Shown: one piece after another, positions 1 through 46,643 of the stretch
How positions within the stretch are numbered: position 1 is the first letter of the stretch
How the letters are laid out: every line of letters begins with the position of its first letter
Assembly: GCF_017312725.1 (NCBI RefSeq)
Contig: NZ_BOPO01000041.1
Location: forward strand, 1-46,643
Length of the DNA stretch: 46,643 bases
Direction of reading: 5' to 3'
Origin: Actinocatenispora comari
Lineage (GTDB): Bacteria > Actinomycetota > Actinomycetes > Mycobacteriales > Micromonosporaceae
Translations under genes and position numbers: made by a program
The notes under the pieces: generated by a model
What the model was told of the DNA's origin: nothing
Database searches by the model: none
Seen by the model: only the letters and a program-made list of their open reading frames with translations

Positions 1-2
1 GC

Positions 3-1262
3 TACCGCGCCGCGCAGCTGGCGCGGCGGTGCGGCGAGCGGGCCCGGCGCCTGCTCCGCCGCGGCCGCAGCGTCGCCGGCCGCGGCGTGCTGCGCCTCTA
101 CTACCGGGCCCAGCTGCGCCGGCCGGTGGACGAGAACCTCGCGCTCTACTGCGCCTACTGGGGCCGCGGGTACGCCTGCAACCCTCGGGCGATCCACGAG
201 GCGGCCCGGCGGCTCGCACCCCACGTGCGCGGCGTGTGGGTGGTCAACGCGGACGCCGCCGCGCAGCTGCCGGCCGACGTGCCGCACGTCGTGCAGGACA
301 CCCCGGCCTTCTTCCGCGCGCTGGCCCAGGCGAAATACCTGATCAACAACAACAACTTCGGCAACTACCTGGTGAAGCGACCGGGCACGGTGTTCCTGCA
401 GACCCACCACGGCACCCCGCTGAAGTCGATGGGTGTCGACGAGCAGCGCCACCCGCTGGCCCCGGTGGGTCGGCACGCCACCCGGCAGAGCCTGCTCGCC
501 CGGTGCGCCGCCTGGGACTTCGACCTGAGCTCCAACGAGTACAGCACCGCGCTGTGGCACCAGGCCTACCCGGTGGAGTTCGAGACCCTGGAGTACGGCT
601 ACCCGCGCAACGACGTGCTGGTCAACGCGACCGCCGAGCACGTCGCCGCGCTGCGCGCGAAGCTGGGTATCGGCGCCGACGAGACGGTCCTGCTGTACGC
701 GCCCACCCACCGCGAGTACCAGCCGTCCTACCGGCCGCTGTTCGACCCGGAGGCGTTCGTCGAGGCGCTCGGGCCGGGCCACCGGCTGCTGCTGCGCGCG
801 CACTACTTCTACGCCGACGGCACCGGCGCACCCGCCGACCCGCGGGTGCTCGACGTGTCGTCCTACCCCACCGTCGAGGACCTGTACCTGGTGGCCGACG
901 TCCTGATCACCGACTACTCGTCGACGATGTTCGACTTCGCGGTGCTGGACCGGCCGATCGTGATCTACGCGCCCGACTGGAACGTCTACCGGGACACCCG
1001 CGGCGTCTACTTCAACCTGGCCGCCGCCCCGCCCGGTCTGTTCGTGCGCAGCTACGACGCGCTGGTCGACGGCTTCCGGGACGGCGCGGTGGACACCGAG
1101 CAGACCCGCACGCTGCGGGCCGAGTTCCGCGACCGGTTCTGCCGGTACGACGACGGCCACGCCGCGGAACGGGTGGTGCGCAAGCTGATGCTGGGCGAGG
1201 ATCCGGAGCTGCCGGCCGGCGCGCAGCGCACCGCCGGCGTCGGGGATCCCGGTCACCGCTGA
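3..1262 (+). CDS. CDP-glycerol glycerophosphotransferase family protein, 5'-partial
   Basis: Likely transfers glycerol-phosphate from CDP-glycerol to a wall or capsule polymer at the inner face of the membrane (TagF/TagB-like family). The frame is open to the left edge, so the true start lies outside; a GTG at 87 is only an internal candidate because the upstream codons continue an Arg-rich helix. Family motifs visible: LINNNNFGNY, then THHGTPLKSMG (the conserved His/Thr segment), and near the C-terminus DVLITDYSSTMFDF followed by RPIVIYAPDW and YRDTRGVYF. The visible part matches the complete catalytic domain; a longer N-terminal domain (often a GT2 glycosyltransferase in actinobacteria) may precede it. 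It converges on the minus-strand glycerophosphotransferase at 1382. The fold assignment is firm; the acceptor is unknown. Confidence 0.88.
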   Translation, partial: YRAAQLARRCGERARRLLRRGRSVAGRGVLRLYYRAQLRRPVDENLALYCAYWGRGYACNPRAIHEAARRLAPHVRGVWVVNADAAAQLPADVPHVVQDTPAFFRALAQAKYLINNNNFGNYLVKRPGTVFLQTHHGTPLKSMGVDEQRHPLAPVGRHATRQSLLARCAAWDFDLSSNEYSTALWHQAYPVEFETLEYGYPRNDVLVNATAEHVAALRAKLGIGADETVLLYAPTHREYQPSYRPLFDPEAFVEALGPGHRLLLRAHYFYADGTGAPADPRVLDVSSYPTVEDLYLVADVLITDYSSTMFDFAVLDRPIVIYAPDWNVYRDTRGVYFNLAAAPPGLFVRSYDALVDGFRDGAVDTEQTRTLRAEFRDRFCRYDDGHAAERVVRKLMLGEDPELPAGAQRTAGVGDPGHR

Positions 1263-1320
1263 CCGTCCGGTACCGGCGGCACCGCCGCTGACGCCATCCG
1301 ATACCGGCGGCACCGCCGCG
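1253..1320 (+). repeat. Short imperfect tandem repeat starting at the stop codon
   Basis: The end of the upstream gene (CACCGCTGACC, with the TGA stop at 1260) is followed by a degenerate second copy (CACCGCCGCTGACGCC), and TACCGGCGGCACCGCCGC occurs twice, around 1270 and 1301. Each copy can fold on itself (GGCGG/CCGCC), so the pair could also act as a terminator for the gene. Confidence 0.5.
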
Positions 1321-1381
1321 GGCGCGGGCCGCCGGACCCATCCGGAGCGGAACGCTGCCCGGTGGGCCCGGCCGGCACACG

Positions 1382-4096
1382 TCAGTCGCGAACCACCTGG
1401 CTCGGTGCGCCCACGCCGTCGGATCCGCCGCCCGCCACGGCATCGAGGACGACCTCGGGCGCGTCGGTACCGCCCAGGTCGGCCGGCGCCGGGCGGGTCC
1501 GGCCCGCGCCGATCACCTCGTAGAACTGCTGGACGGCTTCCTCGTTGTAGGCGCGGTAGTCGAACGGCGGGTTCGGCACCGCACCGCGCAGGTAGGCGCG
1601 CATCCCGTCGGCCAGCGCCTCGTCGGTGCGCGGCACGACCAGGCCGACACCCTCCGGCAGCGACCCGCGGACCGAGGCGAACTCGGTGGAGACCACCGGC
1701 AGACCGAGCACCCGGGCCTCCAGGATCACCATCGGCTGGCCCTCGTAGTTGCTGGAGAGCACGAAGCAGTCGCAGTGCCGCATGATGGCGTGCGGGTTGT
1801 TCTGCTGCCCGGCGAGGATCACCGAGTCGGCCAGGCCGAGCTCGTCGACCAGCTCGGTGAGCTGGCCGAACAGCGGGCCACTGCCGACGATGATCAACCG
1901 GGTGGCCGGGTCGTCCCGGTGCACGTCGGCGAACGCCCGGATCAGCCGGGCGTGGTTCTTCTCCGGCGAGCAGCGGCCGATGGTGACGAACGTGGTGGTG
2001 TTCGGCGGCGGAGTGGTGATGCGCTCGACCAGGGCCCGGCGTTCGGCCAGCTGGCGGCGCGACTCCTGCCGCTTCGCCTCCACGACCGGGTCGTCGCCGG
2101 CGTCGGCCACCACGCCTTCCTCACCGCCGACCTCGCCGCCCTCGGGTGCCGGTACCTCGGCGAGCAGATCGGCGTCGGCCTGGGTGAGGATGCGGTCGAA
2201 GTTGATCGTGTTGACGGCGGAGACGAACTTGCTCTCGTCGCCGACCCCGGGCAGCTTGGCCCGGTTGATCTCGGCGAGCGCCGGGGACACCGACACCAGC
2301 CGGTCGAAGTGCGGGTAGGTGCTGGCCACCGCGCCCAGGCCGACCTCCAGCGGCCGCTTGCCGTCGACCTCGCGCATCCGGTCGGCCGCCATGTCGTTGT
2401 GCATCCAGATCGACCGGCACTTCGCCGGTGCGGTGAGGAAGACGTAGTCCCAGAACGGACCGTAGCCGCTGAAGTCGACGATGTAGTCGAACTCGGTGTC
2501 GCCGAACACCCGGCGGAACTCCTCGCGGAACAACCGGTTCTGCGCGGCGAGATCGACGCGCGGCGCCGTCAGCCCCTGCGCGAGCAACCGGCGGCGCGGG
2601 AAGGTGTACCGCTTGCTGCCGTTGATGCCGCCGACGTACGGGAACAGCCGCACGTTGGGGTTGATCTTCGCCTCGTTCTTCATCCGGTCCTGGCTGCGCC
2701 GCCGGTAGCTGTACAGCGCGGACACGTCGAACCGGTCGTAGTCGATGTTGTCCAGCAGGTTGAGCATCGAGGTGGTGATGCCGTTGGTCCGCATGCCACC
2801 CAGGTAGATCAGGATCGACTCGCGCCCGTCGGTGAAGTCGGTGCGCACGTCGTAGCCCTCGGTGCGGCCCCGGAACACCACGTCGATCAGCCGGGTGGTG
2901 GCGTGGCCGTCGTCGCGCGGCAGGTAGTCGGCGGCGACCTGCTCGTAGCGCGGCCGGAACGGCCCGGTGGCGTCCTCGTCGGTACCCAGACTGTTGATCC
3001 GGGCGGCGAGCACCTCCAGGTCGTCGGTGACCGGGCCCGGCCAGTCCTCGGTGGGCACGTAGAGCCCGCGGCTGTCCCGGTAGTCGGCGAGATCCGGGAC
3101 GTAGAACAGGATCGGCCGGCCGGTCGCCACGAAGTCGTAGAAGATGCTGGAGTAGTCGGTGATCAGCACGTCGCTGATGCCGAGCACGACGTTGGACGGC
3201 ACGTCGTTGGGGACCAGCAGCTCGCGCAGCTCGGGCAGGTCCACCGCGTACCGGTAGACCTGCTGGTGCACCCGCAACAGCACCTGGTACTTGTCGGTGT
3301 CGATCCGCTCGTTCAGCTGCCGGACCCGCTGCAGCAGCTGCTCGGCGTCGTCCTCGGCCCGCTGGAACGAGTCGCCCTTCCAGGTCGGTGCGTAGAGCAC
3401 GATGCGCTGGCCGTCGGCCAGCTTCACCCCGCGGTCTCGCAACTGCGCCCGCGCCTGCGCGGTCTGCTCGTCGTCGAGGAACTGCCGGTCGATCCGCGGG
3501 AAGCCCTCCTGGACGATGGCTCCGCGGTAGATGCCCCGCAGCTTGTACGCCGTCTCGTACATCTGCTTGGTCATGAACTCGCTGCCCGAGGCGAGGTAGT
3601 CGGCCATGACGAAGTTGCGGATGATGTTGCGGGTCTCCGGGCCGCCGCCCTCGATGTCGTACCCCATCTTCTTCAACGGGGTGCCGTGCCAGGTGTTCAG
3701 GTAGACCTGGCCTTCGCGCTTGTTGAACTGGGGCGGGAAGGTCGCGTTGTTGATCAGGTACTTCGAGGTCGCGAGTGCCCGGTAGTAGGCACCGGAGTGC
3801 ACTCGCACGAAACTGACGTTCGGATGCCCGGCGAACTGCTGGATCGTCTCGCGGTACCGGTGGAAGTCCGAGAGCACCCAGATGTGCTGCAGGTGCTTCA
3901 TGTCCGGCGTGGCGAGCAGCTCCCGGAAGATCGCCTCGGGATTGCACAGCATGCCGTTACCGGAGAACGACTCGTACAGCACGGTGTCGGTCTTGATCGG
4001 TGCGTTCCGCCAGTGTGCGTGCGTTTCGAACTGCTTGATCGTACGCAGGCGCTGACGAATCCGGCGGAACTTCGCACGGACCTTCGATCGAGCCAT
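1382..4096 (-). CDS. Bifunctional CDP-glycerol glycerophosphotransferase / GT4 glycosyltransferase
   Basis: Predicted 904-residue two-domain polymer-assembly enzyme. Residues about 70-420 are a TagF-like glycerophosphotransferase, with LINNATFPPQFNK, LNTWHGTPLKKMG and DVLITDYSSIFYDF. Residues about 440-880 are a GT-B fold family 4 glycosyltransferase, with an N-terminal GGMRTNGITTSMLNLL loop, TFVTIGRCSPEKNHARLI, and the retaining-enzyme EX7E segment EGQPMVILE. An acidic Glu/Gly/Asp linker (around nt 2090-2160) sits inside the GT4 half. The ATG at 4096 is chosen over an in-frame start at 4246 because GGGAGAG lies just upstream and the first residues (MARSKVRAKFRRIRQRL) match the basic membrane-binding start usual in this family. 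It probably builds the same glycerol-phosphate polymer that the ABC exporter at 6057-7635 moves out. Donor sugar unknown. Confidence 0.88.
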   Translation of the reverse strand: MARSKVRAKFRRIRQRLRTIKQFETHAHWRNAPIKTDTVLYESFSGNGMLCNPEAIFRELLATPDMKHLQHIWVLSDFHRYRETIQQFAGHPNVSFVRVHSGAYYRALATSKYLINNATFPPQFNKREGQVYLNTWHGTPLKKMGYDIEGGGPETRNIIRNFVMADYLASGSEFMTKQMYETAYKLRGIYRGAIVQEGFPRIDRQFLDDEQTAQARAQLRDRGVKLADGQRIVLYAPTWKGDSFQRAEDDAEQLLQRVRQLNERIDTDKYQVLLRVHQQVYRYAVDLPELRELLVPNDVPSNVVLGISDVLITDYSSIFYDFVATGRPILFYVPDLADYRDSRGLYVPTEDWPGPVTDDLEVLAARINSLGTDEDATGPFRPRYEQVAADYLPRDDGHATTRLIDVVFRGRTEGYDVRTDFTDGRESILIYLGGMRTNGITTSMLNLLDNIDYDRFDVSALYSYRRRSQDRMKNEAKINPNVRLFPYVGGINGSKRYTFPRRRLLAQGLTAPRVDLAAQNRLFREEFRRVFGDTEFDYIVDFSGYGPFWDYVFLTAPAKCRSIWMHNDMAADRMREVDGKRPLEVGLGAVASTYPHFDRLVSVSPALAEINRAKLPGVGDESKFVSAVNTINFDRILTQADADLLAEVPAPEGGEVGGEEGVVADAGDDPVVEAKRQESRRQLAERRALVERITTPPPNTTTFVTIGRCSPEKNHARLIRAFADVHRDDPATRLIIVGSGPLFGQLTELVDELGLADSVILAGQQNNPHAIMRHCDCFVLSSNYEGQPMVILEARVLGLPVVSTEFASVRGSLPEGVGLVVPRTDEALADGMRAYLRGAVPNPPFDYRAYNEEAVQQFYEVIGAGRTRPAPADLGGTDAPEVVLDAVAGGGSDGVGAPSQVVRD

Positions 4097-4457
4097 TTCT
4101 CTCCCACCGTGTCCCCGACACTGGTCAACCCGGATGCTGCCGCACCGCCCACCCGGGCAGGCTGGCCGCGGCCGGGCGCTGTGTATTTGGGTGCTCCCGC
4201 GCGGTCGGCGCTGCCTCAGCCCCGCCCAGGAGCGTGCCGCTGGCACGGCACGTCATCACCCCCGAGATGATTCGACCACGATAACCGACCCTTTCCGACG
4301 CTCCGGCACCTGGCTCGCCGATTGCTCGCCGATTGCTCCCCGGTCCCTTGCACCTCCACCTCCCCGGCGACGGCAATTCACCCGTTCGGCTCCGCCTCGC
4401 GGCCGGCTGACGCATTCTCGAAGGCGCCCCCCACCACGCCGTTGGTGAGGAGTGGTC
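4097..4457. other. Divergent intergenic region, 361 bp
   Basis: Non-coding region between the glycerophosphotransferase (reading left) and the membrane protein (reading right). On the minus strand TATCGT (4278-4283) could be a -10, giving a 5' UTR of about 175 nt, although no -35 is evident. Just downstream of it is GGTCGAATCATC (4266-4277 on the complement), nearly identical to a segment upstream of the ABC permease at 7823-7834. No other structure was recognised. Confidence 0.4.
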
Positions 4458-6020
4458 ATGCGCAGCGCGCCGGCGTCACCGGCGACCGGGACCCGCGCGG
4501 CCGCCGCCGGCCCGGCACCCCGGCACCGGTTCACCGCCCTGCTGCCGGTGATCGCCCTGTACGTCCTCGCCGCGGCCTTCGGCCTGCTGGTGGCGCGGCG
4601 GCCGCCGTGGAGCGGCGACACCGGCGTGCACCTGGCGGTGCTCGAACAGTTCGGCCGCAACCTGCACGATCCGCCCGACCCGATGACCGGCGTCACCGAA
4701 CCGGGCAGCGTCTACTACACGCCGTTCACACTGCTGCAGGCGCTCGGGTTCCGGTTCGGCGGACTCGATGCGTGGACGGTCTTCCGGATCAGCGCGGTGG
4801 TCGACGCGCTGCTGGTGGCGAGCGGCATGCACCACTTCGTCCGCCGGCTCAGCCGCGCCCCCGCCGCCCCGCTGTGCGCGCTCGTCGCGGTCGTCCTCGT
4901 CTACGGCACCCAGCTGCTGACCTGGTCCGGCGTGTACGGGCTGGCCTCGCTCGGACTGACCCTCTACTACCCGAGCACGTTCGCGCTCGGCATCACCCTG
5001 CACCTGTGGGGCGTCCTCGCGTACGCGCTGGGCGGGGGCCGGGGCTGGTGGCCGTACCCGGTGGCCGCGGTGCTCGGTGCCGACGTGCTGCTGGACCACC
5101 AGTTCACCGCGCTGGGTGCCGGGTTCGGCGCGGTCGCGCTGCTCGTCGCCCACCTGCGCGAGCTGACCCTGCGCCGGGGGCTCGCGCTGGCCGGCGCCGC
5201 GGTCGGCGCCGCGGTGCTCGTCGCGGCCTGGCCGTACTTCTCGCTGATGTCGCTGTTCGGCGGCACCGGCGCGCTCGACGCCATCCACCGGCCGCTCTAC
5301 CGCACCATGTTCGACCTGTACGGGCTCGGCCTGCTCGTCGGCGTCCCGGCGCTGGTGCTGCGGTTCCACCGCAAGCGCACCGACCCGCTGGTGCTGCTCG
5401 CGCTGCTGTCCGCCGTGCCGGTCGGCTACGGGCTGCTGACCGGCGCGTACGCCTGGGGCCGGGCCTGGCCGATGCTGCTGCTCGCCGGCCAGATCGCGGC
5501 GGGGATCGAGCTCGCCACGGTGCTGTCGAACGGTACCCGGACGGCCCGGCTGTACGCGGGGGCGCTGGCCGTCACGGTGTTCGTGGTCGGCGGCTGGACC
5601 CAGGCGGGGGTGGCCGACCTCGGTGCCCGGATCCCGGCGAACGTCGCGGCCCGGATGCAGGTCAAGCACAGCTGGGGCGACTACCGCTGGCTCGCCCGGG
5701 AACTGCCGGCCGGCACCCGGATCCTCGCCGACACCTACCACGCCAAACGGATGGCCCCGGCGTACCGGATCTACCCGGTGGCGTCGGTGTATCCGGAGCC
5801 GTGGCTGGCCGGCGACCAGCGGCGCCGCACCGACGCGGCGACCATGCTCGACCCGGCGACCCCACCGGCGCGCCGGGCCGCGCTGCTGCGCGCCTACCGG
5901 GTGCGCTGGCTGGTCGCCTATCCCAGCCACGCGGCCCGGCTGCGCGCCGCCGGGCTGCACCTGACACCGGTGGCGCACAGCCCGCTGTACCCGCGCGACG
6001 GGCTCTACCGGATCGGCTGA
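4458..6020 (+). CDS. Polytopic integral membrane protein, possible GT-C-type glycosyltransferase
   Basis: A 520-residue protein with about ten hydrophobic segments and a soluble C-terminal part rich in Tyr, Arg and Pro. The architecture (early RRPPWSGDTGVHL loop after the first helix, many helices, extracytoplasmic tail) resembles GT-C mannosyl/arabinosyltransferase-like proteins, but I see no diagnostic catalytic motif, so the function is inference from shape and neighbours. The ATG at 4458 is preferred to the GTG two codons earlier because GAGGAG (4447-4452) lies 5 nt before it. Placed between the polymer synthase and the TagGH exporter, it may modify the exported polymer or its lipid carrier. 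Confidence 0.7.
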   Translation: MRSAPASPATGTRAAAAGPAPRHRFTALLPVIALYVLAAAFGLLVARRPPWSGDTGVHLAVLEQFGRNLHDPPDPMTGVTEPGSVYYTPFTLLQALGFRFGGLDAWTVFRISAVVDALLVASGMHHFVRRLSRAPAAPLCALVAVVLVYGTQLLTWSGVYGLASLGLTLYYPSTFALGITLHLWGVLAYALGGGRGWWPYPVAAVLGADVLLDHQFTALGAGFGAVALLVAHLRELTLRRGLALAGAAVGAAVLVAAWPYFSLMSLFGGTGALDAIHRPLYRTMFDLYGLGLLVGVPALVLRFHRKRTDPLVLLALLSAVPVGYGLLTGAYAWGRAWPMLLLAGQIAAGIELATVLSNGTRTARLYAGALAVTVFVVGGWTQAGVADLGARIPANVAARMQVKHSWGDYRWLARELPAGTRILADTYHAKRMAPAYRIYPVASVYPEPWLAGDQRRRTDAATMLDPATPPARRAALLRAYRVRWLVAYPSHAARLRAAGLHLTPVAHSPLYPRDGLYRIG

Positions 6021-6056
6021 CCGGGCCGGCGGCGACACCGCACCGGGTCGGCGCCC

Positions 6057-6800
6057 TCAGGCCTTCGCGTAGTCGTGGTACTCGTCCAGCACCGACTCGA
6101 TCGGGCCGTCCGAGATCAGCTCGCCCTTGCGCAGGTAGATGCCGCGCTTGCAGAACCGGCGCAGGTCCTTGTCCGAGTGCGAGACGAGCACCAGGGTGCG
6201 ACCCTCCGCGAGCATGCCCTCGATCGTCTTGTAGCACTTCTCCCGGAACTTGCGGTCGCCCACCGCGAGCGCCTCGTCGACCAGCATCACCGGGTGCTCC
6301 AGCTGGGTGAGCACGGCGAACCCCAGCCGCACCTTCATCCCGGACGAGTAGTGCCGGATCGGCGTGTCGATGAACTCGGCCACGTCCGCGTACTCGACGA
6401 TCGCGTCGAACCGCTTCTTGATCTGCTGCTGGCTGAGGCCGTGCATGGCCGCGACGATCTGCACGTTCTCCCGGCCGGTCAGGTCGCCGGAGAAGCCGGC
6501 GGACAGGGCCAGCAGCGGAGCCACCTTGCCCCGGCACTCCACCCAGCCCTCGTCCGGGGTGAGCACGCCGGCGATCATCCGCAGCAGGGTCGACTTGCCC
6601 GTACCGTTGGCGCCGATCAGGCCGACTGCCTCGCCCTCTTCGATGCCGAAGTTGATGTGCCGCAGCGCCCAGAAGTCGTGGCTGATCTTCGGCCCGCGGT
6701 TCTTGCCGCGGAAGATGAACATCTCCCGCAGCTTGCGCTGCCGCTTCCGGTTCTTGCTGAACCGGATACCCAGGTCGTGCGCCTCGATGATGGTGCTCAT
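6057..6800 (-). CDS. Polysaccharide/teichoic acid ABC exporter, ATP-binding subunit (TagH-like)
   Basis: A 247-residue ATPase of an ABC-2 exporter for undecaprenyl-linked polymers. Walker [10 protein letters not shown] at residues 63-71, signature YSSGM at 141-145, Walker [13 protein letters not shown] at 161-172 with the catalytic Glu at 166, and the switch His at 198. The N-terminal insertion between the first strands (residues 15-42, very basic) and the [27 protein letters not shown]-type stretch are typical of the TagH/RfbE branch. It lacks the long extracellular C-terminal domain of Bacillus TagH. The ATG at 6800 follows GGAAG and lies 7 nt after the permease stop, so the two are one transcript. 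Substrate inferred from the glycerophosphotransferase neighbours. Confidence 0.93.
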
Positions 6801-6807
6801 CGTCTTC

Positions 6808-7635
6808 CTACAGCTCCTTGAGCACGGCCGACTCGGCCCGGTTGAAGACCCACCAGCCAAGGATGAACACGATCAGCGACCCCGTCGCCGACATGATCAC
6901 CAACTGTGCGCTGGGGAACATCGGTGCGATCCACGCGCCGTGCTGCAACTCCATGATCCCCACCAGCGGGTTGCACTGGTAGAGGAACTGGAACCAGCCG
7001 GGTAGCCGGGACGGATCGCCCGGCGCACCGAGCACCCGGGCGAGCGGGTAGATGACCGGCGCCGAGTACATCAGGATGCGCACGATCAGTCGGGTCATCC
7101 GCTCCACGTCCCGGAACAGCACGTTGAGCGGGGCGAGGATCAGTGCCACCCCGATCAGCAGCACCCCCTGGATCAGCATGGCCAGCGGGATCGCGATCAG
7201 CCGCCAGGTGAAGTAGCCGTGGAAGATCAGCGCGAACACCAGCACCACCGGGATGCCGACCAGGAACTCGACCGACCGGGCGAACACCTTCGAGATCGGG
7301 AAGATCTGCCGGTGCACCCGCATCGTGGTGATCAGCCGGGACTGCGAGCTCAGCGCGTGCGCCGACTCGGTGATGCCGGCCGACATCCACATCCAGGCGA
7401 AGATGCCGGAGACGATGAACAGCGGATAGCCGGCGTGGCCGAGCATGTTCTCGTCGCCGCTGCGGTGGTAGAGCACGCCGAAGATGAACCAGTAGATCAG
7501 CGCCTGCACCAGCGGATCGATCAGCGACCACAGGTAGCCGAGCATCGAGGACTGGTACTTGACCGCGAGGTCCCGGCGCACCAGCATCCCCATGACGCTG
7601 CGTTGTCGCCAGAGCGTTCCGACTTCCACCGTCAA
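6808..7635 (-). CDS. Polysaccharide/teichoic acid ABC exporter, permease (TagG-like), TTG start
   Basis: A 275-residue ABC-2 type permease with six predicted membrane helices and the family's opening [23 protein letters not shown]. It pairs with the ATPase 7 nt downstream to export a membrane-linked polymer. The open frame runs much further upstream, with an ATG at 7812, but that codon has no ribosome binding site and would add an unusual 59-residue extension. A TTG at 7635 is preceded by GGAGGA with 4-nt spacing and yields [16 protein letters not shown], the normal length for the family. I therefore choose TTG. The start is inference; the family is clear. Confidence 0.9.
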
Positions 7636-8069
7636 GATGTCCTCCGATTTCGCCTGCCCGTGGGCCGTCGGCCGGCGAAGGGGTGCCGGCGAGGGGATCG
7701 AGTCGACCCAGAGCATCACGCGCCCGAGGTGGCGGCGCAGAGTATCACCGCGGAGCCCGAGATGTTCCAGAATCGTATAGCGCCCATTCGGCGGGCGGTC
7801 AGCCAGCACCATGTTCGCCGCGGATGATTCAACCGTAGGGCCAAGATCGTTTGTGCGCCGGCCGGCCGGTCCGGGCCGCGCGCGGCCCGACATCCGCCGC
7901 GCGCGTCCGCACTCACCAGCGGGAAAGGCTAACCGGCACACCGCCGGGGCGGCCAGTCGGCCCGGATTCGCCGGTACTGTCCGGGTACGTACCACGGGTT
8001 TCGGGCGGGAACCCGTCTGCTGGCGCACACTGCCGGGCCGGTACCGGATGGCGAGACTAGGCTCGCAGC
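7636..8069. other. Divergent intergenic region between permease and lipB, 434 bp
   Basis: If the TTG start of the permease is right, this region is a non-coding leader plus two promoters. On the minus strand TACGGT (7832-7837) is a candidate -10, with an expected leader near 190 nt, followed by GGTTGAATCATC (7823-7834), the near-copy of the element at 4266. On the plus strand TAGGCT (8058-8063) precedes lipB by 6 nt. The rest shows nothing I can name. Confidence 0.4.
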
Positions 8070-8744
8070 GTGACCGACATCGCGCTGCGGGAGCAGGCAG
8101 CTCCCGCCGAACGGCTGGAAATCGTCCGCGCCGGCCTCGTCGACTACCGCGTCGCGTGGGACGAGCAGCGCCGCATCCAGCAGGCCCGGATCGACGACAC
8201 CGGCCCGGACACGCTGCTGCTGCTGGAGCACCCCAGCGTGTACACGGCGGGCAAGCGCACCGAACCGCTGGACCGTCCGACCGACGGCACCCCGGTCATC
8301 GACGTCGACCGCGGCGGCAAGATCACCTGGCACGGCCCGGGCCAGCTGGTCGGCTACCCCATCATCAAGCTGCCCGACCCGGTCGACGTGATCGCCTTCG
8401 TGCACCGGGTGGAAGACCTGGTCATGTCGGTGTGCGCCGAGTTCGGCGTGCCGACCACCCGGATCACCACCCGCAAGGACATGCGCGGCGGCGTGTGGGT
8501 GCTCGCCGACGACCGTGGCCCGACCCGCAAGATCGCCGCGCTCGGGATGCGCGTCTCGCACGGGGTCACCGAGCACGGCTTCGCGCTCAACTGCAACTCC
8601 GACCTCACCGGGTACGACCGGATCGTGCCGTGCGGCATCCGGGACGCCGGGGTGACCTCGCTGACCTACGAGCTGGGCCGCGAGGTGACGGTCGCCGAGG
8701 TGCTGCCGATGGTCGAGTCCCGGGTGCACATGCTGTTTCCGTGA
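8070..8744 (+). CDS. lipB: Lipoyl(octanoyl) transferase
   Basis: Transfers octanoate from octanoyl-ACP to the lipoyl domains of the 2-oxoacid dehydrogenases and GcvH; cytosolic, first step of lipoate assembly, followed by LipA. 224 residues, normal length. Family signature [17 protein letters not shown] at 81-97, catalytic Lys154 in [10 protein letters not shown] and catalytic Cys188 in CGI. The GTG start has no Shine-Dalgarno, but TAGGCT (8058-8063) ends 6 nt before it, so a leaderless transcript is predicted. lipA, usually adjacent in actinobacteria, is 3 kb away here with aspS and a lipoprotein gene in between. Confidence 0.97.
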
Positions 8745-8750
8745 CGGGTT

Positions 8751-8780
8751 CCGGGCGGGCACGCCGAGGTGCCCGCCCGG
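8751..8780. terminator. Bidirectional hairpin between lipB and aspS
   Basis: Perfect 12-bp stem (CCGGGCGGGCAC / GTGCCCGCCCGG) with a 6-nt loop GCCGAG, placed between two converging genes. It has no T-run, as is common in high-GC actinobacteria. Confidence 0.8.
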
Positions 8781-8785
8781 GGCCG

Positions 8786-10087
8786 TCACGGCGTCAGGCG
8801 GTGCAGGTCGCGCGGGAACAGCGTGACCTCACGCACGTTCGCGGCGCCGGTGAGCCGGGCCACGAAGCGCTCCAGCCCGATCGCGAACCCGCCGTGCGGC
8901 GGCATCCCGTGCCGGAAGAACTCCAGGTACGACGCGTACGGCTCGATGCTCTCGCCCCGCGCGGTGATCGCCGCCACGTAGTCGGCGTAGCGGTGCAGCC
9001 GCTGCGCCCCGCTGATCAGCTCCAGCCCGCGGAACAGCAGGTCGAAACCGCGCGAGTAGCCGGGCCGGGCCGGGTCCGGGTGGGTGTAGAAGGCGCGCTT
9101 CGCCGTCGGGTAGCCCGTCACGATCAGCCACTCCGAGCCGTGCTCGCGCTCCGCCCAGGCCGACAGCCAGCGCTCGTGCGCCGGCGCCAGGTCCTGCTCG
9201 CCCGACAGGTCCTCGCCGGTCGCGGCGCCGATCAGCTCCAGCGCCTCGGCGAAGTGCACGACGGGCAGCTCGGCCGGTACCTCCGGCAGGGTGATGCCGG
9301 CCGCGGCCACGGCGGCGCCGGCCCGTTCCGCCATCGTGTCGATCATCCCGGCGAACACCTCGCGGATCACGCCGATCACGTCCCGGTGGTCCCGGACGAA
9401 CCCCAGCTCGGCGTCCAGCGAGGTGTACTCGGCCAGGTGCCGGGCGGTGTCGTGCGGCTCGGCCCGGAACACCGGGCCCACCTCGTACACCCGCTCGAAC
9501 ACCCCGACCATCGCCTGCTTGTAGAACTGCGGGCTCTGCGCCAGGTACGCCCGGCGGCCGAAGTAGTCGACCCCGAACACGTTCGCGCCGGACTCGGTCG
9601 CGTAACCGACCAGCTTCGGCGTGTGCACCTCGGTGAAGCCGAGGCCGTCCAGGGTGGCGCGGAACCCGCGCACCCCGGCCGCGGCCAGCTCGAACGGCGC
9701 CCGCTGCCGCGCGTTGCGCAGCGCGAACGGCGCCGCGTCGAGCACCGTGGGCAGGCTCGCCCGCAGCTCCGGCCGGTACAGCTCGAACGGCAGCGGCTCG
9801 GCCGGCTCGGACAGCGTCTCCCAGCCCGGCTCGACGACCTCGACGCCGCCCGGCGCGTCCGGGTTCGCGACCGCGCGGCCGGTCACCTCGACGACCGTCT
9901 CCTCGGGCAGCTGCTCCAGCCGCTGCCGGGCGGTCTGGTCGGCCACCACGACCTGCGCGAGGCCCGCCCGGTCGCGCAGGATCAGGAACGCCACGGACTT
10001 CAGCAGCCGCCGCCGGTGTACCCAGCCGGCCAGCCGAACCTGCTCGCCGGCGTGCGCGGCGAGCTCGGTGGACAGAATGCGTTGCAC
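8786..10087 (-). CDS. aspS: Archaeal-type aspartate-tRNA(Asp/Asn) ligase, probably non-discriminating
   Basis: Class II synthetase charging Asp; 433 residues, the short archaeal-type form without the bacterial GAD insertion. N-terminal OB anticodon domain (about 15-100, VRLAGWVHRRR), motif 2 region YEVGPVFRAEPHDTARH, motif 3 GGFAIGLERFVARL, and C-terminus FPRDLHRLTP. Position 24 is His where the discriminating Thermococcus enzyme has Trp (GWVW), a change known to relax tRNA choice, so it may also make Asp-tRNA(Asn) for an amidotransferase; this is inference from one residue. Of two adjacent GTG codons I choose 10087, since GAGGAGG lies 7 nt upstream. A T-box riboswitch occupies the leader. 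Many actinobacteria also carry a bacterial-type AspRS elsewhere. Confidence 0.92.
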   Translation of the reverse strand: MQRILSTELAAHAGEQVRLAGWVHRRRLLKSVAFLILRDRAGLAQVVVADQTARQRLEQLPEETVVEVTGRAVANPDAPGGVEVVEPGWETLSEPAEPLPFELYRPELRASLPTVLDAAPFALRNARQRAPFELAAAGVRGFRATLDGLGFTEVHTPKLVGYATESGANVFGVDYFGRRAYLAQSPQFYKQAMVGVFERVYEVGPVFRAEPHDTARHLAEYTSLDAELGFVRDHRDVIGVIREVFAGMIDTMAERAGAAVAAAGITLPEVPAELPVVHFAEALELIGAATGEDLSGEQDLAPAHERWLSAWAEREHGSEWLIVTGYPTAKRAFYTHPDPARPGYSRGFDLLFRGLELISGAQRLHRYADYVAAITARGESIEPYASYLEFFRHGMPPHGGFAIGLERFVARLTGAANVREVTLFPRDLHRLTP

Positions 10088-10161
10088 CACAACACCTCCT
10101 CGTACGAATACGCGGACCCCGGTGGGAGCTGCGAGCAGAGGAGAGCGGTGGAGAGAACGCC

Positions 10162-10466
10162 TCGCCGACCAACACGCCGCCTGTCGCAGCCCTGTTGGTG
10201 TGGGCGATGGGGCAAGGTCGCGGTGCCACCACACCTTCGCCGCCACGGGGGCGGCCTTGCGCGGCGCCGGCGGACCGGCATCGCTGGCCCGATCACGGGG
10301 GCCGGCCGGCGGGGCTTGGGGCCGCGGCCCCGGACCGGGACCGTCGCGCCGTTGTTCCCCGCGGCTCGGGAGGGTCTTCACGCGTGGTCCGGAGGCCGCC
10401 GTCACAGCAACAGGCGGCTCTCTCGGCTCCGGGGTCCACGTGCTACTTGGCTCCGTCAGTGCCGTT
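10162..10466 (-). promoter_or_regulatory. T-box riboswitch sensing tRNA-Asp, upstream of aspS
   Basis: All core T-box parts can be read on the minus strand. Antiterminator (10197-10235): A1 helix GGTGTGG/CCACACC (7 bp), the canonical 7-nt bulge TGGCACC (10222-10228), A2 helix GCGA/TCGC, 10-nt loop. The variable T-box base is C, matching the G73 discriminator of tRNA-Asp/Asn. Stem I: AGTA box at 10444-10447, helices CGTGG/CCACG and CCGGAG/CTCCGG, an AGAGAG bulge (10418-10423), distal stem GCCGCC/GGCGGC, and on the 3' side GAA followed by GAC (10374-10376), an Asp specifier codon. A competing hairpin (10162-10207, arms ACCAACA/TGTTGGT plus TCGCC/GGCGA) uses the 3' half of the antiterminator, so the two folds exclude each other. 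Uncharged tRNA-Asp should raise aspS expression. Whether the switch acts on transcription or translation is open: there is no T-run, and CTCCTC near 10140 could pair with the GAGGAG ribosome site. Confidence 0.9.
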
Positions 10467-10473
10467 GCCGCAG

Positions 10474-10504
10474 ACCATAGCGCGCAGGCACCAGGTACCG
10501 GCAA
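10474..10504 (-). promoter_or_regulatory. Candidate aspS promoter
   Basis: TTGCCG (10499-10504) and TATGGT (10474-10479) with a 19-bp spacer on the minus strand. This predicts a start near 10466, immediately before Stem I of the T-box, and a leader of about 380 nt. Confidence 0.55.
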
Positions 10505-10572
10505 CCGGATTGCCGGCGGGCTGCTAGGTTTCCCGGACACATCGACGACGATCGACGGCCCGGGGGGTACGA

Positions 10573-11460
10573 GTGCGGCGGCGGATGTGCATCGTGGCGG
10601 GGGTACTGGCGCTCGGCGCGCTGGTGGCCACCGGCTGCGGCCCGGACGGTACCCGGTCGGCCACGCACGGCGGCTCGGGTTCGCCGCACCCCGGCTCGTC
10701 CAGTTCGGCACCGGACGCGATCCGCGGGTTCGACTTCGGTTCGGCGGCCTGGCACCACCCGATGCTCAACACCATGCTGCGGGCCCGGACCCAGCGCGGC
10801 GACCGGACCCTGACGCTGCACGACGGCCGGGGCAGGGGCAGCACCCCGGACGGCGGGCCGGTCAGCTGCCGCGGCGCCGGCGCCCCGGTGTACGGCGACA
10901 TCGGCGGCGGCAGCCAGGTGGCCGCCGCCGGGCTGGTCTGCTCCGCCGGGGTCAACGAGTACACCGCGTACTACGTGTGGCGCTGGGACGCGGCGAAGCG
11001 CACCGCGGTGCAGGACGACCAGCCGCTGGTGGTGGGCGAACACTGCGGCTCCGACGTGCGTACGGTCGCCTACCGGGGCCACGCGTTCGCGATCACCGTC
11101 GGGCTCGGCAGGCTGGACAGCAGCTGCGCGGACTCCGACCGCGGCCGCACCCCGTACAGCTACACGGTGGTCGAGCGGGACGGCTTCCTGATGCGCAGCA
11201 CGCCGGAGCAGGGCGCGGTGCGCGAGTGCGCGCTGAACAACGGCGACATGCACCAGCTCAGGGGCGTCACCCTGTACGCGGACCGGGACGCCTCCTCGCC
11301 CGTGGTGTACCGGCCGAAGGGGCTCGCGACGCTGTGGACGGTCGGCGGGCACGACTACTACGAGTCGACCGACGACCTGACCGGCAAGAAGACCCGGTGG
11401 CAGTTCGTCCGGGCCAACCTGCCGCACGGCTACGTCTGCGGCTACCGCCAGGTGGGCTGA
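10573..11460 (+). CDS. Putative secreted lipoprotein, function unknown
   Basis: A 295-residue protein with a basic start, hydrophobic stretch and relaxed lipobox VATGC (Cys22), then a Gly/Ser linker, pointing to a lipid-anchored extracytoplasmic protein. The mature part has several further Cys residues (for example CRGAG, VCSAG, EHCGS, SSCAD, RECAL, YVCGY) that could form disulphides. The C-terminal 70 residues (LRGVTLYAD ... GYVCGY) look like a small SH3-like beta domain, a weak impression. A TAGGTT (10525-10530) may be its -10. The gene sits between the T-box promoter and lipA and is not part of the conserved lip block, so it may have been inserted together with aspS. I do not recognise a named family. 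Confidence 0.75.
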   Translation: MRRRMCIVAGVLALGALVATGCGPDGTRSATHGGSGSPHPGSSSSAPDAIRGFDFGSAAWHHPMLNTMLRARTQRGDRTLTLHDGRGRGSTPDGGPVSCRGAGAPVYGDIGGGSQVAAAGLVCSAGVNEYTAYYVWRWDAAKRTAVQDDQPLVVGEHCGSDVRTVAYRGHAFAITVGLGRLDSSCADSDRGRTPYSYTVVERDGFLMRSTPEQGAVRECALNNGDMHQLRGVTLYADRDASSPVVYRPKGLATLWTVGGHDYYESTDDLTGKKTRWQFVRANLPHGYVCGYRQVG

Positions 11461-11642
11461 CCGCCGCCGCGGTCACCGCCGGACGGCCGCCCGGGCCGAG
11501 CGGGGCAAGGGCCGGGTGAAGCCGGTACCAGCGGGTCACAAACCGGGCAGCACGCCGGAGACGTGAGGCACCTCACGTAACGTGCGGTGAGTGACGTCAC
11601 GGACCGCGGTGCGTACCGGTTCGCGGCGTTAGGCTGGCCGGC

Positions 11643-12605
11643 GTGACCGTGGTTCAGCCAGAGGGCCGACGACTTCTGCGCATCGAGGCCCGCAACTCCG
11701 CAACGCCCATCGAGCGGAAGCCGCCGTGGATCAAGGTGCGCGCCAAGATGGGCCCCGAGTACACGGATCTGAAGGGCCTGGTGAAGCGCGAGGGCCTGCA
11801 CACCGTGTGCGAGGAGGCCGGCTGCCCCAACATCTACGAGTGTTGGGAGGACCGCGAGGCCACCTTCCTCATCGGCGGCGACCAGTGCACCCGCCGGTGC
11901 GACTTCTGCCAGATCGACACCGGCCGGCCGGCCGAGTTCGACGCCGACGAGCCGCGCCGAGTGGCCGACTCGGTCGCCACCATGGGCCTGAAGTACGCGA
12001 CGATCACCGGCGTGGCCCGCGACGACCTGCCCGACGGCGGCGCCTGGCTCTACGCCGAGACGGTCCGGCAGATCCACAAGCACGTGCCCGGCTGCGGCGT
12101 CGAGCTGCTGATCCCCGACTTCAACGCCAAGCCCGACCAGCTGGCCGAGGTGTTCTCGTCCCGGCCCGAGGTGCTCGCGCACAACATCGAGACGGTGCCG
12201 CGCATCTTCAAGCGGATCCGCCCCGGCTTCCGGTACGAGCGGTCGCTGGAGGTGATCACCAAGGCCCGGCAGGACGGCCTGGTCACCAAGTCGAACCTGA
12301 TCCTCGGCATGGGCGAGGAGTTCGACGAGGTCGTGCAGGCGATGCGTGACCTGTTCGACGCCGGCTGCGAGCTGCTCACCATCACCCAGTACCTGCGCCC
12401 GTCGGTGCGGCACCACCCGATCGACCGGTGGGTCAAGCCGGAGGAGTTCGTGGCGCTGCGCGAGGAGGCCGAGCGGATCGGCTTCGCCGGCGTGCTGGCC
12501 GGACCGCTGGTGCGCTCGTCGTACCGGGCGGGTCGGCTGTTCCGGCAGGCCAAGACGGCGCGCGGCGAGGCGCTGCCGCCGGAGCTCGCGATCCAGTCCG
12601 TCTGA
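11643..12605 (+). CDS. lipA: Lipoyl synthase, radical SAM
   Basis: Inserts two sulphurs into protein-bound octanoyl groups, completing lipoate made via LipB. 320 residues. Auxiliary cluster ligands Cys56, Cys61, Cys67 (CX4CX5C) and the radical SAM triad Cys82, Cys86, Cys89 (CX3CX2C, CTRRCDFC) are all present, as is the C-terminal RSSYRAG with the serine ligand (Ser292/293). The GTG start lacks a ribosome site; TAGGCT (11630-11635) ends 7 nt before it, so leaderless expression is predicted. It faces the membrane protein at 12628 with a 22-nt gap. Confidence 0.98.
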
Positions 12606-12627
12606 TCGCCGCGACGCCGGCGCCCGG

Positions 12628-13266
12628 TCAGTAGTACTCGTACCGGGGGCCGGCGAACGAGCCGATCGCGCAGAGCAGGTAGCCGAACCCGGCCAGCCCG
12701 ATCCCGGCGGCGACCACGCCCGAGTACTGCGCCAGGCCGACCGCGCTGAGGGTGAACGCGCCCGCGGCGAACAGCAGCAGCAGGCCGGACACGATCCGCA
12801 GCGCCAGCCCGCGCAGGAACCCGTACCCGACGAACCAGCACAGCAGCACCACGCCGACGATCACCGACACGCCGATCCCGGCGGTGGGCAGCTTGTATCC
12901 GTTGGCGCTGGCCACGCCGCCGGCCGCGATCTCGATGATCGCCAGCACGATCAGCCACAGCACGCCGAGCACCGCGTACAGCACCCGGCAGACGGTCGAG
13001 TCGAGCGTGCCGGCCAGCGCCACCAGCAGCGCCGGCACCAGCATCAGGCACTGGACCAGCACGAACGCGCCGACCCCGACCGCGCTCGACGAACTGGTCA
13101 CGCCGCCGAACGAGGTGTCGTGCAGGTCGAGCTGGTCGGCGCCGAACCACGGCAGACCGGCACCGCCGACCACGATCAGGACGAACCCGACCAGCGTGAC
13201 GCCCAGACTGCCCCGGGCACGCGGCCGACGCCGGGTCGGTGCGTAGCCGACCGGTCCGTACGCCAT
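12628..13266 (-). CDS. Small polytopic membrane protein, unknown function
   Basis: A 212-residue protein with a basic N-terminus (RRRPRARG) and about six hydrophobic helices, a small extracytoplasmic loop (WFGADQLDLHDTSFGG) after the first helix, and a short tail ending YEYY. GGAGG lies 6 nt before the ATG. It is transcribed divergently from the DUF4191 gene, whose protein is also membrane-bound. No recognisable catalytic motif; I cannot assign a role. Confidence 0.75.
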   Translation of the reverse strand: MAYGPVGYAPTRRRPRARGSLGVTLVGFVLIVVGGAGLPWFGADQLDLHDTSFGGVTSSSSAVGVGAFVLVQCLMLVPALLVALAGTLDSTVCRVLYAVLGVLWLIVLAIIEIAAGGVASANGYKLPTAGIGVSVIVGVVLLCWFVGYGFLRGLALRIVSGLLLLFAAGAFTLSAVGLAQYSGVVAAGIGLAGFGYLLCAIGSFAGPRYEYY

Positions 13267-13392
13267 CTGCTGCCTCCGTTTCGCCCCGCACCCGCTGCGC
13301 GATGGTCGCCCGACGGTAGCCAGCGCGCGCCAGCCGGCCCGGACACTCCGCCGGTACGCCGGGCCGCCGGCGACGTCGATAGACTTCACGGC

Positions 13393-14088
13393 ATGGCCAA
13401 AGCTGAGCCGGAGAAGGCATCGTTCCTCGAACGCCTGAAGCAGATCCGCACCGCGTTCGTGTTCACCGCCAAGCGCGACACGCTGTTCCTGCCGTTGGTG
13501 ATCGTCGCCGTGGTGATCCCGATCGCGGCCGGCGTGATCGCGTTCCTGCTGCTCGGCTCGCCGGTCTGGCTCGCGGTCGGCGTGGTGCTGGCGCTGCTCG
13601 CGGTGCTGATCGTGATGAACCTGCGGGCGAACACCGCGATGCTCAACGAGGCCGAGGGCAAGGTCGGCGCCGCCGCGGCGATCCTGCAGACGATGCGCGG
13701 CGACTGGAAGGTCACGCCCGCGGTGCAGGCGACCACCCAGGAGGACTTCGTGCACCGGGCGGTCTGCCGCGCCGGCGTGGTGCTGATCGGCGAGGGCAGC
13801 CCGGGTCGGCTGCGCAGCCTGCTCGGCCAGGAGAAGAAGCGCACCTCCCGGGTCGCCGGCGACACCCCGATCTACGACATCCAGGTCGGGGACGAGGAGG
13901 GGCAGATCAGCCTGCGCAAGCTGCGCAGCCACCTGCTGAAGCTGCCCCGCAACATCACCGCCAAGCAGGTCGCCGCCCTGGACACCCGCCTCGGTGCGAT
14001 CGGTTCCCGGCCGCCGATGCCGAAGGGCCCGATGCCGAAGAACGCCCGCCCGCCGAAGGGCGCCTACAAGGCGATGCGCGGCCGGTAG
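13393..14088 (+). CDS. DUF4191 family membrane protein
   Basis: A 231-residue actinobacterial protein found next to lipA in many genomes (Rv2219-like position in Mycobacterium). A cytoplasmic N-terminus (KQIRTAFVFTAKRD), two transmembrane helices (about 35-75) and a basic C-terminal domain ending in a Pro/Lys-rich tail (MPKGPMPKNARPPKG). Role unknown. TAGACT (13380-13385) lies 7 nt before the ATG with no Shine-Dalgarno, so the transcript is probably leaderless. A strong hairpin follows the stop. Confidence 0.9.
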   Translation: MAKAEPEKASFLERLKQIRTAFVFTAKRDTLFLPLVIVAVVIPIAAGVIAFLLLGSPVWLAVGVVLALLAVLIVMNLRANTAMLNEAEGKVGAAAAILQTMRGDWKVTPAVQATTQEDFVHRAVCRAGVVLIGEGSPGRLRSLLGQEKKRTSRVAGDTPIYDIQVGDEEGQISLRKLRSHLLKLPRNITAKQVAALDTRLGAIGSRPPMPKGPMPKNARPPKGAYKAMRGR

Positions 14089-14100
14089 CCACCGTGCCGG

Positions 14101-14143
14101 CGCAGCGACGCCCCGGGTCGAGGTGACCCGGGGCGTCGCTGCG
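14101..14143. terminator. Strong bidirectional terminator hairpin
   Basis: Perfect 19-bp stem (arms 14101-14119 and 14125-14143, starting CGCAGCGACGCCCC) with a GAGGT loop, between the converging DUF4191 and marR genes. No T-run. Confidence 0.88.
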
Positions 14144-14166
14144 TCCGCGGTACGGTCTTCGCCGCG

Positions 14167-14673
14167 CTACCGCTCGGCCGGGGCCTTGTCGCCCAGGTGC
14201 AGGGCGAGGGTGCGCAGCAGGTCGGCGAGCTGGTCGCGCTGCGCCGCCGACAGCCCGGCGAGCAGCCGGTCCTCGTTGGCGACGTGACCGGTCACCGCCC
14301 GGTCGATCAGCTCGCGCCCCTCGTCGGTCAGCGCGATCAGCACGCTGCGCCGGTTGCCCGGATCGACCCGGCGGGTCACCAGTCCCCGGGCGCTCAGCCG
14401 GTCGATCCGGTTGGTCATCGCGCCGGAGGTGATCATCGAGGAGGCCACCAGCGCCCCGGCGGTCAACTGGTACGGCGGGCCGCTGCGGCGCAGCGTGGCG
14501 AGAATGTCGAACTCCCACGACTGCAGGTCGTGCTCGCCGAAGTACTCCCCCAGTCCGTGTTCCAACAGCCGGCCGACCCGCTTGATCCGGCCGACGATGC
14601 CCATCGGGCTGGCGTCCAGGTCGGGACGCTCGGCCTGCCACTGCGCGAGAATCCGATCGACCGCGTCCGGCAT
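14167..14673 (-). CDS. MarR family transcriptional regulator
   Basis: A 168-residue winged-helix repressor, probably of the divergent EamA transporter and reductase. The DNA-binding part (about 50-115) includes LQSWEFDILATLRR, TAGALVASSMITSGAMTNRIDRL (recognition helix) and the wing VDPGNRRSVLIALTDEG. The ATG at 14673 is chosen because GAGGAG lies 6 nt upstream. That ribosome site is part of a half operator copy (14681-14694), so the regulator likely controls its own synthesis. Ligand unknown; phenolic compounds are common for the family. Confidence 0.93.
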   Translation of the reverse strand: MPDAVDRILAQWQAERPDLDASPMGIVGRIKRVGRLLEHGLGEYFGEHDLQSWEFDILATLRRSGPPYQLTAGALVASSMITSGAMTNRIDRLSARGLVTRRVDPGNRRSVLIALTDEGRELIDRAVTGHVANEDRLLAGLSAAQRDQLADLLRTLALHLGDKAPAER

Positions 14674-14680
14674 CACACAC

Positions 14681-14694
14681 TCCTCGACGTTGAA
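14681..14694. promoter_or_regulatory. Half operator in front of marR
   Basis: TCCTCGACGTTGAA, identical to one arm of the 14727-14757 palindrome. The other arm is degenerate (TTTGACAAC). It contains the complement of the marR ribosome site. Confidence 0.6.
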
Positions 14695-14726
14695 CTGTTT
14701 GACAACAAGATAACCCACGGCTAGAT

Positions 14727-14757
14727 TCCTCGACGTTGAACATTTCAACGTCGAGGA
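14727..14757. promoter_or_regulatory. MarR operator, 31-bp perfect palindrome
   Basis: Arms TCCTCGACGTTGAA and TTCAACGTCGAGGA (14 bp each) around a CAT centre. The right arm supplies the GAGGAG ribosome site of the EamA gene (start 14765), so a bound repressor would cover the transcription start and the resulting RNA could fold over the ribosome site. Confidence 0.85.
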
Positions 14758-14764
14758 GTTCGTC

Positions 14765-15721
14765 ATGGCCGACTTCAGTACCGGCGCCACCCGGGCACCC
14801 GGTGCCGCGCCGACGGCCGGTACGGTCGCCGGGCCGGCTGCCGGTGCGGTCGCGGCGCCGGCGGGATCCGTCGCGGCGCGCACCGCGCTGACCGCCCTCG
14901 CCCCCGTCGTCTGGGGCACCACCTACCTGGTCACCAGCCAGTGGCTGCCGCCCGACCACCCGCTCTGGTCGGCGACGCTGCGGGCCCTGCCCGCCGGCCT
15001 GATCGCCCTCGCCCTGGGCCGCCGGCTGCCGCACGGCGCCTGGTGGTGGCGCGCGGCGCTGCTCGGCACCCTCAACATCGGCGCCTTCTTCGCCCTGCTG
15101 TTCGTCGCCGCGTACCGGCTGCCCGGCGGGGTCGCCGCGATCCTCGGCGCGCTGCAGCCGCTGGCCGTCGCCGCCCTCGCGTACGGGCTGCTCCGGGAGC
15201 GGCCGACGCTGTGGCGGCTCGGCTGGGCGGTCGCCGGTGCCGCCGGAGTCGCGGTGATCGTGCTGCGCGCCGGCGCCGCCCTCGACCCCGTCGGCATCGT
15301 CGCCGGCAGCCTCGGTACCGCCGGGATGGCCGCCGGCGTGGTCCTGTCGAAGCGGTGGCGCCGACCCGTCGGCGTCGTCGCGTACACCGGCTGGCAGCTC
15401 ACCGCCGGCGGGTTGCTGCTGCTTCCGCTCGCGGTGCTGGTCGAGGGCGCGCTGCCGCCGCTGGACCCGCCCGCGATCGGTGGCTACCTGTGGCTCGGCG
15501 GCGTCGGCACGCTGCTCGCGTACGGGCTCTGGTTCACCGGCATCGGCCGGCTGCCGGTGACCGCGCTGTCGTTCCTGCCGTTGCTGTCCCCCGTCGTCGC
15601 CGCGACCGTCGGCTGGCTGGCACTGGGCCAGTCGCTCGGCCCGCTGCAGGTCGCCGGCTTCGTCCTCGCCCTCGGCGCCATCGCCGCCGCCCAGTTCGCC
15701 CCCCGTCGGCCCCGCGGCTGA
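14765..15721 (+). CDS. EamA/DMT-family transporter
   Basis: A 318-residue inner-membrane exporter of the drug/metabolite transporter superfamily, about ten helices in two EamA repeats (roughly 45-160 and 180-312), with VVWGTTYLVTSQWLPPDHPLWSA-like entry and a Pro in the fourth helix (GALQPLAVAALAYG) typical of the family. The Ala/Gly/Pro-rich 38-residue N-terminus is an unusual extension. GAGGAG (14753-14758) precedes the ATG by 6 nt and lies inside the operator. It is followed after 20 nt by the NAD(P)-binding protein, so the two are probably induced together. Substrate unknown. Confidence 0.9.
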   Translation: MADFSTGATRAPGAAPTAGTVAGPAAGAVAAPAGSVAARTALTALAPVVWGTTYLVTSQWLPPDHPLWSATLRALPAGLIALALGRRLPHGAWWWRAALLGTLNIGAFFALLFVAAYRLPGGVAAILGALQPLAVAALAYGLLRERPTLWRLGWAVAGAAGVAVIVLRAGAALDPVGIVAGSLGTAGMAAGVVLSKRWRRPVGVVAYTGWQLTAGGLLLLPLAVLVEGALPPLDPPAIGGYLWLGGVGTLLAYGLWFTGIGRLPVTALSFLPLLSPVVAATVGWLALGQSLGPLQVAGFVLALGAIAAAQFAPRRPRG

Positions 15722-15741
15722 CCCGACCCGCTGGAGAACCC

Positions 15742-16377
15742 ATGTACCTGACCGTTTTCGGCGCGACCGGCACCGTCGGCCGCACCGTGGTCGACGAGGC
15801 GCTGGCACGCGGTCACCGCGTCACCGCCGCCGTACGCAACCCGGCCCGTACCGCCCAGCTGCCGGCCGCCGCGGAGCCGGCCGTCGCCGACGCGGAGGAC
15901 CCCGCGCAGGTCGCCGCGCTCGCCCGGGGCCGGGACGCGGTGGTCGGCGCGACCCGGCCGGCGGCCGGACACGAATCGCGGCTCGGGGCCGCCGCGCACG
16001 CGCTGCTCACCGGTACCGCCGCCGGCGGGAGCCGGTTGCTGCTGGTCGGCGGGGCGGCGACGCTGACGGTGCCGGACACCGGACGGCTGCTGCTGGACGA
16101 CCCGCGGTACCTGCCCGCCGACGCCCGGGCGATCGCCGCGGCCTGCGTCGACCAGCTCGCCCGCTGCCGCGAACACGAGGGCGACTGGAGCTACCTGAGC
16201 CCGCCGGCGCAGCTCGACGACGGCCCGCGCACCGGCCGGTACCGGATCGGCGCGGACGAGCTGGTCGTCGACGCGGACGGTGCGTCCCGGATCTCGGCAG
16301 CCGATCTCGCGGTGGCCCTGCTGGACGAGGCGGAGCGGCCGGCGCACCGCCGACGCCGCTTCACCGTCGGCTACTGA
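15742..16377 (+). CDS. NAD(P)H-binding SDR-like oxidoreductase (atypical)
   Basis: A 211-residue Rossmann protein of the NmrA/SDR-a5 type. It opens with the nucleotide site VFGATGTVGRTVVDEAL and continues with HRVTAAVRNPAR, the segment that usually reads the adenine ribose phosphate. No YXXXK catalytic pair is evident, as in most members of this group, which can act as reductases or redox sensors. GGAG lies 6-7 nt before the ATG. It is second in the MarR-controlled operon behind the EamA transporter. Degenerate copies of its last codons continue downstream of the stop. Confidence 0.85.
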   Translation: MYLTVFGATGTVGRTVVDEALARGHRVTAAVRNPARTAQLPAAAEPAVADAEDPAQVAALARGRDAVVGATRPAAGHESRLGAAAHALLTGTAAGGSRLLLVGGAATLTVPDTGRLLLDDPRYLPADARAIAAACVDQLARCREHEGDWSYLSPPAQLDDGPRTGRYRIGADELVVDADGASRISAADLAVALLDEAERPAHRRRRFTVGY

Positions 16378-16570
16378 CGGGCACGTACCGGCCGGCGCCG
16401 CTTCACCGTCGGACGCTGCCGCAGCGTCGGCCGCTGACCGGCAGGGACCAGGCGGCGCCACTTCACCGTCGGGGCAACGCCGCTCTACCGTCGGCCGCTG
16501 ACCGGCAGGGACCGGGCGAGGCCGCCGCACCGTCCGGGCGACGCCGCTCTACCGTCGGTCGCTGACCGGG
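16355..16570 (+). repeat. Degenerate repeats derived from a gene 3' end
   Basis: The last codons of the reductase gene (GCCGCTTCACCGTCGG, 16355) recur near 16397, 16457, 16479, 16521 and 16543 with a few changes. A larger unit of about 64 bp starting CGGCCGCTGACCGGCAGGG occurs near 16430 and 16494, with a third partial copy near 16557. Each large copy carries a TGA. There is no open gene in this stretch (16378-16600). Confidence 0.75.
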
Positions 16571-16600
16571 TGGCACCGCCGAGCACGTCGGGCGACCGGC

Positions 16601-17032
16601 TCAGGTGTGCACCACGATCGAACCGGCGGCGCGGTCGTGCAGGCCGCGGCCACCCGGGCCGACCACGAGCGGCGGCACGATCAGGCAGAGCAGGAAGCCG
16701 CGCAGCAGCGCCCGCGGCACGCCGACCCGGCCGTGATCGGACACCCGCAGGCAGGCGATCCGGGCCAGCCGCATGCCGACCGTCTGACCGAACACCCCGA
16801 CGAAGACCCCGTACTCGACGATCAGCACCGGATAGGCCCAGAAACCCACCATCGTCTGGTTGGAGAACACTCCGGTCAGCCGGGCCAGCACGGTGCCGAC
16901 CAGCAGGCAGAGGATCCAGTCGAGCACCAGCGCGACGAACCGCTTGCCCCAGGTGGCGGGGCTGCCCGGCTCGGCCGGCGCGTTCGGGTCGGCGGGCCGG
17001 CCGGTGGTCTGCTGGGACGAGCGCTCGCTCAC
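16601..17032 (-). CDS. RDD family membrane protein
   Basis: A 143-residue protein with three predicted helices. The family Arg-Asp-Asp elements appear as RFVALVLDWILC (first helix) and GLHDRAAGS near the C-terminus, with GQTVGMRLARIACLRV between. The conserved neighbour of glnA in actinobacteria (Rv2219A-like). Role not established. The GTG start lacks a ribosome site, while TAAGCT (17039-17044 on the complement) ends 6 nt before it: predicted leaderless. Confidence 0.9.
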   Translation of the reverse strand: MSERSSQQTTGRPADPNAPAEPGSPATWGKRFVALVLDWILCLLVGTVLARLTGVFSNQTMVGFWAYPVLIVEYGVFVGVFGQTVGMRLARIACLRVSDHGRVGVPRALLRGFLLCLIVPPLVVGPGGRGLHDRAAGSIVVHT

Positions 17033-17203
17033 CGGCCCAGCTTACGGCGACGCCCCGGTACCGGCGCCCGCGGGTCGGTGCCGCAGAACCGGCGTCCGCG
17101 GACTGGCCGGTACCGGCGGCGGTGGCGGCGCGGCACCCCGGGTCCCGGGTCGGCGCGTCGGGCATCACGGCGGTCACGGCGAGGGCGGAAAGCCGGCGGG
17201 CCC

Positions 17204-17241
17204 GTAACAGCGGCGAAACAATGCAGATACGGCCGGGCAAC
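17204..17241 (+). promoter_or_regulatory. GlnR box upstream of glnA
   Basis: Four half-sites with exactly 6-nt gaps: GTAAC-n6-GAAAC-n6-GATAC-n6-GCAAC, matching the actinobacterial GlnR consensus gTnAC-n6-GaAAC repeated twice. A TACCCT (17252-17257) 11 nt downstream could be the -10, so the box covers the -35 region, the position of an activator. Confidence 0.85.
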
Positions 17242-17306
17242 GGCGGGTTCCTACCCTGACCGGGTACCCGGGGGTACGCATCGAGCCGCGAGACGACGGA
17301 GGACAC

Positions 17307-18731
17307 GTGTTCGACAACTCCGAGGCACTGCTGAAGTTTCTGGCCGACGACGGCGTACGGTTCGTCGACGTCCGGTTCTGCGACCTGCCGGGGGTGATGC
17401 AGCACTTCACGGTGCCGGTCGAGTCGTTCGACGCGGACGTGTTCACCGACGGTCTCGGGTTCGACGGCTCGTCGATCCGCGGGTTCCAGCAGATCCACGA
17501 GTCGGACATGCTGCTGTTGCCGGACCCGACGACGGCGTTCGTCGACCCGTTCCGGGCGGAGAAGACGCTGGCGCTCAACTTCTTCGTGCACGACCCGTTC
17601 ACCCGCGAGCCGTACAGCCGGGACCCGCGCAACATCGCCCGCAAGGCCGAGACCTACCTCGCCGCGAGCGGCATCGCCGACGCCGCGTACTTCGGTGCCG
17701 AGGCCGAGTTCTACCTGTTCGACTCGATCCGGTACGACACGGCCACCCAGCACGGCTTCTACCACATCGACTCGATCGAGGGCGCCTGGAACTCCGGCGC
17801 CGCCGAGGGCGGGCGCAACCTCGGACACAAGATCGCCCCGAAGGGCGGCTACTTCCCGGTGTCGCCGGTCGACCAGACCGCCGACCTGCGCGACGCGATC
17901 ACCCGCAACCTGCTCGACGCCGGCCTGGTCGTCGAGCGGGCCCACCACGAGGTCGGTACCGCCGGGCAGGCCGAGATCAACTACCGGTTCTCTACCCTGC
18001 TGCACTCCGGTGACCAGGTGCAGCTGTTCAAGTACATCGTGAAGAACACCGCGCACGCCGCCGGCAAGACCGCCACGTTCATGCCGAAGCCGCTGTTCGG
18101 TGACAACGGTTCGGGCATGCACACCCACCAGAGCCTGTGGCTCGCCGGCGAGCCGCTGTTCTACGACGAGACCGGGTACGCCGGCCTGTCCGACACCGCC
18201 CGCTGGTACATCGGCGGCCTGCTGCACCACGCGCCGAGCCTGCTGGCGTTCACCAACCCGACGGTCAACTCGTACCGCCGGCTGGTGCCCGGCTTCGAGG
18301 CGCCGGTCAACCTGGTGTACTCGCAGCGCAACCGCTCGGCGTGCACCCGCATCCCGGTCACCGGTACCAACCCGAAGGCCAAGCGGGTCGAGTTCCGGGT
18401 GCCGGACCCGTCGTCCAACCCGTACCTGGCGTTCTCGTCGATGCTGATGGCCGGACTGGACGGGGTGCGCAACAAGATCGAGCCACCGGAGCCGGTCGAC
18501 AAGGACCTGTACGAGCTGCCGCCCGAGGAGTTCGCCGGCGTCAAGCAGGTACCGGGGTCGCTGCCGGAGGTGCTCGACGCGCTGGAGGCCGATAACGAGT
18601 ACCTGCTCGCGGGTGACGTGTTCACCTCCGACCTGATCGAGTCGTGGGTGGACTACAAGCGCGCCAACGAGGTCGACCCGATCCGCCTGCGCCCCACCCC
18701 GCACGAGTTCGCCCTCTACTACGACGTCTGA
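17307..18731 (+). CDS. glnA: Glutamine synthetase type I
   Basis: Makes glutamine from glutamate, ammonia and ATP; cytosolic dodecamer. 474 residues, the size of actinobacterial GSI-beta (GlnA1). Motifs: [16 protein letters not shown] (metal), GSGMHTHQS (ATP), [20 protein letters not shown] and [10 protein letters not shown]. The adenylylation site is Tyr402 in [10 protein letters not shown], so control by GlnE is expected besides GlnR. GTG start after GGAGGACAC. The RDD gene and the lip block upstream reproduce the conserved actinobacterial order. A 25-bp tandem repeat starts within the last codons. Confidence 0.98.
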
Positions 18732-18872
18732 TCGCCCCCGGCAATGCGACGTCTGATCGCCTCCGGCAACGCGACGTCTGATCGCCTCCGGCAACGCGAC
18801 GTCTGATCGCCTCCGGCAACGCGACGTCTGATCGCCTCCGGCAACGTGACGTCTGATCGCCTGATCGCCCCC
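18723..18872 (+). repeat. 25-bp tandem repeat spanning the glnA stop codon, six copies
   Basis: Unit beginning GACGTCTGATCGCC at 18723, 18748, 18773, 18798, 18823 and 18848, exactly 25 bp apart. Copies 2-5 are nearly identical; the first and last differ by a few bases. Copy one contains the last two codons and TGA of glnA. Contiguous, no spacers, so not a CRISPR array. Confidence 0.95.
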
Positions 18873-18884
18873 GGGCAACCCGAA

Positions 18885-18920
18885 CAGCGCCCGCCCCCGG
18901 ACCACCGGTGGCGGGCGCTG
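18885..18920 (+). terminator. glnA terminator hairpin
   Basis: 11-bp perfect stem CAGCGCCCGCC / GGCGGGCGCTG with a 14-nt loop that can itself pair (CCGG/CCGG). It follows the tandem repeat. The remainder of 18732-19039 shows nothing else. Confidence 0.75.
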
Positions 18921-19039
18921 CCGCGTACCGGCGGCGTCGAACGTCAGCCGGGGTGGCGGTGGTGGATGGCGCGGACGCGGGCAGCCGGCACCCGAACTCG
19001 GTGACGACGACATCTGTTCCCAGCAACGGGTACGAGCGG

Positions 19040-19294
19040 CTACGCCGGCTTGCGCCAGGACTCCCGGGGCGCCGCGTAGACACCCTGCCGTGGCCGCACC
19101 CGGACCATGCCCCACTCCACGAGCCCGGCGATCGCCCGGCGAGCGGTCCCGCGGGCGACTCCGTACGCCTGGGCGATGGTGTTCTCCGACATCACCCGCT
19201 GGCCGGGCTGATACGCCCCGGAGCGGATCTGCTTCTCGACGTCGAGGGCGATCTGCTCCCACTTCGGCACTTCGATGTCCGGCACGGCCTCCAT
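19040..19294 (-). CDS. GntR-type regulator reduced to its DNA-binding domain
   Basis: Only 84 residues: a complete winged helix (WEQIALDVEKQIRSGAYQPGQRVMSENTIAQAYGVARGTARRAIAGLVEWGMVRVRPRQGVYA) and nothing after it, while ordinary GntR proteins carry a 140-residue effector domain. The helix-turn-helix (about 38-57) and the wing tip GVY are intact, so it should bind DNA but cannot sense a ligand by the usual domain. The ATG at 19294 follows AGGG at 7 nt. The divergent region holds a 10-bp palindrome (19350) and the promoter of the small protein at 19472, a likely target. Confidence 0.88.
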   Translation of the reverse strand: MEAVPDIEVPKWEQIALDVEKQIRSGAYQPGQRVMSENTIAQAYGVARGTARRAIAGLVEWGMVRVRPRQGVYAAPRESWRKPA

Positions 19295-19349
19295 CCCCTC
19301 ACCCTGACAATGCCAAGGTGCTCGCGAGCCAGCATATACACACCTACAT

Positions 19350-19359
19350 ACCCATGGGT
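19350..19359. promoter_or_regulatory. Palindrome, candidate operator of the short GntR protein
   Basis: ACCCATGGGT, a perfect 10-bp palindrome in an unusually AT-rich patch (19330-19360) upstream of both divergent genes. It lies 5 bp before the -35 of the rightward promoter. Confidence 0.45.
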
Positions 19360-19364
19360 GACGC

Positions 19365-19393
19365 TGTACAAGGATGGTTCAGGCAAGTAGCCT
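19365..19393 (+). promoter_or_regulatory. Candidate promoter of the 80-residue protein gene
   Basis: TGTACA (19365-19370), 17-bp spacer, TAGCCT (19388-19393). This predicts a start near 19400 and a leader of about 70 nt with AGGGAG before the ATG. Confidence 0.6.
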
Positions 19394-19471
19394 GGCTGCA
19401 CTCCGCAAACAGGGCCGGGTGGCGTCCAGTCCACGCCGCCCGGCCCCTGACCGCTCGCGAAGGGAGCGGCT

Positions 19472-19714
19472 ATGACGAACCTTATCCGGCGGCCCGATCG
19501 GATTCCCCGCGCCGGACAGCTGGTGCACATCAGCCCCGCCGCCGGGGTGTACGGGGCGGGCTCCGCCTGGTGGCACGTGATCACCGCCGAACCGGCGCTC
19601 ACCGACGGGATGTGCTACCTGACCGCGGGGCCGCTCGACCCGAACGACCACGACGGCCGCGCCCGAGTCTTCTTCTGCCGCATCGACGGACTGCTCGTCC
19701 AGGACGTGCGGTGA
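19472..19714 (+). CDS. Small protein of unknown function (80 residues)
   Basis: No family recognised. The sequence (RIPRAGQLVHISPAAGVYG, WWHVITAEPALT, GMCYLTAGPLD, RVFFCRIDGLLVQDVR) looks like a compact beta-rich soluble domain. A convincing AGGGAG at 5-nt spacing and an upstream promoter support expression. Divergent from the GntR-type protein, which probably controls it. Confidence 0.72.
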   Translation: MTNLIRRPDRIPRAGQLVHISPAAGVYGAGSAWWHVITAEPALTDGMCYLTAGPLDPNDHDGRARVFFCRIDGLLVQDVR

Positions 19715-19784
19715 TGCTCGTACGTCTGGGGTCCCGCAGCGGGCTGCCACCGAATCCGTCGCACGCAGCAGGCGCCGAGAGTCC

Positions 19785-19814
19785 TTGTCCTCGTCACCCC
19801 TTGCTCGCTAGCGT
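19785..19814 (+). promoter_or_regulatory. Candidate promoter of the 57-residue protein gene
   Basis: TTGTCC (19785-19790), 18-bp spacer, TAGCGT (19809-19814). Confidence 0.5.
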
Positions 19815-19848
19815 CGAGACGAAGCGCGGTCGACGAACGGAGACGGCC

Positions 19849-20022
19849 GTGTACCCCGGTGGCACGAACGGGCAGTGGGTGCGCAGCCGCAACCAGGAAA
19901 GTGTCGAGGCGCTCCAGGCCGAGCAACAGGTGCGGTCCGGCCTGGAGCGCGAACAGCTGGAGCGGTGGCACGAGTTCCGCAGCCGGCTGTGGCACAGGAT
20001 CCTCAGCTGGTTCCACCGCTGA
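19849..20022 (+). CDS. Small charged helical protein (57 residues)
   Basis: GTG start with GGAG 6 nt upstream and a plausible promoter at 19785. The peptide is strongly helical and charged (NQESVEALQAEQQVRSGLER, EQLERWHEFRSRLWHRILSWF), with an aromatic amphipathic end that could sit on a membrane or partner. A longer frame through this point starting at 19090 is not credible. Function unknown; it may belong with the 19472 gene and the short GntR regulator. Confidence 0.5.
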   Translation: MYPGGTNGQWVRSRNQESVEALQAEQQVRSGLEREQLERWHEFRSRLWHRILSWFHR

Positions 20023-20052
20023 CGGCCGGCCACCCGCCGAGCCTCGGCGTCG

Positions 20053-20661
20053 TCACCGGCGCGTGGTCGTGTCAGTAGGTGTGGTGCGGAGGTGGGTGAG
20101 GAGGACGTCGAAGACGGCGGCGAGGTGGTCGATGCGGCCGGTGGAGCGGAGTACCTGAACGCCGCCCTGGATGCCGGCGACGAAGGCGGCGGCCGTACGG
20201 TCGGGGTCCAGTTCGGGGCGGATCCGGCCGGCGGCCTGCATCGCCTCGATGCCCACCCGGATGTGCTGCTGCCACTGGGCGAGCAGCGCGCGCACTACCT
20301 CGGTGGCCCCCGGAGTGGTGGTGAGTTGACTCATCAGCGCACTCAGCGGGCAGTGCGAGCCCTGCGCCTGGTACCGGGCGAGCACCGCGTCGCGCCACCG
20401 GTGCCAGGCGGGCCAGGAGGTCAGCGCGCCGAGGTGCGGCTGCTGGTCGTCGAGCACCCGGTCGGCCTCGTGCTGCGCGACGGCGAGCAGCAGTTCCTCC
20501 TTGCCGCCGGGAAAGTAGTGGAACAGCTGCCCCTTGCTGGTACCGGTGATCGCGCGGACGTCGTCGAGGGTCATCTCCCCCGGCTCGGCGCTGTGCAGGT
20601 GTGCCGCCGCGCCGTCGATGATGCGTTGCCGGGTCGCGCGCCCCTTAGCGGTGATCGCCAC
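20053..20661 (-). CDS. TetR/AcrR family regulator
   Basis: A 202-residue repressor. Helix-turn-helix at about 28-50 (MTLDDVRAITGTSKGQLFHYFPGGKEELLLAV), then an all-helical ligand domain of the kind with a C-terminal TetR_C fold (FVAGIQGGVQVLRSTGR). The GTG at 20661 is chosen since TACCCT (20668-20673 on the complement) ends 6 nt before it, implying a leaderless message, and the residues just after it (ITAKGRATRQRIIDGAAAHL) are a normal TetR start. It faces the SDR gene; operators with the same TGGAC-N6-GTCCA core lie at both promoters. Confidence 0.93.
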   Translation of the reverse strand: MAITAKGRATRQRIIDGAAAHLHSAEPGEMTLDDVRAITGTSKGQLFHYFPGGKEELLLAVAQHEADRVLDDQQPHLGALTSWPAWHRWRDAVLARYQAQGSHCPLSALMSQLTTTPGATEVVRALLAQWQQHIRVGIEAMQAAGRIRPELDPDRTAAAFVAGIQGGVQVLRSTGRIDHLAAVFDVLLTHLRTTPTDTTTRR

Positions 20662-20679
20662 CCGTCGAGGGTAACTCCG

Positions 20680-20697
20680 CTGGACCCAGCGGTCCAG
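20680..20697. promoter_or_regulatory. TetR operator 1 (own promoter)
   Basis: CTGGACC-CAGC-GGTCCAG, 7-bp arms; core TGGAC-N6-GTCCA. Located just upstream of the tetR -10. Confidence 0.75.
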
Positions 20698-20766
20698 AAA
20701 CGACCCGGTCGGTACCGGAACCAGGCCGACGACGATCCGAATCTCCGCCCTCCAACCCGCGTCACG

Positions 20767-20786
20767 TTTGGACTGGCAGGTCCAAA
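20767..20786. promoter_or_regulatory. TetR operator 2 (SDR promoter)
   Basis: TTTGGAC-TGGCAG-GTCCAAA, 7-bp arms; same TGGAC-N6-GTCCA core as operator 1. The SDR -35 (CTGGCA, 20773-20778) lies inside it. Confidence 0.78.
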
Positions 20787-20809
20787 ATTGGCGGCCTAGC
20801 GTCCAGGTC

Positions 20810-21580
20810 ATGACACCACGACTGCGGGGCCGGACGGCCCTGGTGACCGGGTCCACCAGCAACATCGGCCGCGCCATCGCGCTCGCGTTCGCCGCCCAGG
20901 GGGCGCACGTGGTGGTCTCCGGCCGGGACGAGACCCGCGGCGACGGGGTCGTCGCCGAGATCGAGCGCGCCGGTGGCCGGGCCGACTTCGTCCGCGCCGA
21001 CCTGGACGGTACGGCGCAGGCCAGCCAGGCGCTCGCCGCCGAGGCGACCCGCCGGCTGGGCGGGCGGCTGGACGTCCTGGTCAACAACGCCGGCATCTAC
21101 CCGCCCGGTACGACGCCGACGACCGACCCGGCCACCTTCGACCGGGTGTACGCGGTGAACGTCAAGGCGCCGTTCTTCCTGACTCAGGTGGTGGCGCCGG
21201 CGATGGTCGCCGCGGGCGGCGGCGTGATCGTCAACCTCGGCTCCTGGGTGGCGCGGCGCGGCCTGCCGATGGGCGCCCTGTACGCGTCGACGAAGGGCGC
21301 GATGGAGACGCTGACCCGCGCCTGGTCGGCGGAGTTCGGCGGCGGGGGCGTGCGGGTCAACGCGATCTCGCCGGGCGTCATCCGTGACCCGGCCCTGGAC
21401 CCGTCGAGCCAGTTCGCCGGCGAGACGCTGATGCACGGCACCCCGGCCGGTACCGCCGGGCACCCGGACGCGATCGCCGCCGCCGCGGTGTACCTCGCGT
21501 CCGACGACGCCGCGTTCGTGCACGGCGCCGTGCTCGACGTCGACGGCGGCCGCACCGGCGTCACCACCACCGGCCGCTGA
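20810..21580 (+). CDS. Short-chain dehydrogenase/reductase
   Basis: A 256-residue classical SDR: NAD(P) motif TGSTSNIG (13-20), NNAG (92-95), catalytic Ser145, Tyr158 and Lys162 (YASTK), and a C-terminal DVDGGRTGV. Probably oxidises or reduces a small alcohol or ketone; substrate unknown. The ATG at 20810 is chosen because TAGCGT (20797-20802) ends 7 nt before it with CTGGCA 18 bp further up, giving a leaderless message. Controlled by the divergent TetR protein. Confidence 0.95.
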   Translation: MTPRLRGRTALVTGSTSNIGRAIALAFAAQGAHVVVSGRDETRGDGVVAEIERAGGRADFVRADLDGTAQASQALAAEATRRLGGRLDVLVNNAGIYPPGTTPTTDPATFDRVYAVNVKAPFFLTQVVAPAMVAAGGGVIVNLGSWVARRGLPMGALYASTKGAMETLTRAWSAEFGGGGVRVNAISPGVIRDPALDPSSQFAGETLMHGTPAGTAGHPDAIAAAAVYLASDDAAFVHGAVLDVDGGRTGVTTTGR

Positions 21581-21618
21581 CCGGACGGCCGCCGTGCCGG
21601 GCGCTGGTCGTCGGCCGG

Positions 21619-23772
21619 TCAGCGCCGGCCCTCGCCCGGCCCGGGGTGGCAGTGCGACCAGGCAGTCAGCGGTGCGGTGGCCTTCAGCACCATCTCGTCG
21701 AACTCGTCGGCCGGGTCGGAGTCCAGGACGATCGCGCCGCCGGCACCGACGTGCAGCTCGTCCCCGGCACGCACCGCGGTACGGATGACGATGCTCAGGT
21801 CCGCGCCACCGGTGAGGCCGAAGTAGCCGAGCGCGCCGGAGTAGACGCCGCGAGCGGCCGGTTCGAGCCGGTCCAGGATCTCCATGGTGCGCTGCTTCGG
21901 GGCTCCGGTCATCGAGCCGCCCGGGAAGCAGTGCCGCACGCAGTCGACCGCGTCGACCTCCGGCCGCAGCTGCCCGGACACCGTGGACACCAGCTGGTGC
22001 ATCGTCTGGTACGACTCGACCGCGAGGTACCGGTCGACCGAGACCGAGCCGACCCGGCACACCTGGCCGAGGTCGTTGCGCAGCAGGTCGACGATCATCA
22101 GGTTCTCGGCCCGGGTCTTCGCGTCGCCGGCCAGCCGGGCGGCGAGTTCGGCGTCCCGGGCCGGATCGGGGTGGCGCGGGGCAGTGCCCTTGATCGGCCT
22201 GGTCTCGACCCGGCCGGCCGGCGTCACCCGCAAGAACCGCTCCGGCGACGAGCCGTACACGCAGACCCGGCCGATGCGCAGCAGCGCCGCGTACGGAGCC
22301 GGGTTGAGTCGCCGCAGCCGGCGGTACAGGGCGAGATCGTCGCCGTCGTAGCGCACCCGGGCGGCGTCGGTCAGGCAGATCTCGTAGCTCTCGCCGCGCC
22401 GAAGCTCGCGCTGGCACTCGCCGATCCGGTCCAGGTACGCCGCCCGGTCCAGCGCGAGATGCGGTACCGGATCGCACGCCGAACCGGCGGGTTCGTCGAG
22501 GGTGGCAGCAGGGGGCGCGTCGAGGCGCGCTGCCGCCAGGGCGGCGAGCCGGGCGCTGGTCGCGGTGACCCAGGCGCGGGCGGCGCCGTCGTCGTCGCGG
22601 TACAGGGCGATCAGGTGGGTGACGCCGCGCTCGTGGTCGACGGCGACGAGCCGGTCGGTGAAGATCCAGCAGGAGTCCGGCATCGGGGAACGGTGCGCGG
22701 CGGCGGCAGCGCAGTCGGCCTTCAGCTCGTAGCCGAACCAGCCGACGTACCCGCAGTCGAAGTCGAACGGCAGGCCGGCGTCCGCGACCCGCCGCCGCGC
22801 GAGCTGGCGGCGCAGCACGTCGAACACGGTGCCCGGCTCGAGCCGCGATCCGGCGGCGGACCGTACCGTCACTCCCGCGTCGCCGACCCGGTAGGTCAGC
22901 GCCTCCGCCAGCGGGCCGGACGCGTCGCCGAGGAACGAGAACCGGGACAGGCCCGGCTCGACCCGGCTGCTGTCCAGCCAGAAGCAGTCCGGCGAGCCGG
23001 CGAACAGCGTCTCGAACGCCGTCCCGGTGTCCACCGCCACCGGCAGCTCCGCCCGGTGCAGGCGCAGTCCCGCCGTACCCTGCAGCGGTCCGGCCACCTT
23101 GCCCGGCCCGGCGGAGGGACCGGGCGCAGCCGGGTACCCGACCGGCGCGGGGTGGACGGCCGAGCCGGACGGCCCGCTTCGCCGGCGGTGCCGCGGGGCG
23201 GCGGAGAGGTCGCGGAAGTTGGTCAGCAGCTCGCGGCCGAAGGTCGAGGCGACCGACTCCGGGTGGAACTGGACTCCCCAGCGCGGCCGGTCGCGGTGCC
23301 GGATCGCCATCACGACGCCGTCGTCCGCCCACGCGGTCGCGAGGTAGTCGGGTGGCAGCGGCTCGGCGACGCACAGCGAGTGGTAGCGGACCGCGACGAA
23401 CTCCGCCGGTACGCCGGTGAACAGCTCGTCGCCGCGGTGGGTGATGCGGGCGAGCCGGCCGTGTTCCGGCCGCGGCGCCGGTTCTACGGTGCCGCCGGAC
23501 AGCCAGGCGAGCGCCTGGTGGCCGAGGCACACGCCGAGCACCGGCAGGTCGGTACCGGCCAGCAGCGCGGGCACCAGTCCGAGGTCGCGGGCCACGGCGG
23601 GGTGTCCGGGGCCGGGCGAGACGACGATGTTGTCGAGGCCGGCGAGGTCCAGGGCGGCCAGCGCGTCGTCGTCGTTGGCGAGTACCAGCGGGTCGGCGCC
23701 GTTGACCTCGGCGAGCAGCTGAAACAGGTTGAACGTGTACGAGTCGTGGTTGTCGACCAACAGCGTGCGCAC
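21619..23772 (-). CDS. Fused aminodeoxychorismate synthase (PabA-PabB type)
   Basis: A 717-residue fusion: glutamine amidotransferase (1-190; catalytic Cys82 in GVCLGHQ, His170 and Glu172 in FHPES) followed by a chorismate-binding synthase (about 240-717; KTRAENLMIVDLLRNDLG, CFPGGSMTGAPK). Lys528 in PIKGT is the residue that marks 4-amino-4-deoxychorismate synthase; anthranilate synthases have Ala there. The product feeds p-aminobenzoate for folate or a secondary metabolite. Of two adjacent GTG codons I take 23772, 5 nt after GGGGAG. Separated from the 2-MIB operon by 189 bp with a strong terminator, so probably unrelated to it. Confidence 0.93.
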   Translation of the reverse strand: MRTLLVDNHDSYTFNLFQLLAEVNGADPLVLANDDDALAALDLAGLDNIVVSPGPGHPAVARDLGLVPALLAGTDLPVLGVCLGHQALAWLSGGTVEPAPRPEHGRLARITHRGDELFTGVPAEFVAVRYHSLCVAEPLPPDYLATAWADDGVVMAIRHRDRPRWGVQFHPESVASTFGRELLTNFRDLSAAPRHRRRSGPSGSAVHPAPVGYPAAPGPSAGPGKVAGPLQGTAGLRLHRAELPVAVDTGTAFETLFAGSPDCFWLDSSRVEPGLSRFSFLGDASGPLAEALTYRVGDAGVTVRSAAGSRLEPGTVFDVLRRQLARRRVADAGLPFDFDCGYVGWFGYELKADCAAAAAHRSPMPDSCWIFTDRLVAVDHERGVTHLIALYRDDDGAARAWVTATSARLAALAAARLDAPPAATLDEPAGSACDPVPHLALDRAAYLDRIGECQRELRRGESYEICLTDAARVRYDGDDLALYRRLRRLNPAPYAALLRIGRVCVYGSSPERFLRVTPAGRVETRPIKGTAPRHPDPARDAELAARLAGDAKTRAENLMIVDLLRNDLGQVCRVGSVSVDRYLAVESYQTMHQLVSTVSGQLRPEVDAVDCVRHCFPGGSMTGAPKQRTMEILDRLEPAARGVYSGALGYFGLTGGADLSIVIRTAVRAGDELHVGAGGAIVLDSDPADEFDEMVLKATAPLTAWSHCHPGPGEGRR

Positions 23773-23913
23773 CACGACTCCCCGAGACCGACCGACTGGC
23801 GCAACGGCGCCGGGCGCACGACGGCGCGGCACCCAGTAGACGGTGACCGGTACGGGGCTGTCAACGTGCTGGTGGTCGCACCCGCAGCCGTACGACGCCG
23901 GCTGGGCGCGCTG

Positions 23914-23946
23914 CCGGTGGGGGCGGCGGTCCGCCGCCCCCACCGG
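23914..23946 (-). terminator. Terminator of the encapsulin / 2-MIB operon
   Basis: Inverted repeat CCGGTGGGGGCGGCGG / CCGCCGCCCCCACCGG around a single T, folding as a stem of about 14 bp. It lies 16 bp beyond the methyltransferase stop. Confidence 0.82.
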
Positions 23947-23961
23947 AGTCCCGGCGCCGGG

Positions 23962-24828
23962 TCAGACGCGGTCGGCGACGATGAGCAGGTAGTGGAAGCT
24001 GCCCTCCCGGTACGCGGTGAGGAACGCCTCCTCGATGCCGGTGGCCACCGACGCCTGCTCGCGCAGCTCCCAGTACGGGATGGTGTGCGGGGTCAGGTCG
24101 ACGACGGTGATGGGCACGAAGTTGTTGGCCGCCAACGCCTTGAAGTAGTCGCTGCGCGGGTGGATGTTGCAGATGTACTGCTCGTCGATCCGGCTCACCG
24201 CCTTCGACCGGCCGCCGGTCACGTCGTTGTAGCAGCCGGTGATGCACACGTACCGGCCGCCGTAGGACAGCAGCCGGGCGAACTCGGCGAACAGCGGGAA
24301 CAGGTCGACGTACATGGTGGTCTCGTTGGTCCAGATCGCCTGCCGTGACCCGGTGTCGAAGCCGGTGTCGAGCATGTTGCGGAAGTGGTAGCGCACCTGG
24401 TCGTCGACGCCGCGCGCGGCGGCCTGCTTGTTGGCGAACTGCACCTGGTACTCCGAGATCGACACGCCGTCGACCGCGCAGCCGAACCGGTGGTTGGCCA
24501 TGATGCTGGTGCCGCCGCGGCCGGAGCCGGCGTCCAGCAGCCGGTCGGCGGCCGAGATCGGGCCGAGGTGGTCGAGCAGCAGGTCGGCCTGCGCGGTCTC
24601 CAACCGGTGCAGTTCGGCGATGATCCGCTCGTCCCGGGTCGCGGCCGGCCCCTGCAGTACCGACGGGTCGTAGTCGCCGATGCCGTAGTGGTGGTGGAAC
24701 AACCCGTCGATCTCGCCGAGGCGCAGGTTGACCGGGTCCTTGCGGTTGGTGTTCCAGTAGTTCGCGACCGACCGCTGGTACTCGGTGCGCAGCACCGTGG
24801 TCCCGGCCTGGCTGGTGGTGGTGGTCAT
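23962..24828 (-). CDS. Geranyl diphosphate 2-C-methyltransferase
   Basis: Methylates C2 of geranyl diphosphate with S-adenosylmethionine, giving 2-methyl-GPP, the substrate of the neighbouring cyclase. 288 residues. SAM site LLDAGSGRGGTSI (about 97-109), and characteristic stretches YWNTNRKDPVNLRLGEIDGLFHHHYGIG, WTNETTMYVDLFPLFAEFARLL and GGRYVCITGCYND. The ATG shares 4 nt with the stop of the cyclase gene (ATGA), so translation is coupled; AGGAG is 7 nt upstream. It is the last gene of the shell operon. Whether it enters the shell is not known from sequence. Confidence 0.96.
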   Translation of the reverse strand: MTTTTSQAGTTVLRTEYQRSVANYWNTNRKDPVNLRLGEIDGLFHHHYGIGDYDPSVLQGPAATRDERIIAELHRLETAQADLLLDHLGPISAADRLLDAGSGRGGTSIMANHRFGCAVDGVSISEYQVQFANKQAAARGVDDQVRYHFRNMLDTGFDTGSRQAIWTNETTMYVDLFPLFAEFARLLSYGGRYVCITGCYNDVTGGRSKAVSRIDEQYICNIHPRSDYFKALAANNFVPITVVDLTPHTIPYWELREQASVATGIEEAFLTAYREGSFHYLLIVADRV

Positions 24829-26141
24829 CGTGTCGCTCCTGTCTGCTCGGTGGTCGGCGCCGCGTCGGCGCCGTGGTAGCGGGCGGTACTGGCGTGCCAC
24901 TCGCGGCTGCCGCCCAGCCAGGCCCACAGCCCGGCGAGGAAGCGCCGCAGCGCCGGCGAGCCGGCCAGGCTCAGTACCGCCGCCTCGGACTCGAACGTGT
25001 GCATCAGCTCGTCGTGGATGGCCGCACTGCGCTCCACCGCTTCGGTGAGCGAGCAGTGCTGCTCGGCCGCCAGTACCCGGGGCAGGTTGGTGTCGGTGGG
25101 GTCCTCCTTCGCCATCGAGTACAGGTCGTTGACCAGCACGCTCGCGGTGCCGGCGAGGGTGAAGGCGCGCCGTACCCGCGGGTCGGCGAACTCGGCGGCC
25201 GGCAGTTCGTAGCCGGCGACCGGGTCGATGAGCACCATGCAGGGCAGGAAGCTGTTCTCGTGCCGGTGCAGCAGGTACTCCCACACCGGCGGCATCTGCT
25301 CGGTGGTGCGCCAGACGGCTTCCTGGTTGTACGCCACGAACATCACCGACAGCTCGTGCCGCAGCCGGGCCACCTGCGCCGCGGTCGCGTACCGGGACAG
25401 GTTGTCCAGGCTGTCGCGCAGCGCCACCATCACCGGGTCGCCGCGCCGATGCTCGTCCAGCTGGCTGGCGTACGGCTCGGGCAGGTGGGCCGGATCGATG
25501 GCGGTGTAGGCGATCGCGAGGCGCTGGCCGAGCCGCTCGGGTACCGCCTGCTCGGCCTCGCCGTCGACGTAGTGGTCGTCGACCGACCACTCGGCCAGCG
25601 CGCACTTGGCCGCGGCGAGCAGCCGGTCGGCGTCGTCGCTCTCCGGGTGCGCCAGCATGATCAGCCGGCCGAAGTCGCAGGCGGCGACCCGGTCGAGCTG
25701 GCCCGGGTAGATGCCCACCTCGCCGGCCCACTCGACCAGCCGCGCGTTGACCTCCTCCCCCAGCGCCCGGTCGTCGCGCAGCGCGGGCGGGCAGTACAGC
25801 TCGGGCACGCCGGGCGGCCCGGCCGCGCCGGTCGTGGCGGGCGGTGCCGGGGTCGGGATGCGCAGGGCGCTCGTGCCCAGCCCGGCCGGCAGCATCCAGT
25901 CCGCCGAGGCCGTCGGCGGCAACGGGGCCGGTGCCGGCGGCAGCGGGCCCGGCGTCGAGCCGGTCGATCCGGTCGAGCCGGCCGGCACCGGGTCCGTCGG
26001 CGCGGTCGGGCCGGCCGGGGTCGCGACCGCGTCGGGCAGGGTGCGCGGCGCCGGTCGGCCCACCGTGGACAGCAGGGCCAGTACCAGCCGGCTCGCCTCG
26101 CTGTCCGCCGGTGCCGCCGCGGTACGGGTCAGCAGGGTCAC
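24825..26141 (-). CDS. 2-methylisoborneol synthase, probable encapsulin cargo
   Basis: Class I terpene cyclase turning 2-methyl-GPP into the earthy volatile 2-methylisoborneol. 438 residues. Residues 1-115 are Pro/Ala/Gly/Thr-rich and predicted disordered; within them GLGTSALRIPTP (87-98) resembles the conserved patch seen in other MIB synthases. The cyclase domain carries the first metal site DDHYVD (188-193) and the second NDLYSMAKE (338-346, with Asn338, Ser342, Glu346). In family 2B encapsulin systems such disordered N-terminal regions are the cargo-loading part; here this is inference. GTG start with GAGGAGG 5 nt upstream; 26 nt after the shell gene, overlapping the methyltransferase start by 4 nt. 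Confidence 0.96.
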   Translation of the reverse strand: MTLLTRTAAAPADSEASRLVLALLSTVGRPAPRTLPDAVATPAGPTAPTDPVPAGSTGSTGSTPGPLPPAPAPLPPTASADWMLPAGLGTSALRIPTPAPPATTGAAGPPGVPELYCPPALRDDRALGEEVNARLVEWAGEVGIYPGQLDRVAACDFGRLIMLAHPESDDADRLLAAAKCALAEWSVDDHYVDGEAEQAVPERLGQRLAIAYTAIDPAHLPEPYASQLDEHRRGDPVMVALRDSLDNLSRYATAAQVARLRHELSVMFVAYNQEAVWRTTEQMPPVWEYLLHRHENSFLPCMVLIDPVAGYELPAAEFADPRVRRAFTLAGTASVLVNDLYSMAKEDPTDTNLPRVLAAEQHCSLTEAVERSAAIHDELMHTFESEAAVLSLAGSPALRRFLAGLWAWLGGSREWHASTARYHGADAAPTTEQTGATR

Positions 26142-26167
26142 GGGATCCTCCTCGTCGGCGACACGGA

Positions 26168-27589
26168 TCAGGCCGCGGGCGCGCCGAGCTCGGCGTCCTC
26201 CAGCACGCCGAGCGCGTCGGGTACCAGCACCGCGGCCGAGAAGTACGCGCTGACCAGGTAGCCGATGATCGCCTGCTCGTCGATGCCCATGAACCGCACG
26301 TTGAGCCCCGGCTCGTACTCCTCCGGGATCGACGCCGGGCGAAGCCCCACCACGCCTTGGTCCGCCTCACCGGTACGCATGGCGAGGATCGACGAGGTGT
26401 GGTGCTGCGACACCGGGATCTTGCCGCACGGGAAGATCGGCACGCCGCGCCAGGACGGCACCCGGTGCCCGTCCACCTCGACCGGGTCCGGGTAGATGCC
26501 GCGCTTGGTGCACTCCCGGCCGAACGCGGCGATCGCCTTGGGGTGGGCCAAAAACAGCCTGGTGCTGCGCCGCATGCACAGCAGCTCGTCCAGGTCGTCC
26601 GGGGTCGGCGGGCCGGTGCGGGTGCGGATGCGCTGCTTGAGGTCCGCCTGGTGCAGCAGCCCGAACTCGGCGTTGTTGACCAGCTCGTACTCCTGCCGTT
26701 CGCGCAGCGCCTCGATGGTCAGCCGCAGCTGCTGCTGCGTCTGGTTCATCGGGTCGTTGTACAGGTCGGCCACCCGGCTGTGCACCCGCAGCACCGTCTG
26801 CGCCACCGACAGCTCGTACTCCCGCGGCCGGGTCTCGTAGTCGGCGAACGTACCGGGCAGCGTCGCCTCGCCGGTGTGCCCGGACGACAGCTCGATGTCC
26901 GCCTCACCATGCTTGTTGTGCGGCAACGAGTCCCGCGCCCCGGCCGAGTCGGCGGCGAGGTGCTCGCGCAACGCCGGCGACGCGTCGGACAGTTGCGCGA
27001 ACGCGGTCACCGGCAGGGTCAGTACGGTGCAGGCGGTCGCGGCCCGGGCGGTGAACTCCCAGATCGTGTCCGGCCGGGTCAGCGCCTCGGCGCCGAAGTA
27101 GTCGCCGTCGCCGAGCACGCCGAGCACCGCCTGGTCGCCGTACTTGCCGGTGCCGATCTTGGTGACCTTGCCGTGCGCGATCAGGAACACCGCCTCGGCC
27201 GGGTTGCCGAAGTCGGCGAGCACCTCGCCGGCGGAGTACTCGTGCTGCTCGCACCGCTGGGCCAGCGCCTGCAGCACCTCGTCGTCGTCGAAGCCGCGCA
27301 GCGCCGGCAGTTCGGTCAGCTCCCGCGGCACCACCTCGACCCGGGCGCCGACGTTGGAGAACGTCAGCCGGTTGTCGCCGACCACGTAGGTCAGCCGGCG
27401 GTTGACCCGGTAGGTACCGCTGGTGACGCCGATCCACGGCAGTCGCCGCTGCAGCCAGCGCGACGAGATGCCCTGCATCTGCGGTTCGGACTTGGTGGTG
27501 GTGGCGAGATTGCGGGCCGCCACCGTGCTGAGGCTGCGGGTGCGGTCCTCGTCGGTCTGTGCCTGCTCTGGCTGGATCGTCTCGGTCAC
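26168..27589 (-). CDS. Family 2B encapsulin shell protein with cNMP-binding domain (EshA-like)
   Basis: A 473-residue HK97-fold capsid protein, the builder of a protein nanocompartment. N-terminal arm and first part of the shell fold (1-95), an inserted cyclic-nucleotide-binding domain (about 97-200; [22 protein letters not shown], phosphate cassette [19 protein letters not shown]), then the remaining HK97 fold (about 225-473; [42 protein letters not shown]). The family was earlier annotated as Crp-type regulator, but there is no helix-turn-helix. The cassette is altered (GAEAL instead of GEXAL, Arg displaced), so ligand choice may differ. Directly followed by the cyclase and methyltransferase, its expected cargo. 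The upstream ribosome site is weak and no clear promoter is seen in the 153-bp gap. Confidence 0.93.
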
Positions 27590-27644
27590 GATCTCACACC
27601 GCCAATCGGTTCGTGGATGGACTGGGCCGTCACGGTTTCGGGCA

Positions 27645-27680
27645 CACCGGACCGACGGAGCGGGCCCGGCCCGTCCGGTG
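27645..27680 (-). terminator. Hairpin between the AOC-like gene and the shell gene
   Basis: CACCGGAC / GTCCGGTG (8 bp) around a GC-rich centre with an inner GGGCC/GGCCC pair. It may end or attenuate read-through from the upstream pair of genes into the encapsulin operon. Confidence 0.5.
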
Positions 27681-27742
27681 CGATCGGCTCTGGTTCGCTT
27701 GCGGTACCGGCGATCCGCCGGTGCGGGTTCGCCGGTGGACGG

Positions 27743-28267
27743 TCAGCCGGCGAGGTGCACGGTCAGGTCGATCTTCTTCTCGTCCGGCCAGACCACGTCG
27801 ACCGTGCCGGCGGCCCGGGCGTAGCTTCCGGTACCGCCGAGGATCGCGCCGGTGGACGTGCGCGGGTAGTCGCCGAACCGGTCGATCACCCGCTGGTAGT
27901 GGATGTCGCCGTCGGCCAGGTGCAGCACGATCATGCCGAACACCACCGGCTGGGCGGTGCTCTTGAGGTCCACCACCGCCGAGCTCGACCACGCGGTACC
28001 GGCGGCCTTTCCGTCGCCGTCGACCAGGTCGAAGGTGGCGATGTAGCCGATGCCCAGCGTCGGTGCGGCCGGCAGGGTGAGCTGGGTCCGGGTCGCGACC
28101 AGCGTGAGCGGGTCTGCCGCGGGTGATCCGGCCGCCCGCTCCCCCGGCCCGCCCGCGGGTCCGGTCGAGCCCGGCGGTGCGCCGAACGCCGGGCTCGACG
28201 CCGCGAGCGAGGCGCCGGCCAGCGGTGCCGCGACGGCGAGTCCGAGCGCGACTCGTCGGGTACTCAT
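27743..28267 (-). CDS. Secreted allene oxide cyclase barrel-like protein
   Basis: A 174-residue protein with a signal peptide (MSTRRVALGLAVAAPLAGAS ... FGA) and a beta-barrel domain resembling the plant allene-oxide-cyclase/dirigent-like fold: LTLPAAPTLGIGYIATFDLV, VFGMIVLHLADGDIHYQ, and GAILGGTGSYARAAGTVDVV, the last being the typical glycine-rich dirigent/AOC turn. Actinobacterial members are exported and of unknown function; a lipid-like ligand is possible by analogy. The ATG at 28267 is preferred (GAGG 8 nt upstream) to the GTG at 28276. It lies 18 nt after the DUF4239 gene, same operon, and 153 bp before the shell gene. Confidence 0.8.
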   Translation of the reverse strand: MSTRRVALGLAVAAPLAGASLAASSPAFGAPPGSTGPAGGPGERAAGSPAADPLTLVATRTQLTLPAAPTLGIGYIATFDLVDGDGKAAGTAWSSSAVVDLKSTAQPVVFGMIVLHLADGDIHYQRVIDRFGDYPRTSTGAILGGTGSYARAAGTVDVVWPDEKKIDLTVHLAG

Positions 28268-28285
28268 CGAAACCACCTCGATTCG

Positions 28286-29038
28286 TCAGGGGTACTGCCG
28301 GAACTTTCCGAGCACCTCGGTGAAGGCGTCCGGGCCGACACCGAGCGACCCGGCGTACGGGTGTCCCATCTGCTGCACCAGCCACAGCGTGAAGGCCAGC
28401 AGGCCGGCCACCGCCGCGCACATCAGGATCTGGTGCCGCAGCCGGCCGTACCCGAACGACAGGGTGAAGCCGACCGTGATCGCGCCGCCGGCGAGCAGCC
28501 CGACCCACATCACCGTCGGTACCGGCGAGTCGGCCCGGCTGGTGCGGTTGCGGCGGGCGTCGACGGTCTGGTCGACCGAGTCGAGGATCTGGGTCATCAG
28601 CACCTGGCCGCGGTAGTCCTGCGGGCGGTAACTGAGGATCACCACCCGCATCTGCGCCACGTCGGCGACCGCGCGCGAGCTGGTGGCGCCGTGCGCCATC
28701 GCCGGCCACTCCTCGGTGGCGACGGTCTCGGCGTACGAGCGGGCCAGGTCCTTGAGCTGGTCGCGTTGCGGTTGCGGCAGGGCGCGCGCGGTGAAGTAGA
28801 TCGCCGAGACGTCGCTCGCCTCGGCCTGGCTGTAGTGCTGCGCGTCGTCGTTGGTCTGCCACACCTGTACCACGACGAAGGCCAGCAGCACCGCGTACAG
28901 CACGCCGACCATGTTGAAGATGGTGCTGGCGACCTCGTGGTCGAGGGTGCGCCGGTCGCCGGCCCAACGGTCGATGACGACCAGTACCAGGGCCACCGCG
29001 GCGACGGCCGCGGCGGTGACGAGCAGCCCGGACATCAT
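28286..29038 (-). CDS. DUF4239 (bestrophin-like) membrane protein
   Basis: A 250-residue protein with four predicted helices: one at the N-terminus, one at about 42-60 (NMVGVLYAVLLAFVVVQVW), and two near the C-terminus (VMWVGLLAGGAITVGFTLSF, LMCAAVAGLLAFTLWLV), with a helical soluble region between. It matches the DUF4239 family, distantly related to bestrophin channels; function unproven. First gene after the strong promoter at 29220-29248, with a leader of about 175 nt. The first of two ATG codons (29038) is chosen; the ribosome site is G-rich but not sharp. Confidence 0.8.
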   Translation of the reverse strand: MMSGLLVTAAAVAAVALVLVVIDRWAGDRRTLDHEVASTIFNMVGVLYAVLLAFVVVQVWQTNDDAQHYSQAEASDVSAIYFTARALPQPQRDQLKDLARSYAETVATEEWPAMAHGATSSRAVADVAQMRVVILSYRPQDYRGQVLMTQILDSVDQTVDARRNRTSRADSPVPTVMWVGLLAGGAITVGFTLSFGYGRLRHQILMCAAVAGLLAFTLWLVQQMGHPYAGSLGVGPDAFTEVLGKFRQYP

Positions 29039-29358
29039 CGACGACCCGCCCCCGTGGCGGGGGTCGCCGGGGCGCCGCCGGTACCGCCGCACTGACTGTC
29101 CACTGTGGACTTGTCGAACGCGCGGCGGTACCTGGCCATCACCCCACACCACCCATTCGCCGTCGTCTCAGCCTCGGGTTCCCGGCCACCGCGAGGATCA
29201 CTCGTAGTAGCCGCCGATGACTTTAAGTAGCAGACGGATGGCGGGCAAGGAGTCTGTCAGTTTTGTTTTTTCTCCCGCAAATCACCACAAGTCGGAACTG
29301 GTGGAGTAGCGTGTTCCGCCCGGCGCCGGACGCACGGCGGTCGGCTCGAGACCGGGGT
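29039..29358 (-). other. Intergenic region, 320 bp, with an AT-rich island
   Basis: Lies between the O-methyltransferase stop and the DUF4239 start. It contains the promoter at 29220-29248 and, just upstream of it on the minus strand, an A-rich run (GAGAAAAAACAAAACTG, 29258-29274 on the complement) that stands out in this genome and could serve as an UP element. Confidence 0.65.
29220..29248 (-). promoter_or_regulatory. Promoter of the DUF4239-AOC operon
   Basis: TTGCCC (29243-29248), 17-bp spacer, TAAAGT (29220-29225), with an A-rich segment upstream. The start is predicted near 29213. This is the most consensus-like vegetative promoter I found here. Confidence 0.75.
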
Positions 29359-30045
29359 TCAGGCCTCGACCAGCGCGATCGCGAACCCGTCGTACCCCTT
29401 GGTACCGACCGTCTGCAGCGCCGTGGCAGACAGCCGTGGCTCCGCGGCCACCCGGGCGAGGAACTCGCGCACGCCCCGTACCCGGGGGTCGGCGTGCTCC
29501 GGCTCGATCACCGCACCGTCACGGATCACGTTGTCCGCCACCAGGACCGTGCCCGGTCGCGACAGCCGCAACGACCAGTCGAGGTAGCCGGGATAGTTGT
29601 CCTTGTCGGCGTCGATGAAGATCAGGTCGAACGGGCCGGCGCCGCCGGCGACCAGCTCCGGCAGCGTGTCCAGCGCCGCACCGACCACGACCTCCACCCG
29701 GTCGGCCAGCCCGGCCCGGGCGATGTTGCCGCGGGCCACCTCGGCGTGCCGCGGCTCGTACTCCAGGGTGGTCAGCCGGCCGCCCTCGGGCAGCGCGCGG
29801 GCCAGCCAGATCGTGCTGTAGCCGCCGAGCGTGCCGATCTCCAGGATCCGGCGGGCACCGCACATCCGGGCCAGCAGCTCCAGCAGCCGGCCCTGGTTCG
29901 GGGCGACCGCGATCTCGGGCAGTCCGGCCGCGCGCGAATCGGCCAGCGCCGCCGCGAGCGCCGGATCGGCCGGCACCAGCAGCTCACTGAGATAGTCGTC
30001 GACCGCATGCCATTTCTGTTCGCTCGTACCAGCCTGTTCGCTCAT
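29359..30045 (-). CDS. Class I SAM-dependent O-methyltransferase
   Basis: A 228-residue catechol/caffeoyl-CoA-type methyltransferase (methyltransf_3 family). SAM motif RILEIGTLGGYSTIWLARALP at about 69-89, metal-binding FDLIFIDADKDNYPGYLDW, and VLVADNVIRDGAV. The ATG overlaps the stop of the ROK gene (ATGA), so it is translated as the last gene of the manA-like/LacI/ROK transcript. Its link to sugar use is unclear. A TAGCGT 7 nt before the ATG could also give a separate leaderless message. Confidence 0.93.
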   Translation of the reverse strand: MSEQAGTSEQKWHAVDDYLSELLVPADPALAAALADSRAAGLPEIAVAPNQGRLLELLARMCGARRILEIGTLGGYSTIWLARALPEGGRLTTLEYEPRHAEVARGNIARAGLADRVEVVVGAALDTLPELVAGGAGPFDLIFIDADKDNYPGYLDWSLRLSRPGTVLVADNVIRDGAVIEPEHADPRVRGVREFLARVAAEPRLSATALQTVGTKGYDGFAIALVEA

Positions 30046-31028
30046 ACCGGCGACGCTAGTACGGCCGCCGGATCGGCGCCGGTGGCTGCGTGGGTCGCGG
30101 CACCGAGCAGCGCGGCCGCCTCGCCGTCGGGCAGCACGACGACCGTGTCGACACCGAGCGCGGCGAGCAGCGGCGGCCCCACGATCGGCCAGGCGGCGGT
30201 GATCGAGCCGCCGAACACCACCACGTCCGGCCGGAACCCGACCAGCCACGGCGCCAGCGCGGCACCGAGCGCGGTCATCGCCGTGCGCACCGTCTCGGTG
30301 GCGATCTCGTCACCCGCCGCCGCCAGCGCGGTCAGCTCGCGCAGGCCGTCGACCTGCCGCCCGGTGCGCTGCGCGTACCGGGCGGTCATCGCTCGGGTGG
30401 AGGCGGTGTCCTCCAGCGGGCGACCGGCGATGGTCAGCCGGTCGGCGCGGCCCTCCGGCGGCACCAGCGGACCGTCCTCGACGACCCGGTCACCGTCCAG
30501 GAACGCCGATCCGACACCGGTACCGAGGGTGAACGCGGCGAGCCGACCGGCGTCCGGCGCCTGCAACCGGCGGGCACCGAGCGCGAACGCCGACGCGTCG
30601 TTGAGGAACCGCAACCGGTCCGGCCGCACGCCGAGCCGCTCGGCGAGTCGGTCGCCGACCGGTACGTCGCGCAGCGAGGCGAACTTGCCGACGCCGCGGT
30701 AGCGCGCGATGCCGGTGGCGTAGTCGAACGGCCCCGGTACGGCAAGGCCCCACCGGTCGGCGAGCCGGCCCGGGCAGCGATCGACCAGTTCGCCTGCGGT
30801 GGCGGCGATCGCGGCGAGCAGCGTGTCGGCGTCCGCGGCCGGGTCCAGCCCGGCCCGGCACCGGCTGCCGGCGACGACGGTACCGGCGGCCAGGTCCACC
30901 GCCGCGGCCGTCACGTGCGACCCGCCGACCTCGACCGCCGGCCGGTACTCCGCTGCCGGCCCGGCGGCGCGGCCGTCGGTCGGCCCGGTGCCGGCGGCGC
31001 TCGGTGCGGTGCCGCGGTGCGCGGTCAT
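30042..31028 (-). CDS. ROK family sugar kinase
   Basis: A 328-residue ROK (repressor/ORF/kinase) protein without a DNA-binding domain, so a kinase, likely for a hexose such as mannose or a derivative. EVGGSHVTAAAVDL is the first phosphate loop, FLNDASAFALGARRL carries the catalytic Asp region, and FTLGTGVGSAFLDG the second phosphate motif. The Cys-rich zinc motif of many ROK kinases is not present. Overlaps lacI upstream and the methyltransferase downstream by ATGA junctions, showing one operon. Confidence 0.9.
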   Translation of the reverse strand: MTAHRGTAPSAAGTGPTDGRAAGPAAEYRPAVEVGGSHVTAAAVDLAAGTVVAGSRCRAGLDPAADADTLLAAIAATAGELVDRCPGRLADRWGLAVPGPFDYATGIARYRGVGKFASLRDVPVGDRLAERLGVRPDRLRFLNDASAFALGARRLQAPDAGRLAAFTLGTGVGSAFLDGDRVVEDGPLVPPEGRADRLTIAGRPLEDTASTRAMTARYAQRTGRQVDGLRELTALAAAGDEIATETVRTAMTALGAALAPWLVGFRPDVVVFGGSITAAWPIVGPPLLAALGVDTVVVLPDGEAAALLGAATHAATGADPAAVLASPV

Positions 31029-32098
31029 CGCGGCTGCCCCGCCGTCACCCGAGCCGGCCGCGGCCGCTGCTGCGTCGAGTAGTCGACCAGCGTGGTCGGC
31101 ACGGTCACCCGACGGGACCGGTGCTGCGCCACCGGGTCGGACCCGGCGAGCTGGTCGAACAGCAGCGTGGCGGCCGACCGGCCGATCTCGATCGGGTCGT
31201 AGGAGACGACGGTCAGCGGCAGGTGCAACACGTCGGCGAGCTCCACATCGTCGAATCCGGCCAGTTCCACCCGCGGCGCCTCGGCGTCGCGGAACCGCAG
31301 CGCGCGCAGCGCACCCACGGTGTTGCGGTTGTTCGCGGTCAGCAGCGCGGTCGGCGGTTCCGACTGGTCGATCAGCTCGTGCGCGGCCGCCTCTATGGTG
31401 TCCACGTCGCCGCGCAGCCGCCGCACGTACCGCTCGTCGACCTCGATGCCCGCCTCGTCCAGCGCGAACGCGTACCCGCGGAACCGCTCCGAGCCGGTCC
31501 ACAGCGCGGCGGGCAGGCCGAGGAAGCCGATCCGGCGGTGGCCGTGCTCGATCAGCCGGCGACAGGCGTCCCGGGTACCGCCGAAGTCGTCGACCAGCAC
31601 GCAGTCGACGTCGGCGCCCATCGGCGGGCTGGCCGCGAGCACCACCGGGGTACCCCGCCGCTGCACCGCGCCGAGATGACCGTGCTCGTGCCCGGCCGGT
31701 ACCACCACCAGGCCGTCCACCCCGCGCTCCAGCAGGTCGTCGACGACCTCGTGCTCGGAGTCCGGGTCGGCGCCGGTCGAGCCGAGCATCACCCGGGCGC
31801 CGTAGCGCACCGCGACCTGCTCGACCCCGACCGCCAGCTGCGAGTAGAACGGGTTGCCGAGGTTGGTGACCAGCAGGCCGATCAGCTCGTGCGGGCCGCC
31901 GGAGCGCAGCCCGCGGGCGAGCTTGTTCGGCCGGTAGCCGAGCGCCGCGACCTCGGCGAGCACCCGTTCCCGCGTCGCCGCGCCGATGCCCGGCCGACCG
32001 CGCAGCGCGCGCGAGACGGTCATCGGGCTCACGCCCAGCCGTTCGGCCACGTCCCGCATCGTCAGCCCGGTCTCCGGACCCGACCCCGAGGACCTCAC
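31025..32098 (-). CDS. LacI family transcriptional regulator
   Basis: A 357-residue repressor. Helix-turn-helix MRDVAERLGVSPMTVSRALRGRPGI and hinge helix LGYRPNKLARGLRSG at the N-terminus, then a periplasmic-binding-type sugar sensor (LIGLLVTNLGNPFYSQLAVG ... ALLTANNRNTVGALRAL). The frame extends to a TTG at 32146, but GTG 32098 has GGGAGG at 7 nt and gives the normal length. It probably controls the divergent mannoside genes through the CG-centred palindromes at 33967 and 34007. Confidence 0.94.
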   Translation of the reverse strand: MRSSGSGPETGLTMRDVAERLGVSPMTVSRALRGRPGIGAATRERVLAEVAALGYRPNKLARGLRSGGPHELIGLLVTNLGNPFYSQLAVGVEQVAVRYGARVMLGSTGADPDSEHEVVDDLLERGVDGLVVVPAGHEHGHLGAVQRRGTPVVLAASPPMGADVDCVLVDDFGGTRDACRRLIEHGHRRIGFLGLPAALWTGSERFRGYAFALDEAGIEVDERYVRRLRGDVDTIEAAAHELIDQSEPPTALLTANNRNTVGALRALRFRDAEAPRVELAGFDDVELADVLHLPLTVVSYDPIEIGRSAATLLFDQLAGSDPVAQHRSRRVTVPTTLVDYSTQQRPRPARVTAGQPR

Positions 32099-32194
32099 GA
32101 CCGGCCCTCCCGCGTCGGAACGCCCATGCGGCACCGCGCCACGCAACGCCGATGACTCGTTCGCCGGCGCGCGCTCATGGTTTGCTCGTTGCCC

Positions 32195-33928
32195 TCATGA
32201 CACCATCGCCTTCACCAACCGGACCCGGTCCGTACCGGGGTTGTGCACCTGATAGCTGCCGACACTTGCCGGAATCGCCAGCGTTTCAGCGTAGTTCAAG
32301 CGGTGCTCGTCCCCGGCGGCGGTGCTGATCAGCACGGCATCGCCATCGACGACGGTGAGCACGTGGAACCTGTCGTCGGTGTGCTGCGGGCCGGTACCGC
32401 CCGGTTCGACCACGATCCGCCGGACCTGGAAGAACATCTCGGGCAGCGCGCCGATCAGCTCTTCGCACCAGCCGTCGCCGGCCGCCAGCTCCCGCGGCTG
32501 CTGGACCAGCTGGTCGGCCACGGCGGTGCCGGAGCGGGCCGGGTCGAGGTTGCGGAACGCGTGCTCGACGTGCACCGCCCGCTGCTTCCCGGCGGCATCG
32601 CGGCGCAGCCAGTCGTAGAACCGCAGCGAGTACAGGTACGGGGTGGCGCTGACCTCCAGCACCACGTTGCCCTCGCCGCTGCCGTGCGGGGTACCGGCGG
32701 GCACCAGGTACAGCTGGCCGGCCCGCGCCGGGAACGTCTGCACGTACCGCTCGATGTCGAAGCCGACGCCGTGCGCGTCGGCCTCGTGCGCGGCGTGGTG
32801 GAACTGGTCGAGGTCGGCGTCACCGCGCAGGCCGAGGAACACCTTGCTCTGCTCGCCGGCGACCATCAGGTAGTAGCTCTCGTGCTGGGTGTACGGCCAG
32901 CCGAACAGCTCGCGCATGGTCTCCGGCTGCGGGTGGCAGTGCACCGACAGGTTCCCGCCGCCGACGGTGTCGAGGTAGTCGAACCGGATCGGGAACGAGG
33001 TACCGAACAGCTCGTGCACGCCCGCGCCGAGCACCTCGGTCGGGGCGAGGCCGACGACGAGCTGGAACGGGATCTCCACGCAGGTCGTGGCGTCGTCGCC
33101 GAGCAGCACGCCGCTCTCCGGCGCGATCAGCTCGTAGCCCAGCGCGGTGTTGGCCCGATCCGGGTTGTGGCCGAGTTCCCGCTGGCCCCAGTGGCCGCCC
33201 CACGGCGTGCTGTTGAACGTCGGCCGGGTCCGGAACGGCGTACCGGCGAGCTTCCGCGCGGTCGCCCGCACCGCGGCGCCGCCGACCGACGTCACCGCTT
33301 CGGTATCGGTAACGTCGACCCACCGGTCGATCCGGCCGGCGAGCGCGTCGCGGTGCCGGTCCAGCAGCGGCCAGTCGATGTAGAACAGCCGGCGGGTGCT
33401 GGTCGGCTGCTCGACGGGCGCGCCGAGGTGCCGGCCGTGACCGGCGGCGACGGCCGCCTCCTGGTAGCGCTTGGGTATCTCGGCCCACCACAGCACGTCG
33501 GCGTCGGCCAGCCCGGCACCCGGCCCGTACAGCACCGTCAGCCCGTCGCCGGTGGAGTCGGCGAGCCGGGCCAGGGCGGCCGGGTCGAGCAGGTCGCCGA
33601 GGGTACCGCCGGCGAGCCGGGCGAAGTCCGGATCGTGTTGCAGCTGGGCGGTTTCGGTCCGTTCGAGCACCTCCGGCCAGGGCCGGGCGGTGGTGCGCAC
33701 ATCGGCCAGCTCGACGGTGCGGCCGGCCTCGGCCAGCGCCGCGGCCAGTTCCTTCGCCACCGCCGCCCAGTTCAGCGCCGCCGGGCCGTCGAGCGCGAGA
33801 ACATGGGCGGTGGCGGGCACGGTGGCCGCGGCGGCGGCCCACCCGGCGGCGACGGTGTCACCGTGCACCGGGTAGTGCGGGGCGGGCTCGTACTGCCGGG
33901 TCCGCGGACGCCGTTGTTCCGTGTCCAT
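32195..33928 (-). CDS. Phosphomannose isomerase-like cupin protein with N-terminal extension
   Basis: 577 residues. About 220-577 is a class I mannose-6-phosphate isomerase-like double cupin: TFNSTPWGGHWGQRELG, LSVHCHPQPETMRELFG (metal-binding His cluster), YYLMVAGEQSKVFLGL, LYLVPAGTPHGSGEGNVVLEVS, and a final cupin LNYAETLAIPASVGSYQV. The first 200 residues (HVLALDGPAALNWAAVAKEL, VLYGPGAGLADADVLWWAEIPKR) look like a degenerate nucleotide-kinase fold without a Walker A, an uncommon fusion. It should convert a mannose phosphate to fructose 6-phosphate, in line with the ROK kinase and alpha-mannosidase. First gene of the leftward operon. Confidence 0.86.
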   Translation of the reverse strand: MDTEQRRPRTRQYEPAPHYPVHGDTVAAGWAAAAATVPATAHVLALDGPAALNWAAVAKELAAALAEAGRTVELADVRTTARPWPEVLERTETAQLQHDPDFARLAGGTLGDLLDPAALARLADSTGDGLTVLYGPGAGLADADVLWWAEIPKRYQEAAVAAGHGRHLGAPVEQPTSTRRLFYIDWPLLDRHRDALAGRIDRWVDVTDTEAVTSVGGAAVRATARKLAGTPFRTRPTFNSTPWGGHWGQRELGHNPDRANTALGYELIAPESGVLLGDDATTCVEIPFQLVVGLAPTEVLGAGVHELFGTSFPIRFDYLDTVGGGNLSVHCHPQPETMRELFGWPYTQHESYYLMVAGEQSKVFLGLRGDADLDQFHHAAHEADAHGVGFDIERYVQTFPARAGQLYLVPAGTPHGSGEGNVVLEVSATPYLYSLRFYDWLRRDAAGKQRAVHVEHAFRNLDPARSGTAVADQLVQQPRELAAGDGWCEELIGALPEMFFQVRRIVVEPGGTGPQHTDDRFHVLTVVDGDAVLISTAAGDEHRLNYAETLAIPASVGSYQVHNPGTDRVRLVKAMVS

Positions 33929-33966
33929 CTCACCAACCTCACCGCGGTAACGGGCGATCAGCTATC

Positions 33967-33978
33967 GCAAACGTTACC
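33967..33978. promoter_or_regulatory. LacI-type operator, weaker copy
   Basis: GCAAACGTTACC, CG-centred with a symmetric AACGTT core. It overlaps a possible leftward -10 (TAACGT on the complement, with TGGACT 17 bp upstream) of the isomerase-like gene. Confidence 0.5.
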
Positions 33979-33980
33979 TC

Positions 33981-34009
33981 TTGTTAAATGACCAGTCCAC
34001 GCGTACGTT
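33981..34009 (+). promoter_or_regulatory. Promoter of the mannoside ABC/GH38 operon
   Basis: TTGTTA (33981-33986), 17-bp spacer, TACGTT (34004-34009). The start is predicted near 34016, inside the 34007 palindrome. Confidence 0.65.
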
Positions 34010-34018
34010 ATCGATAAC
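34007..34018. promoter_or_regulatory. LacI-type operator, perfect palindrome
   Basis: GTTATCGATAAC, a 12-bp perfect CG-centred palindrome over the -10 and predicted start of the rightward operon; typical geometry for a LacI repressor. Confidence 0.78.
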
Positions 34019-34056
34019 TTAGCAGCCCGGGGCTCCCGGTACGAGGAGGGCACGGC

Positions 34057-35355
34057 GTGCAAACGAGCGACACAGGACACTCGGTCACCCGGCGGACGGT
34101 GCTGGCCTCGGCGCTGGCCGGCGCGGTCGGGCTGGCCGCCGCGGGCTGTGCCCGGGGTACCCAGACCCGGCCCGCCCCGGGTGACGTGGTCTCGTTGTTC
34201 AACGACAACCCGACCTGGGCACCCGGCTACGCCGCGGCCGGGAAGGCGTTGCACCAACTGGTCGGCTACCGGCTGTCGGCCCGGGCCTCGCCGGACACCA
34301 GCAGCTACCAGCAGATCGTGCGGATGTCCGCGCAGACCGACTCGACCACCGACCTGATCAAGTGGTGGAACGGCTACCGGCTGCAGGACATCGCCCGCTC
34401 CGGCATCCTGCAGGACGTGTCGTCGGCCTGGAACCTCGCCGCGCGCAACGGCTGGTCGAACGACAAGGAACTGCGCGACTCGTTCAGCTATCAGGGCAAG
34501 CAGTACGGCGTCCCGCTGTACAAGTCGTACTGGGCGGTCTTCTACAACAAGCCGCTGTTCGCCAAGCTGAAGCTCGACGTACCGACCGACTGGGACGAGT
34601 TCCGGCGGGTCGTCGCGGCCCTCAAGGCCAAGCGCATCACGCCGATCGCGTCCGGCGGCGCCACCACGTTCGAGTCGCTGACCTGGTTCCAGCAGCTGGT
34701 CAACGGGCTGGACCACCAGTTCTACCTGGACCTGACCGCCGGCAAGGCGTCGTACACCGATCCGGTGTGCCGGCAGGCGATGAAGCTGTGGATCGAGCTG
34801 TTCGCGGCCGGCGCGTTCTCCGCGCCGGACTTCAACACCGCGACGGTGCCCGCCCAGTTCGCCCAGGGCAAGATGGCGATGCACCTGTACGGCAGCTGGA
34901 ACACCGGCGCCTACCTCTCCAACGGCGTCAAGGATGCCAACCTCGGCCTGTTCCTGCTCCCGCCGCCGCCCGGCGGCAACAACTCGGTGGTGGTCGAGTC
35001 CGGCGTGCTGTCGGTGTCGAAGAAGGCGCACAAGCTCGGCGCCGCCCGCAAGGTCGCCGACGCCTGGCTCGACCCGTCGGTACAGCGGGCCTGGACCGAC
35101 TTCCTGAAGGACACCTCCGCCGACCCCGGCGTGGTGCCGAAGGTCGGCGCGATCACCGAGCTCGCCGCCACGGTGCGCCAGCAGAAGCCGACCCAGGCCA
35201 TCCGGTACTGGGAGGCGTCCCCGCCGGTGCTGATCGAGGGCAACGTGCAGGACCTGAGCGCCTTCATGATCAACCCGACCGCGGCGAACGCGTCCCGCAC
35301 GCTGTCGTCCATGCAGCGTCGCGCCGACAAGGAATGGAAGGTGTGGCGCTCGTGA
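34057..35355 (+). CDS. ABC sugar transporter, solute-binding lipoprotein
   Basis: A 432-residue extracytoplasmic binding protein (cluster B, MalE-like). The N-terminus has a twin-arginine-like VTRRTVLAS and lipobox AAGC with Cys31, suggesting a Tat-exported lipoprotein. The mature fold is recognisable from YGVPLYKSYWAVFYNKPLFAKLKLDVPTDW and MHLYGSWNTGAYL. GTG start with GAGGAGGG 6 nt upstream. Its stop overlaps the first permease. It probably captures mannosides or mannose oligosaccharides released outside. Confidence 0.94.
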   Translation: MQTSDTGHSVTRRTVLASALAGAVGLAAAGCARGTQTRPAPGDVVSLFNDNPTWAPGYAAAGKALHQLVGYRLSARASPDTSSYQQIVRMSAQTDSTTDLIKWWNGYRLQDIARSGILQDVSSAWNLAARNGWSNDKELRDSFSYQGKQYGVPLYKSYWAVFYNKPLFAKLKLDVPTDWDEFRRVVAALKAKRITPIASGGATTFESLTWFQQLVNGLDHQFYLDLTAGKASYTDPVCRQAMKLWIELFAAGAFSAPDFNTATVPAQFAQGKMAMHLYGSWNTGAYLSNGVKDANLGLFLLPPPPGGNNSVVVESGVLSVSKKAHKLGAARKVADAWLDPSVQRAWTDFLKDTSADPGVVPKVGAITELAATVRQQKPTQAIRYWEASPPVLIEGNVQDLSAFMINPTAANASRTLSSMQRRADKEWKVWRS

Positions 35356-36272
35356 CGACGACGGAGAAGCTGCCGGTCGCGACGCGGTCGGGGGCGGACC
35401 AGCCGCGGCGGGGCTTCCGCTGGCGGCGGGCGCTCTGGGTCGGCGGGTTCCTGCTGCCGGCGGTGGCGCTGATCGTGGTGCTGCTGGTGGTGCCGTTCCT
35501 GGTCACCGCGTACCGCAGCCTGTTCGACGACAACGGGGTCAGCTCCCGGTTCATCGGGCTGGCCAACTACGTCGCGCTGTTCACCGACCCCGACTTCGGC
35601 CGGTCGCTGCTCAACACCGTGTTCTGGGTGATCGGCACGCTGGTGCTGCCGGTACTGCTCGGGCTGCTGATCGCGGTGCTGACCAACTCGGTGCGGTGGG
35701 GCTCGGTCGCCCGCACCGTCGTGGTCATCCCGTACGCGCTGTCCGGCTCGGCCACCGCGCTGCTGTGGACGTTCCTGCTGCAGTCCGACGGCGCGATCAA
35801 CCAGACGCTGGCCTCGATCGGACTCGGTGGGCTGCAACAGGAGTGGCTGCTGCACTGGCCGCTGAACACCGTGGTGATGATCCTCGCGACGACCTGGCAG
35901 GCCACCGGCGCGTCGATGATCCTGTTCCTGGTCGGGCTGCAGACGATCCCGCCGGAGACGCTGGAGGCGGCCAAGCTCGACGGCGCGACCGGGTTCCGGC
36001 TGTTCTGGAGCATCATCGTCCCGCAGCTGCGGCCGATGACGATCGTGGTGGTCGGCATGTCGATCGTCAACAGCCTCAAGACGTTCGACATCGTCTGGCT
36101 GCTGACCCGGGGCGGTCCCGGCACCGCGTCGGAGACGCTCGCGCTGACCATGTACCGCGAGACGTTCACGCTCAGCCGCTACGGGTACGGCGCGGCCGTG
36201 TCCGTGGTGCTCACCATCGTCGTACTCGCCGCCTCCTGGCTCTACCTGCGTCGCCAGGCGACGCAGCGGTGA
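35352..36272 (+). CDS. ABC sugar transporter permease (MalF-like)
   Basis: A 306-residue inner-membrane permease with six predicted helices and the EAA loop ETLEAAKLDGATGFRLFWSIIVPQLRP that contacts the ATPase. GTG at 35352 overlaps the stop of the binding protein (GTGA). No ATPase gene lies in this operon, so it probably shares a general MsiK-type ATPase, as is known for actinobacterial sugar importers. Confidence 0.94.
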   Translation: MTTTEKLPVATRSGADQPRRGFRWRRALWVGGFLLPAVALIVVLLVVPFLVTAYRSLFDDNGVSSRFIGLANYVALFTDPDFGRSLLNTVFWVIGTLVLPVLLGLLIAVLTNSVRWGSVARTVVVIPYALSGSATALLWTFLLQSDGAINQTLASIGLGGLQQEWLLHWPLNTVVMILATTWQATGASMILFLVGLQTIPPETLEAAKLDGATGFRLFWSIIVPQLRPMTIVVVGMSIVNSLKTFDIVWLLTRGGPGTASETLALTMYRETFTLSRYGYGAAVSVVLTIVVLAASWLYLRRQATQR

Positions 36273-36283
36273 AGGGGAATCCG

Positions 36284-37096
36284 ATGGCATCACGCATCGT
36301 GCGCAACGTGTTGGTCGTGCTGGTCTCGGTGGTGTGGCTGGTACCGACCTGGCTGGTGGTGGTGAACGCGTTCACCCCGTCGGCGCAGTACACCGGGTCG
36401 CCGCGCTGGTGGTTCGCCTCCGCCGACATCGCGACCAACATCAGGACGGCGTTCAGTACCGCCGGGGTCGGCCAGGGCATGCTCAACACGCTGATCTACG
36501 CGGCGCTCGGCGCGGCGATCGCGGTCCTGATCTCGGCGCTGGCCGGGTTCGCGGTGACGGTGATGCCGGTGAAGCGGCCGGCGATCTGGTTCTGGGGCAT
36601 CTACATCGGCACCGTGCTGCCGCTGCAGACGTTCCTGTCCCCGCTGTTCACCGGCTACGCGAAGACCGGACTGTACGACACGCAGTACGGCATGCTGCTG
36701 ATCTACGTGGCGATGACGATCCCGTTCGCGTTCTTCGTCAACCGCAACTTCCTGATGACGGTGCCGCGGGAGCTCGCCGAGGCGGCGCAGCTGGACGGCG
36801 CGAACTGGCTGCGGATGTTCGTCCGGGTGCACCTGCCGCTGGCCCGCAGCGCGCTGCTCGCCACGTTCGTGTTCCAGTTCACCTGGATCTGGAACGACCT
36901 GCTGTTCGGCATCACGCTGTCGCTGAGCCCGAACGTACGGCCGGTAATGGCCACGCTCGCCGACCTGTCCGGCAGCTACGGTACGGCCGGTCCGCCGGTG
37001 ATCCTGGCCGGCGCGCTCGTCGCGTCGATCCCGACCGTCCTGCTGTTCTTCGTCTTCCAACGCTTCTTCGTCAACAGCCTGCGGCTGACATCCTGA
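36284..37096 (+). CDS. ABC sugar transporter permease (MalG-like)
   Basis: A 270-residue second permease with six helices and the EAA loop ELAEAAQLDGANWLRMFVRVHLPLARS. The ATG at 36284 is chosen because AAGGGG lies 6 nt before it; an in-frame GTG at 36269 overlapping the previous stop is the alternative. Forms the heteromeric channel with the previous protein. Confidence 0.94.
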   Translation: MASRIVRNVLVVLVSVVWLVPTWLVVVNAFTPSAQYTGSPRWWFASADIATNIRTAFSTAGVGQGMLNTLIYAALGAAIAVLISALAGFAVTVMPVKRPAIWFWGIYIGTVLPLQTFLSPLFTGYAKTGLYDTQYGMLLIYVAMTIPFAFFVNRNFLMTVPRELAEAAQLDGANWLRMFVRVHLPLARSALLATFVFQFTWIWNDLLFGITLSLSPNVRPVMATLADLSGSYGTAGPPVILAGALVASIPTVLLFFVFQRFFVNSLRLTS

Positions 37097-37149
37097 ACGT
37101 CGGCCGTAACCAGCACGATCACCACATCGGTTCGAGGGGGACATTCCAC

Positions 37150-40100
37150 ATGACGACGCGCGCCCTGGTGGCCGACCGACCCTGGTCGACCGAGAAGGCC
37201 CGGGCCGGCACCGTCGGGCTGGCCGTCGCGGCCACCGCGAGCCTCGGCGGTACCGAGCTGCGAGCGATGCCGGAGCACCTGGTGCGGCGCGGTCCGGACG
37301 GCCCGCAGCGCGCGCTGCGGGTGCTGATCGCCGGTGCCGCCGCCGATCCGGCGCAGTGGCGGTTCGACGTCGAGGTGGCCGGCCGTGGCCGGGTGCCGGT
37401 CGAGGTGCTGCCGGCGACCGGCGGCGCCCGGCTGCTGCTGCCGGCGGAGGCCGAGACCCGCAACGTCCGGATCGAGGCGAGCCGCGCGGGCGGCGCCGAC
37501 CAGACCGCGACGCTGGAGTTCCCGCTGCCGCCGGCCCGGGACTGGACCATCCACCTGGTGCACCACTCGCACCTGGACATCGGGTACACCGACCCGCAGG
37601 GCACGGTGCTCAACGAGCACGTCGCGTTCCTCGACTCGTGCCTGGACCTGACCCGGACCACCGACGGCTGGCCGGACGACGCGAAGTTCCGCTGGGCGGT
37701 GGAGTCGCTGTGGTCGTTCGAGCAGTGGGTGGCCGCCCGCCCGCCGGAGCGCATCGCCGAGTTCCTGGAGCGGGTGCGGGCCGGGCAGATCGAGCTGACC
37801 GCGATGCCGTACAACCTGCACACCGACACCTGCTCGACCGAGGAGCTGCACGAGCTGCTGCGGCTGGCCCGTACCGTGCGGGAGAAGTACGGCGTGTCGT
37901 TCCGCTCGGCGATGCAGACCGACGTGCCCGGCACGGTCGCCGGGCTGCCGGACGCGCTGGCGCAGCTGGACGTGAAGTACCTGTCGGTGGCGCACAACTG
38001 GGCCGGCCGGTCGGTGCCGAACGTCAACGGCGGGCACAAGCTGCCGCGGCTGTTCCGGTGGCGCTCGCCGGCCGGCAACGAGCTGCTGGTGTGGATGACC
38101 GACAGCCCGCACGGCCTGGCCTACATGGAGGGCCCGGTGCTCGGCTTCGACACCTCGTACGAGATGGTCGACGACCTGCTGCCGGCCTACCTGACCTCGC
38201 TGTCGACCAACCCGTACCCGTTCCCGCCGGGGATGTTCGGCTGGCACGGGCCCGCGGTGACCGACCGCGAGCCGTACCCGCACGACATCCTGCACCTGCG
38301 GGTGCAGGGGCACTTCGGCGACAACGCGCCGCCGCGGCTGATCCTGGCCGAGACGGTCAAGCGGTGGAACGAGACCTGGGACAGCCCGCGGCTGCGGCTG
38401 TCCACCAACGCCGACTTCTTCGCCGACGCGCAGCAGCGGCTCGGTGACTCGATCCCGGTGTTCGAGGGCGACTGGGGCGACTGGTGGGTCGAGGGCGTCG
38501 GCTCCGGCGCCCGGCCGCAGGCGATGGTCCGCCGCGCGCAGGCCACGGTGACCGCCGCGCAGAGCCTGTACGGGCTGGCCGCGCTGCTGGATCCGGCCGC
38601 CCGCGACGCGAAGCACGCCGCGGACGCGCAGGCCGGCGCGAGCCAGGTGTACTCGTCGGTGTCGCTGTTCAACGAGCACACCTGGGGCGCGGCCGACCCG
38701 TGGACACACGGCGACGAGGGCATGCAGTCCGGCGAGCAGCAGTGGCACTGGAAGTACGGCCACGCGCTGCACGGCGAGCACGACTCCGAGGTGTACCTGG
38801 ACCACGCGTCCGCCGCGCTCGGTGCGGTGCTGCCGCCGGAACGATCGGCCGACCTGTCGTTCTGGGCGGTGAACACGGCGCCGGCCACCCGCACCGCGCC
38901 GGTGCGCTGCTTCGTCCGGGAGTCCCGGATCCCGCTCGACCGGCCGCTGACCGTGGTCGACGCCCGTACCGGCGCCAAGCTGGAGGCGCTGGTCGAGCCG
39001 CAGGTCAACCCGGTGCACCGGGACGCCGGGCGGTGGGTCTCGGTCGAGGTCGCCGACATTCCGCCGTACGGGCTGGTCCGGCTCGACGTGACCGCCGGGC
39101 CGGCCGACCAGGACACCTCGACGCAGGCCGGCGAGCTGCACATCAGCGCGGCCGGGGCGGGGCCGCACGGCTCGGTACCGCTGCCGACCGAGGACGACGT
39201 GACGCTGGAGAACGAGCACCTGCGCGTGGTGGTCGACCTGACCCGGGCGTGCGTGTCGAGCCTGGTGGCGAAGGCGACCGGGCGCGAGCTGGTCGACCCG
39301 GACGCGGTGGTCGGCTTCAACGGCTACGTGTACGACACGTACACCACCGCCGGCGGCTACAACCACCAGGCGAACAAGACGGCGGTCAGCCCGGAGCTGG
39401 AGCTGCTCGGGTCGCGGTCGCTGGCCCGCCCGGCGGTCCTGGTGGAGCGGGTCGACGACGCGCTCGGCCAGCGGCTGACCTACGAGTACGCGGCGGACGG
39501 GGTGCGCACCGCGCGGACCACGATCCGGCTGGGCCGCAACGCCTCGCACGTCGAGTTCGACAACCGGTTCGACAAGCCGACCACGATGACCAAGGAGAGC
39601 GCGTACCTGGCGTTCCCGTTCGCCGTGACCGACCCGACCGTGCACTACGAGATCACCGGCGCGCTGACCGGTGACGGCATCGAGCACGTACCCGGTGCGC
39701 CGCAGCACATGCGCGCGGTCCGGTCGTTCGTCTCGGTGTCCGATGTGGACGGTCCGGTCGCCTGGGTGACCCGGGACGCGCCGCTGGTGGAACCGGAGAC
39801 GATCCCGCTGCCGTACGCGCCGTTCCCGGACTCGACCGCGCCGCGGCAGCCCGGCACGATCTACTCGTGGGTGCACAACAACCTGTGGGACACCAACTTC
39901 CCGTCCGAGCAGGCGTTCGACACGGTGTTCCGGTACGCGGTGGGCGTGCCCCGGGCCGGCGAGGACGTCGAGGCCGACGTGCTGGCGCTGCGCACCGCGT
40001 ACGAGGTCGACCGGCCGCTGGTGGGTGTCGTCGCGCACGGCACCGGCGAGCGGGCCGCCGAGCTGTCCCTGCTGTCGGTCGACGACCCGCGGGTCACCGT

Positions 40101-40350
40101 GCTCGACGCGGTGCCGGTCGCCACCGACGACGGCACCGACATCCTGGTCCGGCTCCAGTCGTACGCGCCGGCCGCGACCACGGTGCGGCTGCGCTGCGCC
40201 GTACCGGTGGCCGCGGCGTCGCTGGCCACCCTGCTCGGTGACCCGACCGGTACCGCCGAGGTGGACGGTGCCGAGGTGGTCCTGCCGGTACCGCGGCTGG
40301 GCAGCGTCGCCGTGCGCCTGCGGCTGGCCGACGCGGCCGGCGGGCGGTGA
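37150..40350 (+). CDS. Glycoside hydrolase family 38 alpha-mannosidase-like enzyme
   Basis: A 1066-residue enzyme. An N-terminal beta domain (1-130), then the catalytic barrel with the zinc motif H141-L-D143 in HHSHLDIGYTD and the probable nucleophile Asp258 in SAMQTDVPG, a spacing typical of GH38, followed by a long beta-sandwich C-terminal region (about 480-1066; TLENEHLRVVVDL, HVEFDNRFDKP). No signal peptide, so it cleaves imported mannosides in the cytoplasm. Last gene of the transporter operon; the products would be handled by the ROK kinase and isomerase encoded on the other strand. Linkage preference cannot be read from sequence. Confidence 0.92.
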   Translation: MTTRALVADRPWSTEKARAGTVGLAVAATASLGGTELRAMPEHLVRRGPDGPQRALRVLIAGAAADPAQWRFDVEVAGRGRVPVEVLPATGGARLLLPAEAETRNVRIEASRAGGADQTATLEFPLPPARDWTIHLVHHSHLDIGYTDPQGTVLNEHVAFLDSCLDLTRTTDGWPDDAKFRWAVESLWSFEQWVAARPPERIAEFLERVRAGQIELTAMPYNLHTDTCSTEELHELLRLARTVREKYGVSFRSAMQTDVPGTVAGLPDALAQLDVKYLSVAHNWAGRSVPNVNGGHKLPRLFRWRSPAGNELLVWMTDSPHGLAYMEGPVLGFDTSYEMVDDLLPAYLTSLSTNPYPFPPGMFGWHGPAVTDREPYPHDILHLRVQGHFGDNAPPRLILAETVKRWNETWDSPRLRLSTNADFFADAQQRLGDSIPVFEGDWGDWWVEGVGSGARPQAMVRRAQATVTAAQSLYGLAALLDPAARDAKHAADAQAGASQVYSSVSLFNEHTWGAADPWTHGDEGMQSGEQQWHWKYGHALHGEHDSEVYLDHASAALGAVLPPERSADLSFWAVNTAPATRTAPVRCFVRESRIPLDRPLTVVDARTGAKLEALVEPQVNPVHRDAGRWVSVEVADIPPYGLVRLDVTAGPADQDTSTQAGELHISAAGAGPHGSVPLPTEDDVTLENEHLRVVVDLTRACVSSLVAKATGRELVDPDAVVGFNGYVYDTYTTAGGYNHQANKTAVSPELELLGSRSLARPAVLVERVDDALGQRLTYEYAADGVRTARTTIRLGRNASHVEFDNRFDKPTTMTKESAYLAFPFAVTDPTVHYEITGALTGDGIEHVPGAPQHMRAVRSFVSVSDVDGPVAWVTRDAPLVEPETIPLPYAPFPDSTAPRQPGTIYSWVHNNLWDTNFPSEQAFDTVFRYAVGVPRAGEDVEADVLALRTAYEVDRPLVGVVAHGTGERAAELSLLSVDDPRVTVLDAVPVATDDGTDILVRLQSYAPAATTVRLRCAVPVAAASLATLLGDPTGTAEVDGAEVVLPVPRLGSVAVRLRLADAAGGR

Positions 40351-40431
40351 CCGTGGTCGATCGGTCCTGACCACCCCCAACCCCCCGAGGGTGTCCGCCA
40401 CGCTCCACCCCCGTGCGTTGCGGGCACCCCA

Positions 40432-40464
40432 GGGCCGGCCGGTAGCCCACGCGCCGGCCGGCCC
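40432..40464 (+). terminator. Terminator of the mannoside operon
   Basis: 11-bp perfect stem GGGCCGGCCGG / CCGGCCGGCCC with an 11-nt loop, 82 bp after the GH38 stop. Confidence 0.8.
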
Positions 40465-40604
40465 GTGTCGTTCGCCGACGGCGGATGTTGGCCGGATCGG
40501 CCCCGCCGGGCCGGTACGGGTGCCAGTATCGGCGGTGAGGCGCCCGCGGCGGGTGCTTCGCAGCCATGCCCGGCCGGCCGGTCACCGGACGAAAGAGGCG
40601 ATCG

Positions 40605-41120
40605 ATGACGCAGGCGGACGACGACCCGGACGCGCGGCAGAGCGACGAGGTCTCCGACGACGGTGTGCTGGACACCGACGAGACGCTGCTGTCCGACCAG
40701 CCGTCCGACGACCCGCTCGACACCGGCATCGAACCGCCCGACCACTGGTCCGAGGTCAACCGGTTCGGCATGACGCCGGCCGAGGAGCGCCGCGGCGAGT
40801 CGCTGGACCAACTGCTGTCCGAGGAGGAGCCGGACGTGGCGCCGGACGCGGTCGACGACCGCTGGGCCGACGGCCCCGACCCGCGGTCCGGCCGGTTGCG
40901 CGACGCCGGCGAGGAGATGATCGGTGTCGACGTCGGCATCGACTACGGTGCCGCGAGCGCCGAGGAGGCGGCGGTGCACTGGGTCGATGAGGACACCGAC
41001 CGGGCCGCCGTGCAGGACGACGCCGACGAGTACGAGACGCTGCCCGACGCGGTTCGCAACACCGAACTGGATCAGCAGCGCGACCGCGACCCGGACCCGA
41101 ACGACCCGTACCGCCCCTGA
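40605..41120 (+). CDS. DUF5709 family acidic protein
   Basis: A 171-residue, very acidic, probably disordered cytoplasmic protein (Asp/Glu throughout, for example DDDPDARQSDEVSDDGVLDTDETLLSD). RFGMTPAEERRGESLDQLLSEEEPD and GRLRDAGEEMIGVDVGIDYGAASAEEAAVH are the conserved actinobacterial blocks of this family. Role unknown. The ATG at 40605 follows AAAGAGG at 6 nt; the frame also runs to an earlier ATG at 40566 without a ribosome site. Confidence 0.88.
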   Translation: MTQADDDPDARQSDEVSDDGVLDTDETLLSDQPSDDPLDTGIEPPDHWSEVNRFGMTPAEERRGESLDQLLSEEEPDVAPDAVDDRWADGPDPRSGRLRDAGEEMIGVDVGIDYGAASAEEAAVHWVDEDTDRAAVQDDADEYETLPDAVRNTELDQQRDRDPDPNDPYRP

Positions 41121-41170
41121 CCCGCGCCGCCCCCGACCCGCGCCGGTGGCCGTCCACGTTCGGGACGAAC

Positions 41171-41188
41171 ATCGCATACGTGTGCGAT
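41171..41188. promoter_or_regulatory. Near-palindrome upstream of the FtsX-like gene
   Basis: ATCGCA-TACGTG-TGCGAT: 6-bp arms around a 6-nt centre, 11 bp before the ATG at 41200. Operator-like; no matching regulator is identified. Confidence 0.5.
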
Positions 41189-41199
41189 GATCTCCCGTC

Positions 41200-41688
41200 A
41201 TGAGCGCACCCCAGCAGCCCGTCGCCGGCGCACCGGTCCCCGGCTGTCCGCCGCCCACCCCGACACGGCGCGGCACCAACACCCGGCTGGTGGTGTTGCT
41301 CGCGGTCGGCGGCGGCGTGCTCGCGGCGGGTGTGGTGCTCGCCGTGGTGCTCGCCGGTCTGCACCTCGTCGACGCGAAGCACGCCACCGCGTCGGCAGGC
41401 GCCGGTGACCCCGGGCCGATGCTCGCGGTGTGGCAGACGGCGGACGCCACTCCCGCCGAGCACCGCCGGATCCAGCAGACCGCGCAACGGAGCCGTCAGG
41501 TGCAGTCCGTGGAGTTCGTCACGGCGGACGCGGCGACGCGACCCGGCACCGCCGTCCCGGAACGGCTGCGACCGCCCGCCGGTACCGACTTCTTCGAGCT
41601 CCGGCTGCGCAGCCGGGCCGCGATCGACGAGCTGCGCGGTGTGTTCGCCACGCTGCCCGGCGTCCGCGCGGTCCGCAGCACGCCCTGA
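41200..41688 (+). CDS. Membrane-anchored FtsX-ectodomain-like protein
   Basis: 162 residues: a Pro-rich cytoplasmic start, one transmembrane helix (about 29-55), and an external domain of about 90 residues. The latter (MLAVWQTADATPAEHRRIQQ, VQSVEFVTAD, DFFELRLRSRAAIDELRGVF, LPGVRAVRST) follows the strand-helix pattern and the closing LPGV motif of the FtsX extracellular domain, but the FtsX permease helices are missing. In mycobacteria that domain activates the RipC peptidoglycan hydrolase, so an orphan copy could modulate a wall enzyme; this is inference. Not next to ftsE. Confidence 0.68.
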   Translation: MSAPQQPVAGAPVPGCPPPTPTRRGTNTRLVVLLAVGGGVLAAGVVLAVVLAGLHLVDAKHATASAGAGDPGPMLAVWQTADATPAEHRRIQQTAQRSRQVQSVEFVTADAATRPGTAVPERLRPPAGTDFFELRLRSRAAIDELRGVFATLPGVRAVRSTP

Positions 41689-41692
41689 CCTC

Positions 41693-41707
41693 GTTAGTAC
41701 GGCTAAC
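41693..41707. promoter_or_regulatory. Probable MarR operator
   Basis: GTTAG-TACGG-CTAAC, 5-bp perfect arms, over the -35 region of the marR gene at 41728 (its -10 TAGGGT is at 41716-41721). Confidence 0.6.
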
Positions 41708-41727
41708 GTCCGGGTTAGGGTGAGCCG

Positions 41728-42177
41728 GTGGACAACGATCCCGCGCGGCTGCCCGAACGGCTGCGGACCATGCCCAGCCGGCTGCTCGCCCAGGCGGGCG
41801 GGTACGCGCAGCGCACCTCGGCCGACGCGCTCGCCGCGTTCGGGTTGCGCCAGCACCACTACGCGCTGCTCGCGGCGCTGACCGAGTTCGGCCCGGCGAG
41901 CCAGTCCGCGCTCAGCGACCGCACCGGCATCTACCGCAGCGATCTGGTCGGCGCGCTCAACGAGCTCACCGAGCGCGGCCTCGTCGCCCGCTCCCCCGAC
42001 CCGGACGACCGGCGCCGCAACGTGGTGAACATCAGCACCGCCGGCCGGCAGCAGCTGCGCCGGCTCGACACCGCGCTGCGGCGCGCGCAGGAGCAGCTGC
42101 TGGCACCGCTGTCCGGGCCGGACCGGCAACGACTGCTCGACCTGCTCGACCGCCTGCTCGCCGGCCGCGACCACTGA
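41728..42177 (+). CDS. MarR family transcriptional regulator
   Basis: A 149-residue winged-helix protein: LRQHHYALLAALTEFGP, SQSALSDRTGIYRSDLVGALNEL (recognition helix), wing SPDPDDRRRNVVNIS, and C-terminal dimer helices. GTG start 6 nt after the -10 TAGGGT with no ribosome site, so predicted leaderless. It likely represses itself and the MFS exporter 128 bp downstream. Confidence 0.93.
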   Translation: MDNDPARLPERLRTMPSRLLAQAGGYAQRTSADALAAFGLRQHHYALLAALTEFGPASQSALSDRTGIYRSDLVGALNELTERGLVARSPDPDDRRRNVVNISTAGRQQLRRLDTALRRAQEQLLAPLSGPDRQRLLDLLDRLLAGRDH

Positions 42178-42305
42178 CGGCCCGCTCGGCCCGGCCCGCG
42201 CGGCTCACCCTTCGGCCACCCGCGACCGCGGTGCGGGGTCGTACCGCGGGCGTGGTGAGGCGGTTCACGTCCGCGGGTGCGGCCGGAGCCGATACGGTCG
42301 ACCGG

Positions 42306-43703
42306 GTGGACCGACGTGCGCTGGTGTTGGTCGCCGTGCTGCTGTCCACGGTGACGTTCCCGCTGACCATCACCGGAGCGTCGGTGGCGCTGCCCGACAT
42401 CCGTACCGACCTCGGCGCCGGGCTGGCCGGCACCCAGTGGGTGGTCAACGGGTACAACGCGACGTTCGCCGCGTTCCTGGTGGTGACCGGCTCGCTCGCC
42501 GACCTGCTCGGCCGCCGCCGGGTCTACCTGACCGGCCTCGCGCTGTACGTGGCGACCGGGGTGGCGAGCGCGCTGGCCGGCAACGTGCTGCTGCTCGACG
42601 CGGTACGCCTGCTCGGCGGGGTCGGCGCCGCCGCGGCGGTCACCGGCGGCGCGGCGCTGCTGTCCGCGGCGTTCCCCGGCCCGGCCCGCTCGCGCGCGTT
42701 CGGCCTGCTCGGCACGATGCTCGGTGCCGGGCTCGCCTTCGGCCCCTCGATCGGCGGGCTGCTCGTGGCGCACCTGGGCTGGCGCGCCGTCTTCGCGGTA
42801 CCGGCCGGGATCGCCACCTGCGCGCTGCTGCTCGCGCTCGCCATCCCGCGCCCGGCGCAACAGCCGCCGACCCGGCGGATCGACTGGGCCGGCGGCGCGC
42901 TGTTCACCGGCGCGCTGCTGACCGTCATCGCGGTACTGGTCGAGTCGCCGGACGCCGGCTTCGGCAACCCGGTGGTGATCGCCGGCTGGGTGCTCGCCGC
43001 GGCGCTCGGGGTCGGCTTCGTCGCGGTGGAGCGCCGCGCCGACGCCCCGGTCGTCGAGTTGCGGCTGCTCACCAACCCGCGCTTCGCCTCGTACGCGACC
43101 GCCGCCGCCACCCTGGTGATCGTGCTGGTGCCGCTGCTGGTGTACCTGCCGTCCTACCTGATCTCGGTGACCGGGGTCGGCGCCGGTACGGCTGGGCTGT
43201 GGCTGCTGCTGCTCACCGGCCCGACGGTACTGCTGCCGACGGTCAGCGGGCTGGTCGCGCGGTGGGTGCCGACGGTGGCGATCGCGGTCGGCGCGATCGT
43301 GGTCTGCGGGGTGGGCGCCCTGCTGGTGAGCCGGATCGGTCCGCACACCGGGCCGGCCGGGCTCGCCGCGCCGCTGATCCTGGTCGGCGCCGGTACCGGG
43401 CTGACCCAGGGGCTGCTGGACGGCCGCGCGATCGACACCGTGCGGCCGGAGGCGGCGGGCGCCGCGTCCGGGCTGTTCCAGACCTCCCGGCTGGCGTCCG
43501 AGACGATCGGGATCGCGGTGGTCGGCGCGATCCTGGCCGCGCTGTCCGGTGACCGGCTCGCCGGTGCGGGCTACACCCGCGCGCTGCACGTGGTCGGTGT
43601 GGTGCTCGCCGGCGTGTGCGTGGCCGGCGCGACCGGGGTGCTGGCGCTGTCCCGCCGCCGGGCCCCGATCCCCAGCGGCGCAACCCAGACCTCACGGTGC
43701 TGA
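42306..43703 (+). CDS. MFS transporter, DHA2-type drug exporter
   Basis: A 465-residue protein with about 14 helices. Motif A appears as GSLADLLGRRRVYLTG, motif C as GLLGTMLGAGLAFGPSIGGLL, and QWVVNGYNATFAAFLV is the typical DHA2 entry. GTG 42306 is chosen (frame open to 42231): TACGGT (42293-42298) ends 7 nt before it, suggesting leaderless translation. Probably exports a toxic compound sensed by the adjacent MarR protein. Its last 12 nt overlap the end of the converging MMPL gene. Confidence 0.92.
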   Translation: MDRRALVLVAVLLSTVTFPLTITGASVALPDIRTDLGAGLAGTQWVVNGYNATFAAFLVVTGSLADLLGRRRVYLTGLALYVATGVASALAGNVLLLDAVRLLGGVGAAAAVTGGAALLSAAFPGPARSRAFGLLGTMLGAGLAFGPSIGGLLVAHLGWRAVFAVPAGIATCALLLALAIPRPAQQPPTRRIDWAGGALFTGALLTVIAVLVESPDAGFGNPVVIAGWVLAAALGVGFVAVERRADAPVVELRLLTNPRFASYATAAATLVIVLVPLLVYLPSYLISVTGVGAGTAGLWLLLLTGPTVLLPTVSGLVARWVPTVAIAVGAIVVCGVGALLVSRIGPHTGPAGLAAPLILVGAGTGLTQGLLDGRAIDTVRPEAAGAASGLFQTSRLASETIGIAVVGAILAALSGDRLAGAGYTRALHVVGVVLAGVCVAGATGVLALSRRRAPIPSGATQTSRC

Positions 43704-45878
43704 GGCCACCTGCGCCGGAGCCGAGCGGCGGGCCACCTGCGACGGCCACCAGCTCGCCCGGCCGAGCAGCGTCAACAGCGCCGGCAGTACGAACAGCCGG
43801 ACCACCACCGCATCCACCAGCACCGCCACCGCCAGCCCGAAGCCGATCTGCTTGACCTCCAGCAGGTGCAGGAAGACGAAACTGGCGAACACGGAGACCA
43901 TCACCACCGCCGCGCTGGTGATGACACCGGCGGAGGAGGTGATGCCGCGTTCGACCGCGGCACGGGTCGACAGGCCCGACTCGACCGCCTCCCGGATCCG
44001 GCTGACCGCGAAGATCTGGTAATCCATCGACAGCCCGAACAGCACCACGAACAGAAACAGCGGTACCCGGGCGCTGACGAAACCCGTCGAGGTGAAGTCG
44101 AGCAGCCGTTCCGCCCAGTGGTGCTGGAAGGTCAGCGTCAGCGCGCCGAACGCGGCCGCCGCCGACAGCAGGTTCAGCAGCACCGCGACGACGCCGACGG
44201 CCACCGACCGGAACGTCAGCACCATCACCACGAACGTCATCAGCAGTACCAGGGCGACCACGAGCGGGGTCTTCGCGGTCTGGCTCGCGACGTAGTCGGT
44301 GTTGTGCGCGACGTCGCCGGACACCGCGAAGCGGGCGCCGTGGATGCCGGCCAGCTCGGCCGGCAGCAGGGCACGCAACCGGGTCAGCGACCGGTCGGCC
44401 ACCGCGGACGTCGGGTCGTACGGGATGTGCAGGGTCAGCGTCTGCACCCGGTGGTTCGGCGAGATCTCGTACGCCGGCTCGGTGACGCCGCCGAAGGCGG
44501 GATCGGACCGGGCCCGGTCGGCGAGGCGCCCCAGCGCGGCGCGTACCGCCGAAGCCTGGTCCGGGGCGGCGCGCACCACGACCAGGTGGGCACCGGTCTG
44601 GGCCGGGAATGCCCGGACCAACCGGTGGTACGTGGCGACGGCCGGGATCTGCGCCGAGAAGGTGCGGCTACCCGGTTCGTTGAGTGTCATGGTCAACGCC
44701 GGCGCAGCCAGTGCGAGTACCGCGCCGACTGCGACGACCAGGGTCGGCACCGGGTGCCGGGTCGCCGGGCGCAGCAGCCGCGCCGACCACCGGCCGGTGC
44801 CGTGAGCCGACCACCGGCCCACCAGCGGTACCCGCGGGGTGTCGACCCGCGGGCCGAGGCTCGCCAGCAGGGCCGGCAGCACCGTCACCGAGCTGGCCAT
44901 CGCCACCAGCACGACCACGATCGCCGCGGTGGCCAGCGAGGAGAAGATGATGTCCCCGGCGACGTACAGGCAGGCGGTGCAGGCGACGACACCGAGCGCG
45001 GACACCACGATCGCCCGGCCAGAGGTCGCCGCGGCGAGCCGCACCGCGGTGGTGTGGTCCAGGGCGCCGCCGAGTCGCCGGCGTTCCTCGCGTTCCCGCT
45101 TCAGGTAGAACAGCGAGTAGTCGACCCCGACGGCCATTCCCATCAGGATGATGACCTCGGTACCGACACCGGCGTCCGGCACCAGGTGGGAGAACATCAT
45201 CGACAGGCCGACGGAGGCGGCGATCGAGGTCAGTGCGAGCACCAGCGGTACGCCGGCGGCCAGTACCGCCCCGAACACCACCAGCAGGATGGCCAGCGTG
45301 ACCGGCAGGGTGATCTCCTCGGACAGCGCGAGGTCGGCGCCGCGCTGTGCGTCGTTGCCGGCGCCGATCGACGAGTCCCCGGTCTGCGCGATGCGCAACG
45401 CTGGATGGGCCTGCCGCGCAGCCCGGGTGGCCGCGGTCAGCGCCGGCAGACTGTCGCGTACCGCGAGCTTGTCGCCGGTGAGCTGGGCGGTGACCAGCAC
45501 CGCGGTGCGGTCGTCGGACAGCGTCGGCGCCGCCACGTGGTCCACCGCGGGCAGTGCGGCCAGCCGGGTGCCGACATCGCGGCCGGCGGCGAGCGCGGCG
45601 GGCGCGTCCAGTCGGCCGGACCGGGCGGTGATCAGCACGCGCTCGATGGCCCGTACCGGCAGCCCGCCGTCCGCGGCCATCGCCTCGGCCACACCGGCCT
45701 CACCGACCCGGTAGTCGGCGCTGTTGGCGGCCCGGTCGCCGACCAGGCTGCCGATCGCCAGGCACAGCACGACGAACGCGAGCCAGCCCGTGATCGCGCG
45801 CCAGGGGTGGCGAGCGCTCGCCGTCGCCAGCCGTACGGTGATCCGCCGGTCGTCGGTTCCGCGCATCCGTTCGCTCAC
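43692..45878 (-). CDS. MMPL/RND-family transporter
   Basis: A 728-residue proton-driven transporter of the MmpL type: one N-terminal helix, an external domain, five helices, then a repeat of the same order (12 helices in all). The proton-relay helices read GMAVGVDYSLFYLKREREER and FGLSMDYQIFAVSRIREA, each with the Asp-Tyr pair. In actinobacteria these move lipids, glycolipids or drugs. The start is taken as GTG 45878 (CAGGCT, a -10-like hexamer, ends 7 nt before it); ATG 45866 is an alternative. Its stop lies inside the end of the MFS gene. Confidence 0.92.
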   Translation of the reverse strand: MSERMRGTDDRRITVRLATASARHPWRAITGWLAFVVLCLAIGSLVGDRAANSADYRVGEAGVAEAMAADGGLPVRAIERVLITARSGRLDAPAALAAGRDVGTRLAALPAVDHVAAPTLSDDRTAVLVTAQLTGDKLAVRDSLPALTAATRAARQAHPALRIAQTGDSSIGAGNDAQRGADLALSEEITLPVTLAILLVVFGAVLAAGVPLVLALTSIAASVGLSMMFSHLVPDAGVGTEVIILMGMAVGVDYSLFYLKREREERRRLGGALDHTTAVRLAAATSGRAIVVSALGVVACTACLYVAGDIIFSSLATAAIVVVLVAMASSVTVLPALLASLGPRVDTPRVPLVGRWSAHGTGRWSARLLRPATRHPVPTLVVAVGAVLALAAPALTMTLNEPGSRTFSAQIPAVATYHRLVRAFPAQTGAHLVVVRAAPDQASAVRAALGRLADRARSDPAFGGVTEPAYEISPNHRVQTLTLHIPYDPTSAVADRSLTRLRALLPAELAGIHGARFAVSGDVAHNTDYVASQTAKTPLVVALVLLMTFVVMVLTFRSVAVGVVAVLLNLLSAAAAFGALTLTFQHHWAERLLDFTSTGFVSARVPLFLFVVLFGLSMDYQIFAVSRIREAVESGLSTRAAVERGITSSAGVITSAAVVMVSVFASFVFLHLLEVKQIGFGLAVAVLVDAVVVRLFVLPALLTLLGRASWWPSQVARRSAPAQVASAP

Positions 45879-46017
45879 CCGGACCAGCCTGGCGGAACGG
45901 ACGCCGCGACACACTGGTGCGTTCCGGCCGGCGCCGGGTACGGCCAGCCCCACAGCACCCGGTCGGGCCAGCCCCACCGCTGTCTCCGTTGGCCCGACGG
46001 CGATTCGGCCGCGGCCG

Positions 46018-46643
46018 TCAGTGCTGGGTGCGCAGCGCGGTGATCAGCCGGTCGAGGTCGGCGCGGCCGGGGCGGGTCGCGGCGTAGACGCCGCGGCGGG
46101 GCGCGTCGCGCAGCGCGAGCAGCCGGACGTCGGGCCGCAGCGCCGGTCCGATGCTGCGCGGCACCAGCGCGACACCGTGCCCGGCCGCGACCAGCGCCAC
46201 CTTGATCATCAGTGCGCCGACGCTGCGGTCGACGCGCAGCCTCAGGTCGTACCGGGCGGCGAGCTGGTGCAGCAGCGCCTCCGAGCCGGCGTTGTCCTCG
46301 ATCCAGTACTCGTCGGCAAGGTCGGCGATGCTCACCCGTCGGCGCCGCGCCAGCCGGTGGTCGTCGGGTACCACGACGCTCATCGGGTCGGCGAACAGGT
46401 GGCGCAGCGACACGTCCCGCCGGGCCGGCAGCCCTGGCGGCGCGTCGGTGACCACGGCGAGGTCGAGCTCGCCGCCGGCGACGCGGTCGATCAGCCGGTC
46501 GGTCGAGTCGGTCAGCATCGTCCAGGACGGCGGGTCGGGCACCCGCCGCAACGCGCCCGGCACCAGCGCCATCGCGGCCGACTGGACGGCGCCGACGCTG
46601 ACGTGCGGCGCCGGGCCGGGCGCGGCGGCCGCGCGGGCGGCGC
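46018..46643 (-). CDS. LysR family transcriptional regulator, 5'-partial
   Basis: Only the effector-binding domain is in the window; the frame is open to the right edge, so the helix-turn-helix lies outside. HVSVGAVQSAAMALVPGAL is the usual first strand-helix of the sensor domain, then AGGELDLAVVTDAP, VVVPDDHRLARR and GHGVALVPRSIG follow in family order. Target genes unknown. Confidence 0.9.
   Translation of the reverse strand, partial: AARAAAAPGPAPHVSVGAVQSAAMALVPGALRRVPDPPSWTMLTDSTDRLIDRVAGGELDLAVVTDAPPGLPARRDVSLRHLFADPMSVVVPDDHRLARRRRVSIADLADEYWIEDNAGSEALLHQLAARYDLRLRVDRSVGALMIKVALVAAGHGVALVPRSIGPALRPDVRLLALRDAPRRGVYAATRPGRADLDRLITALRTQH

Follow-up and report, generated by a model that had tools for sequence, protein, structure and literature searches.

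We identified, on the minus strand of a 46,643-nucleotide contig of Actinocatenispora comari (NZ_BOPO01000041.1, referred to as the window), an element at 10162-10504 that is a T-box riboswitch by the sequence features tested, and it very probably reads the charging of tRNA-Asp and controls aspS2, the gene of a second, archaeal-type and probably non-discriminating aspartyl-tRNA synthetase (AspRS). A sequence-only reading had proposed a tRNA-Asp T-box before an archaeal-type aspS, and both parts of this proposal are borne out: Stem I matches the Rfam T-box family RF00230 with 39.8 bits, and the gene product matches NF003483 (NCBIfam aspartate--tRNA(Asn) ligase) with 536.6 bits against a cut-off of 353. 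The landmarks that it had named, namely, AGTA, AGAGAG, GAA followed by GAC, A1/A2, TGGCACC and the competing hairpin, are all present on the minus strand at the coordinates read.

The promoter region lies at 10474-10504 on the minus strand, and had been read as standing at the right distance. Its -10 element TATGGT (10474-10479) is supported, since the pattern TANNNT has 79 placements over 79 leaders at 13-17 nt 5' of GAxGGAG and zero at the other distances from 8 to 39 nt, while the doubtful -35 element TTGCCG (10499-10504; spacing 19 nt) finds no support, the scan giving 0 promoter-like sites by its -35/-10 rule. Stem I has the canonical long form (10364-10462), with CCAAGTA on the 5' side of the specifier loop (10444-10450; AGTA at 10444-10447) and with the AGAGAG bulge (10418-10423), which together with the distal loop TGTTGCTGTGA and the 5' strand of the intervening helix occupies 10402-10424. 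By analogy with the long Stem I in the accessible part of PMC7583486, the bulge and the distal loop would form the tRNA-elbow-binding module; with both present, Stem I in the window is not truncated as in the class II (translational, actinobacterial) T-box. GAA (10377-10379) is followed by the specifier codon GAC (Asp, 10374-10376), and the region of Stem II and Stem IIA/B (10286-10365) was assigned by eye from the sequence. For Stem III, GCCGCC-CCCGT-GGCGGC (10239-10255), 84 of the 112 leaders have an exact upstream reverse complement of the 5-nt arm that ends 1 nt 5' of GAARG, whereas control arms ending 6-11 nt 5' of GAARG have one in 19-22. The antiterminator or antisequestrator (10197-10235) consists of A1 (GGTGTGG, 10229-10235, with CCACACC, 10197-10203), the T-box bulge TGGCACC (10222-10228) and A2 (GCGA with TCGC, within 10197-10235). 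A 17-bp hairpin (10162-10207; -25.9 kcal/mol, with no U-tract after it) takes the A2' strand and part of A1', and is the off-state competitor according to folding prediction. The distance from the T-box to the aspS2 start, a GTG at 10088-10090 or 10085-10087, is about 130-135 nt. The folding energy of the whole 411-nt leader is no better than that of shuffled sequences (z -0.30).

The sequence-only reading had looked to a covariance model and to covariation among orthologous leaders as checks. The RF00230 match to Stem I (E 2.7e-7 when a 701-base stretch is searched with all Rfam families, 7.3e-7 for the whole genome) lies below the gathering score, and so does the weak match to the antiterminator (10200-10257; 14.1 bits, E 1.1); thus, at the gathering level (93 bits, a threshold of the library and no structural feature) the Rfam search returned no T-box. 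Compared with the Rfam consensus, the specifier loop in the window lacks one base. The cut-off seems ill-suited to this phylum, because the ileS T-box of the same genome (L002, G000:C8:76654-76882) likewise scores below it with 37.4 bits, as do six other actinobacterial T-boxes (38.6-69.8 bits; L134 gave no match). Among 20 further aspS2 leader stretches, 12 match RF00230 (E <= 0.01) with sub-cut-off scores of 27.7-52.9 bits and 8 have no match. A model built on 38 leaders gives Stem I in the window 101.3 bits, a score that is not independent because the window belongs to these 38 sequences. Elsewhere in the window, 27045-27531 on the plus strand matches Rfam Sernc350 (a Saccharopolyspora antisense RNA) with 174 bits, a match that a conserved protein-coding gene on the opposite strand might explain by itself.

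Compensatory changes occur both in Stem I and in A1/A2. The Stem I alignment holds 38 of 69 segments from 76 leaders, near copies and the long-insert leaders L065 and L074 being left out; 7 of the 76 leaders gave no segment under the pattern used. In these 38 sequences 94.8% of the cells are paired (39-43% in slid versions), two-sided changes occur at 16 of the 25 pairs, and double-change cells number 141 against a shuffled mean of 52.5. In the antisequestrator alignment (45 sequences, 30 distinct) 98.6% of the A1/A2 cells are paired (39-63% in slid versions), double-change cells number 33 against 11.2 in shuffles, and 5 pairs carry double changes, a count equalled by 11 of 500 shuffles; for both helices these controls are lenient, because the sequences are relatives of one another and also served for drawing the structure.

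The gene aspS2 (8786-10090, minus strand) encodes 434 aa, and its product is, by sequence, an archaeal-type AspRS, in which no match to the GAD domain was found, the housekeeping AspRS of the same genome having one. Since the genome also carries this bacterial AspRS, aspS2 codes for a second one. The closest solved relative of its product is PDB 1n9w (394 bits), which, like 3kfu, we take to be the AspRS2 of Thermus thermophilus, and for which we know of no relation to a T-box. The enzyme shares H25 and P80 with 1n9w, whereas 3nel, presumably the AspRS of T. kodakarensis, has W and K there; over 96 rows these positions are H in 95 and P in 96. We take H and P at positions 25 and 80 to be marks of non-discriminating AspRS, and judged by its sequence the second AspRS is probably non-discriminating. 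No AsnRS above the cut-off was found in the window genome and gatB was found; therefore, both AspRS enzymes probably supply tRNA-Asp as well as tRNA-Asn. On its two sides aspS2 has a gene for an LplA/LipB-like lipoyl ligase (8070-8744, plus strand) and one for a lipoyl-synthase-like radical SAM protein (11643-12605, plus strand); the frame at 10573-11460 beside aspS2 has no Pfam match.

A tRNA-Asp(GUC) was found by an Rfam tRNA search of the genome, 30 of whose 48 matches were retrieved; its discriminator, read from the sequence, is G73, which the C of UGGC fits, as had been anticipated. At the variable position of UGGN, 100 of the 112 leaders have C and 12 have U, and either base can pair with G73. 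None of the 48 Rfam tRNA matches lies on the window contig; ARAGORN calls a tRNA-Gly(acc) at 22840-22926 (minus strand) and a tRNA-Val(gac) at 23669-23758 (plus strand) there, both probably false. The frame in which GAC is read is the +0 frame of TBDB, counted from the helix side according to the available text of PMC7778990. The base after the specifier, usually a purine, is C in the window, and A in 50, C in 42 and G in 1 of 93 leaders. A leader from another family of the class (L135, G372:C45) has the same scaffold with a UCC (Ser) specifier, and stands before a second SerRS (TIGR00414, 362.6 bits; the housekeeping SerRS beside it has 443.3 bits). This natural swap supports the GAC reading frame and indicates that the specifier follows the gene. 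In L134 (G206:C1), Stem I with UCC is kept and no T-box bulge was seen behind it, so that it looks like a decayed remnant of a Ser T-box.

That the leader senses another tRNA instead, for example tRNA-Thr (ACC, one base later) or tRNA-Asn, is very unlikely. The idea draws on the related ileS leaders, which have one extra base between GAA and the specifier, so that counting from GAA would give ACA or ACC, and on the enzyme itself, which probably charges tRNA-Asn too. However, counting from the helix side, as TBDB does, yields GAC, the SerRS leader reads UCC in the same frame, reduced forms of Stem I retain GAC amid varying surrounding bases, and the gene downstream encodes an AspRS. The ACC (Thr) specifier was set aside on these four grounds, and we keep tRNA-Asp as the ligand.

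Actinocatenispora rupis provides the closest named relative of AspRS2, with 88% identity, in a comparison from which the records closest to the window may have been excluded. Within the family Micromonosporaceae, 112 of 150 sampled genomes have an aspS2 orthologue at E <= 1e-90, and 148 of the 150 have the bacterial AspRS; as the two genomes without the latter (G025 and G063) also lack aspS2, all 112 have both enzymes. In a class sample of 345 genomes an orthologue (E <= 1e-80) is present in 20. We collected 114 upstream regions, comprising the window, 29 family loci, 46 of 80 homologue loci and 38 further stretches. The 46 are the actinobacterial ones, without L039, which duplicates L012, and without 33 loci from clostridia or spirochaetes; 7 of the 38 (L182-L188) were chosen since their genomes had no Stem I match, and L069 and L198 have an identical sequence and are both counted. 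The specifier and the bulge had been expected to be conserved upstream of orthologues, and they are: 112 of the 114 leaders have the T-box bulge behind an A1 strand, and 112 have the GAC specifier, 93 by pattern, including L080 with a shortened upper Stem I, and 19 by eye, namely, two long forms (L207 and L216) and 17 reduced forms. Bulge and GAC are both missing from L053 and L205. The antisequestrator model matches 37 of the 38 further stretches, one of which, L198, equals L069 and hence is part of the model's 45 sequences.

The 20 class genomes with an orthologue divide into 13 with a Stem I match and 7 with an antisequestrator (L182-L188); in these 7, Stem I is a hairpin in 6, by eye, and lost at the contig end in 1. 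Conversely, of 48 genomes with a Stem I match, 13 have aspS2, and L128, L134 and L135 account for three. In the remaining 32 the match scores 31.8-58.2 bits, and each of the 14 loci inspected among them (L138-L151) shows an IleRS-like frame by eye. In L128 (G330:C1), a divergent AspRS (NF003483, 481 bits) lies behind a GAC T-box with a long Stem I. The Asp-specific T-box class, which has one Ser offshoot, is widespread, sub-cut-off in Rfam wherever scored, and tied to second synthetase copies.

Stem I varies greatly in size among these leaders. By eye, 17 of the 114 leaders have it reduced to a small hairpin that still carries GAC, and in the shortest one (L183), GGAG-CAGACA-CUCC, the lower helix closes immediately on the codon. 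Apart from the divergent L128, the actinobacterial AspRS2 proteins form one clade (100/99) in a tree of 59 enzymes, which sets them off from the clostridial ones. On the best tree the label 'short Stem I', which was assigned by eye and pools several forms, changes four times, and the well-supported branches force at least three changes. With the same codon under everything from a full Stem I to a bare hairpin, the orthologous leaders constitute a natural series on the role of the elbow module in translational T-boxes.

In many Micromonosporaceae relatives, pairing between the 3' strand of A1 and the Shine-Dalgarno (SD) sequence, as modelled, points to control at translation initiation. In the 29 leaders L010-L038, the A1 3' strand continues as ACCUCC in 18 and as ACCUCU in 7, complementary to the GGAGGU of the SD, and elsewhere the tail of A1' and the SD change together, GCACUCCC going with GGGAGUGC in L067 and CACCUCC with GGAGGUG in L072. 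Over 112 leaders the fit of the A1' tail to its own SD is 14.12 against 12.65 when permuted (maximum 13.20 in 300 permutations), a figure inflated by clade structure; in the window, L010 and L011 the fit is low, 11. The exposure of the SD was calculated for 74 of 76 leaders (L024, without an SD by the rule used, and L053 being left out), and of the 25 Micromonosporaceae leaders with a value (L013-L038), 20 show a rise of 0.17 or more when A1 is formed. Hardly any modelled change is seen in the Nonomuraea leaders, whose SD is closed by a local hairpin in either state. The mean change over the 74 leaders is 0.12 against 0.02 in shuffles, with 47 above the shuffled mean, from which a single translational mechanism for all leaders does not follow.

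For the window species itself, we somewhat favour translation as the level of control, with transcription a distinctly weaker candidate and any other level improbable. The SD, in the window AGGAGG (10095-10100), lies 95-101 nt from A1' in the window, L010 and L011, against 19-60 nt elsewhere, the window having about 75 nt extra, and the T-box core lies 139-145 nt from the start in these three, against about 60-120 nt in the other actinobacterial loci compared. The long distance had been taken as a hint of transcriptional control, a view that finds no support, as the distance is peculiar to the window and two close relatives and a scan of the window leader found no terminator-like site. Modelled SD exposure in the on and off states is 0.02 and 0.01 in the window, i.e., closed in both, 0.24 and 0.17 in L010, and 0.33 and 0.00 in L011; a simpler calculation gives changes of 0.02, -0.10 and -0.29, respectively, and 0.01 in L012, from A. 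rupis, the fourth Actinocatenispora. A candidate anti-SD, CTCTCCTC, is located at 10138-10145, and a candidate long-range helix (10125-10192) of GGGCTGCGA (10184-10192) with TCGCAGCTC (within 10125-10134) would exclude the competing hairpin. A spacer helix of GGGCTGCGA with CGCAGC is predicted in the ON folds of L010 and L011 and is absent from the folds of the window, in whose sequence it can be made out by eye only. A relay in which such a helix frees or binds the anti-SD is possible.

The same sensor might instead have a transcriptional output in the window species, with the hairpin at 10162-10207 acting as a terminator without a U-tract, or with Rho acting at a C-rich stretch exposed in the off state; we regard this as possible and clearly the less probable of the two outputs. 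It would account for a 17-bp hairpin that is identical in three Actinocatenispora genomes (those of the window, L010 and L011) although by eye the following spacer has diverged, that takes A2' and part of A1' as T-box terminators do, and that is predicted to be stable (-25.9 kcal/mol), and it would fit the unchanged SD exposure of the window in the model. However, besides the lack of a terminator-like site, there is no U-run 3' of the hairpin, the bases that follow being GGCGTTCTCTCC, GGCACCTCTCCA and GGCGCTCCTCAC, and the layout of L012 is the short one, in whose fold CACACCTC faces GAGGTG, though its modelled SD change is small. The insert before the start codon could also be seen as a sign that the T-box has decayed and regulation is lost, a view to which the weak Rfam score of the 3' part and the decayed look of the Ser relative L134 may be added. 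We give it scarcely more credit than the sensing of another tRNA, as none of the named functional positions is damaged, and hardly any change in Stem I or A1/A2 separates the window, L010 and L011. A working tRNA-Asp T-box, most likely with a translational output, remains our preferred reading.

T-boxes before ileS in Actinobacteria were reportedly described by Sherwood in 2015, and T-boxes before archaeal-type aspS in Clostridia are said to have been described by Saad in 2012. The clostridial leaders resemble ours in placing the same enzyme family under T-box control, but they act in the transcriptional mode and their specifier is AAC (Asn) in 4 and GAC in 1 of the five read by eye (L086, L093, L095, L099 and L104), which were chosen for a visible T-box core that many other clostridial and spirochaete loci lack. 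In ten clostridial or spirochaete aspS loci no T-box was found at the Rfam gathering level, and five of the ten match at the E-value level. The aspS2 T-box shares the phylum, Stem I and the T-box bulge with the actinobacterial ileS T-boxes, one of which stands before ileS in the same genome; however, the latter have an Ile specifier and precede a housekeeping gene, and the ileS leaders read have one base more in the specifier loop than the aspS2 leader.

We found no report of an Asp T-box in Actinobacteria in the literature searched. In the accessible parts of the papers, actinobacterial T-boxes are placed before ileS only, where an SD-sequestering hairpin replaces the terminator in the translational form (PMC1262725), his genes are also mentioned (PMC9413887), and 12 of 19 actinobacterial genomes are credited with 32 T-boxes, of which Symbiobacterium has 18 and among which an Asp entry is possible (PMC2494555). 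As far as its available text goes, PMC4206432 describes an extra AspRS in Actinomycetales and names no T-box for it. The same limit applies to TBDB, whose class II model was built on Actinobacteria and whose Asp entries, which may include some of these leaders, share the GAC specifier of the aspS2 leaders in a fraction of 0.94 (PMC7778990), and to the account of translational T-boxes, of which few have a long Stem I, most being intermediate or ultrashort, and whose Stem I is mostly without the elbow-binding module that Stem I in the window has (PMC7583486). The suggestion that an Asp T-box would be unusual in this phylum may stand for the accessible literature, but not for the genomes, where it is common, aspS2 being present in most of the sampled family. 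As far as could be seen, the T-box target for the phylum, its spread and the Stem I series are new; the kind of switch is not.

As for how the leader would work, we infer tRNA binding, the direction of switching, the level of control and the purpose as follows. The GAC specifier would pair with the GUC anticodon of tRNA-Asp, the AGAGAG bulge and the distal loop would dock the tRNA elbow, and an uncharged G73-CCA end would pair with UGGC and stabilise the A1/A2 helix, which would turn aspS2 on; once tRNA-Asp is charged, A1/A2 would give way to the competing structure and aspS2 would be off. In many relatives the competitor would be the helix of the A1 3' strand with the SD sequence, giving control of translation initiation; in the window species it would be the 17-bp hairpin, and the signal would most likely reach the SD through the spacer. 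A tRNA-Asp T-box on a second AspRS is what one would expect of a reserve enzyme brought in when the first no longer charges enough tRNA, and AspRS2 may well be such a reserve for the housekeeping AspRS.

We tentatively suggest, as an idea that may well prove wrong, that Actinobacteria have a portable tRNA-triggered 'spare synthetase' module, in which one T-box scaffold with an exchanged specifier guards duplicate synthetases (Asp widely, Ser once among the leaders examined). When starvation or a natural product aimed at AspRS lowers charging by the housekeeping enzyme, the module would bring in an unlike enzyme of lower sensitivity, and within this orthologous family Stem I would have shrunk repeatedly, from the full form to a hairpin of some 14 bases, without loss of codon and T-box. 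Related soil bacteria, which have this switch in front of the same gene, are probably able to switch on a spare AspRS once the main one no longer suffices, which would provide a testable reason why many such soil bacteria keep two unlike AspRS enzymes.
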